Part shown: piece after piece, positions 1 to 64,000 of the stretch | How positions within the stretch are numbered: the stretch's first letter is position 1 | Layout: every line of letters begins with the position of its first letter | Source of the DNA: Terriglobia bacterium | GTDB lineage: Bacteria > Acidobacteriota > Terriglobia > Terriglobales > Acidobacteriaceae | Assembly: GCA_020073465.1 (NCBI GenBank) | Contig: JAIQFC010000015.1 | Coordinates: forward strand, 164,074-228,073 | Direction of reading: 5' to 3' | DNA: 64,000 nt | Notes under the pieces: model-generated | The model's database searches: none | Told to the model about the DNA's origin: nothing | Seen by the model: only the letters and a program-made list of their open reading frames with translations | Program-made: the position numbers and the translations under genes

Positions 1-76
1 GGTCCGGCGCTGGAATTCCCGGCGCCGGGCTTTCCCGCTCCTGGCGGATTGATCGGCTGTAGGGAGATATCAAGCT

Positions 77-538
77 ATGGCATTAGCGAAACGAAATGAA
101 GGAGCCAAGATCAGCTCCGACATCAACGTCACGCCCATGGTGGACGTGATGCTGGTTCTGCTGATTATCTTCATGGTGGTCACGCCCATGTTGCAGCACG
201 GCGTGAGCGTCGACTTGGCCAAGGTCAACAGCCCGGAGCAGATGCCGGACGCCGACAAGGAAGACGCGCTGCTGGTTTCCGTGACCCGGGACGGCCAGGT
301 CTACTTCGGCTCTGACCAGATTACGATCGACAGTTTGACCAACAAGGTGAAGGATCGCCTCGCCAACAAGCCGGACAAGCGCGTGTACGTCAAGGCGGAT
401 ATGCGGGCCCGATTCGGCGGCGTAGTGCAAGTCGTCGACGCCGTGCGAGCCGCCGGGGTTGACGATCTGGGCTTGCTCACCGATCAGAGGAAAACTACTC
501 CAGCCACCCCGCCAGCTCCAGCCGCGGGCGGGCAATAG
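77..538 (+). CDS. Biopolymer transport protein ExbD/TolR family
   Basis: Translation has 'SDINVTPMVDVMLVLLIIFMVVTPML', typical of ExbD/TolR; followed directly by a paralogue. Confidence 0.93.
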   Translation: MALAKRNEGAKISSDINVTPMVDVMLVLLIIFMVVTPMLQHGVSVDLAKVNSPEQMPDADKEDALLVSVTRDGQVYFGSDQITIDSLTNKVKDRLANKPDKRVYVKADMRARFGGVVQVVDAVRAAGVDDLGLLTDQRKTTPATPPAPAAGGQ

Positions 539-550
539 AGGAGAACGACC

Positions 551-991
551 ATGGGAATGGCAGTTGGCCCGAGCGGAGGCCAAAACGCGAATATTAACGT
601 AACGCCGCTCATCGATGTGTTGCTGGTGCTGCTCATCATCTTCATGGTGATCTCGCCGGTTACGCCCAAAGGACTGGATGCGCTGGTTCCTCAGCCGCCT
701 CCGCCCAATGCCCCGAAGAACACCGCCCCCGACCGCACCATCGTTGTCCAGTTGATTGATCGTGGCGCAGGCCAGGATCCGGGCCTCAAGATCAACAACG
801 AAGATGCGACCTGGGACAATCTGCAGGGCCGTCTGACCGACATCTACAAACTGCGCGCCGAGAAGGTCATGTTCGTGAAGGGTGATGATGCCATCCCCTT
901 CGCCAACGTTGCGAACGTGATCGACATCGCTCACGCCGCTGGAGTGGACAAAGTCGGTCTCATTACCGCGAAGATCGAAGCGGGCGGCTAG
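551..991 (+). CDS. Biopolymer transport protein ExbD/TolR family, second copy
   Basis: 'NINVTPLIDVLLVLLIIFMVISPVTPKGLDA'; tandem with previous ORF. Confidence 0.93.
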   Translation: MGMAVGPSGGQNANINVTPLIDVLLVLLIIFMVISPVTPKGLDALVPQPPPPNAPKNTAPDRTIVVQLIDRGAGQDPGLKINNEDATWDNLQGRLTDIYKLRAEKVMFVKGDDAIPFANVANVIDIAHAAGVDKVGLITAKIEAGG

Positions 992-1137
992 ATCCGCCCC
1001 CGTTGGAAAGCCCGGAAGGTGCGTTTTTCGCTTTTGGCCCGGCACGGGAGGACCTCCTCCCGTGCTCCCGCGGCCCGCGCTTGTCAATCCGCTGTCTCTG
1101 GGCCTAGGATGCTGTGGCAAGGGAGACTTATACCGCA

Positions 1138-1974
1138 ATGAATAAGAATGTGAGACTGCTCACGCTGGCCGCGGTTGCGCTGGCACTTCTTTCCTCTGTG
1201 GGCTGTGATAAGTTGCGCGCCCGCGATCAGCTCAACAAAGGAGTGGAGTCCTACAAGAACTCCCACTTCGAGACCGCCATTGATCATTTCCAGAAGGCCG
1301 TTGAGCTGGACCCAAGCCTCACCAACGCGCGCATGTATCTGGCGACAGCCTACGTCTCGCTGTACATCCCGGGCGTAGATTCACCGGACAACATCAGCAA
1401 TGCGAATCAGGCCATCGAGCAGTATCAGAAGGTGCTGAATGGCAAGCCGTCGCGCGAACAGAAGGTCAATAGCGCGAAGGGCATTGCCTATCTGGACTTG
1501 AACATGAAGAAGTTCGACGAGGCCAAGAAGTACTACCGCATGGCGTCCGATGTGGACCCGAATGATCCCGAACCGTACTATTCGGTCGGAGTCATCGACT
1601 GGACTGCCAGCTACCAGCCGCGCATGGAAGAGCGCGCTAAGCTCGGTCTCAAGCCGGAAGAGAACCTGAATCCCAAGAACAAGGATCAGAAGGTTATCTG
1701 CGACGCTCTGAAGGTAAAGAACATGCCTGTTATCCAGGAAGGCATTGACAGCCTGACCAAGGCTCTTCAGTTGCGTCCTGACTACGACGACGCCATGGCG
1801 TACCTGAACCTGATGCACCGGGAGAGGGCGGACGTCGAATGTGACGACCTGGCGGCTCGAGAGGAAGACTTGAAGACCGCGGCGCACTGGGTGGATGAAA
1901 CCCTGCGTGTCAAGAAAGAGAAAGCGGAGAAGGCAGCCTCGGCTGCGCCCGGCACTGTGGACCAGTCGAAGTAG
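1138..1974 (+). CDS. TPR-repeat lipoprotein
   Basis: Lipobox-like 'LALLSSVGC' near the N-terminus and TPR-like helices ('YKNSHFETAIDHFQKAVELDPSLTNARMYLATAY'); internal ATG at 1138 preferred over GTG at 1114. Confidence 0.85.
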   Translation: MNKNVRLLTLAAVALALLSSVGCDKLRARDQLNKGVESYKNSHFETAIDHFQKAVELDPSLTNARMYLATAYVSLYIPGVDSPDNISNANQAIEQYQKVLNGKPSREQKVNSAKGIAYLDLNMKKFDEAKKYYRMASDVDPNDPEPYYSVGVIDWTASYQPRMEERAKLGLKPEENLNPKNKDQKVICDALKVKNMPVIQEGIDSLTKALQLRPDYDDAMAYLNLMHRERADVECDDLAAREEDLKTAAHWVDETLRVKKEKAEKAASAAPGTVDQSK

Positions 1975-2000
1975 TTGTCGCAGTCTTTTTAGACCGTCGG

Positions 2001-2037
2001 CCTCTTTCGCGAAATGCGAAAGGGGCTTTCTTGTTTG
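2001..2037 (+). terminator. Rho-independent terminator after the TPR lipoprotein gene
   Basis: CCTCTTTCGC-GAAAT-GCGAAAGGGG stem followed by CTTTCTTGTTTG. Confidence 0.7.
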
Positions 2038-2059
2038 TGGAACGACCCTCGCCGCGCGG

Positions 2060-3637
2060 CTACTGCCGGCTGTACAACCTCACCTCGACCTGCGGAAACA
2101 GAAACCGCTGCATCTTGGGGAACGCCTCCCCCAAAGTCTGCGTCAGAATCCCAGTCGTAGCGTCGGGTTCCGCTGGAGGACCGTTGTACATCAGCACAAC
2201 CCAGACGCGCCGGGATTGCGCAGGTGCCGAGTGCAGAAATTCGCTCGTCGGTTTGCCCGTAAAGTCACGGTAGTCCAGGTGGTCGGCATGATGAGGAAAG
2301 AGAATCTCCGGGCCCAACGCGTCTGCCGAACTCCCGCGAGCCCGCAGCGACCTGTAAAACTCATATGGAACGCGAGTTGCGGCGATGTGGAAGAGCACGC
2401 CGTCGGCGGGCTGGGCGTGATCCATGACGTAGGCGCTGGCGGCTCCTATCCCGTCCCGGTCGAGATCGAAGTCGTGATCGTAGTAGGAGAGCATTCCGTA
2501 GAGCGATAGCAGCAGCATGGCCGCAAGCGCGGCAGGAAGCTGCCAGATTCCCCGCAAACGCGCCACTCCTGCTGCCGCGAGAATCAAGAACGCGGGCAAG
2601 CAAAAAATCAGGTACCGCCCGTAGAACACCGGGCGGGCCAGGGAGAGCACCAGGGTAAGCAGGACCGGAAACAATAGCCAGATCAGAAGGAACTGATATC
2701 GCCACATTTCCCACGAGGCACTCGCCCTCCTCGCGAATAGTTTCCTGCCCAGTGGAGCGACTGCGGCGATCACAGCGATGGCGTAAAGCCCAACCCCCTC
2801 CGCGCCAGCATTGCCCGCCATGTGTTCGTAGTAGTCGAGCAGATCATGGAAGCCGGGGCGATGAATCCATTTCAGCGGGCCTGCTCCCAGCTTTCCCACG
2901 AACACGAGCAGCGGCAGCACCGACACTGCGATCCAGATCCAGGCCCGCCGCACATGGGGCGGGACCGAGAGGGCGTGTTGCGCGTCTTCCGTTGACGGGG
3001 AAGACCGGCTTAGAAGCAGCAGTGCCAGCCATTGCGCCGCCACAAGCAGCAGCGCGTAGAAATGCGCATACACAGCCAGAACGCTGGTCAACGCATAGGC
3101 CAAGAGATTGCGGCGGGATGACTCTCTGAGGAACTCGACGAAGAATGCGCCTGATAGTGTGGCCAGCAGAACGAAGAGCGCATAGCTGCGCGCCTCCTGC
3201 GCGTATCGAATGTGATAAGCGTTGAACGCCAGCAGCGCGGTCGCAATCAGTGCCGTACGGCGGTCAAAGAGAAGCCCGGCCAGCCAGTAGATCGCAGGGA
3301 GCGCAGCCACGGCCGCGATCACCGACAGGCTGCGAATGAAAAACTCGCTTTGCCCGACGTGCAGCCAGCCGCGCAACAGAACGTAGTACAGCGACATGTT
3401 CGCTTCGCGCCACCACAGCAAGTGGAGGAAGTTCGCCCAGTCGAGCCGGGCCGCTTCCACGCTGAAGCATTCGTCGAACCAGAAAGGCTTCCGGGCGAGG
3501 AACAGGAATCGCAGCACTGTGCCGGCCGCCAGCAGCGTGAGCAATGCGGCTGTAGTCAGAGGGTCTCCGGCATTGGAGGCATGACTCGCCGAAGTGGACT
3601 TCGTGTCTTGATTCATCGCCGCATCGGAAGGCAGCAT
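2060..3637 (-). CDS. Glycosyltransferase family 39 / dolichyl-phosphate-mannose-type membrane protein
   Basis: Multi-TM protein; 'KPFWFDECFSVEAARLDWANFLHLLWWREANMSLYYVLLRGWLHVGQSEFFIRSLS' typical of the GT39/PMT_2 N-terminus. Confidence 0.82.
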   Translation of the reverse strand: MLPSDAAMNQDTKSTSASHASNAGDPLTTAALLTLLAAGTVLRFLFLARKPFWFDECFSVEAARLDWANFLHLLWWREANMSLYYVLLRGWLHVGQSEFFIRSLSVIAAVAALPAIYWLAGLLFDRRTALIATALLAFNAYHIRYAQEARSYALFVLLATLSGAFFVEFLRESSRRNLLAYALTSVLAVYAHFYALLLVAAQWLALLLLSRSSPSTEDAQHALSVPPHVRRAWIWIAVSVLPLLVFVGKLGAGPLKWIHRPGFHDLLDYYEHMAGNAGAEGVGLYAIAVIAAVAPLGRKLFARRASASWEMWRYQFLLIWLLFPVLLTLVLSLARPVFYGRYLIFCLPAFLILAAAGVARLRGIWQLPAALAAMLLLSLYGMLSYYDHDFDLDRDGIGAASAYVMDHAQPADGVLFHIAATRVPYEFYRSLRARGSSADALGPEILFPHHADHLDYRDFTGKPTSEFLHSAPAQSRRVWVVLMYNGPPAEPDATTGILTQTLGEAFPKMQRFLFPQVEVRLYSRQ

Positions 3638-3719
3638 GCCGGGTCGCCGGAAAATCCTGGGATTCCAGATGATACTATGCTAGAAACATCCGATAATTTC
3701 GGGCGTTCCAAACGTCACT

Positions 3720-4538
3720 ATGAGTGCGACCTCCGTGCAGAGTGTGCCCCGCGTCAGCCCTGCCGCCGTCAGCGATCGGTGGAAGGGCCGCGTATCCGTA
3801 CTCGTGCCGGTCTACAACGAGGCAGCACACGTCGATGAGTTGCTGCAGGCGATCCAGGCGTCTCCCGTCAAGAAGGAGATTATCGTGGTCGATGATGGTT
3901 CGACTGACGGTACCCGCGAAAAGCTGAAGGCTCTCCCGGCCACGGATGACCTGTCCATCGTTTTTCACGAAAGAAACTGCGGCAAAGGAGCAGCGGTTCG
4001 CACCGCGCTGGCCCACGCTCGCGGCGAATACGTACTGATTCAGGATTCCGACCTCGAGTACGACCCGCAGGATTATCCTGCCCTGTTGCGACCGCTGGAA
4101 GAACGGGCCGCCAATGTTGTGTACGGTGTGCGTCCCGACCGGCCCGAACGTGGATTGCGATTCTTCCTGGGTGCCAAACTTCTGACGCACCTGTCGAACC
4201 TGCTCTACCGCGCGGGCATTCATGACGAGGCCACCTGCTATAAGGTCTTCCGCCGTTCGCTGCTTGGTCAGATTCAACTGGAATGTCAACGCTTCGAGTT
4301 CTGTCCCGAAGTGACCGCCAAGCTTTGCCGCATGGGCGAGAAGATTGCCGAGGTTCCGGTGTCCTATAACCCGCGGTCGTCTGGCGAAGGCAAGAAGATC
4401 CGCCACTCCGACGGCTGGCTGGCCATCTGGACGCTCATCCGCTACCGCTTCATTCGGCGGAGCCGCTGGCTCCGGCCCCCGGCCGAAAAGCCGGGGACTC
4501 CATTCGCAGTGAGTTTCCTCCGCAAGCCGCAGCAGTAA
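3720..4538 (+). CDS. Glycosyltransferase family 2
   Basis: 'VSVLVPVYNEAAHVDELLQAI...IIVVDDGSTDGTREKL...IQDSDLEYDPQDY'. Confidence 0.93.
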   Translation: MSATSVQSVPRVSPAAVSDRWKGRVSVLVPVYNEAAHVDELLQAIQASPVKKEIIVVDDGSTDGTREKLKALPATDDLSIVFHERNCGKGAAVRTALAHARGEYVLIQDSDLEYDPQDYPALLRPLEERAANVVYGVRPDRPERGLRFFLGAKLLTHLSNLLYRAGIHDEATCYKVFRRSLLGQIQLECQRFEFCPEVTAKLCRMGEKIAEVPVSYNPRSSGEGKKIRHSDGWLAIWTLIRYRFIRRSRWLRPPAEKPGTPFAVSFLRKPQQ

Positions 4539-4562
4539 ACCTGCTGCCGTTGATCTGGATCG

Positions 4563-5882
4563 GTGCCTGTCCTGATAAACTGCCGCTCGATGGACAGACC
4601 ATCCCAGGCGGCAATCCCCAAATCTCTGCTTTGGCTCGTGCTCCTGTCATTTGGGCTGCAAGTGGCGACAATCGGCGTCGCCCGCCAGTACCGCGCTCGC
4701 CCTGGAGAAGACCACTTCGCCTTCGGCTGGGAGATGGGCCGGGTCGCCCGCTCGCTCGCGCTGGGCCAGGGCTTCAGCAATCCCTACGGAGGAAACACCG
4801 GGCCTACCGCATGGGAGCCGCCGCTCTATCCCTACCTGATGGGCGGCGTCTTCAAGGTGTTCGGAATCTACACCTATGCTTCGGCTTGGGTACTGCTCAC
4901 CATCAACAGCCTGCTCTCCGCGCTCACTACCGTCCCGGTCTATCGGATCGCGTGCAAGACCTTCGACAAGCGTATCGCGATCTGGTCTGCCTGGACGTGG
5001 GCGCTGCTTCCGTATGTCTGGTACTGGTCCGTTCACTGGATCTGGGACACAACGTTTACCCCGCTCGTGCTCAGCCTGATTTTTCTGGTCGCCCTTGAAC
5101 TGGAGGAGTGGCGCGGATGGTGTGGCTGGGTGATCTTCGGCATGCTGTGGGGCGTTGGCTCACTGGCGAATCCCTCGATGCTGGCCTTTCTGCCGTTCTG
5201 CGGACTCTGGATCTGGTGGCGCAGACACCGTCGCAGCTTGCCATCGATCGGCGGCGTAGTGCTGTCTTCCCTCATTTTCTTTGTAGTTCTATCACCCTGG
5301 CTGATTCGCAACTATCAAGTTTTCGGGCAGTTCGTATTCATCCGAGACGACTTCGGACTTCAATTCCGGCTTGGCAACTGGAAAGGCGCTGAGGGCATGC
5401 TGATGGCCTATCTCCAGCCCAACCTAAACCAGCTGGAGTTTGAAAAATTTCAGCGCATGGGCGAGTTGGCCTATGCGGCAGACTGCAAGCGGCTGGCCTT
5501 CGAGTGGATTCGAGAGAGCCCGTCGCGTTTCCTGATCGTCAGCCTGAAGCGGTTCTTCTACTACTGGAACGGCGTTCCCCGGCCGAGTGACAGCCGCGCT
5601 CCCTGGGACTTCCGCAATTCCCTCTTCCTCGCCTCGTCAGTGCTGTGCCTGTGGGGCCTGTTTCGCGCACTGCGCCAAAAGCGGCCCGGAGCGTGGCTTT
5701 TCGCGGGTCTCGTCCTGACCTACCCCACAACGTATTATTTCGTCTTTCCCCACGCCCGCTACCGGCATCCGATCGAACCGGAGTTGCTGATCGTGGCGGT
5801 GTTCCTGCTCTCGGAGGCGCGAAAAGGCAATCCGCCAGTCGTATCCGACGAGATCTCAGCGCGTGCCTCGCACCTCCAGTAG
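4563..5882 (+). CDS. Membrane glycosyltransferase (GT39/ArnT-like)
   Basis: Multi-TM hydrophobic protein with PMT-like organisation; ATG at 4590 may be the true start. Confidence 0.72.
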   Translation: MPVLINCRSMDRPSQAAIPKSLLWLVLLSFGLQVATIGVARQYRARPGEDHFAFGWEMGRVARSLALGQGFSNPYGGNTGPTAWEPPLYPYLMGGVFKVFGIYTYASAWVLLTINSLLSALTTVPVYRIACKTFDKRIAIWSAWTWALLPYVWYWSVHWIWDTTFTPLVLSLIFLVALELEEWRGWCGWVIFGMLWGVGSLANPSMLAFLPFCGLWIWWRRHRRSLPSIGGVVLSSLIFFVVLSPWLIRNYQVFGQFVFIRDDFGLQFRLGNWKGAEGMLMAYLQPNLNQLEFEKFQRMGELAYAADCKRLAFEWIRESPSRFLIVSLKRFFYYWNGVPRPSDSRAPWDFRNSLFLASSVLCLWGLFRALRQKRPGAWLFAGLVLTYPTTYYFVFPHARYRHPIEPELLIVAVFLLSEARKGNPPVVSDEISARASHLQ

Positions 5883-5936
5883 AATCGTGTGTTTGGCACG
5901 TGCTTGTGAATTCGATGCCCGGGCCACTGGTTTGAA

Positions 5937-7457
5937 ATGTTTAAGAAGATTCTGATTGCCAATCGGGGCGAGATCGCGGTGCGCATCATCCGCGCCTGCC
6001 ATGAGATGGGAATTGCTGCCGTGGCGGTCTATTCCGACGTCGACCGCACCGCGTTGCATGTTCGCAAAGCCGACGAGGCCTACCCTATTGGCGCCCCAGC
6101 CGCAACGGAATCCTACCTCAACATCCCGAAGATTCTCGACGTCGCCAAACGATCGGGGGCGGACGCCATCCATCCTGGCTACGGCTTTCTCTCCGAAAAC
6201 GCGAAGTTTGCCCAGGCCTGCACCGATGCGGGGGTGAAGTTCATCGGCCCCACCGCCGCCTCCATGGAAATGATGGGATCGAAGACGCGCGCTCGCCAGA
6301 CGATGGAAGCGGCTGGGGTGCCTCTCGTCCCTGGAACCGCCCGCGGGCTCGAATCCATCGAACAAGCTCAGCAGGTCGCGGAGCGCATTGGGTACCCGGT
6401 CATGCTGAAAGCCGCGGCAGGCGGAGGCGGCAAGGGCATGCGCCTGGTGCACACACCGGAACAGTTGAAATCGTCGCTCGAGGCCGCGCGCAGCGAAGCC
6501 GAACGCTCCTTCGGCGACAGCGAGATCTACGTCGAGAAGGCAATCGTCAATCCGAGGCACATCGAGATGCAGGTGCTCGCGGATGAGCACGGCAGCACCG
6601 TCTACCTGGGCGAACGAGAGTGCTCCCTGCAGCGGCGCCATCAGAAGGTGCTGGAAGAGTCGCCATCGCCGGTCGTCGATCCCGATATGCGGCGCCGGAT
6701 GGGCGAAGTCGCGGTCCGCGTCGCCCAGGCCGCCGGCTACACCAACGCCGGCACAGTTGAGTTCCTGGTCGATCCGCAGAAAAATTTCTATTTCCTTGAG
6801 ATGAACACGCGGTTGCAGGTGGAGCATCCCGTGACCGAACTGGTCACAGGCCTCGATCTGGTCCATTTGCAAATCCGCACCGCCGCCGGAGAAAAGCTGC
6901 CGTTCACTCAGGACGCCGTGCGTCTGCGTGGTCATGCCATGGAGTGCCGCATCTACGCTGAAGATCCCGACAACAACTATTTCCCCAGTCCCGGCAAGAT
7001 CACGCTGCTGATCGCACCCACAGGGCCCGGAATCCGCCGTGACACCGGCATGTACGAGGGCTGGTCGGTCCCGATCGATTACGATCCACTCCTGGCCAAG
7101 CTGATCGGATACGGTGAAAACCGCGAGCAGGTGATCGCCCGCCTCGGCTGCGCGCTCAATGAATACTTTGTGGGCGGAATTAAGACGAACATTTCGCTGT
7201 TCCGGCGAATTCTGAGGAACCCGGACTTCCGCGCGGCGAATCTGGATACTGGATTCCTGGACCGAATGCTGAAGCAGCAGGATGTGCGCAATGAACTCGA
7301 AACCGATCCGCAGGCTGCACATGTGGCCGCGATTGCGGCCGGGATGTTTGCCGCTCTCGCTCCCGCAGCCAACGGCACGAGTGCGAGCACCCCAGACAAT
7401 GGCTCTCGGAAGGTCTCGACTTGGAGGAAGATCGGACGCGATGAAGCACTGAGGTGA
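5937..7457 (+). CDS. accC: Biotin carboxylase subunit of acetyl/acyl-CoA carboxylase
   Basis: 'MFKKILIANRGEIAVRIIRACHEMGI', 'GGGGKGMRLV', 'FLEMNTRLQVEHPVTE'. Confidence 0.95.
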   Translation: MFKKILIANRGEIAVRIIRACHEMGIAAVAVYSDVDRTALHVRKADEAYPIGAPAATESYLNIPKILDVAKRSGADAIHPGYGFLSENAKFAQACTDAGVKFIGPTAASMEMMGSKTRARQTMEAAGVPLVPGTARGLESIEQAQQVAERIGYPVMLKAAAGGGGKGMRLVHTPEQLKSSLEAARSEAERSFGDSEIYVEKAIVNPRHIEMQVLADEHGSTVYLGERECSLQRRHQKVLEESPSPVVDPDMRRRMGEVAVRVAQAAGYTNAGTVEFLVDPQKNFYFLEMNTRLQVEHPVTELVTGLDLVHLQIRTAAGEKLPFTQDAVRLRGHAMECRIYAEDPDNNYFPSPGKITLLIAPTGPGIRRDTGMYEGWSVPIDYDPLLAKLIGYGENREQVIARLGCALNEYFVGGIKTNISLFRRILRNPDFRAANLDTGFLDRMLKQQDVRNELETDPQAAHVAAIAAGMFAALAPAANGTSASTPDNGSRKVSTWRKIGRDEALR

Positions 7458-7484
7458 GCCACCGCCTGGCTCACCCTGTCGCGT

Positions 7485-7505
7485 CACTGGCCACTGACCA
7501 CTGTT
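7485..7505. repeat. Heptanucleotide tandem repeat (CACTGRC), 3 degenerate units
   Basis: CACTGGC CACTGAC CACTGTT ending 4 nt before the ATG at 7510. Confidence 0.6.
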
Positions 7506-7509
7506 TCTC

Positions 7510-8004
7510 ATGACCTACGACGTCACCATCGACGGCAAGAATTATCGGCTCGAACTCGAACGTGCTGAGGGCCTCTGGGTGTGCCGGCTCGACGGGCGCG
7601 AGATCGAAGTTGACGCAGTCCTTGCGCGTCCCGGCGTGCTTTCTCTCAGAATCGGCAACCAGGCTTACGAGATCAAATCTGAACGCGTTGCCAGCGACTT
7701 GCATCTCTGGGTCGGCAGCGCGCGTTTTGCCGCCGAGGTTCGCGATCCCCGCTCGCTCAGGAGCCGTGTCCGCGCTGCCGACGATCACGGCCCCAGGAGG
7801 GTCACCGCACCCATGCCAGGCAAGGTTGTGCGTATCCTGGTCCACGAGCATTCCGAAGTGGAGGCAGGTTCCGGCGTGGTTGTGGTTGAGGCGATGAAGA
7901 TGCAAAACGAAATCAAGTCACCCAAGAAGGGAACAATTCAGAAAGTACTCGTGAGCGAGGGTGCGGCCGTCAACGCAGGGGATGTGCTGGTGATTGTGGA
8001 GTGA
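7510..8004 (+). CDS. Biotin/lipoyl-attachment (BCCP-like) protein
   Basis: C-terminal 'PMPGKVVRILV...EAMKMQNEIKSPKKGTI' biotinylation motif; directly downstream of accC. Confidence 0.92.
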   Translation: MTYDVTIDGKNYRLELERAEGLWVCRLDGREIEVDAVLARPGVLSLRIGNQAYEIKSERVASDLHLWVGSARFAAEVRDPRSLRSRVRAADDHGPRRVTAPMPGKVVRILVHEHSEVEAGSGVVVVEAMKMQNEIKSPKKGTIQKVLVSEGAAVNAGDVLVIVE

Positions 8005-8008
8005 TCCC

Positions 8009-9070
8009 TCACTCCACGCCGTTGTTGTCCAGCACCTTTCTAGCGTAGTAATTCTCCACCTTCGCCGAATCGCGCAGAACCTCGTAGTAAGCCGATTTGA
8101 GCAGTTGCTCGCGGCGATCGTGAATCTGCGTGCGAATCGACATCTTCACGCGCTCGTCCGACAACTCGCGCTGTCCCGCCGGCTCTTTCGCCACCAGCTT
8201 CACAATGCGAAAGCCCACTAGCTGTTTAGTCCCGGGGTTCAACACAGTGATCACCGGCGTGTACTGACCGGGCTTGAGCTTGGTCACCGCATCGCGAGTC
8301 GCGGGGTCGGTGTTCCGCAGGGATGACTCCGGCGCAGGTCCAATGTCGCCGCCATTTCCGGAGGTCTCCGGATCTTCGGAATAGTTCATGGCCAGCGTGG
8401 CGAAGTCCTCGCCGCTATCCAGCCGGTTGGCGATCATCTGAATTTTCTTGCGGGCATCCGCTTCGTTTTGCGCCTTCGCGTTCTGGTTGTGCACCTGCGG
8501 GTTTGGACCCGGGGTCACCAGAATCTGCGCCAGGTGATATTGCGGCTCGATCAGGTTGAACTCGGATTTGTGCGCACTGTAGTAGGAGTTGATGTCCTGC
8601 TCGGTGACGCTGATCTTCGAGGACACTTCCTTGTTCATCACCTTCTCGACCGTGATCGACCGCCGGATGTCGCGCTTGAAGTCCGTTACCGTAAGCTTCT
8701 TGTCTTTCAGCCGCTGCTCGAATTCCTCCTGGGAAAAAGGAGATTTGAACTCGTTGTATTTCCGGTCAACCTCATCGTCGGTGGCCAGCAGGCCAAGCTT
8801 CTCGGCGCGCCGCATCAGGATTTCGTCATCAATGAGCTGGTGCAGAATGTTCAACCGCAGGGTCGTCGCCTGCTCGCCGGCGGGCTGCTGCTGCGCGGAC
8901 GCAATCTGGTTCTCGTAGTACTTGTCCACGTCAGAACGGAAAATCTTCCGGCCGTCGACAGTGGCCATCACGTCGCCGCCCACCTGCGACTTGCAGCCAA
9001 CCAGGGCCGCCAGCGTCGCTGCCAGCAGCAGCGCTGCGGCAGCCTGGACAAAAAGCAAGTTTCTTCTCAA
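8009..9070 (-). CDS. SurA/PpiC-type peptidylprolyl isomerase lipoprotein
   Basis: Lipobox 'LAALVGC'; SurA_N-like N-terminus; parvulin region 'DSGEDFATLAMNYSEDPETSGNGGDIGPAPES'. Confidence 0.88.
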   Translation of the reverse strand: MRRNLLFVQAAAALLLAATLAALVGCKSQVGGDVMATVDGRKIFRSDVDKYYENQIASAQQQPAGEQATTLRLNILHQLIDDEILMRRAEKLGLLATDDEVDRKYNEFKSPFSQEEFEQRLKDKKLTVTDFKRDIRRSITVEKVMNKEVSSKISVTEQDINSYYSAHKSEFNLIEPQYHLAQILVTPGPNPQVHNQNAKAQNEADARKKIQMIANRLDSGEDFATLAMNYSEDPETSGNGGDIGPAPESSLRNTDPATRDAVTKLKPGQYTPVITVLNPGTKQLVGFRIVKLVAKEPAGQRELSDERVKMSIRTQIHDRREQLLKSAYYEVLRDSAKVENYYARKVLDNNGVE

Positions 9071-9175
9071 AGGAATCTCTCCCTCAACCGCGATCCGCTA
9101 TGTATGACAAACGATTGCTCGACCCGCAAATCAGCAAACGAAGACCTGGGAAGCAGTGGAGACACCCGCCCGGCG

Positions 9176-10120
9176 TCATTTGGAGGCGGATGGGGCGTCC
9201 GGCACGTGAGTCGGTACGGGCTGCCCCGCGTCCCGCAATGCACGATCGAGCGCGGCGCGAAGCTCGCTGATCGGTACGGCGCCATCAATCTTTTCTCCAT
9301 TGATGAACATCGTTGGCGTGGCCGACACGCCAATTCCATCCGCCTCTTTCGTCGACGCTTTTACCGTGCTCTCGTCCTGCGCCTTGATACAGGCTTCCAA
9401 CTTCGCCGTGTCTACATTGTGCTTCTGGCCCTGCAGCATGGTCAGCTTGTCGAGAGCCGCAAACCGCGCGCCGGGTGTCTTCTCGCTGCTGACCTCATGC
9501 TGGTTCGAGTGGATGTAGTCCGCGAAGTCCCAATAAGCATCGCCGTTCTGTGCCGCCAGACAGTTCGCGTCCACCGCGGCATGCGTTGCCCAGGGATGGA
9601 TTTCGACCAGCGGATAGTCCTTGTACACGAAACTCACGCGATCGCCGTACTCCTTCAGGAGTCCGGGAAACAGCGTCTGGTGCATCCGCGAACAGAACGG
9701 GCATTCAAAATCGTCGTAGTTGACCACCGTCACTTTGGCGGCTCTGGCCCCGCGTGAAGGCCGTCCAGTTACGTCGATCTTGTTCATCACCTCGGCAAAG
9801 GGATCCTTGCTCAGGTCAAACTTGACCAGCCGCAACATGGTGTTGTGATCCTTCGAAACCAGGAACTTATAGTCGGACTTCTTGGTGTCGTCGCTGCCGA
9901 TGGTCACGGTCACCGAGTCGTAGTTAGGCCATTCGGTGCTGGGCGTCGCCGGCCCCACGGTGATATTCACTTCTGCCGGGATGTTGTACGAGGAGCGGAC
10001 CTGGCGCTTGATCTTCCTGGCGAGATCGGGTGGGGCGGACTGGGCGACACATCCCAGGCAGATCAGAATGAGGACAAGAAAAGAGCGCCGGATTAATGTC
10101 ACCAAAAACCGCCTCAGCAT
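9176..10120 (-). CDS. DsbA-family thioredoxin-fold protein
   Basis: 'VVNYDDFECPFCSRMHQTLFPGLL', 'GVSATPTMFINGEKIDGAVP'. Confidence 0.9.
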   Translation of the reverse strand: MLRRFLVTLIRRSFLVLILICLGCVAQSAPPDLARKIKRQVRSSYNIPAEVNITVGPATPSTEWPNYDSVTVTIGSDDTKKSDYKFLVSKDHNTMLRLVKFDLSKDPFAEVMNKIDVTGRPSRGARAAKVTVVNYDDFECPFCSRMHQTLFPGLLKEYGDRVSFVYKDYPLVEIHPWATHAAVDANCLAAQNGDAYWDFADYIHSNQHEVSSEKTPGARFAALDKLTMLQGQKHNVDTAKLEACIKAQDESTVKASTKEADGIGVSATPTMFINGEKIDGAVPISELRAALDRALRDAGQPVPTHVPDAPSASK

Positions 10121-10236
10121 TGCAGACTAAGCTTTGATTATCTCACAGGGCGCGGACACAAAGCCGGTAGGACCGCAGAGACAAATGCACGGGATTCGGC
10201 CAGAATCCACTCGGCCGCCGAGAAATGCCGTGAAGA

Positions 10237-11082
10237 TCATCCCACCCGGCGAAGCTGTTCCGCAGGCAAAAGTGAGTTCATCGATCCCGAGCGGAATCCT
10301 TCCAGATCCAGGGTCACGAATTTGAAGCCGAGCCCCTTGAAGATTCTCGTGAACTCCGCCGCCATGGCCGGATCAAGCGCGCGTTCCAGTTCCTCTTGGG
10401 CAATCTCGATGCGCACAATCTCTCCGTGGTGGCGCACCCGGAACTGCCGGAAGCCCAGCGCGCGGATCGCATCCTCGCCCTGCTCAACTACCGTCAGCGC
10501 CTCGGGTGTAACCGGGCGGCCATACTCAATGCGCGAAGAAAGACACGCCGAAGCCGGCTTGTCCCAGATTCTCAACCCAGCCCGGCGCGCCAGCTCGCGA
10601 ATCTCTTGTTTGGTTAGCCCCGCTGCGAGCAGCGGCGCCGCAACCTGATGCTCGCGTGCCGCCTGCTGGCCGGGACGGAAGTCCCGCTGATCGTCCAGAT
10701 TCACGCCGTAAACGATCGCATCGAAGCCTCGTGCAGCGCGAATTTCTTCCATGACGGTGAAGAGCTCATCTTTGCAGTGAAAGCATCGTTGCCCGTCGTT
10801 GCGGACGTACTCGGCCCGGCCGAGCTCCGCCGTCGCGGTCACCTCCACCGGGATTTCCTGTTCTTTGGCAAACGCGAGAGCATCCGCAAGTTGCGTACGG
10901 GCAAGGCTGGGCGAGTCGGCGATGACTGCCAGCATGTCGTTCCCGAGCTCTTGGCGAGTAACCCACGCAAGATAGGCTGAATCCACGCCGCCGGAGTACG
11001 CGACCAGCACGCGCCCCAGTCGCCTCAGTTCCGTTCGAAGCGCAGAATCTTTCTGGCGAAGGTGGGCGTCCGATAGTTGCAT
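10237..11082 (-). CDS. larE: ATP-dependent sacrificial sulfur transferase LarE
   Basis: 'VAYSGGVDSAYLAWV' PP-loop; 'RCFHCKDELF'; 'KPASACLSSRIEYG'; start placed at MQLSDAHLRQ. Confidence 0.88.
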   Translation of the reverse strand: MQLSDAHLRQKDSALRTELRRLGRVLVAYSGGVDSAYLAWVTRQELGNDMLAVIADSPSLARTQLADALAFAKEQEIPVEVTATAELGRAEYVRNDGQRCFHCKDELFTVMEEIRAARGFDAIVYGVNLDDQRDFRPGQQAAREHQVAAPLLAAGLTKQEIRELARRAGLRIWDKPASACLSSRIEYGRPVTPEALTVVEQGEDAIRALGFRQFRVRHHGEIVRIEIAQEELERALDPAMAAEFTRIFKGLGFKFVTLDLEGFRSGSMNSLLPAEQLRRVG

Positions 11083-11265
11083 GGCATTTATGGTAACAGG
11101 ACAGTAGGCAGGAACCTCAGAACAGGGAGCCGCAGTGGTGCAGGTTGGCTTCCAACGAGCATCCTTGCAGGGCGTCATCCTGAGCGCAGCCGTTTTTTCA
11201 GGCGGAGCGAAGGACCCTGCGCGCATCGCCACCATGCTCAGAGGGAAACGGGAGGCGCCCGTCCG

Positions 11266-13830
11266 CTAGTACAGCCGTTCCTGCCGCCGCAAGTTCCCAA
11301 AGGAACCGATATTCGCCAAAGTGAATGTGAAACGGAACAGATTCTCGTTGCGCACGTTCGCTATGGCAAAGCGCCGGTACTCCAGCGTCATGCCGCAGCA
11401 GTCCCAGTTGTAGGTGGTCTGTGCCGTGGCAAACTGCAGGAGTCCGGTCTCGGAATCAATCCCAAAGCTGCTGGCGGCGCTGAATCCGCGCTTGTTCAGG
11501 CCGCCATAGCCCAGCGCCACCCGGAACTGCTGAAACTTCTGCGTGAAGGCGGGCACGCTGGCGGTTGCCGGCTGCGGAATCTGCAGAAAAGCATCCCCAC
11601 CTCCCACGGTGAAAGGTCCCACGTGGTAGTTTGCCAGCAGCGTGCTGGCGTTGATGCGTCCCAACTGGAAGTCATAGTCGAGATCCCATTCGGTGTCAGT
11701 GCGCTCGCTGGTTTCGACCCGCAACCGCGAAACGATCGGCGAGAGATGCCGCGGCTCCGTGACAAACGCAATCCCCGTCAGGTCCTCCGTAGTGGTAAAC
11801 ACGTTGCGCTGTCCCGAAGTCTGCGCGGTCAGCGCTCCGCCAAACGTTGGATCGACAAAGTACTTCTGCGCAACCTCCCAGGTTGCCACCTCGCGGACCC
11901 GGGGCGCGGGCAGGCACGATTCATTCTGCAGGTTCGGACGGTCCCAGGGTACGGTCTGCTCGGGGGCAGCAGCACCTACGGTCAGCAAGGACATGCTCGG
12001 ACCGCATTCTTCGATATGCTCGGGCGGTCTCTTCGCATACAGCCGCATCACGAGTCCATATTCAAGTTCGTGTGTGTTGCTCAGAATGTCGCGATCGTCG
12101 AAGCGCAGGATATTTGCGAAATTGTCCACGCCGGTGACGTAGCGGTAAACCACCCGTGGTTCGATGACATGCTGCCATTTCCGGCCCAAAAACTCGCGAT
12201 CGAAAATGCGCTCTACCGGCGGAGGACGTAACTCCACTGTGGTTTCCAGCGCCTTGCGGTTGATCGGATCGTTCCGGGCCGTGCGTGGACCCCCGGAAAT
12301 CAGCCGCTCCGTGTAATAAGTATCGTGCAAAGTGAGCGCAGGACGCACCGACCATCCCCGGAACAACAGCGGCATCGAGATCTGGGGATTCAAGTCGAAG
12401 CGCCCGAGCAGATTCCCCGTGCGGAAGGCCGGTGTGCAAACCGCAGGCAAAGTGGGTGGGCACACTTCCGGTTCGCTGCGTGCCAGCCCTCCGACCGATG
12501 CGTCGAATGACCAATGGAAAGGCGAGCGCCACAATGGATGATCCAAGCTGGCCACATCAATACTGGGCGCGTGCAGGATTCGGATGTCAGTGTCCGCCGT
12601 GACGCTTGTGCCGGTTGCGCTGGCCTGGGGATTCTGTTGCAGCTCAAAGTTCTGATAGCGTTCCACCATCCCCCCGACAAAGAATCCATCTTTGGATTTC
12701 GTAAGGAAGGTCTGCGACTTTACCTCCGAGTTCACCGCCTGGCTGAAGACTTCGTTGAACGCCAACCGGAAGAGAAACGAACTCAGGTAGTCGATGTTGG
12801 CGACACCGCGAAAGCCATGCAGGTCCCCTTCCGCGACCAGACGCGCATTCTGGCCACCCTCGCGAACCGGCAGCAGTCCTCCACCCTGGTCGATCCCGCG
12901 GTCAATCACCCCAAAGTAGCTCAGATCGACATACGATGTGTCGCTCGGACGTGCGCGAAATTCGCCCCGCTGCGACCATCCCCGCTTGGAGTAATACTCT
13001 GCGCCTAGCGTCGCATCCATACTGCGATTGATCGCCCAGTAGACTGAATCGCCGATAACTTCACCTTTGGTCGAAGATCGCCCGATGGTCGGGATCAGGA
13101 ATCCGGTTTCTCGCGTGTCCCGTTGCACCGGATGGGTCGCGTAGGGAAGGTAAAGAACCGGTATTCCATGCAGGAGAAATCTACTGTGATGAATCGTCGC
13201 ATTCCCACCCACATCGACCACCACTTTGTGTGCCTTGAACTGCCACTTGGGATGCGGCAATTCGCAGGTCGTGATGGTTCCGTCATAGACCAGGTACCGG
13301 TCGGGACTGGTCTTTTCCACCCGTTTCCCGGAAAAAGCGAAAGGGGCTGTCGAGGTGAGGACGACACGGCTCCCCTGAAAGCGGAGCCCCGTGGTTCCCG
13401 TGACATCGTAAAAGCTGCCCGTTTCCGCGACGAGGTTGTAGTTCCCACGGCTGGCCATGACGTGGTCGTCGTTTGGGCCTCCGTCAAGCCTGAAGTGCCC
13501 GGTTGCCGTCGCTTCCCCCGTGTCGGCGTTGTAGGTCACCTCGTCAGCGCGCAGGATGTAAGTCTCGTAGTGAATCTCGACTTCCCCACTCAGCTTGTAC
13601 AGAGGCCCGTCCTTCTCTTGCCGGAGGGCGCAAATGGTCGGCAGACCTTTGTCTTCGGATTCCGCCTGCCTCGCACAGGGTGTGTTCGGCGCTGATGCTG
13701 CGTCAGTCGTTTTCTGCTGTGATGTAGAACCGTTCTCGCCGGAACGCAACTGGCTGGTAACTAACGGAGGGGCGAGAAGCAAGTGACAAAGCAACGCCGC
13801 CGTGATAAGGAATCTGTTGCGAGCGGTCAT
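11266..13830 (-). CDS. lptD: LPS-assembly outer membrane protein LptD
   Basis: OstA-like N-terminus ('YILRADEVTYNADTGEATATGHFRLDGG', 'YDGTITTCELPHPKWQFKAHKVVVDVG'), beta-barrel rich C-terminus. Confidence 0.9.
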   Translation of the reverse strand: MTARNRFLITAALLCHLLLAPPLVTSQLRSGENGSTSQQKTTDAASAPNTPCARQAESEDKGLPTICALRQEKDGPLYKLSGEVEIHYETYILRADEVTYNADTGEATATGHFRLDGGPNDDHVMASRGNYNLVAETGSFYDVTGTTGLRFQGSRVVLTSTAPFAFSGKRVEKTSPDRYLVYDGTITTCELPHPKWQFKAHKVVVDVGGNATIHHSRFLLHGIPVLYLPYATHPVQRDTRETGFLIPTIGRSSTKGEVIGDSVYWAINRSMDATLGAEYYSKRGWSQRGEFRARPSDTSYVDLSYFGVIDRGIDQGGGLLPVREGGQNARLVAEGDLHGFRGVANIDYLSSFLFRLAFNEVFSQAVNSEVKSQTFLTKSKDGFFVGGMVERYQNFELQQNPQASATGTSVTADTDIRILHAPSIDVASLDHPLWRSPFHWSFDASVGGLARSEPEVCPPTLPAVCTPAFRTGNLLGRFDLNPQISMPLLFRGWSVRPALTLHDTYYTERLISGGPRTARNDPINRKALETTVELRPPPVERIFDREFLGRKWQHVIEPRVVYRYVTGVDNFANILRFDDRDILSNTHELEYGLVMRLYAKRPPEHIEECGPSMSLLTVGAAAPEQTVPWDRPNLQNESCLPAPRVREVATWEVAQKYFVDPTFGGALTAQTSGQRNVFTTTEDLTGIAFVTEPRHLSPIVSRLRVETSERTDTEWDLDYDFQLGRINASTLLANYHVGPFTVGGGDAFLQIPQPATASVPAFTQKFQQFRVALGYGGLNKRGFSAASSFGIDSETGLLQFATAQTTYNWDCCGMTLEYRRFAIANVRNENLFRFTFTLANIGSFGNLRRQERLY

Positions 13831-14030
13831 CGAAACCAGATCATCGAAAGAAGGTCAATGGGAGATCGTCGGAAGCGCCACCTGCGCCTTCGGCCCTGCT
13901 TTTCGCGGCATCGTGAACTTAGCACGCCGCCGCCCCGCAGGCAAAGTGGCGAAAGAGGCTAGGATTCCACGCACCTTCTCATGGTTGTACGTTTCGTTCT
14001 GACTTCTGGCGTTGGCGTAAGACTTGGCCC

Positions 14031-15326
14031 ATGAATTGTCCTTTGTGCGGTGATCTCTGCCGCTGCTCCCCCGAACTCGATACTCCCGCCCCGCCGCGCT
14101 GGATGCCCTACGCCGGCAGCGATCCCGCACATGCCGCCTTGCTCGCTCCTCCAACCACTGCGGTCGCGGAAACTCGGCACTTCGATCTTGACCCTCCGGA
14201 CCTGAGCGAGCAACAGTTCATGGCCAGCCTGGAGGCATCGACCACGATCGGTACTACCCACTTGACCCACGCCGAGACGCCTCATCAAGCGCCGCCCTCA
14301 GTGGTTGTGCGAGCCTCCGAAAGCTTTGCGGACCCGAGTTCAGCCGGCAGCCCTCTGTCCCAGGCCCCGGAGGATGCCTCCGCTTGGCGCGAAGAGGTTT
14401 CCGCCAGGCTCAGCCAATACCGGTCGCGCCGGAAGGTCCGCCCTCCCCGTTATCCTTCATTGCGTCTGCCCTTCGAAGAGCCATCGCACGGCGCAGAATT
14501 GAGTGGCTCCGTGACCGCATTGACCCAGTCTTTCGGCGCGGTCTCAAATCAGGCGCTGGCGCGGGACTGGACGGAACCTGTCACCGACCCGGCACCCGCT
14601 GGAGCGTCGCCAGTGACGGGGATGTCCGCCGCGGTGCCCTCAGCCTCGCGAAGTTCGTCCTCTCCGCATGCGGGCGCAAAGATCATCGAGTTCCCGCGCT
14701 CCGCGGAAATAGGGCCACCGCTGCCCTTCGACGAACTGGCGGAACCCGTCACGGAGCGCCCGCGAATTCTCGATGTGCCCGAAGTCGCACCTCCTCTCCC
14801 CGCTCTCGGCGGAATCACCATGGAGGCGGACCAACGCACCGAGGCCGAGAAGCGCCCCGGGCTGGATACTCCCCTGCAACGCGCTCGCCTGGCGCGGCGT
14901 CTGTTGGCGGCTGCGATCGATGGACTGATCATCATGGCAGCCTCCGCTCTTTTTGGATTTGTGTTCTGGAAAATAGCCGCAATTCGCCCGCCACTGCTTC
15001 AGCTTCTCGGGTTAGCCGCCGGAATCCCCACCCTCCTTTGGGCGGCATATCAGTATCTGTTGATTGTCTATTCGGGCAGCACGCCGGGATTGCGCGTGTC
15101 CTCCCTGGAAATCAACTGCTTCGACGGCACACTGACCAATCGCCGTCTTCGCCGCTGGCGCGTCCTGGCATCTTGCCTGTCCGCCGCCTCCCTCGGCATG
15201 GGATACGCCTGGGTGTTCCTCGATGAAGACAGCTTGTGTTGGCACGACCGCATCACCCACACCTATCTGGCGCCCAGAACGCGGACTGCGACAACACTCG
15301 ATGCGGCGGCACCCCTCACTCAGTGA
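14031..15326 (+). CDS. RDD-family membrane protein with N-terminal Cys motif
   Basis: 'RLARRLLAAAIDGLIIMAASALFGF...GSTPGLRVSSLEI' RDD signature. Confidence 0.83.
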   Translation: MNCPLCGDLCRCSPELDTPAPPRWMPYAGSDPAHAALLAPPTTAVAETRHFDLDPPDLSEQQFMASLEASTTIGTTHLTHAETPHQAPPSVVVRASESFADPSSAGSPLSQAPEDASAWREEVSARLSQYRSRRKVRPPRYPSLRLPFEEPSHGAELSGSVTALTQSFGAVSNQALARDWTEPVTDPAPAGASPVTGMSAAVPSASRSSSSPHAGAKIIEFPRSAEIGPPLPFDELAEPVTERPRILDVPEVAPPLPALGGITMEADQRTEAEKRPGLDTPLQRARLARRLLAAAIDGLIIMAASALFGFVFWKIAAIRPPLLQLLGLAAGIPTLLWAAYQYLLIVYSGSTPGLRVSSLEINCFDGTLTNRRLRRWRVLASCLSAASLGMGYAWVFLDEDSLCWHDRITHTYLAPRTRTATTLDAAAPLTQ

Positions 15327-15521
15327 CGCTGGCGCCGTTTCCGAACCGTTGTGTGGCCGCATTTTGAAGCCGGAATCAGCGGATCAGAGCCAATCTGCCA
15401 CGCTGATCGTCCCGATCTGAATTTCGGACTGGGCCTGACGAGTCCCCCGGTCGATGCCCGCCTGACCTGTGCTATCTTCAATAGGTTTACCTAATAATCA
15501 GTTCACGCATTCCTCTGAAGA

Positions 15522-17774
15522 ATGGCCACATCGGTTGAAGGTGCAAAACCGGCAGTAAAGGTCTTCGTCGCCACCACGGTGATGTTGACCTTCATCTCCT
15601 TCTGGCGCGCCGCCGCCATCGTTCTCTCTGATCTCGCCTCGTCCGCCTATTACGCAGGTGGCGACGCCGAGAAGGTCATCGGCAAAAGCGCCCCCTGGTT
15701 CATCCTCGCGGTCATGCTGTTCAGCTACTGCGTGCGCGCTCTTTACATCGAGTCGAGCGCCATGTTCGTCCGCGGTGGCGTCTACCGTGTCGTCAAGGAG
15801 GCCATGGGCGGAGGCCTCGCCAAATTTTCCGTCTCGGCCCTGCTCTTCGACTACGTCCTCACCGGTCCCATCAGCGCCGTCTCCGCGGGTCAGTACCTGG
15901 CCGGCTTCCTCAAGGACATCGGCCTCTACCTGCACCGCCCGCTGGTCTTCAACGACGACCACTTCGCGGCCGCACTAGCCATCTTCGTAGTGATCTACTT
16001 CTGGTGGAAGAATACCCAGGGCATCCACGAATCCAGCGGGAAAGCTCTGCAAATCATGGCCATCACCACGGTGATGGTGGTGATCCTGATTGTCTGGTGC
16101 GCGATCACCATTTTGCGTTCGCCCGTGCAGTTGCCACCCACCCCCTTCCATGCGCAGATTCCCCTCAACCGGGAATCGATGGGCTGGTTGAACGGCACTT
16201 TCTTCACTCACTTGACCTTCATCCTGCTGTTTGTCGGCTTCGGTCACTCGGTCCTGGCGATGAGCGGCGAGGAAACCCTGGCGCAGGTCAACCGCGAGAT
16301 CGAACATCCCAAGCTGAAGAACCTGCAGAAGACGGGAATGGTCATTTTCGTCTACAGCCTGCTGTTTACCGGGCTGGTCTCCTTCTTCGCCGCCATGATC
16401 ATTCCCGACAACGTCCGACCCGGTTTCTTTGCCAATCTGATCGGCGGGATCGCGATGTACTTGTGGGGCCCTATGTGGGCCAAGCTGATTTTCCACGGCT
16501 TTGTCGTCATCGTCGGAGTTCTCATCCTGGCCGGGGCGCAAAATACATCGATCGTCGGGGCCAACGGCGTGCTCAACCGCCTGGCCGAGGATGGGGTCCT
16601 GACTGCGTGGTTTCAGCGCCCGCACCATCGCTTTGGCACCAGCTATCGCTTGATCAACCTGATCGTTGTGATGCAGCTAGCGACCATCATCCTGAGCAAG
16701 GGAAATGTTTTCGTATTGGCAGGCCTGTATGCCTTCGGCGTGATCTGGAGTTTCACCCTGAACGCGCTGGCGGTGCTGGTCCTGCGTTACACCGAACCCG
16801 AGCAGCGCCAGTGGAAGGTCCCGGGAAATCTGCGGATTGCAGGCAAGGAAATCCCGCTCGGCGTGATTCTTATTTTTCTGATCCTCTTTACTACGGCGGT
16901 GGTGAACCTGTTCACCAAGTATGAGGCCACCATCTCCGGCGTGGGTTTCAGCTTGCTCCTCTTTGTACTCTTCACCTATTCCGAGCACCGTACTGCCCGC
17001 GAGCGCCACGGCAAGCCGGAGCAACTCGACCAGTTCCGTGTCTATGGCAACCAGGAGCTGGGCAGCGGCGCCATGGGTGTACGTCCCGGCAACGTCCTGG
17101 TCGCCGTGCGCGATCCGCGGAATCTCTACTACCTGCGGCATGTGCTCGGCCACACCGTTACCGCCAAGCAGGACGTTGTCGTGATGAGTGCCCGCCTGTA
17201 CCATCGCGAGCATACGTTCAGCGGCAGCTCCGTTTTCGAAGCCAGCCAGGTTTTCGATCACTACGAGCAGGAACTGTTTACCGCGGCCGTTGCCGTGGCA
17301 GAAAAAGAAGGCAAACCCATCCACCTGCTGGTGGTGCCGGCCACCGACGTCTTCGAAGCCATCATGGTGACCGCGCAGCGTCTCGATTCCTCCCGTGTCA
17401 TCTGCGGCCTGTCCAACAAACTCACCGCCGATGAACAAGCAAAACTCACCGGTGACGCCTGGGAGCGCCTGCCCGAGCCTCGTCCACGCTTGACGATGGG
17501 AGTGTGTGGACCCGACGGTTCGGTCCGCGAATACGCTCTCGGCCCACACGCGCCGCGCCTCCGGCCGCAGGACGTCGAACTCATGCACAAGCTGTGGCTC
17601 AACATAACCTCCGACCCGAAGTTTGCGGGAGCCCACCACTACCACATCGTCGCTTTGGCCTTGGAAGAATTGAAGCGGGAGTTGAGTACAGAACAACGTG
17701 CCCAGCTCTTGCAGAAGTTGCAGGAAGAAATGGACCGCCGCGAGGGCAGCGCCGGCCCTGCCAGTCCCAACTAA
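15522..17774 (+). CDS. APC-family amino-acid permease with C-terminal universal-stress-like region
   Basis: About 12 TM APC core; soluble C-terminus 'GNVLVAVRDPRNLYYLRHVLGHTV...'. Confidence 0.85.
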   Translation: MATSVEGAKPAVKVFVATTVMLTFISFWRAAAIVLSDLASSAYYAGGDAEKVIGKSAPWFILAVMLFSYCVRALYIESSAMFVRGGVYRVVKEAMGGGLAKFSVSALLFDYVLTGPISAVSAGQYLAGFLKDIGLYLHRPLVFNDDHFAAALAIFVVIYFWWKNTQGIHESSGKALQIMAITTVMVVILIVWCAITILRSPVQLPPTPFHAQIPLNRESMGWLNGTFFTHLTFILLFVGFGHSVLAMSGEETLAQVNREIEHPKLKNLQKTGMVIFVYSLLFTGLVSFFAAMIIPDNVRPGFFANLIGGIAMYLWGPMWAKLIFHGFVVIVGVLILAGAQNTSIVGANGVLNRLAEDGVLTAWFQRPHHRFGTSYRLINLIVVMQLATIILSKGNVFVLAGLYAFGVIWSFTLNALAVLVLRYTEPEQRQWKVPGNLRIAGKEIPLGVILIFLILFTTAVVNLFTKYEATISGVGFSLLLFVLFTYSEHRTARERHGKPEQLDQFRVYGNQELGSGAMGVRPGNVLVAVRDPRNLYYLRHVLGHTVTAKQDVVVMSARLYHREHTFSGSSVFEASQVFDHYEQELFTAAVAVAEKEGKPIHLLVVPATDVFEAIMVTAQRLDSSRVICGLSNKLTADEQAKLTGDAWERLPEPRPRLTMGVCGPDGSVREYALGPHAPRLRPQDVELMHKLWLNITSDPKFAGAHHYHIVALALEELKRELSTEQRAQLLQKLQEEMDRREGSAGPASPN

Positions 17775-17963
17775 GTCGCTTCCACACCAGACACTCGCTG
17801 AGGCGTTTCGATTGATTTTGGGTGGCGCAGCGCTTCCAGCACTGCGATGCCCGTGCTTGCTTTGAATACGCGGCTTCAGCCGCTGAGGAACGATTTGCCG
17901 GGGATTCTGGGTGACAGGATTCACAAGCGCGATGCGTGAATCGCCTCAAGCCAAGTCGATCGG

Positions 17964-18893
17964 TTAGCCCTTGAGCACGTGTTGCAGAGACTCCCGCAAC
18001 TCCCGATACCGAAACGGATACCCGCTCGCAATCAGCTTGGTCGGTTCCACGCGCTGGCTCCCCAGCAGAACCTCTTGTCCCATCTGCCCGAACGCGAGTC
18101 TAACTGCGGCCTTCGGTACCGGAAAAATTGCCGGGCGCGAAAGCACACTGGCGAGGGTCTTGGTAAATTCTGCATTCGTCACCGGCTCGGGTGCGACCGT
18201 GTTTACCGGCCCCTGCACCAGGTCAGTCTTCAGAATGTGATGGATCGCGCCCACCATGTCCTGCACGTCAATCCAGCTCATCCACTGCCGCCCATCGCCA
18301 ACCCGCCCGCCCACGCCGAGCTTGAACGGCAGCAGCATCTTGCCCAAGGCACCGCCCTTCGGGCTCAGCACAACCCCCGTTCTGATCTGCACCGTGCGAA
18401 TTCCCGATACGTCCGCAGCTCGCGTCGCCTCCTCCCACTCCCGGCAAACTTCCGCCAGGAACCCCGTTCCCGGCGAACTCTCCTCGCGCAGCACTTCATC
18501 GCCGCGGTTGCCGTAGTAGCCAATCGCGGAACTGCACACGAAGACGCGCGGCTTTACCTTCGCCTGGGCCAGGGCCTGCGCCAGGTTTCGCGTGCCTACG
18601 ACCCGGCTCTGCTGAATCTTCTCTTTCTTTGCGGGCGTCCAGCGCCCCACGATACTCTCGCCCGCCAAATGGATGACCGCGTCGAACCCGGAAACCGCGT
18701 CGGGAGCGATCGGCTGCGCCGGATCCCAGGGGATGTGTTCGTGACTGTCCGCCACAGCGTGTGTCACTCCACGCGTCAGCCGCACGATCTGCGCCCCGCT
18801 CGATTTCAGCGACGGCACCAGCGCAGCTCCGATCGGGCCCGAGACCCCGCTCACCAGGAGGCGCCACATCTGTAGGCCGGCCATGGTTGTCAA
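17964..18893 (-). CDS. TIGR01777-family NAD-dependent epimerase
   Basis: 'LVSGVSGPIGAALVPSL...DAVIHLAGESI.GRWTPAKKEKIQQSRV'. Confidence 0.9.
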   Translation of the reverse strand: MTTMAGLQMWRLLVSGVSGPIGAALVPSLKSSGAQIVRLTRGVTHAVADSHEHIPWDPAQPIAPDAVSGFDAVIHLAGESIVGRWTPAKKEKIQQSRVVGTRNLAQALAQAKVKPRVFVCSSAIGYYGNRGDEVLREESSPGTGFLAEVCREWEEATRAADVSGIRTVQIRTGVVLSPKGGALGKMLLPFKLGVGGRVGDGRQWMSWIDVQDMVGAIHHILKTDLVQGPVNTVAPEPVTNAEFTKTLASVLSRPAIFPVPKAAVRLAFGQMGQEVLLGSQRVEPTKLIASGYPFRYRELRESLQHVLKG

Positions 18894-19156
18894 TGTAGCA
18901 GAGCCTGGACAGTCGCGGGCATCACGTCCGGAAGAAAACTCCCGTTGAATTTCCCAAAAGGAACAACCGTTTCGGCGCTAATGAATTCCGGGATTTCCGC
19001 CGCGCGGACCCGGCTAACCCTACTGATGGCTCGTTGCTCTTCTCAGCTCCTCAATCTTATCCGGCCCCGTCGGACGCTATAATCAAGCCAAGAGCCCTGC
19101 GCCGCCACACCGGTTTCCCCCAGAATCTCCGGCCTGTTCGCGGGCTATAATCCTTC

Positions 19157-21376
19157 ATGGCGAGTCTCCGCCAACAGATCGCGACCACCGCGCTCACGCT
19201 CACTAAGTTCCGCGAGCTGATGAAGCGGTTGCAGGAGAACCGTCCCCAGGACGACCTCTCCCTGGTCAAGAAGGCCTACGACTACTCCCTGAAGCACCAC
19301 GAAGGCCAGACCCGCGCCTCGGGAGAGCCCTACCTGGTCCATCCTCTTGAGGTCGCCCTCGTCTTGGCTGAAATGAAGATGGATCCGGTCGCCATCGCTG
19401 CCGGTCTTCTCCACGATTCGGTCGAGGACACCTCGGTCACCATCGTCGATATTCGCAAGGAATTCGGCGAGCAGGTCGCCCACATCGTCGAAGGCGTCAC
19501 CAAGATTAGCAAGATTGACTTCGCCACCCGCGAGGAGCAGCAGGCCGAGAACCTCCGCAAGATGATGCTCGCCATGGTCGACGACATCCGTGTCGTGCTC
19601 ATCAAACTTGCCGACCGCCTGCACAACATGCGCACGCTCGAGCACCTTCCACCCGAGCGCCAGCACAAGATCGCCCAGGAGACCTTGGAAATCTACGCCC
19701 CCATCGCCCACCGCCTGGGCATGGGTAAAATTCGCGGCGAACTGGAAGACCTTGGCTTCCGCTTTCTCGATCCTCTTGGTTACGAGCAGGTGGAAAGGTC
19801 AGTCAACGCTCGGCGCAAGGAGGGCGAAGCCTTCCTGGCGAAAATGCAGCAGATCATCAACGACAAGCTGAAGGAGGCCGGCATTCAGGCCCGCGTCGAA
19901 AGCCGCATCAAGCGCCTCTTCAGCATCCACAAGAAGCTTCAAAAACAGCGCATCACCGTCGATCAGGTGTACGACCTCTGCGCTATGCGAGTAGTCACTC
20001 GCTCGCTGCAAGATTGCTACGCCGTCCTCGGAATCATTCACAACCTCTGGCGGCCGGTGCCCGGGCGCATCAAGGATTTCATCGCCATGCCGCGCCCAAA
20101 CTTCTACCAGTCCCTGCACACCTCGGTGATCACCGAAGACGGCACTCCCTTCGAAATCCAGATTCGCACCGAAGAGATGCACAAGATGGCTGAGGAGGGC
20201 ATTGCCGCCCACTGGAAGTACAAAGACGGCCCGGTCTCCGCCCAGGACGAACAGCGCCTCGCCTGGCTGCGGCAAGTCGTCGAGTGGCAGCGTGACGTCA
20301 GCGATCCCAATGAATTCCTCTCTACGCTGAAAGTCGATCTCTATCCCGAAGAGGTCTACACCTTTACGCCCAAGGGCAAAGTCGTCGTGCTGCCCCGCGA
20401 CGCCACTCCCGTCGACTTCGCTTACACCATCCACACCGAAGTCGGCCACACCTGTGTCGGTGCCAAGGTCAACGGACGCATGGTGCCGCTGCGTCACAAA
20501 CTCCATTCCGGGGACATCGTTGAGATCCTCACCCAGCCCGGCCACAAGCCCAGCCGCGACTGGCTCGGCCTGGTCAAGTCCTCCCGCTCGCGCAACAAGA
20601 TCAAGCACTGGCTCAATGTCCACCAGCGCGAGCGCGCCATCGAAATCGGCCGCAAGCTGATCGAGAAAGAAGCCCGCAAATATCGCATCGCCCTGAAAGA
20701 GATCAAAGACGACGAACTGCAGAAGGTCGCCTCCGGCTACGGCCTCGGCCGTGTCGACGACTTGATGTCCGGCATCGGCTACGGAAAGTATTCCGCGCGG
20801 CAGGTACTGGCTCGCCTGCTCCCGCCCGGCGTCACCCCGTCGATGGAAGGTGATATCGAAGCCGAAGGCTTGGGCGCAAAGCCCGGCACCATCGCCAGCG
20901 TCGTCCGCCGCGTCTTTGGAGACCACAACGCCATCACGGTCAAAGGCCAGGGCGACATGCTGGTCTACCGCGCCCGATGTTGCAACCCCATCCGCGGAGA
21001 GGCCATCATCGGCTACATCACCCGTGGGAAGGGCGTGGCCGTGCACTCCATCAACTGTCCCAACGTCACCAATCTTCTCTACGAACCGGAACGCCGCATC
21101 GACGTCGAATGGGCCCGCGACGAAACCACTCCAACGTCCTATCCCGTGAAACTCACCGTCTTCTGCGACGATCGCTTCGGCATGCTGAAAAGCATCACCG
21201 GCGTCATCGGCGACGCTCAAAGCAACATCCGCAACATCGCCGCCCACACCGCCAATAGCCAGGCCAGCGTCGAAGTCGTGCTCGACATCGCCGACCTCAA
21301 GCATCTGGAACAGATCATCGCCGGCCTCCGCAAAATCCCCGGCGTGCACGAAGTGCAACGCCTGCAGAAAATCTAG
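19157..21376 (+). CDS. Bifunctional (p)ppGpp synthetase/hydrolase RelA/SpoT
   Basis: HD 'AAGLLHDSVEDTSV', synthetase 'KDFIAMPRPNFYQSLHTSVI', TGS and C-terminal ACT. Confidence 0.96.
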   Translation: MASLRQQIATTALTLTKFRELMKRLQENRPQDDLSLVKKAYDYSLKHHEGQTRASGEPYLVHPLEVALVLAEMKMDPVAIAAGLLHDSVEDTSVTIVDIRKEFGEQVAHIVEGVTKISKIDFATREEQQAENLRKMMLAMVDDIRVVLIKLADRLHNMRTLEHLPPERQHKIAQETLEIYAPIAHRLGMGKIRGELEDLGFRFLDPLGYEQVERSVNARRKEGEAFLAKMQQIINDKLKEAGIQARVESRIKRLFSIHKKLQKQRITVDQVYDLCAMRVVTRSLQDCYAVLGIIHNLWRPVPGRIKDFIAMPRPNFYQSLHTSVITEDGTPFEIQIRTEEMHKMAEEGIAAHWKYKDGPVSAQDEQRLAWLRQVVEWQRDVSDPNEFLSTLKVDLYPEEVYTFTPKGKVVVLPRDATPVDFAYTIHTEVGHTCVGAKVNGRMVPLRHKLHSGDIVEILTQPGHKPSRDWLGLVKSSRSRNKIKHWLNVHQRERAIEIGRKLIEKEARKYRIALKEIKDDELQKVASGYGLGRVDDLMSGIGYGKYSARQVLARLLPPGVTPSMEGDIEAEGLGAKPGTIASVVRRVFGDHNAITVKGQGDMLVYRARCCNPIRGEAIIGYITRGKGVAVHSINCPNVTNLLYEPERRIDVEWARDETTPTSYPVKLTVFCDDRFGMLKSITGVIGDAQSNIRNIAAHTANSQASVEVVLDIADLKHLEQIIAGLRKIPGVHEVQRLQKI

Positions 21377-21467
21377 CAGCAGTTCTCAGTTCTCAGTGAA
21401 AAGCTTAAGATCGTCGTGATAGATTGAATCCTCCGAGTCCTCAGTACCCTGTGCGGTTTGGGGCCCT

Positions 21468-21502
21468 AACTGAGAGCTGACAACTAAGAACTGAGAACTG
21501 GT
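21468..21502. repeat. Heptanucleotide tandem repeat (AACTGAG-like), 5 degenerate units
   Basis: AACTGAG AGCTGAC AACTAAG AACTGAG AACTGGT ending 4 nt before the ridA ATG. Confidence 0.75.
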
Positions 21503-21506
21503 TTCC

Positions 21507-21884
21507 ATGCGCGAAGTCATATCCACCAAAGACGCTCCACAAGCCATCGGCCCCTACTCGCAAGCCATCAAAGCCAACGGATTCATCTTTGTCTCCGGCC
21601 AGGTCGCCATCGACCCCGCTACCCAGCAAATCATCACCGGAGACCTTTCCGCACAGACCGATCGCGTCCTGCGCAATTTGTCCGAGATTCTGGAAGCCGC
21701 CGGCAGCGGCCTCGGGAAGGTCGTCCGCACTACCGTCTTCCTGAAGAACATGGGTGAATTCACCGCAATGAACGAGGTCTACGCCAAGTACTTCAGTTCC
21801 ACGCCCCCGGCTCGATCCACGGTCGAGGTCTCGCGCCTGCCGAGAGACGTGCTCGTGGAAATCGATGTAATCGCGTTGGAATAG
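21507..21884 (+). CDS. ridA: RidA family reactive intermediate/imine deaminase
   Basis: '[25 protein letters not shown]', '[23 protein letters not shown]'. Confidence 0.95.
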
Positions 21885-21985
21885 AGGACAGACCTCAAAC
21901 CCGGAACAGCAGGATTACACGGGCATTCTCACGAGACTTCCGTGTACTCTGCGTCCTCTGTGGTCTAGATGTTTCGGAGGAAGCC

Positions 21986-22456
21986 ATGACAAAGTACTTG
22001 CTAGCAGTTGCCATTATCCTTGCACTGACGGCCGCCATTGTCCTAGCCCAGACCGCAACTAAGAAGGCGGCTCCCGTGCGCCCCAACACCAACGCCCCCA
22101 CCAAGGTCACCGGCGACGGCGTGAAGACCGCCTCCGGCCTGCAGTACTGGGACATCAAACTCGGCCTCGGCCCTCTCGCCAAAGCGGGAGACCATGTGAA
22201 GGTGCACTACACCGGCTGGCTCACCACCGGCAAGAAGTTCGACAGTTCCGTTGGCACGGGTCAGCCGTTCGCTTTCAAGCTGGGCAACGGCGAGGTCATC
22301 AAGGGATGGGACGAAGGTGTAGCCGGAATGAAAGTCGGTGGCAAGCGCCAGCTGCGCATCCCGCCCGAGCTGGCCTACGGCGCGAGCGGATACCCGCCCA
22401 TTATCCCGGCAAACGCCACGCTGATTTTTGATGTGCAGTTGGTCGGCGTGCAGTAA
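21986..22456 (+). CDS. FKBP-type peptidyl-prolyl cis-trans isomerase
   Basis: '[60 protein letters not shown]'. Confidence 0.96.
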
Positions 22457-22521
22457 AGAGGTTTATCGCTGAGTACGGGCATGCCGCGATGGGTCAAAGG
22501 TTTCGACAGACCCCACGATGC

Positions 22522-22573
22522 CCACGTAGAGACAGCCGCCTCGACTGTCCAAGCCTGGGCGAAGCCCGGCGTC
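22522..22573. repeat. REP-like palindrome (family A), degenerate
   Basis: CACGTAGAGACAGCCGCCTCGACTGTCC...CTGGGCGAAGCCCGG. Confidence 0.65.
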
Positions 22574-22720
22574 TCCGAGAAACTCCGTAGGCATGCAGGT
22601 AGGGAACGACTTCACTCGTGCTGTAAAAGCAGCACAGCCGCCGATAGTCCAGCCCTGTGGTCTACGGTCTAGGCTCTGAAACCCGCTTGAGATTGTCGGT
22701 GATTTTCCGCGTTTGAGTTA

Positions 22721-22909
22721 TTACGCCTTGACCACTTTGCCGCTGCGCAGGCAGGACGTGCAGACGCGCATGCGCTTGGTCGCCGCCCCCACTCGCGCGT
22801 GCACCGGACGCAGATTAACGTTCCAGCGCCGCTTGGTCACGTTGTGGGCGTGGCTGATGCGGTTTCCCGCTTGCGGCTTCTTGCCGCAGATATCGCATTG
22901 TTGTGCCAT
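22721..22909 (-). CDS. rpmB: 50S ribosomal protein L28
   Basis: 62 aa 'MAQQCDICGKKPQAGNRISHAHNVTKRRWNVNLRPV...RMRVCTSCLRSGKV'; true start at 22909, inside the longer listed ORF. Confidence 0.95.
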   Translation of the reverse strand: MAQQCDICGKKPQAGNRISHAHNVTKRRWNVNLRPVHARVGAATKRMRVCTSCLRSGKVVKA

Positions 22910-23166
22910 GATGACTCCCAGAAGGATTCTGATCTTGTTGGGTAAAACATAGATTTTACAGGAGATTGGGCAGTTTCGACAAGGTTGGTTCGACCCAGCG
23001 GCCGAACCACGAAGGCCGTGATCTCTCGCAGCCAAGAAATCGGGTACTTACAGCATCCCGCGACGCCCTCAGCATACAGCCGGAAAGCACGCCCTGAGCT
23101 GAGTCGAAGGGCGGTGAAAGAATGCAGCCCACGGTCCAAGCGTGGGTACTGCAGCAAGAAGCGGTG

Positions 23167-23252
23167 AGCCCCGAAGGGGCGCAATTCGTTAGCCCAGGAT
23201 GCAAGTCCTGGGTAGCGAAGCAGGTGGGACGAGTCCTGAAGGGACGGCACAG
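23167..23252. repeat. ~85-bp dispersed palindromic repeat (family B), copy 1
   Basis: Shares layout CG..TTAGCCCAGGATGCAAGTCCTGGGTA...GAGTCCTGAAGGGACGGCAC with 27331, 30805 and 57906. Confidence 0.85.
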
Positions 23253-23367
23253 CGCTCTGACCTCGATGCCGCAGCACTTGAACCGCAAAGTGAAGCACCG
23301 CCTACCGCCCTCAAAGGAGACACTAGCACCGAGGAACGCCAATTCCACGCTATGCGATACTGAACCC

Positions 23368-23748
23368 ATGCAGTCCCCGCTCCAATCCCCCACCGCCGCC
23401 ACCGACCCCAAGTCGGTGAAGGTCAACCTGACCACCGGCACCGGCGTCGACATCGAATGGAAAGACGGTCATGTTTCGCACTATTCCTTCGTTTACCTTC
23501 GCGACGCCTGCCCCTGCGCCATGTGCAACGAAGAGCGCGACAAGTCCAACCGGAAGCCAGGCCAGCCGCCCAAACCCTCTCCCGGAGCCCTGCCCATGTT
23601 CAAGCCCGCCGCCAAGCCCCTCTCCGCCGAGCCGGTCGGCAAATACGCCATCAAGTTCAACTGGAACGACAACCACGACCTCGGCCTCTACTCCTGGAAG
23701 TACCTCCGTGAAGTCTGCCCGTGCAAACAGTGCAAGCTGAGCCAGTGA
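23368..23748 (+). CDS. DUF971 (gamma-butyrobetaine hydroxylase-like N-terminal) protein
   Basis: 'VDIEWKDGHVSHYSFVYLRDACPCAMC', 'YAIKFNWNDNHDLGLYSWKYLREVCPC'. Confidence 0.88.
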   Translation: MQSPLQSPTAATDPKSVKVNLTTGTGVDIEWKDGHVSHYSFVYLRDACPCAMCNEERDKSNRKPGQPPKPSPGALPMFKPAAKPLSAEPVGKYAIKFNWNDNHDLGLYSWKYLREVCPCKQCKLSQ

Positions 23749-23907
23749 CGTGACGGCTGAAAACTCGAAAAACGTATGTGCAAGAACCACAAAATCAGCA
23801 AGTTAGCTTGCCGTAGGCGTGCCTTGACCGGGTCATTGTCAAGTGGTAATCTGTGAACATGAAGAGCAAGAGTGAAATGGGTGTCTTGGTTGGGTAACTC
23901 GGCAAGC

Positions 23908-24477
23908 TTACTGTTTCCACCTCTGGGCGAGCCACTGCAACTCCACGTAGTAAGTATAGTCGTTGTCCACTTTCCGTTCGTTTACGATCCATTGCTCTAG
24001 ATTTCCGAAACTTTGGCTTACGGCAGACTCGAAGAAGCTCTTCAGCTTCCCCTCATCTGCAGTGCGGTTCTTAATGGCCAGCGCCATTTCCTCGAAAAAG
24101 CCCAGCAGACCGATGAGGTCCGCTCTTGCCTCTAGAATATCTTTGGTAAGCTGGACTCCCTTTGCATTGCGCATGATGCTGGATGGATCTAATTGCTGCT
24201 CGATTACGGCCCGCAGTCGGTTCTTCAAAGCCGCAAGAGTGGGATTGTTCCAGCGCTCAATGAGTTTGTCGGCGCGTTGGCTCCGTTCTTCTTCAATCCC
24301 TTTCATATAGCTGTAAAGCCCGAACGCCCCAGCCACCAAAGATGCCCCGAAAACGTAGTTTTGCCTCCAATGCTCGTCCCCTGCTCGGTGAAAAGCCCAG
24401 AGGATCAACATCTCGATCAGACAGAACGACCCAACTACCAGCCACACCAAGGGTATGTCAATTCGTATCTTGCGCAT
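23908..24477 (-). CDS. DUF4760-like membrane-anchored hypothetical protein
   Basis: Two N-terminal TM segments followed by a soluble helical region; start at MRKIRIDIPLVW. Confidence 0.6.
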   Translation of the reverse strand: MRKIRIDIPLVWLVVGSFCLIEMLILWAFHRAGDEHWRQNYVFGASLVAGAFGLYSYMKGIEEERSQRADKLIERWNNPTLAALKNRLRAVIEQQLDPSSIMRNAKGVQLTKDILEARADLIGLLGFFEEMALAIKNRTADEGKLKSFFESAVSQSFGNLEQWIVNERKVDNDYTYYVELQWLAQRWKQ

Positions 24478-24567
24478 GCGTCCCCCAGTCGGCACGGATT
24501 CTACGCTGAATCCTGAAATCAGCAAAAGAGATTAAAATCAATCATCACCACCGGAGCCACTCCCGCA

Positions 24568-27273
24568 TTGTCTTTTCTCGACCAACTCAACCCGCAGCAG
24601 CGCGAGGCTGTCGAAACCACCGAAGGCCCGGTGCTGATCCTCGCCGGAGCAGGCAGCGGTAAGACGCGCGTCATCACCTACCGCATCGCCTACCTGATCG
24701 AAAACATGGGCGTGATGCCCGAGTCCATCCTGGCCATGACCTTCACCAACAAGGCCGCCGCCGAAATGGGAGAGCGTGTCGAGAAACTCGTCGGTGGCCT
24801 GAGCATCGCCAAGCCGGTTATCTCGACGTTTCACTCGTTCTGCGTGCGTGTCTTACGCCGCGACATCGAAGCCTTGCGCATCCCATCCACCGTGCCCGGC
24901 CAGCCGCCCATCGGCCACACGAAGAAATTCGTGATCTACGACGAGTCCGACCAGCAATCCGTGGTCAAAGGAATCATGAAGCGCCTCGGCCTCGACGACA
25001 AGCAACTCACCCCGCGCACCGTCCTCTCCCGCATCTCCTGGGCAAAGAACCACATGCTCGACCCGCAGGAACTCTACCTGCAGTCCGCCGACCCCAAGAC
25101 CGAAAAGATTGCCCATCTTTTCGAGGAGTACCGCAAAGAGCTGCGCAAGGCCAACGCCCTCGACTTCGACGACCTGCTGCTCGAAGCCATGCGTCTGCTC
25201 AAGGTCGCGGCGCCCGTGCGTGAATACTACAATCGCCGCTTCCAATACCTCCTCATCGACGAATATCAGGACACCAACCGCCCGCAGTACGAACTGATGC
25301 GCCTGCTCGCCGGGGATCGCCACAACGTCTGCGCCGTCGGCGACGAAGACCAGTCGATCTATTCCTGGCGCGGCGCCGATATTCGCAACATCCTGGAATT
25401 CGAAAAGGATTTTCCCGAGGCCAAAATTGTCCGCCTCGAGCAGAACTATCGCTCCACCCAGAATATTCTGCAGGCTGCGTCCGCTGTAGTCGCCAACAAC
25501 ATCCGCCGCAAAGGAAAGAACCTCTGGACTTCGCGCCAGGGAGGCACCAGGATCGGCTACTACGAGGCCCCCGACGGTGAGAATGAAGCCCTGTTCGCCG
25601 CCGACAACATCGCGAAGTATCTCCGCGAAGCCACCGAGCGCGGCGAAACTGCGCGTGCCGCCGTCCTCTACCGCACCAACTCGCAGTCACGCCTGTTCGA
25701 AGAAGCCATGCGCCGCTACGGCCTCAAATACCACGTGGTCGGCGGCTTCTCCTTCTACGAACGGGCCGAGATCAAGGACCTGATCTCGTACCTCAAAGTC
25801 ATCCAGAACCCCGACGACTCGATCTCGCTCCTGCGCGTCATCAACACCCCCGTCCGCGGCATCGGCAAAGGCACCATCGAGACTCTGGAACGCCTGGCAC
25901 TGGAAACCGGATTGTCGCTATGGGGCGCGATCGCGGAAGCCATCCGCCGCCAGTTACTCCCGCAGCGCGCCTTATCGTCGCTAAAGAATTTCCAGCAGCT
26001 GATCGAAGACGCTCGAGCGATGCAGGCAGGAACCTTCGCCGAACAACTGGAGGAAAGTGCAAGTGTAGAGGGGGTGCCTTCGGAGACGCAGGCACCACCC
26101 CAGCCCATGTGGGGACAGCCGCCCTCGGCTGTCCAGCAAGGCGAAGCCCTGTCGGCCTCCGGTGACGCCAACGATACCACCGCCTTCGATCCCTCCGAGT
26201 TCGGCAACATTTCCTTCGACTTCGCCGCCGCCGCCGACAGTAACGCCGGCGTCCCGCCGGCTGTCGAGCGGGCGTCCCGCCCGCTCCCGGGACAGCAAAA
26301 TGCTAGCGCTACAAGCCCCTCCACCGCCGACCTCCTCAAATTCCTCATCGACCGCACCGGCTACATCAAGCTCCTCGAAGAGGAAGACACGCCCGAGGCC
26401 TACTCCCGCATCGAAAACTTGCGCGAACTGGTCAACGCCGCCATGGACTCCCACGACCGTGCCGAGACCCTCGACCAGTTCCTCGACCACGCCGCCCTCA
26501 TCGCCGACGCCGACGATTACGACGAACGTTCCCAGATCACTCTCATGAGCCTGCACGCCGCCAAGGGTCTTGAGTTCCCATTAGTCTTCCTCAGCGGCCT
26601 CGAAGAAGGCCTGTTCCCCCATTCCCGCACCATGCTCGTCCCCGAAGATATCGAAGAAGAGCGCCGCCTCTGCTATGTCGGCATGACCCGCGCCATGGAC
26701 CAGCTCATCCTGACCCGCGCCGTCTACCGCCGCCGATACGGCACCGATTTGCCCGAAGCCAGCGTCCCGTCAAGGTTCCTGGAAGAAGTCCCAATCCAGC
26801 TGATCGAAGAGTTGGGAAGACGCAGCACCACTGCTCGTGGAGGGACGGGCGCCCCCGCCCGTCCGTCGGGGCGAAGCCCCGCAGCCTACGATGCCGGGGG
26901 CACCCACTACTCCTACGAAGACGAAGACCAGAGCGCAGCGTGGCACGAATCACGTGGGGACACCCGCCCTCGGCTGCCCGTCGGGGCGAAGCCCCGAAGC
27001 AACTCGCTGGTCAAGCCCTACAACTCCATCGAGAACATCGCCGAGTTCTTCGCCTCCCGCGGCAAGAAGTTCACTATACCTAAGGCCCCGGTCGAAGAGC
27101 CCACGGGCAAGCGCGGATTCCGCCCCGGCCAGAGAGTCCGCCACCCTAAATACGGCGAGGGAACGGTCTACGAGCGCGAAGGAGAAGGCGAAGAAGCCAA
27201 GATTACGGTACAATTTCCACGCTTCGGTTTGAAGAAGCTGGTGGAGAAGTATGCCCAGCTGGAGCGGGCGTAG
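24568..27273 (+). CDS. pcrA: UvrD/PcrA-family ATP-dependent DNA helicase
   Basis: TTG start; 'LNPQQREAVETTEGPVLILAGAGSGKTRVITYRIAYL', 'DEYQDTNRPQYELMRLLAG', 'YVGMTRAMDQLILTRA'; contains in-frame repeat-derived segments (see findings). Confidence 0.95.
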   Translation: MSFLDQLNPQQREAVETTEGPVLILAGAGSGKTRVITYRIAYLIENMGVMPESILAMTFTNKAAAEMGERVEKLVGGLSIAKPVISTFHSFCVRVLRRDIEALRIPSTVPGQPPIGHTKKFVIYDESDQQSVVKGIMKRLGLDDKQLTPRTVLSRISWAKNHMLDPQELYLQSADPKTEKIAHLFEEYRKELRKANALDFDDLLLEAMRLLKVAAPVREYYNRRFQYLLIDEYQDTNRPQYELMRLLAGDRHNVCAVGDEDQSIYSWRGADIRNILEFEKDFPEAKIVRLEQNYRSTQNILQAASAVVANNIRRKGKNLWTSRQGGTRIGYYEAPDGENEALFAADNIAKYLREATERGETARAAVLYRTNSQSRLFEEAMRRYGLKYHVVGGFSFYERAEIKDLISYLKVIQNPDDSISLLRVINTPVRGIGKGTIETLERLALETGLSLWGAIAEAIRRQLLPQRALSSLKNFQQLIEDARAMQAGTFAEQLEESASVEGVPSETQAPPQPMWGQPPSAVQQGEALSASGDANDTTAFDPSEFGNISFDFAAAADSNAGVPPAVERASRPLPGQQNASATSPSTADLLKFLIDRTGYIKLLEEEDTPEAYSRIENLRELVNAAMDSHDRAETLDQFLDHAALIADADDYDERSQITLMSLHAAKGLEFPLVFLSGLEEGLFPHSRTMLVPEDIEEERRLCYVGMTRAMDQLILTRAVYRRRYGTDLPEASVPSRFLEEVPIQLIEELGRRSTTARGGTGAPARPSGRSPAAYDAGGTHYSYEDEDQSAAWHESRGDTRPRLPVGAKPRSNSLVKPYNSIENIAEFFASRGKKFTIPKAPVEEPTGKRGFRPGQRVRHPKYGEGTVYEREGEGEEAKITVQFPRFGLKKLVEKYAQLERA
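26106..26157. repeat. REP-like palindrome (family A) inside the pcrA coding sequence
   Basis: CATGTGGGGACAGCCGCCCTCGGCTGTCC followed by GGCGAAGCC; same string as intergenic copies at 54480, 57788 and 60822. Confidence 0.9.
26241..26300. repeat. Palindromic segment inside pcrA
   Basis: GCCGGCGTCCCGCCGGC and GAGCGGGCGTCCCGCCCGCTC hairpins in tandem. Confidence 0.8.
26836..26886. repeat. REP-like palindrome (family A) inside pcrA
   Basis: GTGGAGGGACGGGCGCCCCCGCCCGTCCGTCGGGGCGAAGCCCCG. Confidence 0.88.
26951..27000. repeat. REP-like palindrome (family A) inside pcrA
   Basis: CACGTGGGGACACCCGCCCTCGGCTGCCCGTCGGGGCGAAGCCCCGAAGC. Confidence 0.85.
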
Positions 27274-27330
27274 ATTCGCAAATCACTGACTCTCTGAACA
27301 CGTCGAGAGAGTTCCGAAGCCGCAAGGCCG

Positions 27331-27418
27331 CAGTCCCTTCAGGGACGGCATTCATTAGCCCAGGACGTAAGTCCTGGGTAGGCTGGGTGGTTGAGCGAGT
27401 CCCGTTAGGGACGATACA
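27331..27418. repeat. Family B repeat, copy 2
   Basis: GACGGCATTCATTAGCCCAGGACGTAAGTCCTGGGTA...GAGTCCCGTTAGGGACGATAC. Confidence 0.85.
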
Positions 27419-27567
27419 ACGCGGCTCCAACTAAACCGTGTCGCAGGTCGCAATAAACGCGAGCCCCGAAAAGCCTGCCCTGAGCGGAGCCGAAGGGGCG
27501 AGAACCATCCGGGGCGCCATGCGCCCCGGACAATCCATTAACGACAAAAGAGGAATCAACCGCATTC

Positions 27568-27729
27568 ATGGCAAACACAAAGTCACTCAGCAAAGAAGAC
27601 CGTAAGAAGGCCCGCCGCGCCGCCCGCAAGAAACGCAAAGCGGAAAAGCCGCTCAAGCCCCGCGATTACGCTCGCGGATCGAAAAAGCCCAAAGTTAAGA
27701 AGCTGGCACGCGGCCAGGCCAAGCGGTAA
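27568..27729 (+). CDS. Small highly basic hypothetical protein (53 aa, 24 Lys/Arg)
   Basis: Manual translation MANTKSLSKEDRKKARRAARKKRKAEKPLKPRDYARGSKKPKVKKLARGQAKR*; AGAGG about 12 nt upstream; shorter than the ORF-track cutoff. Confidence 0.6.
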   Translation: MANTKSLSKEDRKKARRAARKKRKAEKPLKPRDYARGSKKPKVKKLARGQAKR

Positions 27730-27739
27730 GAGCAAAAAC

Positions 27740-27787
27740 TCGTGTGGGAGCGGGCGACTCGCCCGCTCCGTCGCGAAGCGACGCGGG
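27740..27787. repeat. REP-like palindrome (family A), intergenic
   Basis: CTCGTGTGGGAGCGGGCGACTCGCCCGCTCCGTCGCGAAGCGACGCGGGC. Confidence 0.85.
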
Positions 27788-27793
27788 CTTCTG

Positions 27794-27826
27794 GCTAGAG
27801 GCTAAGAGCTAATAGCTAAGAGCCAG
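27794..27826. repeat. Heptanucleotide tandem repeat (GCTAAGA-like), 4 units
   Basis: GCTAGAG GCTAAGA GCTAATA GCTAAGA GCCAG, upstream of the permease TTG start. Confidence 0.7.
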
Positions 27827-27848
27827 TTTTTTAGGAGACCACAACCGC

Positions 27849-29414
27849 TTGTCACAATCATCCACCGAACCCACCACCGTCCGCACCTCCGACAACCAGC
27901 TTTTCTGCTGCAAGTCCATCGACAAGCTGATCTCTGAATCAGAGACCCCCGGCCAGCGTCTGCAAAAGACTCTCGGCCCGTGGTCGCTGACTGCGCTGGG
28001 CATTGGCGCCGTCATCGGCTCCGGCATCTTTGTGCTTACTGGCACAGCCGCTGCCGGAGAGTACTTCAAGGCTCCGTCCATCCTCCACGCCCAGGTTCTC
28101 GACATCATCGTCAACTTCCTGCGTGGTGGTAGTACCTCGCAGATTCTCATGCACGGACGTCCTCCGGCCGGCCCCTCCATCGCGATCTCATTCTTCCTGG
28201 TTGCCCTGGCCTGCAGTTTTGCCGGCCTGTGCTACGCCGAACTAGCCTCGATGATCCCCATCGCCGGCAGCGCCTACACTTACTCCTACGCAACGCTAGG
28301 TGAGATCTTCGCGTGGATCATCGGCTGGGACCTGATCCTCGAATACGTCGTCAGCAACGTGGTCGTGGCGATTGGCTTTGCCGCATACTCCAAGGCGCAA
28401 TTAGCGTCGTTCGGCCTCAACTTGCCCGATCGCTGGTCCACGCCCGTCTGGGAGTCCGGCCACTGGACAGGTGCTTACTTCAACGTTCCCGCCTTCCTCA
28501 TCATCTTCATCCTGACAGTGTTGCTGGTGCGCGGTATCCGCGAATCCGCCGAAGCTAACAACATCATGGTCGCCATCAAGATCGGCGCCATTCTGACATT
28601 CCTCGTCGTGGGCGGCGCGCTGGTCAATCCCACCAACTGGAAGCCCTTTGCCCCCTCCGGTTTCGGCGGCATCGTGACCGGCGGCGCGATCGTCTTCTTC
28701 ACTTACATCGGCTTTGATTCGGTTTCCACCGCGGCGGAGGAATCGCGCAACCCGCAGCGCGACTTGCCCATCGGCATCATCGCCTCGTTGATCGTCTGTA
28801 CGATTCTCTACGTCGGTGTTTCCGTTGTGCTGCTGGGCATGATGAAGTACACGACCTTCGTCTCCGGCCCCGCCTCCGACGCTCCAGTCGCCTACGCGCT
28901 GCAAGTACTCGGCGCCAGCCGCTGGTCGCGTTCCATCATCGTCATCGGGGCACTGACCGGAATGATTTCGTCACTGCTGGTCTTTCAATATGGCCAGGCG
29001 CGCATCTGGTACGCGATGTCGCGCGACGGACTATTCCCCAAGTTCTTCTCGAAGATCCATCCCAAGTTCAAGACGCCGCACTGGTCGACCTGGATTGCCG
29101 GATTCGCCGTCGGCGTCCCCGGAGGCATCTTCGCCATCAGCGACGCCGCTGACCTCTCCAACATCGGTACCCTTTTCGCCTTCGCGCTGGTCTCGCTCGG
29201 CGTGATCATCCTCCGCCGCACCCAGCCCGACCGCCCCCGCATCTTCAAAGTTCCGCTGGTCCCGTGGTTCCCGCTGATCTCCATCATCCTCTGCGGTGGC
29301 CTCATGACCGGACTGACCGTCATCACCTGGGTCCGCTTCCTGGTGTGGCTGGTACTCGGCCTCCTGATCTACCTGTTCTACAGCCGCCACCGCAGCGAGT
29401 TCGCGAAGAGGTAG
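27849..29414 (+). CDS. APC-family (CAT-like) amino acid permease
   Basis: 'LGPWSLTALGIGAVIGSGIFVLTGTAA', 'FFTYIGFDSVSTAAEESRNPQRDLPIGI'; TTG start with AGGAG upstream. Confidence 0.93.
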   Translation: MSQSSTEPTTVRTSDNQLFCCKSIDKLISESETPGQRLQKTLGPWSLTALGIGAVIGSGIFVLTGTAAAGEYFKAPSILHAQVLDIIVNFLRGGSTSQILMHGRPPAGPSIAISFFLVALACSFAGLCYAELASMIPIAGSAYTYSYATLGEIFAWIIGWDLILEYVVSNVVVAIGFAAYSKAQLASFGLNLPDRWSTPVWESGHWTGAYFNVPAFLIIFILTVLLVRGIRESAEANNIMVAIKIGAILTFLVVGGALVNPTNWKPFAPSGFGGIVTGGAIVFFTYIGFDSVSTAAEESRNPQRDLPIGIIASLIVCTILYVGVSVVLLGMMKYTTFVSGPASDAPVAYALQVLGASRWSRSIIVIGALTGMISSLLVFQYGQARIWYAMSRDGLFPKFFSKIHPKFKTPHWSTWIAGFAVGVPGGIFAISDAADLSNIGTLFAFALVSLGVIILRRTQPDRPRIFKVPLVPWFPLISIILCGGLMTGLTVITWVRFLVWLVLGLLIYLFYSRHRSEFAKR

Positions 29415-29440
29415 CTGTCAGCCATCAGCAAAACCGCCCT

Positions 29441-29527
29441 GTCATCCTGAGCGAAGCAGACCGATGAGCAAAGCGAATCGGTCTGCGTAGTCGAAAGCCT
29501 GCCCTGAGCGAAGCCGAAGGGGACCCC
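29441..29527. repeat. Dispersed repeat (family G, GTCATCCTGAGCG...) with a nested family D element
   Basis: GTCATCCTGAGCGAAGC...GTAGTCGA-AAGCCTGCCCTGAGCGAAGCCGAAGG-GGACCCCC; relatives at 11174-11221, 53176-53215 and 54654-54693. Confidence 0.75.
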
Positions 29528-29659
29528 CGTACTCGTGTGCGCCACCACCGACCTCAAAGGGAGTTTTCACCACAACTCACACGAACTACCTTCCCCGTGC
29601 CTCCGTGGTGAATGACCCTTCTCTCGCAAATCCCTCTTCAAGTCTCTACAATCTGACTG

Positions 29660-30676
29660 ATGCCCCCGGCCCCCGAGCGTCCGCCCAGCAGCCTCATCCG
29701 CACGCTACCCAAAGCCGAGCTGCACCTGCACCTCGAAGGTGCCATCGATCCCGCCACCCTGCAAGAACTTCGCGAGCGTCGCGGAGACCACGCTACCGCC
29801 GCCGAGGCCGAGCAACTCTACCTCTACCAGGATTTCCCCGGCTTTCTGCTCGCCTTCAAGAACATCACAGAGCATCTGCGCACCCCGGAAGATTACGAGC
29901 TCATCACCTACCGCCTGATGCAGCACCTGAAAGAGGAAAACGTCCTCCACGCTGAAGTCTACGTCTCGGTCGGCGTCTGTCTCTGGCGCAAACAGGATTT
30001 CGCCGCCATCTTCGAAGGACTCGACCGCGGACGCGCCCGTGGCGCCCGCGACTTCGGCATCTCTCTGCTTTGGATCTTCGACGCTGTCCGCCAGTTCGGC
30101 GTCGAAGAAGCGCAAAAAGTCTTCGAACTGGCCGTCCGCTATCAGGACCGCCACGTGATCGGCGTCGGCATCGGCGGTGACGAACAGAAAGCCCCGCCCG
30201 AACTTTTCCGCAGCGTCTACGGTTATGCCGAGGACAACGGCCTTCGCCTCACCGCGCACGCCGGAGAAACCGGCACTCCCGAATCCATCTGGGGAGCCCT
30301 TAACCTGCGCGCCGAGCGTATCGGACACGGCCTTACCGCCGCGCAAGATCCCGACCTGATTGAAGAACTCGCCTACCGCCAGATCCCGGTCGAAATCTGC
30401 CTGACCAGCAACCTCCGCACCGGAGTATGCAAGGCAATCGCCGAGCACCCGGCAAAGGCCTACTTCGATCAGGGCATCATGATCACGCTCAACACCGACG
30501 ACCCCTCGATGTTCGGAACCACGCTCTCCCGCGAATACCAGCTGGCCCAGGACACTTTCGCCTTCACCGACGAACACCTCCGCGAGCTTGCCCGCAACTC
30601 CTTCGAAGCAAGTTTCCTCCCCGCCGAAAAGAAACTGGAATTCCTGAACCTGTTCGACGCCGCCGCCGCAAGATAG
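29660..30676 (+). CDS. add: Adenosine deaminase family protein
   Basis: 'LPKAELHLHLEGAIDPATL', 'TAHAGETGTPESIWGAL', 'SNLRTGVCKAIAEHP', 'NTDDPSMFGTTL'. Confidence 0.93.
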   Translation: MPPAPERPPSSLIRTLPKAELHLHLEGAIDPATLQELRERRGDHATAAEAEQLYLYQDFPGFLLAFKNITEHLRTPEDYELITYRLMQHLKEENVLHAEVYVSVGVCLWRKQDFAAIFEGLDRGRARGARDFGISLLWIFDAVRQFGVEEAQKVFELAVRYQDRHVIGVGIGGDEQKAPPELFRSVYGYAEDNGLRLTAHAGETGTPESIWGALNLRAERIGHGLTAAQDPDLIEELAYRQIPVEICLTSNLRTGVCKAIAEHPAKAYFDQGIMITLNTDDPSMFGTTLSREYQLAQDTFAFTDEHLRELARNSFEASFLPAEKKLEFLNLFDAAAAR

Positions 30677-30804
30677 CGTTCCAGCTTCACGGTTGTAAGG
30701 TCGGAAAAACAAGCTTCAGGATTGGATTCTGGAAAGGCAGGGCTGCAGCCGTGCCTTTGAGAGCTGAATCCCGGGCGAAGATGCGGAACGGGATTGGTAG
30801 ATTC

Positions 30805-30890
30805 CAGCCCCAGTGGGGCGGCATTTGATAGCCCGGCACGTAAGTGCCGGGTGGAGTGGAGCGCCGAGTGAGTCCCGTAGGGACGGTACG
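30805..30890. repeat. Family B repeat, copy 3
   Basis: GGCGGCATTTGATAGCCCGGCACGTAAGTGCCGGGT...GAGTCCCGTAGGGACGGTAC. Confidence 0.85.
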
Positions 30891-31232
30891 AGTCCTCACG
30901 CGCTGAGGGTTGATCTTTTGCTCGACCAAAGACAGTTGCAGCCGGCGCCAATCTTATTTCTTCCGCGGATCGGGTCTTGGGGTTATCCTTTCCCCTGCCC
31001 CGCACCCATGAAAACTCTGAAGATATCCGTAGTGGCCACGCTCGCCTGGAGGCTCAAAATCCCGCACGCGGTCTGGCCCGCCCATCCCCAGATGGCCGAC
31101 TTCGTCCTAGCCCTTATCACGTGCGTAATCCTGCAAATCGCCTGGACTGATTCCAAAAAGGAGTACTCCGACCAAGCAACAGACAAAGTAGTAAAATCAA
31201 CCTCCAAAAATTGAAGTTGCGCGTCTAATTTC

Positions 31233-31384
31233 AACTGAGAACTGAGAACTGAGAACTGAGAACTGAGAACTGAGAACTGAGAACTGAGAACTGAGAACTG
31301 AGAACTGAGAACTGAGAACTGAGAACTGAGAACTGAGAACTGAGAACTGAGAACTGAGAACTGAGAACTGAGAACTGAGAACTG
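31233..31384. repeat. Perfect 7-bp tandem repeat (AACTGAG)n, about 21.7 copies
   Basis: 152 nt of uninterrupted period-7 sequence read directly. Confidence 0.98.
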
Positions 31385-31388
31385 CCCC

Positions 31389-31949
31389 ATGCCCATCCGC
31401 CCCATCCTCCAACTCGGCGACCCGCGCCTGCGCGAAGTCGCCTTACCCGTGGAGAATCCATCCGCACCGGAGGTTCGTTCCCTCATCCAGGATCTTGCCG
31501 ACACTCTCGCCCACTGGCGGTTGACTACCGGATACGGCCGCGGCATCGCTGCTCCCCAACTCGGCGTATCTCAGCGCGTGATCTTCCTGAAGCTTCCCGG
31601 AGTCGAGCCTTGGCCCGTCATCAATCCCGAAATCATCGAGTGGAGCGAGGAAAAGATCGTTGTCTGGGACGCCTGCCTCAGCTTCCTCTCGATCTTCATG
31701 CAGGTCGAGCGTCGCCGGGAAGTCACCGTCCGCTACCAGAATCTGCAAGGAGAAAGCCTCGAGTTCGTCGCCGGCGACGACCGTAATCTCTCCGAACTCC
31801 TGCAGCACGAAATCGATCACCTCGACGGCATCCTCGCCGTCGACCGCATCGTGGACATCAAAACCCTCTGCACCCGCGAGGAATTTGAAAAGCGCTACCG
31901 CGACTCGAGCCCCTACGCCGTCTCGTCCCCAGCTACAATCAGACTCTGA
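31389..31949 (+). CDS. def: Peptide deformylase
   Basis: 'GRGIAAPQLGVSQRVIFL', 'WDACLSF' (EGCLS-like position), 'LQHEIDHLDGIL' HEIDH motif. Confidence 0.92.
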   Translation: MPIRPILQLGDPRLREVALPVENPSAPEVRSLIQDLADTLAHWRLTTGYGRGIAAPQLGVSQRVIFLKLPGVEPWPVINPEIIEWSEEKIVVWDACLSFLSIFMQVERRREVTVRYQNLQGESLEFVAGDDRNLSELLQHEIDHLDGILAVDRIVDIKTLCTREEFEKRYRDSSPYAVSSPATIRL

Positions 31950-31977
31950 AAGTCGGGTGTAAGTAACAACAAGACCC

Positions 31978-32045
31978 ACGCAGGGACAGCCGCCCTTCGA
32001 CAAGCTCAGGGCAGGCTCTCGGCTGTCCAGCCCGAGCAAAGCGAG
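31978..32045. repeat. Family A palindrome with a family D element nested in its loop
   Basis: GGGACAGCCGCCC-TTCGACAAGCTCAGGGCAGGCT-CTCGGCTGTCC. Confidence 0.8.
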
Positions 32046-32057
32046 GCACGCAAGCCA

Positions 32058-32483
32058 ATGTCGCCAACAGCATACGAACCCGGACACCCTCACCCTAAAC
32101 GCCGCCAGCTCAAATTCCGTTGGCTACCCGGCCCCTACGCCATCGTCCGCCTCGCATCCGACTCCCCCGTCCCTGCATGGGCCACAACGGGCGACTTCAC
32201 CTCCATTACCCGCACCTCCGACGAACTCTCCATCGTCTGTCCCGCCGACAATCTTCCTCCAGACGTGCACTCCTCGCACCACTGGATCTGCCTGAAGCTG
32301 GAAGGCCCCTCCCCCTTTTCGCAAACCGGAGTCCTGCTCTCCTTCATCCAACCACTCTCCGATAACAGCGTCCCCATCTTCGCCATCGCCACCTACGATA
32401 CGGACTACGTTCTGGTGCAAGAAGAGTTCGCCGGAGCAGCCCTGGATACCTTACGCAATGCCGGACACGAACTAGTTTCGTGA
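32058..32483 (+). CDS. ACT-domain-like protein
   Basis: 'YAIVRLASDSPVPAWATTGDFTSITRTSDELSIVC...WICLKLEGP...SVPIFAIATYDTDYVLVQ'. Confidence 0.78.
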   Translation: MSPTAYEPGHPHPKRRQLKFRWLPGPYAIVRLASDSPVPAWATTGDFTSITRTSDELSIVCPADNLPPDVHSSHHWICLKLEGPSPFSQTGVLLSFIQPLSDNSVPIFAIATYDTDYVLVQEEFAGAALDTLRNAGHELVS

Positions 32484-32595
32484 CGTTCCTTCGGCCCCCA
32501 AACCAACCCGTTCGATCTCCCATTTCCACCGCGCGCTGCTGTAGCACCTGCAGTGAGCCTGCGTCTGTGCTGTAATAGTGAATTAAGCATTGCCT

Positions 32596-33621
32596 ATGTT
32601 GACCAACCACAAAACCCTGCGCCGTCGCTTCAAGGCGCTCCACCGCAACCTGCGCGGAGCCTCCATGGCCGCCCGAGCCCTCGCCTCGACCGACCACCCC
32701 CTGCTGGCGCACATCATTCCCATTCGCCGCTGCAACCTGGCGTGTACCTACTGCAACGAGTTCGACGATTTCTCGAAGCCTGTTCCTACGGATGAAATGT
32801 TTCGTCGGATCGACAAACTGGGCGCGCTGGGGACAGCCGTGGTCACAATTTCCGGCGGCGAGCCGTTGCTGCATCCTGAACTCGACGATGTAATCACGCG
32901 CATCCGCCACAACGGCATGATCGCCGGCCTGATCACCAATGGCTACCTTCTAGTCGCCGAACGCATTCAGCGCCTCAATCGCGCCGGACTCGAATGGCTG
33001 CAGATCTCCATCGACAACGTCAATCCCGACGAGGTTTCGAAGAAGAGCCTGAAAGTGCTCGACCGCAAGCTCGAGCTGCTCGCCGAACACGCCGACTTCC
33101 ACGTGAACATCAACTCCGTGGTCGGCAGCGGCATCCGCTACCCACAGGATGCGCTCACCATTGGCAAGCGCGCCGTCGAGCTAGGGTTCAGCTCGACCAT
33201 CGGCATCATTCACGACGGCAGCGGCCAGCTGCAGCCGCTGGGCGAGGAAGAGCGCCGTATCTACCACGAAATGCAGGCGCTGGAAAAAAGCAGCTTCACC
33301 CGCATCAACGCCTTCCAGGACAACATCGCGCAAGGCAAGCCCAATGACTGGCGCTGCCGCGCCGGCGCGCGCTATCTCTACATCTGCGAAGACGGCCTGG
33401 TGCACTACTGCTCGCAACAGCGCGGCTATCCCGGAGTTCCGCTCGCCAACTACACCCGCGAAGACCTGCGCCGCGAGTTCGTCACCGAAAAATCCTGCGC
33501 CCCTCACTGTACGGTGTCATGCGTGCACCAGGTTTCGGTCTTTGACGCGTGGCGCGCGCCGCAGCATCCCGCAGTTCCCACACTGGCCGCTGCTCCCAGT
33601 GATCTGGTTCAAATCGAATAG
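32596..33621 (+). CDS. Radical SAM protein
   Basis: '[13 protein letters not shown]' CxxxCxxC, '[14 protein letters not shown]'; C-terminal Cys cluster '[12 protein letters not shown]'. Confidence 0.9.
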
Positions 33622-33711
33622 GGAGTTCTCCCGGGCGGAAATCCTCCGACCCGACAGTCACCGTACCAGGAACTTGTGTGACAAGGCGCATGCAATATAG
33701 CGTTTTGCATT

Positions 33712-34614
33712 ATGCGTGCTGCTCCTAAATGGACAGAGTTCCCACGATACCCAGTCATCGCAGGCACAGCAATCCTGGCAATTGCAGTGACAATCGCCTG
33801 GTGGTCTAAGCTCGATGTCTCGCCGTTGTTCGAGACTGCGATGATTCGCCGTGGAGAGTTTTGGCGGCTGATAACTGGAATCTTTCCTCATGCCGGCGTT
33901 CTCCACCTAGCGTTCAACATTTACTGGCTCTGGGTCTTCGGAACCCTTGTCGAGCAGGTGTATGGACATCTCAGGGCTGCGGCCCTGATCGTTTTATTTG
34001 CCCTGGGTTCAGGCGCCTTGGAATTTGCCTTTGCACTTGGCGGTGTTGGACTCTCCGGTGTTGGCTACGGGCTCTTCGGCTTGCTGTGGGTTTTGTCCCG
34101 GCACGATGATCGATTTCGTGACGCCGTTGATCGAAGGACGGTTGAGCTTTTCGTGGTGTGGTTCTTCTTTTGCGTCGTGATGACAGTGACGCACATCTTT
34201 TCGGTGGGAAACATTGCTCACGGCGCTGGGGCAGTTCTTGGCGCTTTGACCGCTGCCGCGATAGTCCAGCCACGCCGTCGTAAACTCATTGCCGCGAGCA
34301 TTGGGGTGATCCTGTTATTCGGCCTGTGGGGATCCACCCTCGGACGTCCGAGAATCAATCTTTCCGGAAAAGCGGGTTACGAAGAAGGGAAGTGGGGCTA
34401 CGACGCCCTCGTTGCCAACCGCAATCAAGAGGCCGTCCACTGGCTTCGCGATGCAACAATCTATCAGCCGAGACTACCCGTCTACTGGTTCGACCTCGGC
34501 ATCGCATACCAACGGCTTGGCAACAAAACCGCTGCGCAAGCCGCTTACCAGAAAGCGCACGACCTGGCACCGAACGAACCGGAATACTCAGAAGCTCTGA
34601 AGGAACTCAACTAG
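33712..34614 (+). CDS. Rhomboid-family intramembrane protease with C-terminal TPR-like region
   Basis: 'HAGVLHLAFNIYWLWVFG', 'GLSGVGYGLFGLLW' GxSx, 'HGAGAVLGA'; C-terminus 'YWFDLGIAYQRLGNKTAAQAAYQKAHDLAP'. Confidence 0.88.
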   Translation: MRAAPKWTEFPRYPVIAGTAILAIAVTIAWWSKLDVSPLFETAMIRRGEFWRLITGIFPHAGVLHLAFNIYWLWVFGTLVEQVYGHLRAAALIVLFALGSGALEFAFALGGVGLSGVGYGLFGLLWVLSRHDDRFRDAVDRRTVELFVVWFFFCVVMTVTHIFSVGNIAHGAGAVLGALTAAAIVQPRRRKLIAASIGVILLFGLWGSTLGRPRINLSGKAGYEEGKWGYDALVANRNQEAVHWLRDATIYQPRLPVYWFDLGIAYQRLGNKTAAQAAYQKAHDLAPNEPEYSEALKELN

Positions 34615-34646
34615 TCTCAATCTCTTTCGATAACCCAGGACACCGC

Positions 34647-35168
34647 TCACTTCTTCGGTTGCGCCGTAGGCGGCAGCAGCCCGTTCAGCCGCAGATACAT
34701 CGCCGCCGAACTGTAGTGGTCGGCCCAGTCATTGGTCAGGGCGATGAGCGCGAAGGCCCGCGGACCCTTGCGTCCTCCGAACAGTTCCACCGTATCTCCA
34801 AGCTTCGAGTCGTCGGTCTTGCCGAGCGCGGTGCTGCAGAAATCAAAGCTTGCCTTCAGCGCGGCAACGAGTTTGTCCTTCCCGTCGGTTTCTTTCAATC
34901 CCGCCGGCTTGCCCTCCGGAATGTCCCCGATCTTGGCGCAGAGATAATTGTTCGACTCCACGATGTGCAGTACGAGGTGTCCGAACGTGACCTGCTTCTC
35001 AGTCGGTTTGTAGTTGAATTTGTCGGCAGGCATCTCCTCCACGGCGGCAACCAGGTTTCTCTGCTGGCGGGGCAGAATCTCCTTCACCACCGACGTGACA
35101 GGATTCTTGTCCTGCGCGACGGCAAAGGTCGCTGCGAGCACTGCGCACAGAATGATGGCGGTTTTCAT
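34647..35168 (-). CDS. DinB-like domain protein, secreted
   Basis: Signal peptide 'MKTAIILCAVLAATFAVAQ'; 'MPADKFNYKPTEKQVTFGHLVLHIVESNNYLCA' DinB pattern. Confidence 0.82.
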   Translation of the reverse strand: MKTAIILCAVLAATFAVAQDKNPVTSVVKEILPRQQRNLVAAVEEMPADKFNYKPTEKQVTFGHLVLHIVESNNYLCAKIGDIPEGKPAGLKETDGKDKLVAALKASFDFCSTALGKTDDSKLGDTVELFGGRKGPRAFALIALTNDWADHYSSAAMYLRLNGLLPPTAQPKK

Positions 35169-35227
35169 AGTGGCCTCCCGGCAGACGTAATCATACCCTC
35201 TTCCCACTTTGAAACCCACCAAGGTCC

Positions 35228-35254
35228 GTGTAGGCGCGGGCGACTCGCCCGCGC
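35228..35254. repeat. REP-like palindrome upstream of the RAYT
   Basis: GTGTAG-GCGCGGGCGACTCGCCCGCGC. Confidence 0.85.
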
Positions 35255-35282
35255 AGCCGCCCGGTGCTACGCTCGCAGCAGA

Positions 35283-35761
35283 GTGCAGAGAAAGTACGAG
35301 TATCGCCGTTACCTGCCTCACTGCCAAAAAGACAACCGAACATTGTTCATCACGTAATCGATCTGGCATTGTTGGAGGTACCAGAAATTGCGAAGGATCT
35401 AGCGTTGGAATCGTGTGTGAGGGCAAATGGCAGGAAGTACTCACTCTGTGCCGCCGTCGTCATGCCTGATCACGTACATGTGATCTGCAATCCCCTCTCG
35501 GATGAGAACGGACCGATTTCGATTCCTGAAATCACCAGGACGATCAAGAGTGAATCCGCCCATCGCATCAACAAGACATTGGGGCGAGCGGGCCATGTCT
35601 GGCAGGACGAGTCTTTCGATCATGTTCTGCGTGGAGACGAGAGCCTCAGGAAGAAAGTCGCATATGTTTTGGAGAATCCCGTCCGGGCAGGGTTGGCGGT
35701 GAGTGCGGAGGATTATCGCTGGTTATGGTGGGACCAAGCCCTTGTCGAACGGATTGCCTAG
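35283..35761 (+). pseudogene. REP-associated tyrosine transposase (RAYT, Y1_Tnp), frameshifted near codon 25
   Basis: Frame 1 'VQRKYEYRRYLPHCQKDNRTLFIT*' ends at 35357; shifted frame continues 'VIDLALLEVPEIAKDLALESC...AAVVMPDHVHVICNPL...GHVWQDESFDHVLRGDESLRKKVAYVLENPVRAGL' (HxH and catalytic-Tyr region). Confidence 0.85.
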
Positions 35762-35765
35762 AGTC

Positions 35766-35792
35766 GCGCGGGCGAGTCGCCCGCGCCCACAC
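35766..35792. repeat. REP-like palindrome downstream of the RAYT, inverted relative to the upstream copy
   Basis: GCGCGGGCGAGTCGCCCGCGC-CCACAC, near reverse complement of 35228-35254. Confidence 0.85.
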
Positions 35793-35851
35793 GAGTGTTG
35801 CGTGTTCCCACGATCTGTTATCCTGCGGAGCTGTTTTCACCTGACCAAACC

Positions 35852-37207
35852 ATGAGATCCCTAGACCGCAATCGCCTGCAGTCCCTGATGCAACGCGAGC
35901 AGAAGAAGTTTGTCGACGAGCGTCCGAAATCAAAGGCGCTGTTTGAGCGCGCGCGCAAGTCGCTGCTCGCCGGTGTCCCGATGAACTGGATGGTGAAATG
36001 GGCCGGAGCCTTCCCGCCATTTGTGAGCGAAGCCCAGGGCGCCCACTTCTTCGACGTCGACGGCCATCGCTACACCGACTTCTGCCTCGGCGACACGGGC
36101 GCGATGACGGGGCACTCTCCCTTTGCCACGGTAAAGGCGGTCGAGGAGCAGGCACGCCGTGGGATCACGCTCATGCTGCCCGGAGAAGACTCCATCTTCG
36201 TCGCCGAGGAATTGCAGAAGCGCTTCAACCTGCCCTACTGGCAGTTCGCCCTGACCGCCACCGACGCCAACCGCTTCTCGATCCGCCTGGCTCGCCAGAT
36301 CACGGGTCGCCCGAAGATTCTGGTCTTCAACTGGTGCTATCACGGCACGGTGGACGAAACCTTCATCACGCTCGAGGCCAACGGCAGCGCCGGGCCCCGC
36401 CGCGGCAATATTGGCCCGCCCGTCAATCCCGCCGTGACCACCAAGGTCGTCGAATTCAACGATCTCGCAGCCCTCGAGCGCGCCCTGGCGCCCGGGGACG
36501 TGGCCTGCGTGCTGGCCGAGCCCGCCATGACGAACGTCGGCATCGTTCATCCCCAGCCCGGATACCATAAGGCCCTCCGCGAGTTGACCCGCAAGCACGG
36601 CACGCTGCTGATCATCGACGAGACCCATACCATCTGTGCCGGCCCCGGCGGCTTCACCCGCGAAGAGAATCTTGAGCCCGATGTGCTGGTCTTCGGCAAG
36701 GCAATTGGCGCCGGCATTCCCGGCGCCGCTTACGGTTTTTCGCAGGAGGTCGCAGACCGCATTGTCGCCAGGCAAAATCTGGAGGACTGTGACGTCGGCG
36801 GCATCGGAGGTACTCTCGCAGGCAATGCGCTCTCGCTCGCAGCCATGCGTGCCACGTTAGCCAAGGTCCTGACCAAAGAAGCCTTCGACCGCATGATTCC
36901 GGTGGCCGAGCGCTGGAGGCTCGGTGTAGCGACAGTGATCACGCAGGCCGAGCTCCCTTGGCACGTGACCCGTCTCGGCTGCCGCGCCGAGTATCTCTTC
37001 GCCGCCACCCCGCCGAAGACTGGCACAGAAGCCCACGACGCCATGGATTTCGAGCTCGAGCGCTTCATGCATCTCTACGCCATGAATCGTGGAATCCTGC
37101 TGACTCCCTTCCACAACATGGCCCTCACGTCGCCCCAAACCGAAGCCGAAGACGTGGACCGCCACACCAAAATCTTCCGCGACGCGGTGAAGGAACTGGT
37201 GGGATAA
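35852..37207 (+). CDS. Class III aminotransferase (glutamate-1-semialdehyde aminomutase-like)
   Basis: 'LLIIDETHTICAGPGGFTREENLEPDVLVFGKAIGAGIPGAAYGFS' PLP-Lys region; start at MRSLDRNRLQ. Confidence 0.9.
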   Translation: MRSLDRNRLQSLMQREQKKFVDERPKSKALFERARKSLLAGVPMNWMVKWAGAFPPFVSEAQGAHFFDVDGHRYTDFCLGDTGAMTGHSPFATVKAVEEQARRGITLMLPGEDSIFVAEELQKRFNLPYWQFALTATDANRFSIRLARQITGRPKILVFNWCYHGTVDETFITLEANGSAGPRRGNIGPPVNPAVTTKVVEFNDLAALERALAPGDVACVLAEPAMTNVGIVHPQPGYHKALRELTRKHGTLLIIDETHTICAGPGGFTREENLEPDVLVFGKAIGAGIPGAAYGFSQEVADRIVARQNLEDCDVGGIGGTLAGNALSLAAMRATLAKVLTKEAFDRMIPVAERWRLGVATVITQAELPWHVTRLGCRAEYLFAATPPKTGTEAHDAMDFELERFMHLYAMNRGILLTPFHNMALTSPQTEAEDVDRHTKIFRDAVKELVG

Positions 37208-37272
37208 GCGCCCGTGCGCGAATCGTAGCCTGCCGTTCCACTCCCAAGTCGGGCTCTCTTGGAGATTCGTTG

Positions 37273-38301
37273 TTACTTGGGCTGTGGCGCCGGCTTGGTA
37301 TCCATTAGCATCGCACGATCGGCGGTACTCAAGTCGACTCGGGGATCTGCCGACCATCCCGGAAACCCCAGTGCCTCTTCCGCCTGCACTGGATCGGCGA
37401 TTGAGATATCTCCGCCAATCAGAAATGAGCGAGGGTAGAACGAAATGTAGTAAGTCTGATCGGCCTCAGCCTTGAGTCGCACAACCCGCTTGGTTGCCGT
37501 GGATTGAAACACATATTCTCCGGGCGGGACTAACGCCTCGACGTAATGCTGGTTCTTCAGCTTTCCAATTTCGACGGCGCCGCAGTATAGGGATGGCGTT
37601 TTGTCTCCCCGTGACTCATTGCGAAGGAGGTAGACAGTTGCGGCTCCAGTCAGCTGTTTCGGCGGAGGCTGCCTCCGAAGCAACTCGGTCTGATCGAGTG
37701 GAAGGTCTCCGTTCACGTAAGCCGTGAAAATTGTGCCTTCGGGGATTTCTGCGTTGTCTCCCTTGAACAGGAAGAAGACAGGAACTGCGACGACGCTGGC
37801 GCCCGTTCCTGCTGTCCATGGTGCCCTGTCGAGCGTCTGCCCTACGGCCTTCTCTGTATATCCCTCACCTTTAAGCTTCGCATTGGCTCGCACCGGGACG
37901 GATTGCCCTGTGATCGCCTCAACGGAGTCGACTTCGAGGACTAACTTGCCCGGCCGGCCCATCATGCGATTCTTTTGTGTGGACGCGACCCGTCCTTGAG
38001 CGATGGCCCCTCGGGGGATCACGACCAGATCTCCAACCTTCACGTCGGTTGCGACGCGGAAACTCAGCTGGTCGCCGGTTTTCGCCTTCTTGGAAGTAAT
38101 GAACGTAGTGGTGCGCACGCGGACGTGTGTCCCATCCTCAAGAAGTACTGCTTGCGGCGCTTCGCTGCTGCCTACCTTGGGCTCGACTCGCTGCACTGAG
38201 CTCTGGGCCGGAGGCGCATCCTGGGCGACGACGGGGAGAGAAGAAACAAGCAGGGCGAAGACAGCACAGCCGAGAAAGCTGCAGAGAGTGGCGCGCTTCA
38301 T
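37273..38301 (-). CDS. Secreted DUF2846-like hypothetical protein
   Basis: Signal peptide from MKRATLC; 'ATVYLLRNESRGDKTPSLYCGAVEIGKLKNQHYVEALVPPGEYVFQS' matches a DUF2846-like pattern. Confidence 0.7.
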   Translation of the reverse strand: MKRATLCSFLGCAVFALLVSSLPVVAQDAPPAQSSVQRVEPKVGSSEAPQAVLLEDGTHVRVRTTTFITSKKAKTGDQLSFRVATDVKVGDLVVIPRGAIAQGRVASTQKNRMMGRPGKLVLEVDSVEAITGQSVPVRANAKLKGEGYTEKAVGQTLDRAPWTAGTGASVVAVPVFFLFKGDNAEIPEGTIFTAYVNGDLPLDQTELLRRQPPPKQLTGAATVYLLRNESRGDKTPSLYCGAVEIGKLKNQHYVEALVPPGEYVFQSTATKRVVRLKAEADQTYYISFYPRSFLIGGDISIADPVQAEEALGFPGWSADPRVDLSTADRAMLMDTKPAPQPK

Positions 38302-38383
38302 AGCACACCTCCTCGTCCGTCTATTCTGGCCTCGCCCGGAGAGGACGGCAGTGAGCCGGATCACGGTCCTGAGGCCAAAGTTA

Positions 38384-39247
38384 CTAAAGCAATCCTTCTT
38401 GTTTCAACAGTTCCTCGATGCCGTCGATCAGAGTATTGGCTGCCTTCGTAATCCGGGGGTCCCCTGTTTGAGTGCCGGTCGATGTGAGTGAGTCCAACAG
38501 ATCGCTGATCACATTCGGAAACCCTTGCGGAAGCTTGCGGCAATGGGTAATCATGAACTTGACCAGCTTCTTCTCTCCTGGATTTGGCAGTTCGTTCACA
38601 GCACACAGAATGTCGAAGTAGCTGGCCAGCAGTGCGGTAGTGCGATGGTGAGCGCTGACGGAATCCTGGCGCGCAATCGCCAGCTCGATCTGGTGAAGAT
38701 ATGACGACATATTCTTCCGCAGGATGGGGAAGTTCTTGGCCACGATGGCAGTCTTCAAAGCAGGCGGATACGGTTGTCGCGCCGAGGCCTGAAGCCGCGC
38801 GAACCATCCTTTCTTGTCTACCAGAATTTGCGAGTGCAGCACGTTGTGCCAGAAGCAGGTGGAGTAACCCACCGAGGCACGATGGTGCTGCAAAACGTCG
38901 GCTAGACGGTCCTCGATCCGGCGCGGATCGCGGAACATCGCATCCACGCTGACGCCGGTTTCCGCGTCCACCCATTCATCCCCCGGTTCCCAGAATGCGT
39001 TGCCGATTTCGGCAGTCGTATGAGGCTCAGCCACCTTCCGCCGTACTTCGAGCGGCAGGGGCTCGTCAGTGTAGACGTAAAGATCGATGTCAGAATGCGG
39101 GTCGGAAGATTCGGAAGTGCGAGACCCGCTCAGGACCACGGCCTCCACCGGCGCCAACTTGGCATAGCGAAGCGCCACGCGCTGCGCCAGGTTAACCGGC
39201 GCCGTGGACTCCGCGTTGGGGGGCGCATCTGGATGCTGTTCCGGCAT
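38384..39247 (-). CDS. Nucleotidyltransferase-domain protein (DUF4037-like C-terminus)
   Basis: 'AVVLSGSRTSESSDPHSDIDLYVYTDEP' GS...DxD motif. Confidence 0.78.
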   Translation of the reverse strand: MPEQHPDAPPNAESTAPVNLAQRVALRYAKLAPVEAVVLSGSRTSESSDPHSDIDLYVYTDEPLPLEVRRKVAEPHTTAEIGNAFWEPGDEWVDAETGVSVDAMFRDPRRIEDRLADVLQHHRASVGYSTCFWHNVLHSQILVDKKGWFARLQASARQPYPPALKTAIVAKNFPILRKNMSSYLHQIELAIARQDSVSAHHRTTALLASYFDILCAVNELPNPGEKKLVKFMITHCRKLPQGFPNVISDLLDSLTSTGTQTGDPRITKAANTLIDGIEELLKQEGLL

Positions 39248-39289
39248 CTCTTTTCCTACACTACCTGAAAGCCTACCCTCTGGTACCCT

Positions 39290-40390
39290 GTGTATTCCAT
39301 GCGAGGGCCCTTATGCACAAGTCTGGCGCTTGGTCTGTGCCTCCTGTGGGCAGGCTGCGCCACCGTCGGACCACCGCAGCCGCCTTCGCTGGAACTCCCG
39401 AAGCCGCCGTCCGATCTTCGCGCCACGCGCAAAGGAGGCAAGGTTCTCCTGACTTGGACGATCCCTGCGTCCACCACCGATCGCCAAAGCGTTCACTCGC
39501 TGGGTGCAACCCGCATCTGCCGGGGACTCGATAAGGTTCTCCAGTCATGCGGCACGCCGGTGGGCGAGGCCCCCCCGCCACCGAACCTGGCAGACGTACG
39601 CAAGTCCTCGGGCCAAAAAGTTGCGGGATCGTACGGGGACTCGCTGCCCAGCGACCTCCAGCGCGGCAATCCCCTCGGCTCCATGACCTACGCTGTAGAA
39701 GTCCTCAACGCGAACGGGCGTAGCGCCGGGCTTTCCAATCAGGTGCAGGCGCCGCTCGTGCCAACTCTTCCATCACCGGCGGATTTCAATGCGCGGGTTA
39801 CGGGCGAGGGAGTCGCTCTGACGTGGACCGCACCCCTGCCTTCGGAGCCGCAACCTGCAGCGCGGTATGTGTATCGAGTCTACCGGAGGGCGGAGGGCGT
39901 TCAGCAGCGGATTCTCGTGGGTGAAGTGGCAGCGACGACTGGGTCGAACTTCACTCTTACGGACCCCAGCATCGAGTGGGAGAAAACCTACTACTACCAC
40001 GTCACCACACTCACGGCGATTGCACAGCCAGGAAAGGCGGAGATTCAGGTCGAGGGCGACGACTCCCCCGAAGTTAAAGTCTTCGCCGACGACGTCTTCC
40101 CGCCCGCCGTGCCCTCAGGTTTGCAGGCCGTATTCTCCGGCCCAGGCCAGGAACCGTTCATCGACCTGATCTGGGCGCCGGTCACGGATGTGGATCTTGC
40201 CGGATACAACGTGTATCGCCATGAAGAAGGAAAGGCCCCGGAGAGGGTGAATTCGGAACCCGTGAAGACCCCGGCCTACCGCGATAAGAGTGTCGCCGCT
40301 GGGAAACAGTATTTCTATTCGATTTCCGCCGTGGATGCACGAGGAAATGAGAGCACGCGTTCGGAGGAGGCGAGCGAGAGAGTCCCGTGA
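39290..40390 (+). CDS. Fibronectin type III domain lipoprotein
   Basis: Lipobox 'LLWAGC'; repeated Fn3-like modules ('LAGYNVYRHEEGKAPERVNSEPVKTPAYRDKSVAAGKQYFYSISAVDARGNES'). Confidence 0.83.
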   Translation: MYSMRGPLCTSLALGLCLLWAGCATVGPPQPPSLELPKPPSDLRATRKGGKVLLTWTIPASTTDRQSVHSLGATRICRGLDKVLQSCGTPVGEAPPPPNLADVRKSSGQKVAGSYGDSLPSDLQRGNPLGSMTYAVEVLNANGRSAGLSNQVQAPLVPTLPSPADFNARVTGEGVALTWTAPLPSEPQPAARYVYRVYRRAEGVQQRILVGEVAATTGSNFTLTDPSIEWEKTYYYHVTTLTAIAQPGKAEIQVEGDDSPEVKVFADDVFPPAVPSGLQAVFSGPGQEPFIDLIWAPVTDVDLAGYNVYRHEEGKAPERVNSEPVKTPAYRDKSVAAGKQYFYSISAVDARGNESTRSEEASERVP

Positions 40391-40693
40391 GAATTACCGG
40401 CTGTGTCCCAAGCTTCCCGAACTTCTGTGTCGTGTGATTCTGGTTGGCGCGCCGCATTCAGAATGTGCGTGCTGCTAGGATTTCGCCGGCACCCCAGAAC
40501 ACAGGTCCAGATTCCAGCCGCGAAGCGGCGTAAGAGTGCAGCCCACGGCGCCAGCCGTGGAGAGAGGTGGGAACCTGACAAGCCCCAGAGGGGCGAAAGA
40601 ACGGTTCTCACATACTCTCTCAGCGCTGCGATGCCCGGGCCGTTTTCAGCAGGCGGCTTTGGCCGCCGCGGCGCAACCTGATTTCTCAACCTG

Positions 40694-41965
40694 CTAGAGC
40701 CGCGATTCCACTTCGGCCAATCGCCGCGCAAGAAATCCCCGAGCAACCTCATTCGTCACCAGGGAAAGCGCCCGCCGATAGGAATCAGCGGCCCGCTCCC
40801 ACCGCTGCAATCGTCGCAGCAGGTCACCCCGGGCCGCCGGAAGCAGGTAGTATTCGCGAAGTTGCGCCTTCGCCTCTAGGTCATCGATCAGCCGCAATCC
40901 TGCCGCAGGCCCATCGGCCATCGCCACCGCCGCGGCATGATTCAGTTCCACCACCGGAGACGGCTGCACCCGCAGCAGCACTTCATACAGCGCGACGATT
41001 TGCCTCCAGTCTGTCTTCTCCGCATGCGCGGCTCGCCCGTGGACGGCGGCGATCGCCGCCTGCAGCGCATAAGGTCCCGCCCCTCCCGCACGCAGGGCTG
41101 ACTCGACCAGTTCCAGGCCTTCGCGGATTTCTTCCTGATTCCACAAGCTACGGTTCTGTTCTTCGAGAAGAACTGGCTCGCCCTTCGCGTCCACCCGCGC
41201 GCTCCGGCGCGAGTCATGCAGCAACATCAAGGCGAGCAACGCCTGCGCTTCGTTTTGACCAGGGAGCAGCTGGCACAGCAGTCGTCCCAGACGGATAGCT
41301 TCGGCGCAAAGTTCCTGGCGGATGGCCGTGTCTCCCGAGTTCGCGCTGTACCCCTCATTGAACACCAGGTAAACCACCAGCATGACCGCCTCGAGACGCT
41401 CGCCCAGCTGCTGTTCGGGCGGAACCTGGTAGGGAATCCGCGCGTCGCGAATCTTCTGCTTGGCCCGGACCAGCCGCTGGGCCATGGTCGGCAACGGAAC
41501 CAGAAAGCCGCGCGCGATCTCGTCCGTACTCAGCCCGCACAGAGTGCGCAAGGTGAGCGCAACTTGAGCCTCCAGCGCCAGCGCCGGATGGCAACAGGTG
41601 AAGATCAGACGCAGCCGGTCGTCGCCAAACGGATCGTGGTCATGCGGATCGTCATGGTTCAGACCACGCAGCATATTCTCCTGCGTCCCGGCGAGCTGCT
41701 GTTCCAGTTCTGCGATTTTCTGCAGTTCTTCGCGCTTGGACTCGAAGCGTTCCCGCCGCCGCAGCAAATCCACAGCTTTATGCTGCGCCGTCGAAACCAG
41801 CCAGGCGCGTGGGTTTGCGGGTATGCCTTCCTTCGGCCACTGCTCCACCGCCGCAGTGAAGGCCTCCTGCATCACCTCCTCCGCCAGCTCAAAGCTGCCC
41901 AGCAGCCGGATCAGACTGGCCAGAATCCTTCCTGACTCCTCCCGGAAGATGCGCTCAATGTCCAT
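40694..41965 (-). CDS. ECF-type RNA polymerase sigma factor with long C-terminal extension (ECF42-like)
   Basis: 'MDIERIFREESGRILASLIRLLGSFELAEEVMQEAFTAAVEQWP...LTLRTLCGLSTDEIARGFLVPLPTMAQRLVRAKQKI' plus C-terminal helical extension. Confidence 0.92.
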   Translation of the reverse strand: MDIERIFREESGRILASLIRLLGSFELAEEVMQEAFTAAVEQWPKEGIPANPRAWLVSTAQHKAVDLLRRRERFESKREELQKIAELEQQLAGTQENMLRGLNHDDPHDHDPFGDDRLRLIFTCCHPALALEAQVALTLRTLCGLSTDEIARGFLVPLPTMAQRLVRAKQKIRDARIPYQVPPEQQLGERLEAVMLVVYLVFNEGYSANSGDTAIRQELCAEAIRLGRLLCQLLPGQNEAQALLALMLLHDSRRSARVDAKGEPVLLEEQNRSLWNQEEIREGLELVESALRAGGAGPYALQAAIAAVHGRAAHAEKTDWRQIVALYEVLLRVQPSPVVELNHAAAVAMADGPAAGLRLIDDLEAKAQLREYYLLPAARGDLLRRLQRWERAADSYRRALSLVTNEVARGFLARRLAEVESRL

Positions 41966-42008
41966 CCGGCCTCCTCTCCAGAGGTTAGCCGGACGGACAT
42001 CCGCAAGG

Positions 42009-42368
42009 CTAGCTGGGCATGTCATGCGGAATGATGGGCCTCACCTCGATCGATCCCCACCGCGCCGTCGGAATCCGCGCGGCCACCCCGAGAACGTCAT
42101 CCAGGTCTTTGGCTTCAATCAGATAGTAGCCGCCCAGTTGCTCCTTGGTCTCGGCGAACGGACCGTCGGTTACGACCTGCTTCTTATCCCGCACCCGCAC
42201 GGTAGTCGCAGTGGAGGTGACATTCAGTTCATTCCCTCCACGGTAGTGCCCGCTTTGCACAATACTTTTGGTGAACTGCATGTATTCCTGAAGGATGGTG
42301 TTGCGCTCTGCTTCGTTCTTGGTGTCCCACTGAGCTTCGTTGCCATAAATCAGCAGCAGATATTGCAT
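42009..42368 (-). CDS. YCII-related (DGPF) domain protein
   Basis: 'MQYLLLIYGNEAQWD...VTDGPFAETKEQLGGYYLIEAKDLDDVLGVAARIP...GSIEVRPI'. Confidence 0.94.
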   Translation of the reverse strand: MQYLLLIYGNEAQWDTKNEAERNTILQEYMQFTKSIVQSGHYRGGNELNVTSTATTVRVRDKKQVVTDGPFAETKEQLGGYYLIEAKDLDDVLGVAARIPTARWGSIEVRPIIPHDMPS

Positions 42369-42614
42369 GGTTCTGGCCTCCTTTTTGGCCTTCTACGGGA
42401 TAGTCGATCAGGAATACGATTTTCGACACCATGCGCGGAACATTTTGCAGTGCCCCAATGAACCCCAAGGACACGAAAGAGCACAAAGACGTGGATCCTA
42501 AGGGGTTTCCTTGGTGCACCTTCGTGTCCTCTGTGGTTAATGAATTTATAACCCATCATACTTTCTCTTCTTTCCCGTCTCGTACGGGGACGAGATATGT
42601 TTAGATAGATTCCT

Positions 42615-43415
42615 ATGAAATATTGCCGCTTTCAACTGAATGGCGACGCCCACTACGGCCTGATCGAGTCGGTCGCCGGACGGGACACAATTCTGCGGAT
42701 TCTCCTTGCCCCGCCCGAAGAAGCCGGCGGGGATATGGAAAGCCTGCGCACGCGCCGGATCGACCCGATTCCGCTGGAGGGCGCGACCCTGTTACCTCCT
42801 GTACGCCCCTCGAAGATTGTCTGCATCGGCCGCAACTATCGCGAGCACGCTGAAGAACTCGGCCATGACGTGCCGAAGGAGCCTCTCCTTTTCTTGAAAG
42901 CCACGTCCGCTTTGCTCGCCCCCGGTGGAACCGTGCGCCGTCCGAAGATCTCCGAGCGCGTCGATCACGAAGGCGAGCTCGGCGTGGTCATCGGCAAAAC
43001 CTGCTATCAGCCCGCCGCAGATGAGGACGTTCGCCCGTACATCCTCGGCTATACCTGCGTGAACGATGTCACCGCCCGTGACCTGCAGAACAAAGACGGC
43101 CAGTGGAGCCGCTCCAAAGGTTTTGACACCTTCTGCCCCGTCGGCCCCCTGGTGACTGACGAGATTGATCCCTGGTCCGGCATCGGTGTCGAAACCCGCG
43201 TCAACGGCGCCGTCCGCCAGCAGGGAAACACCCGCGACCTGATCTTTACTCTGGACGTGCTGATCCGCCACATCGCACAAGCCATGACCTTGTTCCCCGG
43301 AGACCTGATTCCCACCGGCACCCCGTCAGGAGTCGGTCCGCTGGTAGCGGGGGATGTAGTTGAGGTCAGCGTGGAAGGCGTGGGCACGCTGAGGAATTCT
43401 GTGGTCGACGAGTAA
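42615..43415 (+). CDS. Fumarylacetoacetate hydrolase family protein
   Basis: 'IVCIGRNYREHAEELG', 'DHEGELGVVIGK', 'NDVTARDLQ', 'GDLIPTGTPSGVG'. Confidence 0.95.
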   Translation: MKYCRFQLNGDAHYGLIESVAGRDTILRILLAPPEEAGGDMESLRTRRIDPIPLEGATLLPPVRPSKIVCIGRNYREHAEELGHDVPKEPLLFLKATSALLAPGGTVRRPKISERVDHEGELGVVIGKTCYQPAADEDVRPYILGYTCVNDVTARDLQNKDGQWSRSKGFDTFCPVGPLVTDEIDPWSGIGVETRVNGAVRQQGNTRDLIFTLDVLIRHIAQAMTLFPGDLIPTGTPSGVGPLVAGDVVEVSVEGVGTLRNSVVDE

Positions 43416-43518
43416 GAAACCGTACTGGGGAAGAAAACGATGTGGCCCCCGTTTCGCGTCCTCCCAGAACACGATTCCGGCGTAAGATATATGACGTAGT
43501 CGCGGTTAGGAGGCTGGG

Positions 43519-43962
43519 ATGCTCTCCTGCATTTCTGATCCCGGTAAGCCTCTGCCTTCGGTGCGGATTGTCTGCGTGGTAGCTCTGACCCTGCTCTTAT
43601 CCGGTTGGACCACCTGTAGCGCGATGTTTGCGTTCAACAGCTGTGAAAGCTCGACTCCGCAGCCCCAAATCACATCACTCTCACCGGCCACAATTCCCGG
43701 GAACGCAGAACCAACCGTGCTTTCGGTGAACGGGAGCAATTTTGCCGCGCAATCGCAGATCATGTGGAACGGTACGGCATTACCGACCATGTTCATCAAC
43801 TCGCGTCTCTTGCAGACCACGATAACCGAACAGACCGTTGCTTCCTTCGGAGGTTCAGCGGGAAGCACGGTGCAGATTTCGGTTATGTCCACGGGGCCGG
43901 CCACCGTTGCGGGGTGTCCTAACGGCGGGAGTTCTTCCACGCTGGTTCTGGTCATCAATTAG
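43519..43962 (+). CDS. IPT/TIG-domain-like secreted protein
   Basis: Hydrophobic N-terminus; 'PQITSLSPATIPGNAEPTVLSVNGSNFAAQSQIMWNGTALPTMFINSRLLQTTI' IPT/TIG pattern. Confidence 0.75.
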   Translation: MLSCISDPGKPLPSVRIVCVVALTLLLSGWTTCSAMFAFNSCESSTPQPQITSLSPATIPGNAEPTVLSVNGSNFAAQSQIMWNGTALPTMFINSRLLQTTITEQTVASFGGSAGSTVQISVMSTGPATVAGCPNGGSSSTLVLVIN

Positions 43963-43978
43963 GGCGTTGCGGGATCGG

Positions 43979-44272
43979 CTACTGCAGCCGGAACCGCTCC
44001 TTCATCACCCGCTGCAGCCGCGGCTTGTACAGCAGGTCGTAGGCAAGTTCTTTATCCGGAAACATGGCAAGGGCCGCGCGCTTGGCGCCCGCGGCGAGTT
44101 CCGAGGCCTCTTCCACGGTCAGGCTCGGGTCCTGGCTGATCACCGACATCACCATGCTCATCATCAACTGCAGGCGCCGGATCTTCTTGCGTTCCTCTTC
44201 GCTCTCGCGCCGTGTTTCCTCCTCAGTCAGAGGAAAACTGCTCTCCCGACAAGCCCGCTCCGGAATGTTCAT
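43979..44272 (-). CDS. Conserved small hypothetical protein
   Basis: ORF MNIPERACRESSFPLTEEETRRESEEER...; coding-like composition. Confidence 0.5.
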   Translation of the reverse strand: MNIPERACRESSFPLTEEETRRESEEERKKIRRLQLMMSMVMSVISQDPSLTVEEASELAAGAKRAALAMFPDKELAYDLLYKPRLQRVMKERFRLQ

Positions 44273-44379
44273 GATGGCCCCTTTGAACCCACTTACCCGC
44301 GCGGCAGCGCCGCACAATCAACTCTCTAGTGTTTCCCAGTCAATCGTATCCGACTGCGCATGCTCCTGAGCGATATCGT

Positions 44380-44413
44380 TTTGGGAAGGGCACGGCTTCC
44401 AGCCGTGCCGCCC
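44380..44413. repeat. Palindromic repeat (family E), intergenic
   Basis: TTTTGGGAAGGGCACGGCTTCCAGCCGTGCCGCCC. Confidence 0.8.
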
Positions 44414-44759
44414 AGAGCCAATAACAGCGGGGCTTTAGCCCCTGAGGTAGTCAACCGACTCAATATGAGATGCCTGATCCCCTATTTCCACTGAAATTAG
44501 ATGATTTTCCCCAGCTCCGCGTTGCGGTCCACTTGTCTGCATTCTCTCCGAATTGGCGCCAAACGCAACTGCACGAAAGTGCTGTCCGCGATTCGTAATT
44601 TCGGAACCTAACCGCGCCCGCAACCCCAACCTTCAAAAGCTGCATTGGAGCCTGTGCTGTCCGATCGGACAGAAAGCCCGCCTCGCGGCAGGAGTAGAAT
44701 CGCACTGAAGCACGGGTTCAGACCGATTCTCCGGTCGGAACTCCAGAATTGGAGAGGTC

Positions 44760-45083
44760 ATGGCAGAGCTCCCAAAAGCACCGGCAGAAGCAGCACCACG
44801 TCCTGATCCCAATGAGAAACTGGTGAAGGTGTTTGAATCCGAGGAGGAGACCGAGGCCCTGGTCGTAAAAGGTCTGCTCGAGTCAGCGAGCATCGAGTGC
44901 GATCTCGCCCCACTCTCCCTCACCCAGTACGCCTTCCCCAATATCGGCGGCACCATCATTCAGGTGCGCGAGGAAGACGCGGAGACGGCGCTCCGCCTGA
45001 TTGCCGAGTACCGCCAGGGACAGCCGGAGGCTGACGAGGAAGAAGATGACACTTCTACTGAAGAACCGCCAGTGAAGTCGTGA
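44760..45083 (+). CDS. DUF2007-like putative signal-transducing protein
   Basis: 'EKLVKVFESEEETEALVVKGLLESASIECDL...IQVREEDAETALRLIAEYRQG'. Confidence 0.82.
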   Translation: MAELPKAPAEAAPRPDPNEKLVKVFESEEETEALVVKGLLESASIECDLAPLSLTQYAFPNIGGTIIQVREEDAETALRLIAEYRQGQPEADEEEDDTSTEEPPVKS

Positions 45084-47787
45084 CCGAGTGCCCATCGAGA
45101 AGAAACGTTACCGCTCCATCCAGATCCGTCCGGTAGACGCGCGCTCCCGAACTGTACAGGCGCTCCAGCACTTCGCGTCGCGGGAGTCCGAAGGAGTTGC
45201 GGAATCCCACTGAGATCACGGCAAAGCTGGGCCTCGCGACCGCCAGAAGTTCCGGCGTAGTCGAGTTCTGACCGCCGTGGTGCCCCACCCGCAGAACCTC
45301 GACCTTGGGATGATGCCGCGCCGCCACCCGCCGTTCGACCTTCTTCTGCGCATCTCCCTCCAGCAGCACCGACGCCCCGCCGAAACTGATCTGCAGCACC
45401 ATGGAATCATTGTTCTGAGGTTTTGGACCGACATACCACGTACGCGGCGGAAACAGCACACTCACCGTAGCCCCGCCAAAGTCAAACTCATCCCCCTCCC
45501 AGTGATGCACAACTGCAATCCCGAGGCCCTGCGCTTCCGCGATCAACTTCTCAAGCGCATAGCTCGGCGGGATCAGTCCCACCCACAACTCCTTTGGGTG
45601 AAAGTTCTTCAGCACCGATCCCATGCCCCCGATGTGGTCGGAGTGTCCGTGGCTGATGGCAACCGCATCGAGGTGCGAAATGCCCCGCGACCACAAGTAG
45701 GGCGAGACGACATCCTCCCCGAAATCGAGTTGCGAGCCGCCCGCCCCGATTGGCCCCCCCGCATCGATCAGCAGGGTATGTCCCCGTGGCGTAACCAGCA
45801 ACGTGGAATCGCCCTCCCCCACATCGATCGAAGTCATTTCCAGCAGGCTGGGATGAATCCTCGGTGTCGGCGCAATGAGCGCGAGGGCGAACGAGGCAAT
45901 CAGAATGGCCAGCAGTCCGCCGGCAGCCAGGACCACACGGCGACGAGCCAGCATCATCGCCAGCACCAGCGCCACGGCCGCTGCCGTGATCATGAGGACC
46001 GAGGGCGTTGCCACTCGCAGGTCCGCCAGGCGCAAGCCACCCATGCCGCGCACCGTGCCCGTAATACCCTCCAGAGCCCACGCGGTCAGGACCACCGGAA
46101 TCTTTGCCAGCAGCCGGGAAACATACCCCAGGCTGACCGCCGTGATCGCCGCCGGCATCATCAACTCCGTAAGCGGCACCACCACGATATTGGCCGGAAG
46201 CCCGATGGTCGTCGCGCGGTGGAAGTAGTACGCCATCGGCAGGGCCAATCCCATTTGCATGACCGCGGAGATGAACAGCAGTTCAAATGCTCCCAAGGCG
46301 AACCGTGCCACCACGCGTACGAGTCGCGCCGACCACCGCTCTCCCACGAATCGCGTAATCCTTCCCGCGACGAAGCGCAGATCGACACGAAACTGTGCGA
46401 CACGCGGAGGCAACACTCTTCCGTAGTCGTCCGAGTCCCAGTGGGCGAGTGCCCGTCTGTAAAGTTGCGAAGTGCGCTCCAGGATCGGCAGTCCAATCGC
46501 CGCCACAATCAGCACACACACAAACGTCATCTGGAAGCTGGGCGTGAAAAGCTGGCGCGGATCCAGGATCAGCAGCCCCAGTGCGGCCGCTCCCAGCGCG
46601 TTCACCATGGCGCGGTCGCGGTAGAGCAGTCGTGTCCCCAGGTAGATGGTGCACATGAGCGTCGCGCGCCAGACCGGCGCACCCACGTCAGTCAGGAAGG
46701 CATACGCAAAACAAGAGAACACGGTGAGCAATGTGGCGGGCACGTCCGTAACCCGCAGCCGGCGCAGAGTCCAGAACACCACAAACGCCAGTATGCTCAC
46801 GTTCATGCCCGACACGACAAGAATGTGATACGTCCCCGAACGCTGGAAGTCGACGCGCGTATCGCGATCGATGAAAGCTTCTTCCCCGATGACCATGGCG
46901 TCGATGAGCGCAGCCTGGCGCGCCGGCCACAGTTCATGCACCTTCGCAATCACGCTGCGATGGATGCCTGTTCGCCAGCGTTCAATCCGGGTGCCAACGA
47001 ACCCAGAGAGCAGCTCGACATTCTCCGCCTTGGTCGAAGCCAACGCCGCAATTCCGTTGCCCGCGAGATATCCCTGATAGTCGAAGGCCCCGGGATTGCG
47101 GAAATTCCGCGGCGGTTTCAGCTTTGCGGAAAAACGAATCCGCTCGCCGTAATGGAGGATACGCATTGAAGGCGAACCGGAAGTGTTTGCATCAGGTGAA
47201 CTGAAACCGGTCCCATTCGCGGTTTTGGGAAGGGCACGGCTTCCAGCCGTGTCGTTGTCGCCAGTTCCAGATTGAGTTTGTTCACCAGATTCCAAATTCC
47301 CACTCATCCGCGGACTGTAGACGCCAAGCCGGACCCCTGAGTGCACGGAGAAGCTCTGTCCCACCTCAGTCGTTGCCTCCTCGGTTTCGACGTCAACCGA
47401 CTGCGCGATCTCCTCCATCCCTCCTTGTCGCAGGCGCCCGTCCCGCGTGACGTGGGCCACGATCTGCAGTTCCTGCCCAGTAGCAAACTCCTGGATTGTG
47501 AGATCCACCTGCGGTGAAGTTCCCCGCATCTGGATGTGCAGCGCTCCTGCAAGAAAAAATGCGCCCAGAGCCAGCGCTCCTGCCAGCCAGACACGGCGAC
47601 GCACAAAATAGGCGCCGGACGCCAGGAAGGCTACTCCAGCCGCGACCCACCACAAGGCCGGCCGCCAAAGATACGCCCCGGCGACAATGCCTAGCACATA
47701 CGCCAGCGCAGCCCAAAGCATCGGTTGACGAGTTGGCTTGAGATGGAATGCGGGAGGCCCGGCGGGCGTGACAGCAGCGACTTCCAT
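45055..47787 (-). CDS. comEC: ComEC/Rec2 DNA internalization protein
   Basis: 'YHILVVSGMNVSILAFVVFWTLRRLR' competence domain; C-terminal metallo-beta-lactamase 'AVAISHGHSDHIGGMGSVL', 'LRVGHHGGQNSTTPELL'. Confidence 0.93.
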   Translation of the reverse strand: MEVAAVTPAGPPAFHLKPTRQPMLWAALAYVLGIVAGAYLWRPALWWVAAGVAFLASGAYFVRRRVWLAGALALGAFFLAGALHIQMRGTSPQVDLTIQEFATGQELQIVAHVTRDGRLRQGGMEEIAQSVDVETEEATTEVGQSFSVHSGVRLGVYSPRMSGNLESGEQTQSGTGDNDTAGSRALPKTANGTGFSSPDANTSGSPSMRILHYGERIRFSAKLKPPRNFRNPGAFDYQGYLAGNGIAALASTKAENVELLSGFVGTRIERWRTGIHRSVIAKVHELWPARQAALIDAMVIGEEAFIDRDTRVDFQRSGTYHILVVSGMNVSILAFVVFWTLRRLRVTDVPATLLTVFSCFAYAFLTDVGAPVWRATLMCTIYLGTRLLYRDRAMVNALGAAALGLLILDPRQLFTPSFQMTFVCVLIVAAIGLPILERTSQLYRRALAHWDSDDYGRVLPPRVAQFRVDLRFVAGRITRFVGERWSARLVRVVARFALGAFELLFISAVMQMGLALPMAYYFHRATTIGLPANIVVVPLTELMMPAAITAVSLGYVSRLLAKIPVVLTAWALEGITGTVRGMGGLRLADLRVATPSVLMITAAAVALVLAMMLARRRVVLAAGGLLAILIASFALALIAPTPRIHPSLLEMTSIDVGEGDSTLLVTPRGHTLLIDAGGPIGAGGSQLDFGEDVVSPYLWSRGISHLDAVAISHGHSDHIGGMGSVLKNFHPKELWVGLIPPSYALEKLIAEAQGLGIAVVHHWEGDEFDFGGATVSVLFPPRTWYVGPKPQNNDSMVLQISFGGASVLLEGDAQKKVERRVAARHHPKVEVLRVGHHGGQNSTTPELLAVARPSFAVISVGFRNSFGLPRREVLERLYSSGARVYRTDLDGAVTFLLDGHSVTTSLAVLQ
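47223..47253. repeat. Palindromic repeat (family E) inside the comEC coding sequence
   Basis: TTTTGGGAAGGGCACGGCTTCCAGCCGTGTCG; same string as 44380-44410. Confidence 0.85.
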
Positions 47788-47844
47788 AACACCCTGATAC
47801 TCAGCAATCAACCGTCAGCAACTCAGCCAATCGAGCCTGCGATG

Positions 47845-47876
47845 GCTGAATGCTGAGTGCTGAGTGCTGAGTGCTG
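47845..47876. repeat. Heptanucleotide tandem repeat (GCTGAGT), 4 units
   Basis: GCTGAAT GCTGAGT GCTGAGT GCTGAGT GCTG, upstream of comEC. Confidence 0.85.
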
Positions 47877-47889
47877 CCTTCTCTCCCGG

Positions 47890-49221
47890 TCACCGCACCA
47901 GGTGAAGAACAGTTTCCAGGTGATAGGTCTGCGGAAAAAGATCCACCAGATGCGCCCGTTCCACCCGGTAGCCCGCGCCCAGCAGTGGAACCAGGTCCCG
48001 CGCCAGCGTCGCCGGGTCACACGCAACATAGGTAATCCGTGGCGCGCCCACGCTTGCCAATGAGCGCGCCACGCTTTCTCCCAGACCACTTCGGGGCGGA
48101 TCCACCACCGCCAGGTCGGGCTTATGGGGGAGGACTGTACCCTTCCCGGACCACCCCTTGCTCAACGAATGGCCCAGATACTGCTCCGTAGTGGCTTGAA
48201 TCACCTCGCCATTCGAGGGCAAATTGTATTTCAGGTCCGACGCCGCAGTCTGTGACGCTTCAACCGAAACCACGTGACGAAAGTCACGCACCAGCACTGT
48301 GGAAAACAGTCCCACTCCGGCGTACAAATCCAGGACCAACTCTCCGGATCGCCCCTGCGTGACGATCTTCACGAGTTCATCGGTCAAATACCGGTTGGTC
48401 TGGAAGAACGCTCCCGCGCTGACCCGGTACGACGCCGATTGCGTTTTGTACGTCAGGTGCTGCTCGCCTAAGCTAACCAGGAATTCGTCCGGTTGCTTCG
48501 ATGGCGCCCGGGCCTGTGCCTCCCGGAATGCGGCGACGCCGGCAATCTCTGGCAGCAGTGCCCGCAATTCCTCCGCCCACGCCTTTACCGCGGCCCTTCT
48601 CGCCGCTGCGCTGCACGAGACTTCAACCAGCAGCTGCGTATCCTCCGCGTTGGAAGAGAACTCAACTTCGTAAATCCCTTCGGCGACCATGCCCGCTCGC
48701 CCGGTTTGCCACAGCGCCGCAATCCCGCGGTTTATCAGCGGCGAGCTGATGGGACACTCCTCAACGGGCAGCAACTCATGGGAGGCAAGCTTGAAGTACC
48801 CCGCCACGAACTCAGGCCGCCCTTGCACCTGCAGCCGTGACCGGTTGCGATAATTCCACGGCGGCGACGGATGCATTTCGATTTCGCACGCCAACTCCAG
48901 CTTGGCCATCCGCCGCAGATTCTCGCGCAAGATTTCTTTCTTGATCTCGAGTTGATGCTCGTAGCTGGCGTGCTGGTAGTGGCATCCGCCACATGCAGCA
49001 AAGTGGGGGCAGCCGGGCTGAATACGGTGCGGCGAAGCCTCAACAATGGTCTCAACCCTGGCGCGCGCGAAGCCCGGTTTCTGCTCAGTCAACGCCGCTT
49101 CGATCTTCTCTCCCGCAAGGACAAACGGCACAAACACCGCCTTGCCGCGCCCGCGTTCGTCGGCCGGAAGACGCGCCAATCCGTCGCCGCCATAGATCAG
49201 CTTTTCAATGGTGAGGGGCAA
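47890..49221 (-). CDS. Class I SAM-dependent RNA (uracil-5-)methyltransferase (TrmA/RumA family)
   Basis: 'PGCPHFAACGGCHYQHASYEHQLEIKKEI', 'FFQTNRYLTDELV', 'VLDLYAGVGLFS', 'VDPPRSGLG', 'YVACDPATLARDL'. Confidence 0.94.
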   Translation of the reverse strand: MPLTIEKLIYGGDGLARLPADERGRGKAVFVPFVLAGEKIEAALTEQKPGFARARVETIVEASPHRIQPGCPHFAACGGCHYQHASYEHQLEIKKEILRENLRRMAKLELACEIEMHPSPPWNYRNRSRLQVQGRPEFVAGYFKLASHELLPVEECPISSPLINRGIAALWQTGRAGMVAEGIYEVEFSSNAEDTQLLVEVSCSAAARRAAVKAWAEELRALLPEIAGVAAFREAQARAPSKQPDEFLVSLGEQHLTYKTQSASYRVSAGAFFQTNRYLTDELVKIVTQGRSGELVLDLYAGVGLFSTVLVRDFRHVVSVEASQTAASDLKYNLPSNGEVIQATTEQYLGHSLSKGWSGKGTVLPHKPDLAVVDPPRSGLGESVARSLASVGAPRITYVACDPATLARDLVPLLGAGYRVERAHLVDLFPQTYHLETVLHLVR

Positions 49222-49470
49222 GACTTGATTCTACGGCATCAGAAAGGCCAAACTTGGATTGCCGATTCCCAGTGGGAGCCAATCAGTATTCATCGGACAA
49301 GCAACCGTCTTGCTTGGTTCCGGCTTGCCGACGATAAGGGAGTTACTTGTGCTGGCTCGAGTAGAAACGCGGAGTGCGGTCGCGTGCGTGATGTGCCACT
49401 TGCTGTCAGTGGATCATGCATTTTAGCACGTGCATTTGCCAGATTGTTTGTTTACCCAGCCGCGGCCATA

Positions 49471-50247
49471 ATGCGCGTCATGAAGGCCGAAAGCGTTCCG
49501 CTCAACGATATCGAGATGTATTACGAAACTGAAGGCGCGGGAGAGCCGTTACTGCTTCTTCATGGCGGTGCGGGTTGCCAGGAACATTGGGTCCATGCAG
49601 GCCGTGACCAGTTTGTGCGCGAACATACGCTCATCAAGCCGGATGCACGCGGTCACGGTCGAACGACCAACCCCCACAAGACGATCACCCACCGGCAGTG
49701 TGCGCTGGACACCTTTGCTCTGCTGGACCATCTCGGTATCGCGAAATGTCGGGCGATCGGATTGAGCATGGGCGGCAATATCCTTCTCCACATGGCGACG
49801 CTGCAACCGGACCGGATCAAAGCGATGGTTGTGGTAAGCGCGGCTATGTATTTTCCGGAGCAGGCCCGGGCGATCATGAGACAGGTTCCGGCACCTGACA
49901 GCCAGCCGCCGCAAGAGTGGGAGACCATGCGCAATCGTCACAGACTCGGGGACCAGCAGATCGTGGCTCTGTGGGAATGGACCCGCGGGATGAAGGACAG
50001 TTACGACGACATGAATTTTACGCCGCCTTCTTTGTCCAGAATCACGGCCTCCACCTTGATCGTCTATGGAGATCGTGATCCTCTCTACCCGGTCGAGATG
50101 GCCGTAGAGATGTATCGCGCGATTCCCCGGTCCGCCCTTTGGGTCGTGCCCAACGGCGGCCATGGGCCCGTCTTCTTCGACGCCGCGCCTCAGTTTGCCC
50201 AAACCGCGCTGGCGTTCTTTCGAAGCTCGGCCAGTCCGCAAGCCTGA
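49471..50247 (+). CDS. Alpha/beta hydrolase
   Basis: 'LLLLHGGAGCQEHWV', 'AIGLSMGGNILLHMA' nucleophile elbow, 'VVPNGGHGPVF'. Confidence 0.92.
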   Translation: MRVMKAESVPLNDIEMYYETEGAGEPLLLLHGGAGCQEHWVHAGRDQFVREHTLIKPDARGHGRTTNPHKTITHRQCALDTFALLDHLGIAKCRAIGLSMGGNILLHMATLQPDRIKAMVVVSAAMYFPEQARAIMRQVPAPDSQPPQEWETMRNRHRLGDQQIVALWEWTRGMKDSYDDMNFTPPSLSRITASTLIVYGDRDPLYPVEMAVEMYRAIPRSALWVVPNGGHGPVFFDAAPQFAQTALAFFRSSASPQA

Positions 50248-50357
50248 CAGGCGTCACCTGCGCAGCCCATTACGAGAATCACGATCGTGAACAGCGACCA
50301 CTACCAATGACCGATTTTCTCCTCAGCCGGCAATCTGGAAATGGCGTATCGACAATG

Positions 50358-51533
50358 TCACAGCATCCTGCCTGCCGCTGCACCCGAAGCCCACGCCCAC
50401 TGAAAGTTGAAACCGCCCAGATGCCCGGTCACATCCACCACTTCCCCGATGAAAAACAGCCCTGGAACCTTACGGCTCTCCATCGTCTTGGCTGAAAGTT
50501 CGTCGGTATCAACCCCGCCTGCAGTCACCTCGGCTTTCTCGTAGCCTTCCGTACTCGAGGGTGTGATGGTCCACGCGTGGATTCGCTGCTCCAGATCGTG
50601 TAACGCCTTGTTCGTCCACGAAGTGGGGGCATGCAGCTCCAGCCAGCGGTCCGCGAGACGATTGGGTAGGAGTCCGCGAAGGTTCGCCCGCAGGGCGCTC
50701 AGATTTCTCGGCACCTCGGGGTCGCGAAACCCAGCTGTGATTTCCTGTCCCGGCGCCAGATCAACCACGACCTGCCGCGACTTCTTCCAATACGACGAAA
50801 TCTGCAGGATGGCGGGGCCGCTCAGCCCGCGATGCGTGATCAGCATCTTCTCCCGAAACTTTTGCCCGTCGCACGAGGCGACTACCTCGGCGGAAACCCC
50901 AGTCAGGTCGCAGTAGTGGGACCGGTCCTCCTCGTTCAACACGAGAGGCACGAGCCCTGGCCACGGCTCGCGAATCTTCAATCCAAACTGCCGCGCCAGG
51001 TCATATCCGAACGAAGTTGCACCGATCTTCGGAATCGACAACCCGCCGGTTGCGACTACCAGCGCAGGCGCGCGAAACTCTGCCTTAGACGCGCGAACAA
51101 CGAACCCGGAGTCACGCGCGACTTCCTCAATCTGCGTATTCAAGAAGATGCTGACGCCGGCATCGCGGCATTCACTCTCCAGCATTCCGAGAATGTCGCG
51201 TGCCGAGCGGTCGCAGAAAAGCTGCCCCAGCGTTTTCTCGTGATACGGAATGTGATGCTTCTCGACCAGCGCAATGAAATCCGCGGGTGTGTAACGCGCC
51301 AGCGCGGACTTTCCAAAATGCGGATTCGACGAAAGAAAGTTCTCCGGCCCGCAGTGAAGGTTGGTGAAGTTGCACCGCCCGCCGCCGGAGATGAGGATTT
51401 TCTTCCCCAGTTTGTCGGCGCGTTCCAGCACAGCAACGCGGCGTCCGCGCCTACCCGCCTCGATAGCGCACATCAGCCCAGCCGCGCCTCCACCCAGAAT
51501 CAATGCGTCGAATGAGTGAGTCACAGCCGTCAC
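50358..51533 (-). CDS. HI0933-like (BaiN-like) flavoprotein / NAD(P)/FAD-dependent oxidoreductase
   Basis: 'ALILGGGAAGLMCAIEAGRRGRRVAVLERADKLGKKILISGGGRCNFTN', 'FFIGEVVDVTGHLGGFNFQWAWASG'. Confidence 0.95.
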   Translation of the reverse strand: MTAVTHSFDALILGGGAAGLMCAIEAGRRGRRVAVLERADKLGKKILISGGGRCNFTNLHCGPENFLSSNPHFGKSALARYTPADFIALVEKHHIPYHEKTLGQLFCDRSARDILGMLESECRDAGVSIFLNTQIEEVARDSGFVVRASKAEFRAPALVVATGGLSIPKIGATSFGYDLARQFGLKIREPWPGLVPLVLNEEDRSHYCDLTGVSAEVVASCDGQKFREKMLITHRGLSGPAILQISSYWKKSRQVVVDLAPGQEITAGFRDPEVPRNLSALRANLRGLLPNRLADRWLELHAPTSWTNKALHDLEQRIHAWTITPSSTEGYEKAEVTAGGVDTDELSAKTMESRKVPGLFFIGEVVDVTGHLGGFNFQWAWASGAAAGRML

Positions 51534-52240
51534 ATGTAGAACAAGCTGAGCCGCGGCAGCCGGTATTTTTCCAGCAGGCGCTTGTGGACATACTGCTTTT
51601 GCAGTTGCTCAATCTGCGAGGACGGCATCTTGCGCCGGTAGGGAACCAGATCGCGGTCCGCTTCCGCGCGGACGGTCACAATCTCCTCGTCCGGCGTCGC
51701 AGCCAGCAGCGCCGCGAAGAGTTTCTCTTCGATCACCGTGAGATGACGCTCCAGGTCCTCGAGCCGCGCCGCTGGCTTCTTGGCTGAAGTCTCCGCCGCC
51801 AGCCTCCGGAGCGTTTGCGCCCCTTCCAAAGCCGCAATGTGAACCGAAACTCCCCCTCGCTCAGGCACTTGCGCCGCCTCCAGCAAGTCTGCATTCCGCC
51901 GCAGGAAGCCGGCGATCGCGTCCGGCTCAAACCCCTGCTGCTGGCGCGGTTTGACCGAACCTTGCCCTGTCCCCACCGCCGCCTCCTTCATATCTTCCGC
52001 CGCTGCCAGCACTTCCTGCGCACAATACGCCAGGCTATTCACCTTCTTCGTTTTCGACGGACGCTGGTCATATCGATCAAACGCCGCGTCGATTCCCCGC
52101 AGTGCCGCCTCCAGAGGAATGCCCGCATCCTTCCAGGTTTCAATCAGCGCCCAATCGAGCGTGGAGAGCAGCAACCCGCCACCCCGGCGGCGCAGGAATT
52201 GCTCCTCAATTTCGGTGAAGTAGTTGAAGTAATTGTCCAC
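51530..52240 (-). CDS. Conserved hypothetical protein
   Basis: Long ORF overlapping the next start by 4 nt (ATGA) and 6 nt from coaX; operonic context. Confidence 0.75.
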   Translation of the reverse strand: MDNYFNYFTEIEEQFLRRRGGGLLLSTLDWALIETWKDAGIPLEAALRGIDAAFDRYDQRPSKTKKVNSLAYCAQEVLAAAEDMKEAAVGTGQGSVKPRQQQGFEPDAIAGFLRRNADLLEAAQVPERGGVSVHIAALEGAQTLRRLAAETSAKKPAARLEDLERHLTVIEEKLFAALLAATPDEEIVTVRAEADRDLVPYRRKMPSSQIEQLQKQYVHKRLLEKYRLPRLSLFYM

Positions 52241-52246
52241 AGCGGC

Positions 52247-53164
52247 TCAGCGGGCAGAACGCAGGCTCGACGACGCGCGCCCGCCGCCTCCATCCCCCGC
52301 CTTGGATGTGGTTTTGGACAAACCTTTCCCCGCCGGCACATCGCGCCGCGCCGCCGCGTTGCGTTCCCAGATGATGCGCAGCCCTTCCAGGGTGAGAGAG
52401 TCGTCCACATCCTTGATGTACTTCGATCCCGTGCCGATCATCTGCCCCAGCCCGCCAGTGGCCAGGACCTTCGTCTCGCTCCCCAGTTCGCGAAGCAGCA
52501 GTTCGAGAATCCCGTCAACCAGCCCGAGATATCCGTAATAGAGTCCCGACTGCAGGCTGCCTACCGTGTTCGACCCGATCACCCGCTCCGGCTTGCGAAT
52601 CTCGACCCGCGGCAGCCGCGCCGTGCGGTCGAAGAGCGCGTCCGCCGAAATCCCGATTCCCGGACAAATCACGCCGCCCATGTATTCGCCCTTGGCTGAA
52701 ACACAGTCGAACGTCGTCGCCGTTCCGAAATCCACGATCACGCAAGGTCCGCCATACTTTTCAAACGCAGCCACCGCATTGACGATGCGGTCGGCGCCCA
52801 CCTCCGCGGGATTGTCATAGTGCACCGGCATCCCCGTCTTGATGCCCGGCTCGATGAACAGCGGCTTCGAATTGAAATACCTTTCGCACACCTGCCGCAG
52901 CACCGGATCGAGCGGCGGCACCACCGACGAAATCACAATCCCGTGAATCCCCTTCGCCTCCAGCCCCGCCATGGAAAACAGATTGCGGAAAAGCACGCCA
53001 TACTCGTCGACGGTGCTCGTCTGCACGGTAGCTACGCGCCAGTTCGCCACCAGCCGCTCGTAGCGCTCAGGCGTATCCGGCTCGCCGCCTTCGTGAACCT
53101 TGGCCACCCGGGCGAACACCCCCAGCACCGTGTTCGTATTGCCCACATCAAGAACAAGAAGCAT
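52247..53164 (-). CDS. coaX: Type III pantothenate kinase
   Basis: 'MLLVLDVGNTNTVLGVF', 'GADRIVNAVAAFEKYGGPCVIVDFGTATTFDCV', 'GGVICPGIGISADALF'. Confidence 0.96.
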   Translation of the reverse strand: MLLVLDVGNTNTVLGVFARVAKVHEGGEPDTPERYERLVANWRVATVQTSTVDEYGVLFRNLFSMAGLEAKGIHGIVISSVVPPLDPVLRQVCERYFNSKPLFIEPGIKTGMPVHYDNPAEVGADRIVNAVAAFEKYGGPCVIVDFGTATTFDCVSAKGEYMGGVICPGIGISADALFDRTARLPRVEIRKPERVIGSNTVGSLQSGLYYGYLGLVDGILELLLRELGSETKVLATGGLGQMIGTGSKYIKDVDDSLTLEGLRIIWERNAAARRDVPAGKGLSKTTSKAGDGGGGRASSSLRSAR

Positions 53165-53278
53165 AGTTGCTTTGTGTCATCCTGAACGAGCCGTTTCTTG
53201 GCGAGTGAAGGACCCGGGCGAGCCGCGTGAAGCGTCGCGCCCTTTGCGACGCAACAGTCGCGCGTTTGGCTCGCATCC

Positions 53279-54226
53279 TTATTTCACGTTCCGCACCGTC
53301 CCGCTCAACACCGTCCGCACTCCCTGCTCCGTCCGCAGCCGCAGGAACCCTCGTTCATCTAAACCTTCCGTCGTGCCGTTATACGGCGATCCATTGTCGT
53401 CGATGCGGACTGCCTTGCCTCGCACCCACGAAGACCGGTCCGCAAAGCGCCGCAAAATTGATGCTCGCGACTCCGGCACAGCGATTAACTCCCGATATTC
53501 GCGGTCCAGCGATTTTAGCAAAGCCGCTGCGAGCTCCACCCGCGACCACTCCGTACCCGAGGCCATCCGCAACGACGTGGCCTCATGCGCAATCTCCTCG
53601 GGAAAACTTGCCTGGTTCACGTTGAGCCCAACGCCCACCACGATGTACCGCACTCGTGTGGCCTCCGAATTCATCTCTGTAAGGATGCCGCAGACTTTCT
53701 TCCCATCGAGCAGCAAGTCATTCGGCCATTTCAAGTCCGGCTGGACGCGCGAATCCACCTGCTCAATCGCCGCCCGTACCGCCAGACCCGCTGCCAGTGA
53801 CAGCACTAGAACGTCCGACGGAGGCAATTCCGGCCGCAAGATCACAGAGCAATAGATCCCCGTCGACCGTGCCGAATGCCAGGTATGCGCTCCGCGCCCG
53901 CGTCCGGCAGTTTGCTCTTCGGCAAGCAGCACGCTGCCCTCGGGAGCCCCATCCGCCGCAGCCGCCATGGCCGCCGTGTTGGTAGACCCAATCTTGTAGA
54001 AGTGATGCAGCTGTGTCTCGAAGATGGTTCCACGCAGCAGGGGCCGCAGAATTTCAGGCAGCAGCAAGTCGGGAACCGACCGCAACTGATACCCCGTTGC
54101 CGGATGCCCCGCCACATCCACTCCCAGCCCGCGCAGCTGCTGAATCAACCGCCACACCTCCGACCGGCTCGACGAAATCTCCTCGCCAATCTTGGTCCCG
54201 CTCACCACAACCGTCGCATTCTCCAT
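53279..54226 (-). CDS. birA: Biotin-[acetyl-CoA-carboxylase] ligase
   Basis: 'GRGRGAHTWHSARSTGIYCSVILRP', 'KWPNDLLLDGKKVCGILTEM', 'VGVGLNVNQ'; start at MENATVVVSG. Confidence 0.93.
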   Translation of the reverse strand: MENATVVVSGTKIGEEISSSRSEVWRLIQQLRGLGVDVAGHPATGYQLRSVPDLLLPEILRPLLRGTIFETQLHHFYKIGSTNTAAMAAAADGAPEGSVLLAEEQTAGRGRGAHTWHSARSTGIYCSVILRPELPPSDVLVLSLAAGLAVRAAIEQVDSRVQPDLKWPNDLLLDGKKVCGILTEMNSEATRVRYIVVGVGLNVNQASFPEEIAHEATSLRMASGTEWSRVELAAALLKSLDREYRELIAVPESRASILRRFADRSSWVRGKAVRIDDNGSPYNGTTEGLDERGFLRLRTEQGVRTVLSGTVRNVK

Positions 54227-54479
54227 CAGAAGCCGCACGATGCACCCCAACCGGAGATCCGTTGGTTGTGGTCCGTGCCCGTGTGCCGCGGACCTGCCCT
54301 GAGCGAGAGTCGAAGGGGACTTCGCCCGCGAAACCTTGCCCTGGCGAGTTGTCGCTCTCTTCTTGATGGGGGAATTATGCGGGAATTGCCAGGAAACAAC
54401 AAATGCGCCGAGCATCGACCATCCATGGCTCTGCTAGACTCTCCCCATGATTATTGGCACCCACGTCCTCTTCTACGGC

Positions 54480-54535
54480 CATGTGGGGACAGCCGCTCTC
54501 GGCTGTCCGGCGGCCCAGGGGCATCGGGCCGCATC
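54480..54535. repeat. REP-like palindrome (family A)
   Basis: CATGTGGGGACAGCCGCTCTCGGCTGTCC. Confidence 0.85.
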
Positions 54536-54747
54536 GCTCGTCACTGCACCGCATCGGTGAACGTCACCACAGGATGCCCCAGCGCAAACTCCCGTCCCAA
54601 AATCCGGAATTCATTCCAGGATCAACAGTATCTGTTCATCAAGATTCAGCCTTGTCATCCCGAGCCCGGCGTAAGCCGGGAGAGGGACCTTACGTCAGCC
54701 CGCAAGCCATTCGTAAGCAGACGAGTCGCAGGTGCATGCCGGGCGAG

Positions 54748-56748
54748 CTAGTGCACTTCGATCGTTGACACGCTCAAAGCCGGAAGCGTCACAGTCAACG
54801 AAGTGCCGCTTGCAGGGATCTGTCCCGTAAGCACAGGCCTCACAGGATTCTGCCCTTGGGCGGAACTCGCCGTGATCTGATATACGGTCGCGGTTCCGGA
54901 CAGAGACAGACCATTGATCGCGGTGACCTGCTGCGAGGTCGAACGATTGATGGCCACGAACACAACCCGTCCCGGCGTAGTACTGTCCGTACTCGCATAC
55001 ACGGCGACCTTTGAGACGTCACTGGACGTTGCCTGGAGCGATGTATCCCCAAAGTTCGCGTTCGCTCCGTCGAAGCCTCGGAAAGCCCGGAAGCCCGCAA
55101 GAGCGTAGTCGTAAGTGCCGCTCGGAGGCCAGAGGTTGGCGGCGAAAAGCCCCTGCGCCCCAAAGATACCCAGCATGTCCGCCTGAGCGATGGTGCCGGC
55201 GATGTGGTTCCAGCCTCCGCCCTCGTACTCGGTAATAGAAAGCCCCTTCATGCCCGGAAATTCGGAATCTATTTTGGCCTGCAGCCGCCCCAGGATGCGG
55301 ATGGGACTGCTGCCGAGTTCCTGGAATATCCACGGATTGCTGTTGCCGTTGTCGTTAAACGTCGGGTCCCACAGGGTCCGCGGGCTCTGTACGATGAGCT
55401 GCACCTGAGCATCAGTCAGCGTTGTGCCATTCATGAATATGATTCGCGTGCCGCCTGCGTCGTAGTCCTCTGGATACCAATGGAAGTCGTACACGTCCAC
55501 CAACGGCTTCCCGTACGCATCGGACGCCGTCTTCATCGCCTGAAGATATTTGTCAGGGAACCAGTTTGTCCCGTTCGGCGTGGTGCTCAACTCCCCTTGC
55601 CAGTTGTAGATGCCTTGAAACCCGTAATGTACCGGTCCGAAGATCACGACATCGGGAAACTGGTCTTTCAGGGCCTGCGTCAAATTGATGGTCTTGCTGA
55701 TGTAGTTGTCCGACGAGACCGGCGTTGATCCCTGCACTTCCAGATGCGTGAAATTCCAGAGTTCCGGCTCGTTATCCAGACTGACGAACGTCGGGTGCGC
55801 CGGGCTGGCTCCGAAGATTCCGGGGAGTTTCTGGTCCATGGCCCAGAGGAACTCGTCCATGTAGACATTCGCATCGCTGGTCGGAGGTGTAGTCGTGAAC
55901 GCAGCGCTTGTGACCGTACTCTTCTTGTCGACCACCGTCTTGAATCGTGTCATGTCAGGGGGACTGACCACGCTGACATTGCCGCTCTTATCCGCAGACA
56001 CCAATCCCTGAAGCTGCACAGTCATGATGCTTGCCAATCCGGCAGACTGATCCGCAGCGATCGGGCCGCGTATCGCCTCTGCGGGCGTGTTTCCTCCGCC
56101 CAGGAAGCTGTCGTTGCTGTAGGGGCCAAAGTCGCTGCCGGCGTTGGACGCATTGTTCTCCCAGTTGTAGGCTGTCCAGCGGTTTCCTCCCATGCGATCA
56201 ATGGTGAAGTGGGGAGGACTGGAGACGCCGGAATACGAGTTGATCCCGTAAATCCAGGGCGAGATGAGCTTGGTCTGCGCAGGATCGATTGTGACCGTCA
56301 CGTCCGGCGGGCCGATGACCGGCGTCGCCGATACTTCTTTGGAGTTCCCACTCTCTCCATTCGCATTTAATGCCGACACTACGTAGTAGTAGACCGAGCC
56401 GTTCGTCAATCCGGTGTCGGTGTAGCCAGCGCTGGTGGGCGCCCCCACCTGCGAATACGGACCTCCACTCGCCGTGCCTCGTTTTACGTGGTAGCTGGTC
56501 GCCCCGCTGCTGGCAGTCCATGAAAGGATTACCTGCTGGTCCCCCACGAGGGTTACCAGTCCTGTCGGTACGCCCGGGGGCTGTCCTCCTCCTCCGCCAC
56601 TTCCCCCGGACGAGCCGTTGCTACCGCACGCTGTCATCAATGCGACGGCAACAATTACCAGCCACGAGCGCCAGAGGCCTGCCTTGGAGTGCCCTAGAAT
56701 ATCGTTTATGTAAGACGCCATTCGCCTATGGTATCCGAGAAACTGCAA
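54748..56748 (-). CDS. GH44-like glycoside hydrolase lipoprotein with N-terminal Fn3 domain
   Basis: Lipobox 'ALMTAC'; Fn3 'PTGLVTLVGDQQVILSWTASSGATSYHVKRGT'; catalytic part 'ISPWIYGINSY...DRMGGNRWTAYNWENNASNAGSDF...SLDNEPELWNFTH'. Confidence 0.83.
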   Translation of the reverse strand: MQFLGYHRRMASYINDILGHSKAGLWRSWLVIVAVALMTACGSNGSSGGSGGGGGQPPGVPTGLVTLVGDQQVILSWTASSGATSYHVKRGTASGGPYSQVGAPTSAGYTDTGLTNGSVYYYVVSALNANGESGNSKEVSATPVIGPPDVTVTIDPAQTKLISPWIYGINSYSGVSSPPHFTIDRMGGNRWTAYNWENNASNAGSDFGPYSNDSFLGGGNTPAEAIRGPIAADQSAGLASIMTVQLQGLVSADKSGNVSVVSPPDMTRFKTVVDKKSTVTSAAFTTTPPTSDANVYMDEFLWAMDQKLPGIFGASPAHPTFVSLDNEPELWNFTHLEVQGSTPVSSDNYISKTINLTQALKDQFPDVVIFGPVHYGFQGIYNWQGELSTTPNGTNWFPDKYLQAMKTASDAYGKPLVDVYDFHWYPEDYDAGGTRIIFMNGTTLTDAQVQLIVQSPRTLWDPTFNDNGNSNPWIFQELGSSPIRILGRLQAKIDSEFPGMKGLSITEYEGGGWNHIAGTIAQADMLGIFGAQGLFAANLWPPSGTYDYALAGFRAFRGFDGANANFGDTSLQATSSDVSKVAVYASTDSTTPGRVVFVAINRSTSQQVTAINGLSLSGTATVYQITASSAQGQNPVRPVLTGQIPASGTSLTVTLPALSVSTIEVH

Positions 56749-56822
56749 TAGGCGAAGACCCTCGTCTGGTCACGAAAGTGGGGCTGGAGACAGGCCAGAA
56801 CGGCCAGTGGGAAAGGTGGATT

Positions 56823-57701
56823 TTAGGCCGCTACCACGCGCAGGCTCATGTCGACCGCTTGCGGGGAGTGGGTCAGTAGCCCGACAGAGATGAAATCTAC
56901 CCCGGTTTCCGCGTAGGCGCGGACATTTTCCAGGCGTATGCCGCCCGAACACTCCAGCGGAATCCTCCGCTCCAGCTTCGCGCAGCGCTCCACCGCGGCG
57001 CGCACGGTCTCCGGTGACATATTGTCGAGCAGGATCGCCTCTGCGCCATTGGCCAGCGCCTGTTCCAGTTCCTCAAACGTGCGAACTTCCACTTCGATCG
57101 GCTGCGAGCCCCGCCGGTTCCGGTGTGCCCGCTCTAGTGCCGGCGCAATTCCGCCCGCCAGCGCAATGTGATTGTTCTTGATCAGGACGCCATCCGACAG
57201 ATCAAGGCGGTGATTCTGTCCCCCGCCGCAGCGCACCGCGAACTTGTCAATCACGCGAATCCCCGGCGCCGTCTTGCGCGTGTCCAGTATCCGCGCCTTC
57301 GTCCCGTGCACCGCTTCCACGAACTTGCGCGTCAAAGTAGCGATCCCGCTCATGCGCTGCAGGAAATTCAGGATCACCCGTTCACACGACAGAATCACCC
57401 GCGCATTGTGACGGATCACCGCCACCGACTGCCCCTTATGCAGCCGCACTCCATCAAAAATTTCCGGATGCGTTGTGACCTCGTAATGCGCCGTCACCGC
57501 TCCGTCCAGCACCGCATACACATCCAGAATCCGCGACGCGCACCCAATCCCCGCCAGAATGCAATCCTGTTTCGCGAGGACCGTCGCCACCGCCCGCTGG
57601 TTCGGATCGATGCAGGCATAGCTGGTCGCATCCCGCGTCGCCCGGTCTTCGAGCAGCGCGTTCTCGAGTATTGCCGTAATCCGTCGCGAATTCCAATCCA
57701 T
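56823..57701 (-). CDS. nadC: Nicotinate-nucleotide diphosphorylase (carboxylating)
   Basis: 'LNFLQRMSGIATLTRKFVEAV...ILDTRKTAPGIRVIDKFAVRCGGGQNHR', 'ILLDNMSPETV'. Confidence 0.96.
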   Translation of the reverse strand: MDWNSRRITAILENALLEDRATRDATSYACIDPNQRAVATVLAKQDCILAGIGCASRILDVYAVLDGAVTAHYEVTTHPEIFDGVRLHKGQSVAVIRHNARVILSCERVILNFLQRMSGIATLTRKFVEAVHGTKARILDTRKTAPGIRVIDKFAVRCGGGQNHRLDLSDGVLIKNNHIALAGGIAPALERAHRNRRGSQPIEVEVRTFEELEQALANGAEAILLDNMSPETVRAAVERCAKLERRIPLECSGGIRLENVRAYAETGVDFISVGLLTHSPQAVDMSLRVVAA

Positions 57702-57704
57702 GTT

Positions 57705-57858
57705 CGTGTAGGGCGGGCGCCCTCGCCCGCCGCTCTTGACTCATGTGGGGACGGGCGACTCGCCCGTCCTGCATAGCCCACGACTACTCATGTGGGGACA
57801 GCCGCCCAAGCCTGCCCTGAGCGAAGCCGAAGGGGCTGTCCATGCGGGTCGAAGACCC
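57705..57858. repeat. Three tandemly arranged family A palindromes, the third with a nested family D element
   Basis: GTGTAGGGCGGGCGCCCTCGCCCGCC / CATGTGGGGACGGGCGACTCGCCCGTCC / CATGTGGGGACAGCCGCCC-AAGCCTGCCCTGAGCGAAGCCGAAGGGG-CTGTCC. Confidence 0.85.
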
Positions 57859-57905
57859 ACCCGGGCCTTCGTGCCGATCATCCTAGCACTGGATCGAGCT
57901 CATCC

Positions 57906-57990
57906 CAGTCGCGCAGCGACGGCATTCATTAGCCCGGCACGTAAGTGCCGGGAAACCCGAGAACGAGAGACCGAGTCCCAGGGACGGCAC
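57906..57990. repeat. Family B repeat, copy 4
   Basis: GACGGCATTCATTAGCCCGGCACGTAAGTGCCGGGA...GAGTCCCAGGGACGGCAC. Confidence 0.85.
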
Positions 57991-58021
57991 AACAACCAAT
58001 TCCCAGCGCAGAAGGTTGGTG

Positions 58022-60799
58022 TCACCCCAACTCCTCCAGCTTACTCTTAGACTTGGCCTGCAAAGTCCGTAACTCCTCCGCCCGCCTCCGCAACCCCTCC
58101 ACCACTTTCTCCGGAGCCTTCGCCAGAAACTGCTCGTTCCCCAGCTGCTTCTGGTTGTTGCCCAATTCTTTTTCGATCTTCTCCAGTTCCTTCGTCAAAC
58201 GTTCCCGCTCCGCGGCCACATCGATCTTTCGCTCATACACCACATGCACATCAAACCGCGCCGTATGCCGCGCACCGGCCCGCTTGGCCAGCGAGGCTTC
58301 CGCGAACGTGATCTTTTCCACATTCCCCAGCCGCTCCACCGCCCCGCGATTCTGTTCGATCATCCCCCGAATCCCCGGTTCATGCGCAAACACTTCGATC
58401 GGCACCTTGACCTTCGGCTCAACTTTCAGCTCCGCCCGCACATTGCGCACACTCACAATTAAGTCCTGCAAAATCGCCATCTCCGTCTCAGCCGCAAGGT
58501 TGAACCGTTTCTCGTCGCCTTGCGGATAAGGGGCTAGTGCAATAGATTTCAGCGGCGGGTTTCCGTCATAGATGGCCTGCCAGATTTCTTCCGTGATGAA
58601 CGGCATGAATGGATGCAACAGGAGCAATGAGCTCTCGAAGAGCTTAACAAGGTTGCTGCATGCTGCCCGCACGGCTTCTCCGCTCTTACCCTCCTCGAAG
58701 GCAAGGCGTGGCTTGAATAGCTCAATGTACCAATCGCAAAGGTCTCCCCAGAAAAAATCGTAAATACGATTCGCAGCTTCGTGGAAGCGATAGGTCTGGA
58801 GCGCGTCGTTAACGTCCTTTGCCACGCGGTGAAATCGCGAACTGATCCAAGCATCCTCTAGCCTAAGCTCCAAGAATCCGACATAACCTTCGCGCATATC
58901 GGCCTCGTAGCCATCTCGCGACCACAATCCCGCAGCCTGTACCCTGTCCACATTCATGAACATGAACCGCGCCGCATTCCAGATCTTGTTGGCAAACGCC
59001 CGGTACCCATCCGTCCGGCTCTCATTGAAAGCAATATCCGTCCCCGGAGCCGCCATCGCCGCCAAAGTAAACCGCGTCGCATCCGTCCCAAACCGCTCAA
59101 TAATCTCCAGCGGATCGATCACGTTCCCCTTGGTCTTCGACATCTTCTGGCGCTCGGCATCGCGCACCAGCGCGTGGATGTACACCTGCCGGAACGGCAC
59201 GCTGTCATTCTTCTTGTCTCCCCACCCGCTCGCCTTCTTGATGGCCGCGTCCTGCTCATGTCCCTGCATAAAGTGGCATCCGAACATGATCATGCGCGCC
59301 ACCCAGAAGAACAGGATCTCGTACGCCGTAATCAGCAGGGTCGTTGGATAAAACACCGCCTGATCCCGCGTCTTCTCCGGCCACCCCAGCGTCGTAAACG
59401 GCAGCAGTCCCGACGAAAACCACGTATCCAGCACATCCGAAACCTGCTCCAGCTTCGTGCTGCCACACTTCGTGCACGTCAGCGGAGCCTCGCGCGCCAC
59501 CGTCACGTGCTTGCAGTCTTCACACGTCCACGCCGGAATCCGATGTCCCCACCACAACTGCCGCGACACGCACCAGTCGTGGATGTTATTCATCCAGTTC
59601 AAATACACCTGGCGATGATTCTCCGGAACAATCGTGATCTCGCCGCTCTCAACCGCCTCCTTCGCGCGCGCCGCCAGCGGTCCCACCTTGACGAACCACT
59701 GTTCTGACAACCGCGGCTCCACCACCGTCCCGCAGCGATCGCACTTGCCCAAGGCGAGCGAGTAATCCTTCTCCGCTACCAGGAATCCTTGTTCTTTCAA
59801 ATCATGCAGCACCCGCTTGCGCGCCTCGAACCGGTCCAGCCCCGCATACACGCCTGCGTTCGCATTCATGTGCGCGTGCTCGTCCATTACATCGATCTGC
59901 GGCAGGTTGTGCCGCTTGCCCGCCTCAAAATCATTCGGATCATGCGCCGGAGTCACCTTCACTGCGCCCGTCCCAAACTCCGGCTGCGCCAGTTCATCCG
60001 TAATAATCGGAATCTCCCGCTTCATCAGCGGCAGCAGCACTTTCTTCTTGTGCAGATGCGTATAGCGCTCGTCCTTCGCGTTCACCGCGACCGCCGTATC
60101 GCCCAGCATCGTCTCCGGCCGCGTCGTCGCCACCGTGATGAACTCGTTCGTCCCCACCACCGGATACCGGATCTCCCACAGCTTTCCCGCGACCTCTTCG
60201 TGCTTCACCTCAAGATCGGAGATCGCCGTCTCGCACCGCGGACACCAGTTCACGATGTACTTCCCGCGATAAATCAGCCCTTCTTCATATAGCCGGACGA
60301 ACACCTCGCGCACCGCGCGCGAGAGATTCTCGTCCATGGTGAAGTACTCGCGGTCCCAGTCGACCGACGCCCCCAGCCGCTTCATCTGGTCGAGAATCGC
60401 GCCGCCGTACTCGCGCTTCCACTCCCACACCCGCTCGATAAATTTCTCCCGCCCCAGGTCGCGCCGCTTCTTGCCCTCTTTCGCGAGCTGCCGCTCCACC
60501 ATCATCTGCGTCGCGATCCCCGCGTGATCGGTCCCCGGCAGCCACAGCGTGATGAACCCCCGCATGCGATGCCAGCGCACAATGATGTCCATCTGCGTCT
60601 GGTTCAGCATGTGCCCCATGTGCAGCCGTCCCGTCACATTCGGCGGCGGCAGCAAAAGCGTGAACACCGGACGCGTCTCATCTTCTGAACGGCTCGGCGC
60701 AGGCGTCGGCACGGAGAACAGCTTCTCCTTGATCCAGTACTCCGCCCAGCGCGTCTCAATCGCGCCCGGCTCGTAAGCTTTTGGCAGTTCGTGTGGCAT
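58022..60799 (-). CDS. valS: Valyl-tRNA synthetase
   Basis: 'PPPNVTGRLHMGHMLNQTQMDIIVRWHRM', 'LPGTDHAGIATQ', 'KMSKTKGNVIDPLEI'. Confidence 0.97.
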   Translation of the reverse strand: MPHELPKAYEPGAIETRWAEYWIKEKLFSVPTPAPSRSEDETRPVFTLLLPPPNVTGRLHMGHMLNQTQMDIIVRWHRMRGFITLWLPGTDHAGIATQMMVERQLAKEGKKRRDLGREKFIERVWEWKREYGGAILDQMKRLGASVDWDREYFTMDENLSRAVREVFVRLYEEGLIYRGKYIVNWCPRCETAISDLEVKHEEVAGKLWEIRYPVVGTNEFITVATTRPETMLGDTAVAVNAKDERYTHLHKKKVLLPLMKREIPIITDELAQPEFGTGAVKVTPAHDPNDFEAGKRHNLPQIDVMDEHAHMNANAGVYAGLDRFEARKRVLHDLKEQGFLVAEKDYSLALGKCDRCGTVVEPRLSEQWFVKVGPLAARAKEAVESGEITIVPENHRQVYLNWMNNIHDWCVSRQLWWGHRIPAWTCEDCKHVTVAREAPLTCTKCGSTKLEQVSDVLDTWFSSGLLPFTTLGWPEKTRDQAVFYPTTLLITAYEILFFWVARMIMFGCHFMQGHEQDAAIKKASGWGDKKNDSVPFRQVYIHALVRDAERQKMSKTKGNVIDPLEIIERFGTDATRFTLAAMAAPGTDIAFNESRTDGYRAFANKIWNAARFMFMNVDRVQAAGLWSRDGYEADMREGYVGFLELRLEDAWISSRFHRVAKDVNDALQTYRFHEAANRIYDFFWGDLCDWYIELFKPRLAFEEGKSGEAVRAACSNLVKLFESSLLLLHPFMPFITEEIWQAIYDGNPPLKSIALAPYPQGDEKRFNLAAETEMAILQDLIVSVRNVRAELKVEPKVKVPIEVFAHEPGIRGMIEQNRGAVERLGNVEKITFAEASLAKRAGARHTARFDVHVVYERKIDVAAERERLTKELEKIEKELGNNQKQLGNEQFLAKAPEKVVEGLRRRAEELRTLQAKSKSKLEELG

Positions 60800-60821
60800 C
60801 AGTGTGTGTGGCTGCAGAAAC

Positions 60822-60855
60822 TTGTGTAGGGACAGCCGCCCCCGGCTGTCCGGCC
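60822..60855. repeat. REP-like palindrome (family A) between valS and the ParA-SIR2 operon
   Basis: TTGTGTAGGGACAGCCGCCCCCGGCTGTCCGG. Confidence 0.85.
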
Positions 60856-61051
60856 CACCCCGCCCGGCATCTCGCCAACAAGAGATGAACTTTGATCTTA
60901 CAGTCGCAAGAAAAGAAGGGTCAAACCATCACCGGGATAGGAGGTAGGAGGTTTTGAAACCGGACTCCATAGTGAGAATCTAGTAAACAAGGGCCGGTCG
61001 GGCTGGGGCCGAGCGGGGGGCGGGGGGGCGCGGGCGAGCGAAGGAGTACTG

Positions 61052-61813
61052 TCAGAACTGCCCTCGGCGGAAGCCGACCATATGCCATTGTTGTTGGATG
61101 TTGGATAGCCAGTTGCGTGGCTCTTCGTACTTTCGCTGTGCGCTCGGCGACGGTGCGATGGAGCGGAGCCAACTGAGGCGATCGATGGCGATTTTGATGC
61201 TATCGCGAATGGCCATTGGCTCAAATGCACCCTTCGTTGGAACCACCGCAAACCCGTCGAATGCGGGATCATCCAATGGAGACGACGCACGGAACGGAAT
61301 GCGGCGACACGGCTGGATAAACACTGGCCAAGGTACCCTTTCGAGCAACCGTTCCAGTTCATCGTTGTTTGCAGGATCTACCAGCCGACAACGAGAGTTG
61401 AGGTCCGGCACCCGCGCCAGAGCGGACGGAGCTATCATGACTCCAACCCAGTTCTGGGCCTGCTCGAACTGATAAGCATCAATCACGGCCCGGCCTGCGA
61501 CGAAGACACTTTCTGCGACCCTAGATCTAAAGAAGTCACCAAAGGCAATCGCACCTCGAAGTGGGATGCCCTCATCCAAAAGGTGGCTCAATAGCCGTGA
61601 GCATGCACCAGCGACCGCAATGAGTGACTCCGGGCTGTCTCCCTTTGCGGTCAAAACAATACTGTCGGAAAAGACAACGAAATCGACTTCTCTGTCCTCT
61701 GTTGCGTTTCCGAGGCAGTCGATATATCGACGTACTCTCTCGCCTGAAGGATCAGCAGCTACCAAAGCAGAAAAGCCGAGAACGTCAAGCAACGCAACAT
61801 ATCCACCATTCAC
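61052..61813 (-). CDS. Putative class III nucleotidyl-cyclase-fold protein (third gene of ParA-SIR2 operon)
   Basis: 'YVALLDVLGFSALV' (D10), 'FVVFSDSIVLTAKG' (D50), 'GIPLRGAIAFGDFF...SVFVAGRAVIDAYQFEQAQNWVGVMIAPSAL' resemble the order of cyclase homology domain motifs. Confidence 0.6.
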   Translation of the reverse strand: MNGGYVALLDVLGFSALVAADPSGERVRRYIDCLGNATEDREVDFVVFSDSIVLTAKGDSPESLIAVAGACSRLLSHLLDEGIPLRGAIAFGDFFRSRVAESVFVAGRAVIDAYQFEQAQNWVGVMIAPSALARVPDLNSRCRLVDPANNDELERLLERVPWPVFIQPCRRIPFRASSPLDDPAFDGFAVVPTKGAFEPMAIRDSIKIAIDRLSWLRSIAPSPSAQRKYEEPRNWLSNIQQQWHMVGFRRGQF

Positions 61814-61850
61814 GGAGATTCTCCATTGTCTGAAGCAACGTTGATCCTCG

Positions 61851-62711
61851 TCAGGCCGCGAGCGATCTCAGTCCGATCACCTTATCCCTGAGGTCGTTCA
61901 TTGCCCCCACCGCAAGGCCGTGTTTACCTTTGGAATACTCGATGAGCTCAACATTGTGTGTCTTCTTGATCGCGGCTTTAATCGATGGATGTCGAGTCTT
62001 CTCCACGAGAGCATAGTGAGGGTGTGCGCTCGGTGCAGAAATGTTGACATTTTCGAGCACGAGCTGAATATCTGGGTCGGTTAGGCTGGCCCCAACAAAC
62101 AGAATCGTATGTGTCAAAAACAGTGCGTCGAGAACCTGGTAGAAACCCGGATGGTCCCTCTTGGCTGTGTAGTAGCTGGAGCGTGACAGCACAATCTTAG
62201 TGGGATCAGAGACACAACCATGAGCCTTCATGACTAGGCGAACTCTCGATCTGATATTCTCAACCGCGAATCTGTCGTAGTAGCGACATATGTTGTAACC
62301 ACTCCCAGCATTGCCAGAAATACAGTAATGGTCGTATATCTCGTCGTAATTAGTTGTGATAACAATCTTCGGATCGAGTTCCAAGATTATTTTGTGCAAC
62401 TCATTTGGAGAAAACTTTGGCGTTACAAAAGTATTCCGAAGATAATCTGCAAAATCGGCAGGGTTAGTGCGTTCCGTGATAATTTCAGCCGCATCCAAGA
62501 ATTGGTATTTCTTGATCAATGACCTAGCTACCTTTTTATCTGCTTCATCACGTATCAGCGCACTAGCATCAGTCAGGAATGTTTCCCAGTTCGGTGGATG
62601 CGTATTTCCGTTCTCCCCTAGACTTCCCATGGACACTCCCGCACCCATGAAGACGATGCAGCGACGTTCAGCCAACTCTCTTGCGAACGCGGGAGGCCAT
62701 TCGATAGCCAC
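61851..62711 (-). CDS. SIR2-family protein (putative NADase)
   Basis: GTG start; 'CIVFMGAGVSMGSLGENG', 'KIVITTNYDEIYD', 'VMKAHGCVSDPTKIVLSRSSY', 'ILFVGASLTDPDIQLVL'. Confidence 0.9.
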   Translation of the reverse strand: MAIEWPPAFARELAERRCIVFMGAGVSMGSLGENGNTHPPNWETFLTDASALIRDEADKKVARSLIKKYQFLDAAEIITERTNPADFADYLRNTFVTPKFSPNELHKIILELDPKIVITTNYDEIYDHYCISGNAGSGYNICRYYDRFAVENIRSRVRLVMKAHGCVSDPTKIVLSRSSYYTAKRDHPGFYQVLDALFLTHTILFVGASLTDPDIQLVLENVNISAPSAHPHYALVEKTRHPSIKAAIKKTHNVELIEYSKGKHGLAVGAMNDLRDKVIGLRSLAA

Positions 62712-62713
62712 AG

Positions 62714-63739
62714 CTAGTTTCCCATCCCAATATTCCTAGCAAGGGCTCGAACGATATCGGTGAGAGTCTTAGCGTAACCGTCCCGTTGCTTAAACTGGCT
62801 ACCCACCAAACCGTCAGCCGCAACCAACTCCCTGATCGGTGCATTTACCGATTGCGCCAACGGGACGAGACTGTACATGTGGGGAACATCACCCAAATGC
62901 ATGGTCGCGACATCGCGCCCATCTTCCCAGAAGCCCCCCAGTGAGTGTCTGACCTCGCTAGGAATATCTTGCAGGAGCTTTTCGTATGCTTTGGTGGGCC
63001 GCCTGACACCACCCTTAGACTTGGCGATGTACTGCTGAACCGTGTAGCCCGCAAAACCTCGCTTGATTGCAGGTTCTTTCTTGATTTGAAACTCAGCCAA
63101 GGACTCAGAGTCTGAAAGGTCAAACCCGGTCTCGTAAATCTTCAGCCAGTGAGACAGCCATTCAGCAATATTTCTAACTCCAAAGATGCTGAAGAGGTCC
63201 GCCCCCATCGGGCTTACAAAGTACTGTGTTCCAAGTAGCACAGTGCGGTTAAGTGAACCAAGGCTAGGTCCTATATCGAAAAACACGATGTCATACTTGC
63301 CCTCAAGTGAAGCGCAGAGCGCCGCACACCAATTGCTCTTCCGCAGACCACCGATATTGCCGCCCGCAGCTTCGCTCCACGCCTGGCTCAGCGTGTCCTC
63401 GACAATCGAGAGCCGTGGATGGCCCGCGAGAACGTCTGTTCCAAAGCGGTTGGCTGAGGCCAGGATCGGCGTAATGTTAGGGTCGATCGCTGCATCGCCT
63501 ACCTGGAGGGGACGTACAGCATCGAGAATTGTTCCAGTCTTGCCCCGAGTCTCTTTCTGGCGATACAGCTTCTGCGTTGTGGCTTCGTCCAGCACGAGTT
63601 GCGAAGTATTGCATTGTGGATCGCAATCGACAAGAAGAACACGTTTCCTTAACTCCAACGCAAAGTGTGCGGCGACGTTGCATGTCAGCGTTGTCTTGCC
63701 AACGCCACCTTTGTTATTGAAAAAGCAGATTGAAATCAT
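62714..63739 (-). CDS. ParA/MinD-like deviant Walker A ATPase
   Basis: 'MISICFFNNKGGVGKTTLTCNVAAHFA', 'VLLVDCDPQCNTSQL', 'DIVFFDIGPSLGSLNRTVL'. Confidence 0.93.
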   Translation of the reverse strand: MISICFFNNKGGVGKTTLTCNVAAHFALELRKRVLLVDCDPQCNTSQLVLDEATTQKLYRQKETRGKTGTILDAVRPLQVGDAAIDPNITPILASANRFGTDVLAGHPRLSIVEDTLSQAWSEAAGGNIGGLRKSNWCAALCASLEGKYDIVFFDIGPSLGSLNRTVLLGTQYFVSPMGADLFSIFGVRNIAEWLSHWLKIYETGFDLSDSESLAEFQIKKEPAIKRGFAGYTVQQYIAKSKGGVRRPTKAYEKLLQDIPSEVRHSLGGFWEDGRDVATMHLGDVPHMYSLVPLAQSVNAPIRELVAADGLVGSQFKQRDGYAKTLTDIVRALARNIGMGN

Positions 63740-64000
63740 GGTGTCAGAGGATTATCAGTTCATACCAACCTTTTTGCAAGAATCGACGGAAACCTGGGGA
63801 CATCCATGATAAGTAAGAGTCAAGAGGAGACGGAGGTCTCCGGACGCTTGGAAGAGTGGAGTCTCGAAGCGGGAGTGGGGCGGATAAGTTGGGGAACGGC
63901 GTGCGATCCTGGGTAGCGGCCAAAGCAGCAGCCTGGCCAGACATCCATTTGCGGGAAGCGGGTGTGAGCCCGATCCACGAAGTATGAGTTAGGGTTTTCC

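What the first reader, a model, noticed from the sequence alone, without database searches (positions are those of the whole stretch)
61052..63739. Candidate undescribed conflict/anti-phage operon: ParA-like ATPase + SIR2 NADase + cyclase-like protein
Seen: three minus-strand ORFs in series. ParA-like 63739-62714 is followed after 2 nt by a SIR2-family gene with GTG start (62711-61851), then after 37 nt by a 253-aa ORF with cyclase-like motifs (61813-61052). The ParA and SIR2 genes read visibly AT-richer than the surrounding housekeeping genes, suggesting horizontal acquisition. Established: SIR2-domain NADases are abortive-infection effectors (Thoeris ThsA, DSR, SIR2-HerA, SIR2-pAgo), and class III cyclases signal in Pycsar. 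Inference: a nucleotide-signal- or ATPase-gated NAD+ depletion system. I do not recognise this gene combination as a named system, but could not search for it.
Basis: partly seen in the sequence, partly recalled or inferred. Interest (0 to 1): 0.85.

Follow-up and report, generated by a model that had tools for sequence, protein, structure and literature searches.

The report
ParA–SIR2 toxin pair in mobile elements
Two adjacent genes, a DNA-partition-type ATPase and a probable NAD-destroying enzyme, form a pair conserved in widely separated bacteria and prophages; relatives of the ATPase sit beside quite different toxins, two of these pairings in the same known antiviral hotspot, so it looks like an unnamed suicide-type defence module with an exchangeable weapon.

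Summary
The three ORFs are real and at the stated coordinates. The trio is not a unit; the first two genes are. Every relative of this ParA clade with enough downstream sequence (43 of 43) has a SIR2 gene directly behind it, usually overlapping by 4 nt, in Acidobacteriota, Bacillota, Bacteroidota, Myxococcota and Pseudomonadota and in many prophages. SIR2 NAD-site residues (GxGxS, N121, D123, H164) are intact in 44 of 44. Other clades of the same ParA family carry other toxin-type partners: SLFN_AlbA_2 (upstream), RelA_SpoT (downstream) and, once, HEPN. In E. coli P2-like prophages ParA–SIR2 (pair in 12 of 5,426 genomes) and ParA–RelA/SpoT (7) occur in the gpA–gpQ slot, a published antiviral hotspot. 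No ParB accompanies the pair. The third ORF has a class III cyclase-like fold but lies near ParA–SIR2 in no other locus; probably a separately acquired neighbour. Best reading: a two-gene abortive-infection or toxin–antitoxin type module in which an ATP-switched ParA-like protein gates a SIR2 NADase; gate direction and trigger are unknown, no activity was measured. I found no named system with this pair, but literature coverage is partial and the P2-hotspot supplement could not be read.

The parts
62714..63739 (-). ParA/MinD-like P-loop ATPase, 341 aa; proposed gate/sensor (or antitoxin) of the module
   Evidence: Pfam AAA_31/CbiA; alignments with invariant NKGGVGK (K10, K15), DPQ and PSLGxxNR motifs; AF2 model pLDDT 90.6, best PDB match orphan structure 3pg5 DIP2308
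61851..62711 (-). SIR2-domain protein, 286 aa, single domain; proposed NADase effector
   Evidence: Pfam SIR2_2; profile matches ThsA, DSR2, FAM118B, KomC structures; G23, G25, S27, N121, D123, H164, G165 invariant in 44 of 44 family members
61052..61813 (-). class III nucleotidyl-cyclase-like protein, 253 aa; neighbour, probably not part of the conserved unit
   Evidence: AF2 residues 1-132 (ten-residue means mostly 64-86) and Foldseek to class III cyclases; absent beside ParA-SIR2 elsewhere; low GC3 like the other two
60893..60939 (-). last stretch still alignable to the same-genus genome G084 upstream of valS; the acquired block begins beyond it
   Evidence: blastn 87.5% over 48 columns, then no similarity

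Best explanation
A two-gene abortive-infection / toxin-antitoxin type module. Shown: the ParA-like ATPase and the SIR2 protein are a regularly paired, mostly overlapping gene couple carried by mobile DNA; both have intact active-site motifs; other clades of the same ATPase family sit beside other toxin-type genes. Inferred: the ATPase, an ATP-switched dimerising protein of the ParA class, keeps the SIR2 enzyme inactive or assembles it into an active form, and changes state when a phage or other mobile element enters (possibly through DNA, which ParA proteins bind, or a phage protein or nucleotide change). The SIR2 enzyme then hydrolyses NAD+ and stops the cell before the invader multiplies. 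The cyclase-like gene is a separately acquired neighbour.
For: Regular pairing: 43 of 43 ParA loci of this clade with at least 900 nt downstream have the SIR2 gene adjacent, 33 overlapping or abutting; reciprocally, all strong hits of SIR2-driven genome searches (9 in the seed genomes, 5 in 399 Pseudomonadota of which one is a seed) have ParA directly upstream. Spread over Acidobacteriota, Bacillota, Bacteroidota, Myxococcota and Pseudomonadota. SIR2 residues intact in 44 of 44; profile closest to antiphage NADases ThsA and DSR2. Exchangeable partners by ParA clade: SIR2, SLFN_AlbA_2 and RelA_SpoT clades, each with SH-aLRT 100; labels need 18 changes against 63 shuffled. Hotspot: ParA-SIR2 and ParA-RelA/SpoT sit between gpA and gpQ in E. 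coli P2-like prophages, the slot shown to hold antiphage systems (PMC9122126). Precedent: a ParA/Soj + HEPN dyad was predicted as toxin-antitoxin (PMC3710099).
Against: No phage protection, NADase activity or toxicity has been measured. Mobile-element context also fits addiction or superinfection modules. Solo copies of related ParA exist in prophages, so the ATPase may do something without a toxin. The SIR2 protein could be a deacylase, although its nearest relatives by profile are NADases. The window's own pair sits next to housekeeping genes with no other recognised defence gene at this end, and its upstream side is cut off.
Confidence: 0.7

Rival explanations
1. ParA is the antitoxin of a classical addiction or prophage-stabilising module: it neutralises SIR2, and loss of the element kills or stalls the cell; phage defence is secondary or absent.
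For: Gene order and overlap as in two-gene TA modules; partner exchange resembles the promiscuous-antitoxin (Panacea) networks (PMC8832971, listed); the ParA/Soj + HEPN dyad was predicted as TA with the ATPase as antitoxin; carriage on plasmids and prophages.
Against: Placement in the P2 gpA-gpQ slot, known for antiphage cargo; partner types (SIR2, Schlafen, RelA_SpoT, HEPN) are all known from antiphage systems. TA and defence are not exclusive.
Confidence: 0.2
2. The trio is a cyclic-nucleotide-gated (Pycsar-like) NAD+ depletion system: the third protein makes a signal on infection that activates SIR2.
For: Third protein has a class III cyclase-like fold with conserved D10 and D50; same strand, 37 nt behind SIR2, same foreign composition; in another acidobacterium (L218/L040) a relative of it lies 66 nt behind a different, 910-aa SIR2 protein.
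Against: No cyclase-like gene beside ParA-SIR2 in the 42 other loci, nor in the 81%-identical L010; the SIR2 protein is a single domain without a cyclic-nucleotide-binding domain; the stretch where class III cyclases carry catalytic Asn and Arg reads AxxxE here (my reading).
Confidence: 0.06
3. ParA-SIR2 is a DNA partition or chromosome-organisation module with an NAD-dependent modifying enzyme.
For: ParA fold and Walker motifs; many copies on plasmids and prophages.
Against: No ParB recurs near the pair; V. ponticus plasmid pVPon1 carries its own ParA-ParB a few kb away; many copies are in chromosomes or integrating prophages; partners in sister clades are toxin-type.
Confidence: 0.04

Closest known systems
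Predicted ParA/Soj + HEPN (MAE_18760) toxin-antitoxin dyad (Anantharaman et al. 2013, PMC3710099)
   Same: Two-gene module of a ParA/Soj-type ATPase and a toxin-type effector; ATPase proposed as antitoxin
   Different: Effector here is a SIR2 NADase-like protein; whether the ATPases belong to one family was not tested
Nezha (SIR2-HerA)
   Same: Two genes: a SIR2 NADase plus an ATPase partner
   Different: Partner here is a ParA/MinD-type deviant-Walker ATPase, not a HerA/FtsK translocase
Thoeris ThsA
   Same: Best PADLOC and PDB profile match over the SIR2 domain
   Different: No SLOG domain (286 aa; match ends at profile position 248 of 478) and no ThsB TIR gene found
Toxic small alarmone synthetases (toxSAS, CapRel) and the Panacea antitoxin network
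   Same: Sister ParA clade is paired with RelA_SpoT-domain proteins; one partner family with many toxins
   Different: The partner is a ParA-like ATPase rather than a Panacea antitoxin or a fusion; synthetase activity untested
Corynebacterium diphtheriae DIP2308 (PDB 3pg5)
   Same: Full-length relative of this ParA (profile E 7e-95; Foldseek E 4.5e-21, 32% identity)
   Different: Structural-genomics orphan without assigned function; its neighbours were not examined

Membership tests
SIR2-domain NADase effectors | SIR2 fold with GxGxS, catalytic Asn/Asp and His | tested here: met
   SIR2_2 1.6e-24; residues invariant in 44/44
SIR2-domain NADase effectors | NAD+ hydrolysis | not testable with these tools
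   needs enzyme assay
ParA/MinD (deviant Walker A) ATPases | KGGVGKT motif and fold | tested here: met
   K10 and K15 invariant; 3pg5 and Soj/ParA as Foldseek hits
Plasmid partition (ParABS) | cognate ParB encoded nearby | tested here: not met
   no recurring ParB among neighbours of SIR2-type loci; none downstream in the window; the window's upstream side is cut
Thoeris | ThsA with SLOG domain plus ThsB | tested here: not met
   single SIR2 domain, 286 aa; no recurring TIR gene beside the pair
Nezha | HerA/FtsK-type ATPase partner | tested here: not met
   partner is AAA_31/CbiA, no HerA match
DSR1/DSR2 | about 1000-1200-aa protein with large C-terminal sensor region | tested here: not met
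   286 aa only; matches restricted to the SIR2 region
Kongming (KomABC) | KomA and KomB enzymes beside the KomC SIR2 | tested here: not met
   KomC resemblance 4e-21 in the SIR2 domain but the recurring neighbours are ParA and mobile-element genes
Pycsar | pyrimidine cyclase of the class III fold | tested here: inconclusive
   fold met, PADLOC models do not match; activity unknown
Pycsar | effector with cyclic-nucleotide-binding domain | tested here: not met
   no such domain in SIR2 or ParA proteins
ParA/Soj + HEPN predicted TA (Anantharaman 2013) | ParA/Soj-type ATPase adjacent to HEPN toxin | tested here: not met
   ATPase met, HEPN not met in the window; one HEPN_RiboL-PSP partner in a sister locus L195
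PADLOC-DB 2.0.0 named or candidate systems | model for this ParA | tested here: not met
   only a 40-residue P-loop match to PDC-M28B

The most novel reading that the evidence does not exclude
This ParA-like family is a general ATP-switched invader sensor or guard that has been coupled repeatedly to interchangeable killers (SIR2 NADase, RelA/SpoT-type alarmone synthetase, Schlafen-like RNase, HEPN RNase), making a combinatorial defence family comparable to the STAND or Panacea networks, with solo ParA copies in prophages acting as counter-defence or orphan antitoxins.
Probability: 0.35. Interest if true: 0.85.

Novelty: new variant of a known kind. Interest (0 to 1): 0.7.

Why it matters
SIR2 NADases are widespread suicide effectors, each controlled by a different sensor. 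A ParA-type ATPase as sensor or guard would add a DNA-segregation protein class to bacterial immunity, and the same ATPase family paired with unrelated toxins in one known phage hotspot gives a testable modular system. Because E. coli prophages carry ParA–SIR2 and ParA–RelA/SpoT versions in the same slot, the hypothesis can be tested in ordinary laboratory strains.

Tried and rejected
Trio as a conserved unit: rejected, the cyclase-like gene occurs beside ParA–SIR2 only in the window. Partition module: rejected. Thoeris, Nezha, DSR, Kongming, Pycsar membership: defining features not met (see table). Broken ParA beside intact SIR2 in L127 as a natural knock-out: discarded, because the ParA sequence there holds ambiguous bases and the rest matches the E. 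coli allele. '27 E. coli genomes with ParA–SIR2': corrected; 12 carry the pair, the other 15 carry a different ParA allele, solo in the three inspected. Salmonella-version DNA against E. coli: no match. SIR2 and RelA partners against the phage-record collection at strict cut-offs: no match. Viral-contig scan with the window's cyclase-like protein: nothing. Literature: no paper found naming a ParA–SIR2 pair; these searches cover open-licence papers only, and the supplementary tables of PMC9122126, which list 169 cassettes of the P2 hotspot, could not be read and may list the pair untested.

Full report
What is there. The first encodes a ParA/MinD-type P-loop ATPase (AAA_31 8e-25), the second a single-domain SIR2 protein (SIR2_2 1.6e-24), the third a protein without a Pfam family. 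All three have lower third-position GC (0.58, 0.53, 0.56) than valS (0.77) and nadC (0.75). In a same-genus genome (G084) valS is conserved at 79% DNA identity, but similarity stops after a 48-nt stretch upstream of it and the three genes are absent. The block is therefore probably an addition in the window's lineage. The window ends at the end of its contig, 261 nt before ParA, so the upstream border is unknown.

The conserved unit is a pair. Searching one genome for each of 84,980 species with the ParA protein alone gave ten full-length relatives; all ten have a SIR2 gene directly downstream and none has the cyclase-like gene. Plasmid records from Salmonella, Spirosoma, Vibrio, Burkholderia, Neorhizobium and Photobacterium add more, and prophage-rich viral contigs many more. 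Over all loci, 43 of 43 ParA genes of this clade with at least 900 nt downstream have the SIR2 gene adjacent; 33 overlap or abut, most by the 4-nt ATGA type. The score cut-off used there came from a profile built on SIR2-linked ParAs, but the single-sequence searches and the tree clade give the same picture. Reciprocal searches from SIR2 found only strong hits with ParA directly upstream; two weaker hits in large proteins had none. The pair is sparse: 5 of 399 Pseudomonadota genomes and 2 of 396 Acidobacteriota, the window's genome included.

Active sites. ParA keeps NKGGVGK (K10, K15), DPQ and a distinctive PSLGxxNR motif. The AF2 model is confident (pLDDT 90.6); its closest solved structure is the unassigned 3pg5 (DIP2308), then Soj and ParA proteins. 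SIR2 keeps GxGxS, N121, D123, H164 and G165 in 44 of 44 members and is closest by profile to ThsA, DSR2, human FAM118B and KomC.

Other partners of the same ATPase family. More distant ParAs lack SIR2 but are not randomly placed. In one clade a gene with SLFN_AlbA_2 and HATPase_c_4 domains lies directly upstream, usually overlapping by 4 nt; in another a 218-315-aa RelA_SpoT-domain gene lies directly downstream; one ParA (L195) is followed by a HEPN_RiboL-PSP protein. On a 113-protein tree the SIR2, Schlafen and RelA_SpoT clades are each supported at SH-aLRT 100, and partner labels need 18 changes against 63 in shuffles (quick LG+G4 tree with long branches, so the relations between clades are not to be trusted). 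Some prophage ParAs have no recognisable partner.

Genomic niche. Several ParA–SIR2 and ParA–RelA_SpoT loci lie between the P2-type replication gene A (Phage_GPA 4e-122) and portal gene Q. In complete E. coli genomes ParA–SIR2 occupies that slot in the two prophages inspected, and the pair is present at 99% identity or more over its full length in 12 of 5,426 genomes; ParA–RelA/SpoT occupies the same slot in the one inspected and is present in 7. This gpA–gpQ slot is a published hotspot of antiphage systems (PMC9122126). It is the strongest functional evidence obtained here, and it is contextual.

The third gene. AF2 with five sequences gives a usable model only for about residues 1-132; Foldseek matches class III adenylyl and guanylyl cyclases (E 6e-7, probability 1.00). 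D10 and D50 are invariant among relatives, but the stretch where canonical enzymes carry catalytic Asn and Arg reads AxxxE (my reading), so enzymatic activity is open. Relatives are rare (9 of 337 Acidobacteriota genomes, the window's included) and sit in mobile or defence-like settings: beside DUF4145-type proteins near integron-type integrases, in a probable Tn7-like element, beside type I restriction genes (these by eye) and once behind a 910-aa SIR2 protein. None is beside ParA–SIR2 except in the window.

Mechanism. The most economical reading is a two-gene abortive-infection or toxin–antitoxin module: an ATP-switched ParA-like gate and a SIR2 NADase. Pairing, motifs, partner exchange and hotspot placement are shown; NAD+ depletion, direction of control and trigger are inferred. 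The closest published idea is the ParA/Soj + HEPN dyad predicted as toxin–antitoxin in 2013 (PMC3710099). No paper found here names ParA–SIR2 or ParA–RelA_SpoT, and PADLOC 2.0.0 has no model for this ParA. Later databases, preprints and the hotspot paper's tables could not be checked, so the novelty claim is moderate.

Noticed in passing
L196:7004-7876 (E. coli NZ_CP027368.1): RefSeq starts the SIR2 gene at 7082, which removes the GAGxS NAD-binding motif; an in-frame ATG at 7004 overlaps the ParA stop by 4 nt and restores it.
   Followed up: yes
L046:5992-7065 (Salmonella phage ST160) and L219-L221: Solo ParA relatives in prophages: near the c2 repressor in P22-like phages, and between ogr and the late-control gene D region in E. 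coli P2-like prophages.
   Followed up: partly
L098:3755-8293: SLFN_AlbA_2 gene, ParA and a gene with a weak PglZ-domain match in one closely packed row.
   Followed up: no
L042:5899-6984, L070-L072, L011:3093-4229: A related N6/N4 DNA methyltransferase gene lies directly upstream of ParA-SIR2 in Salmonella and three viral contigs and directly downstream in a Myxococcota MAG.
   Followed up: partly
L038, L039, L052, L214, L215, L218: Relatives of the class III cyclase-like protein occur near integron-type integrases with DUF4145-type proteins, in a probable Tn7-like element, beside type I restriction genes and behind a 910-aa SIR2 protein.
   Followed up: partly
PDB 3pg5 (DIP2308): Unassigned structural-genomics structure is a full-length member of this ParA family.
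   Followed up: no
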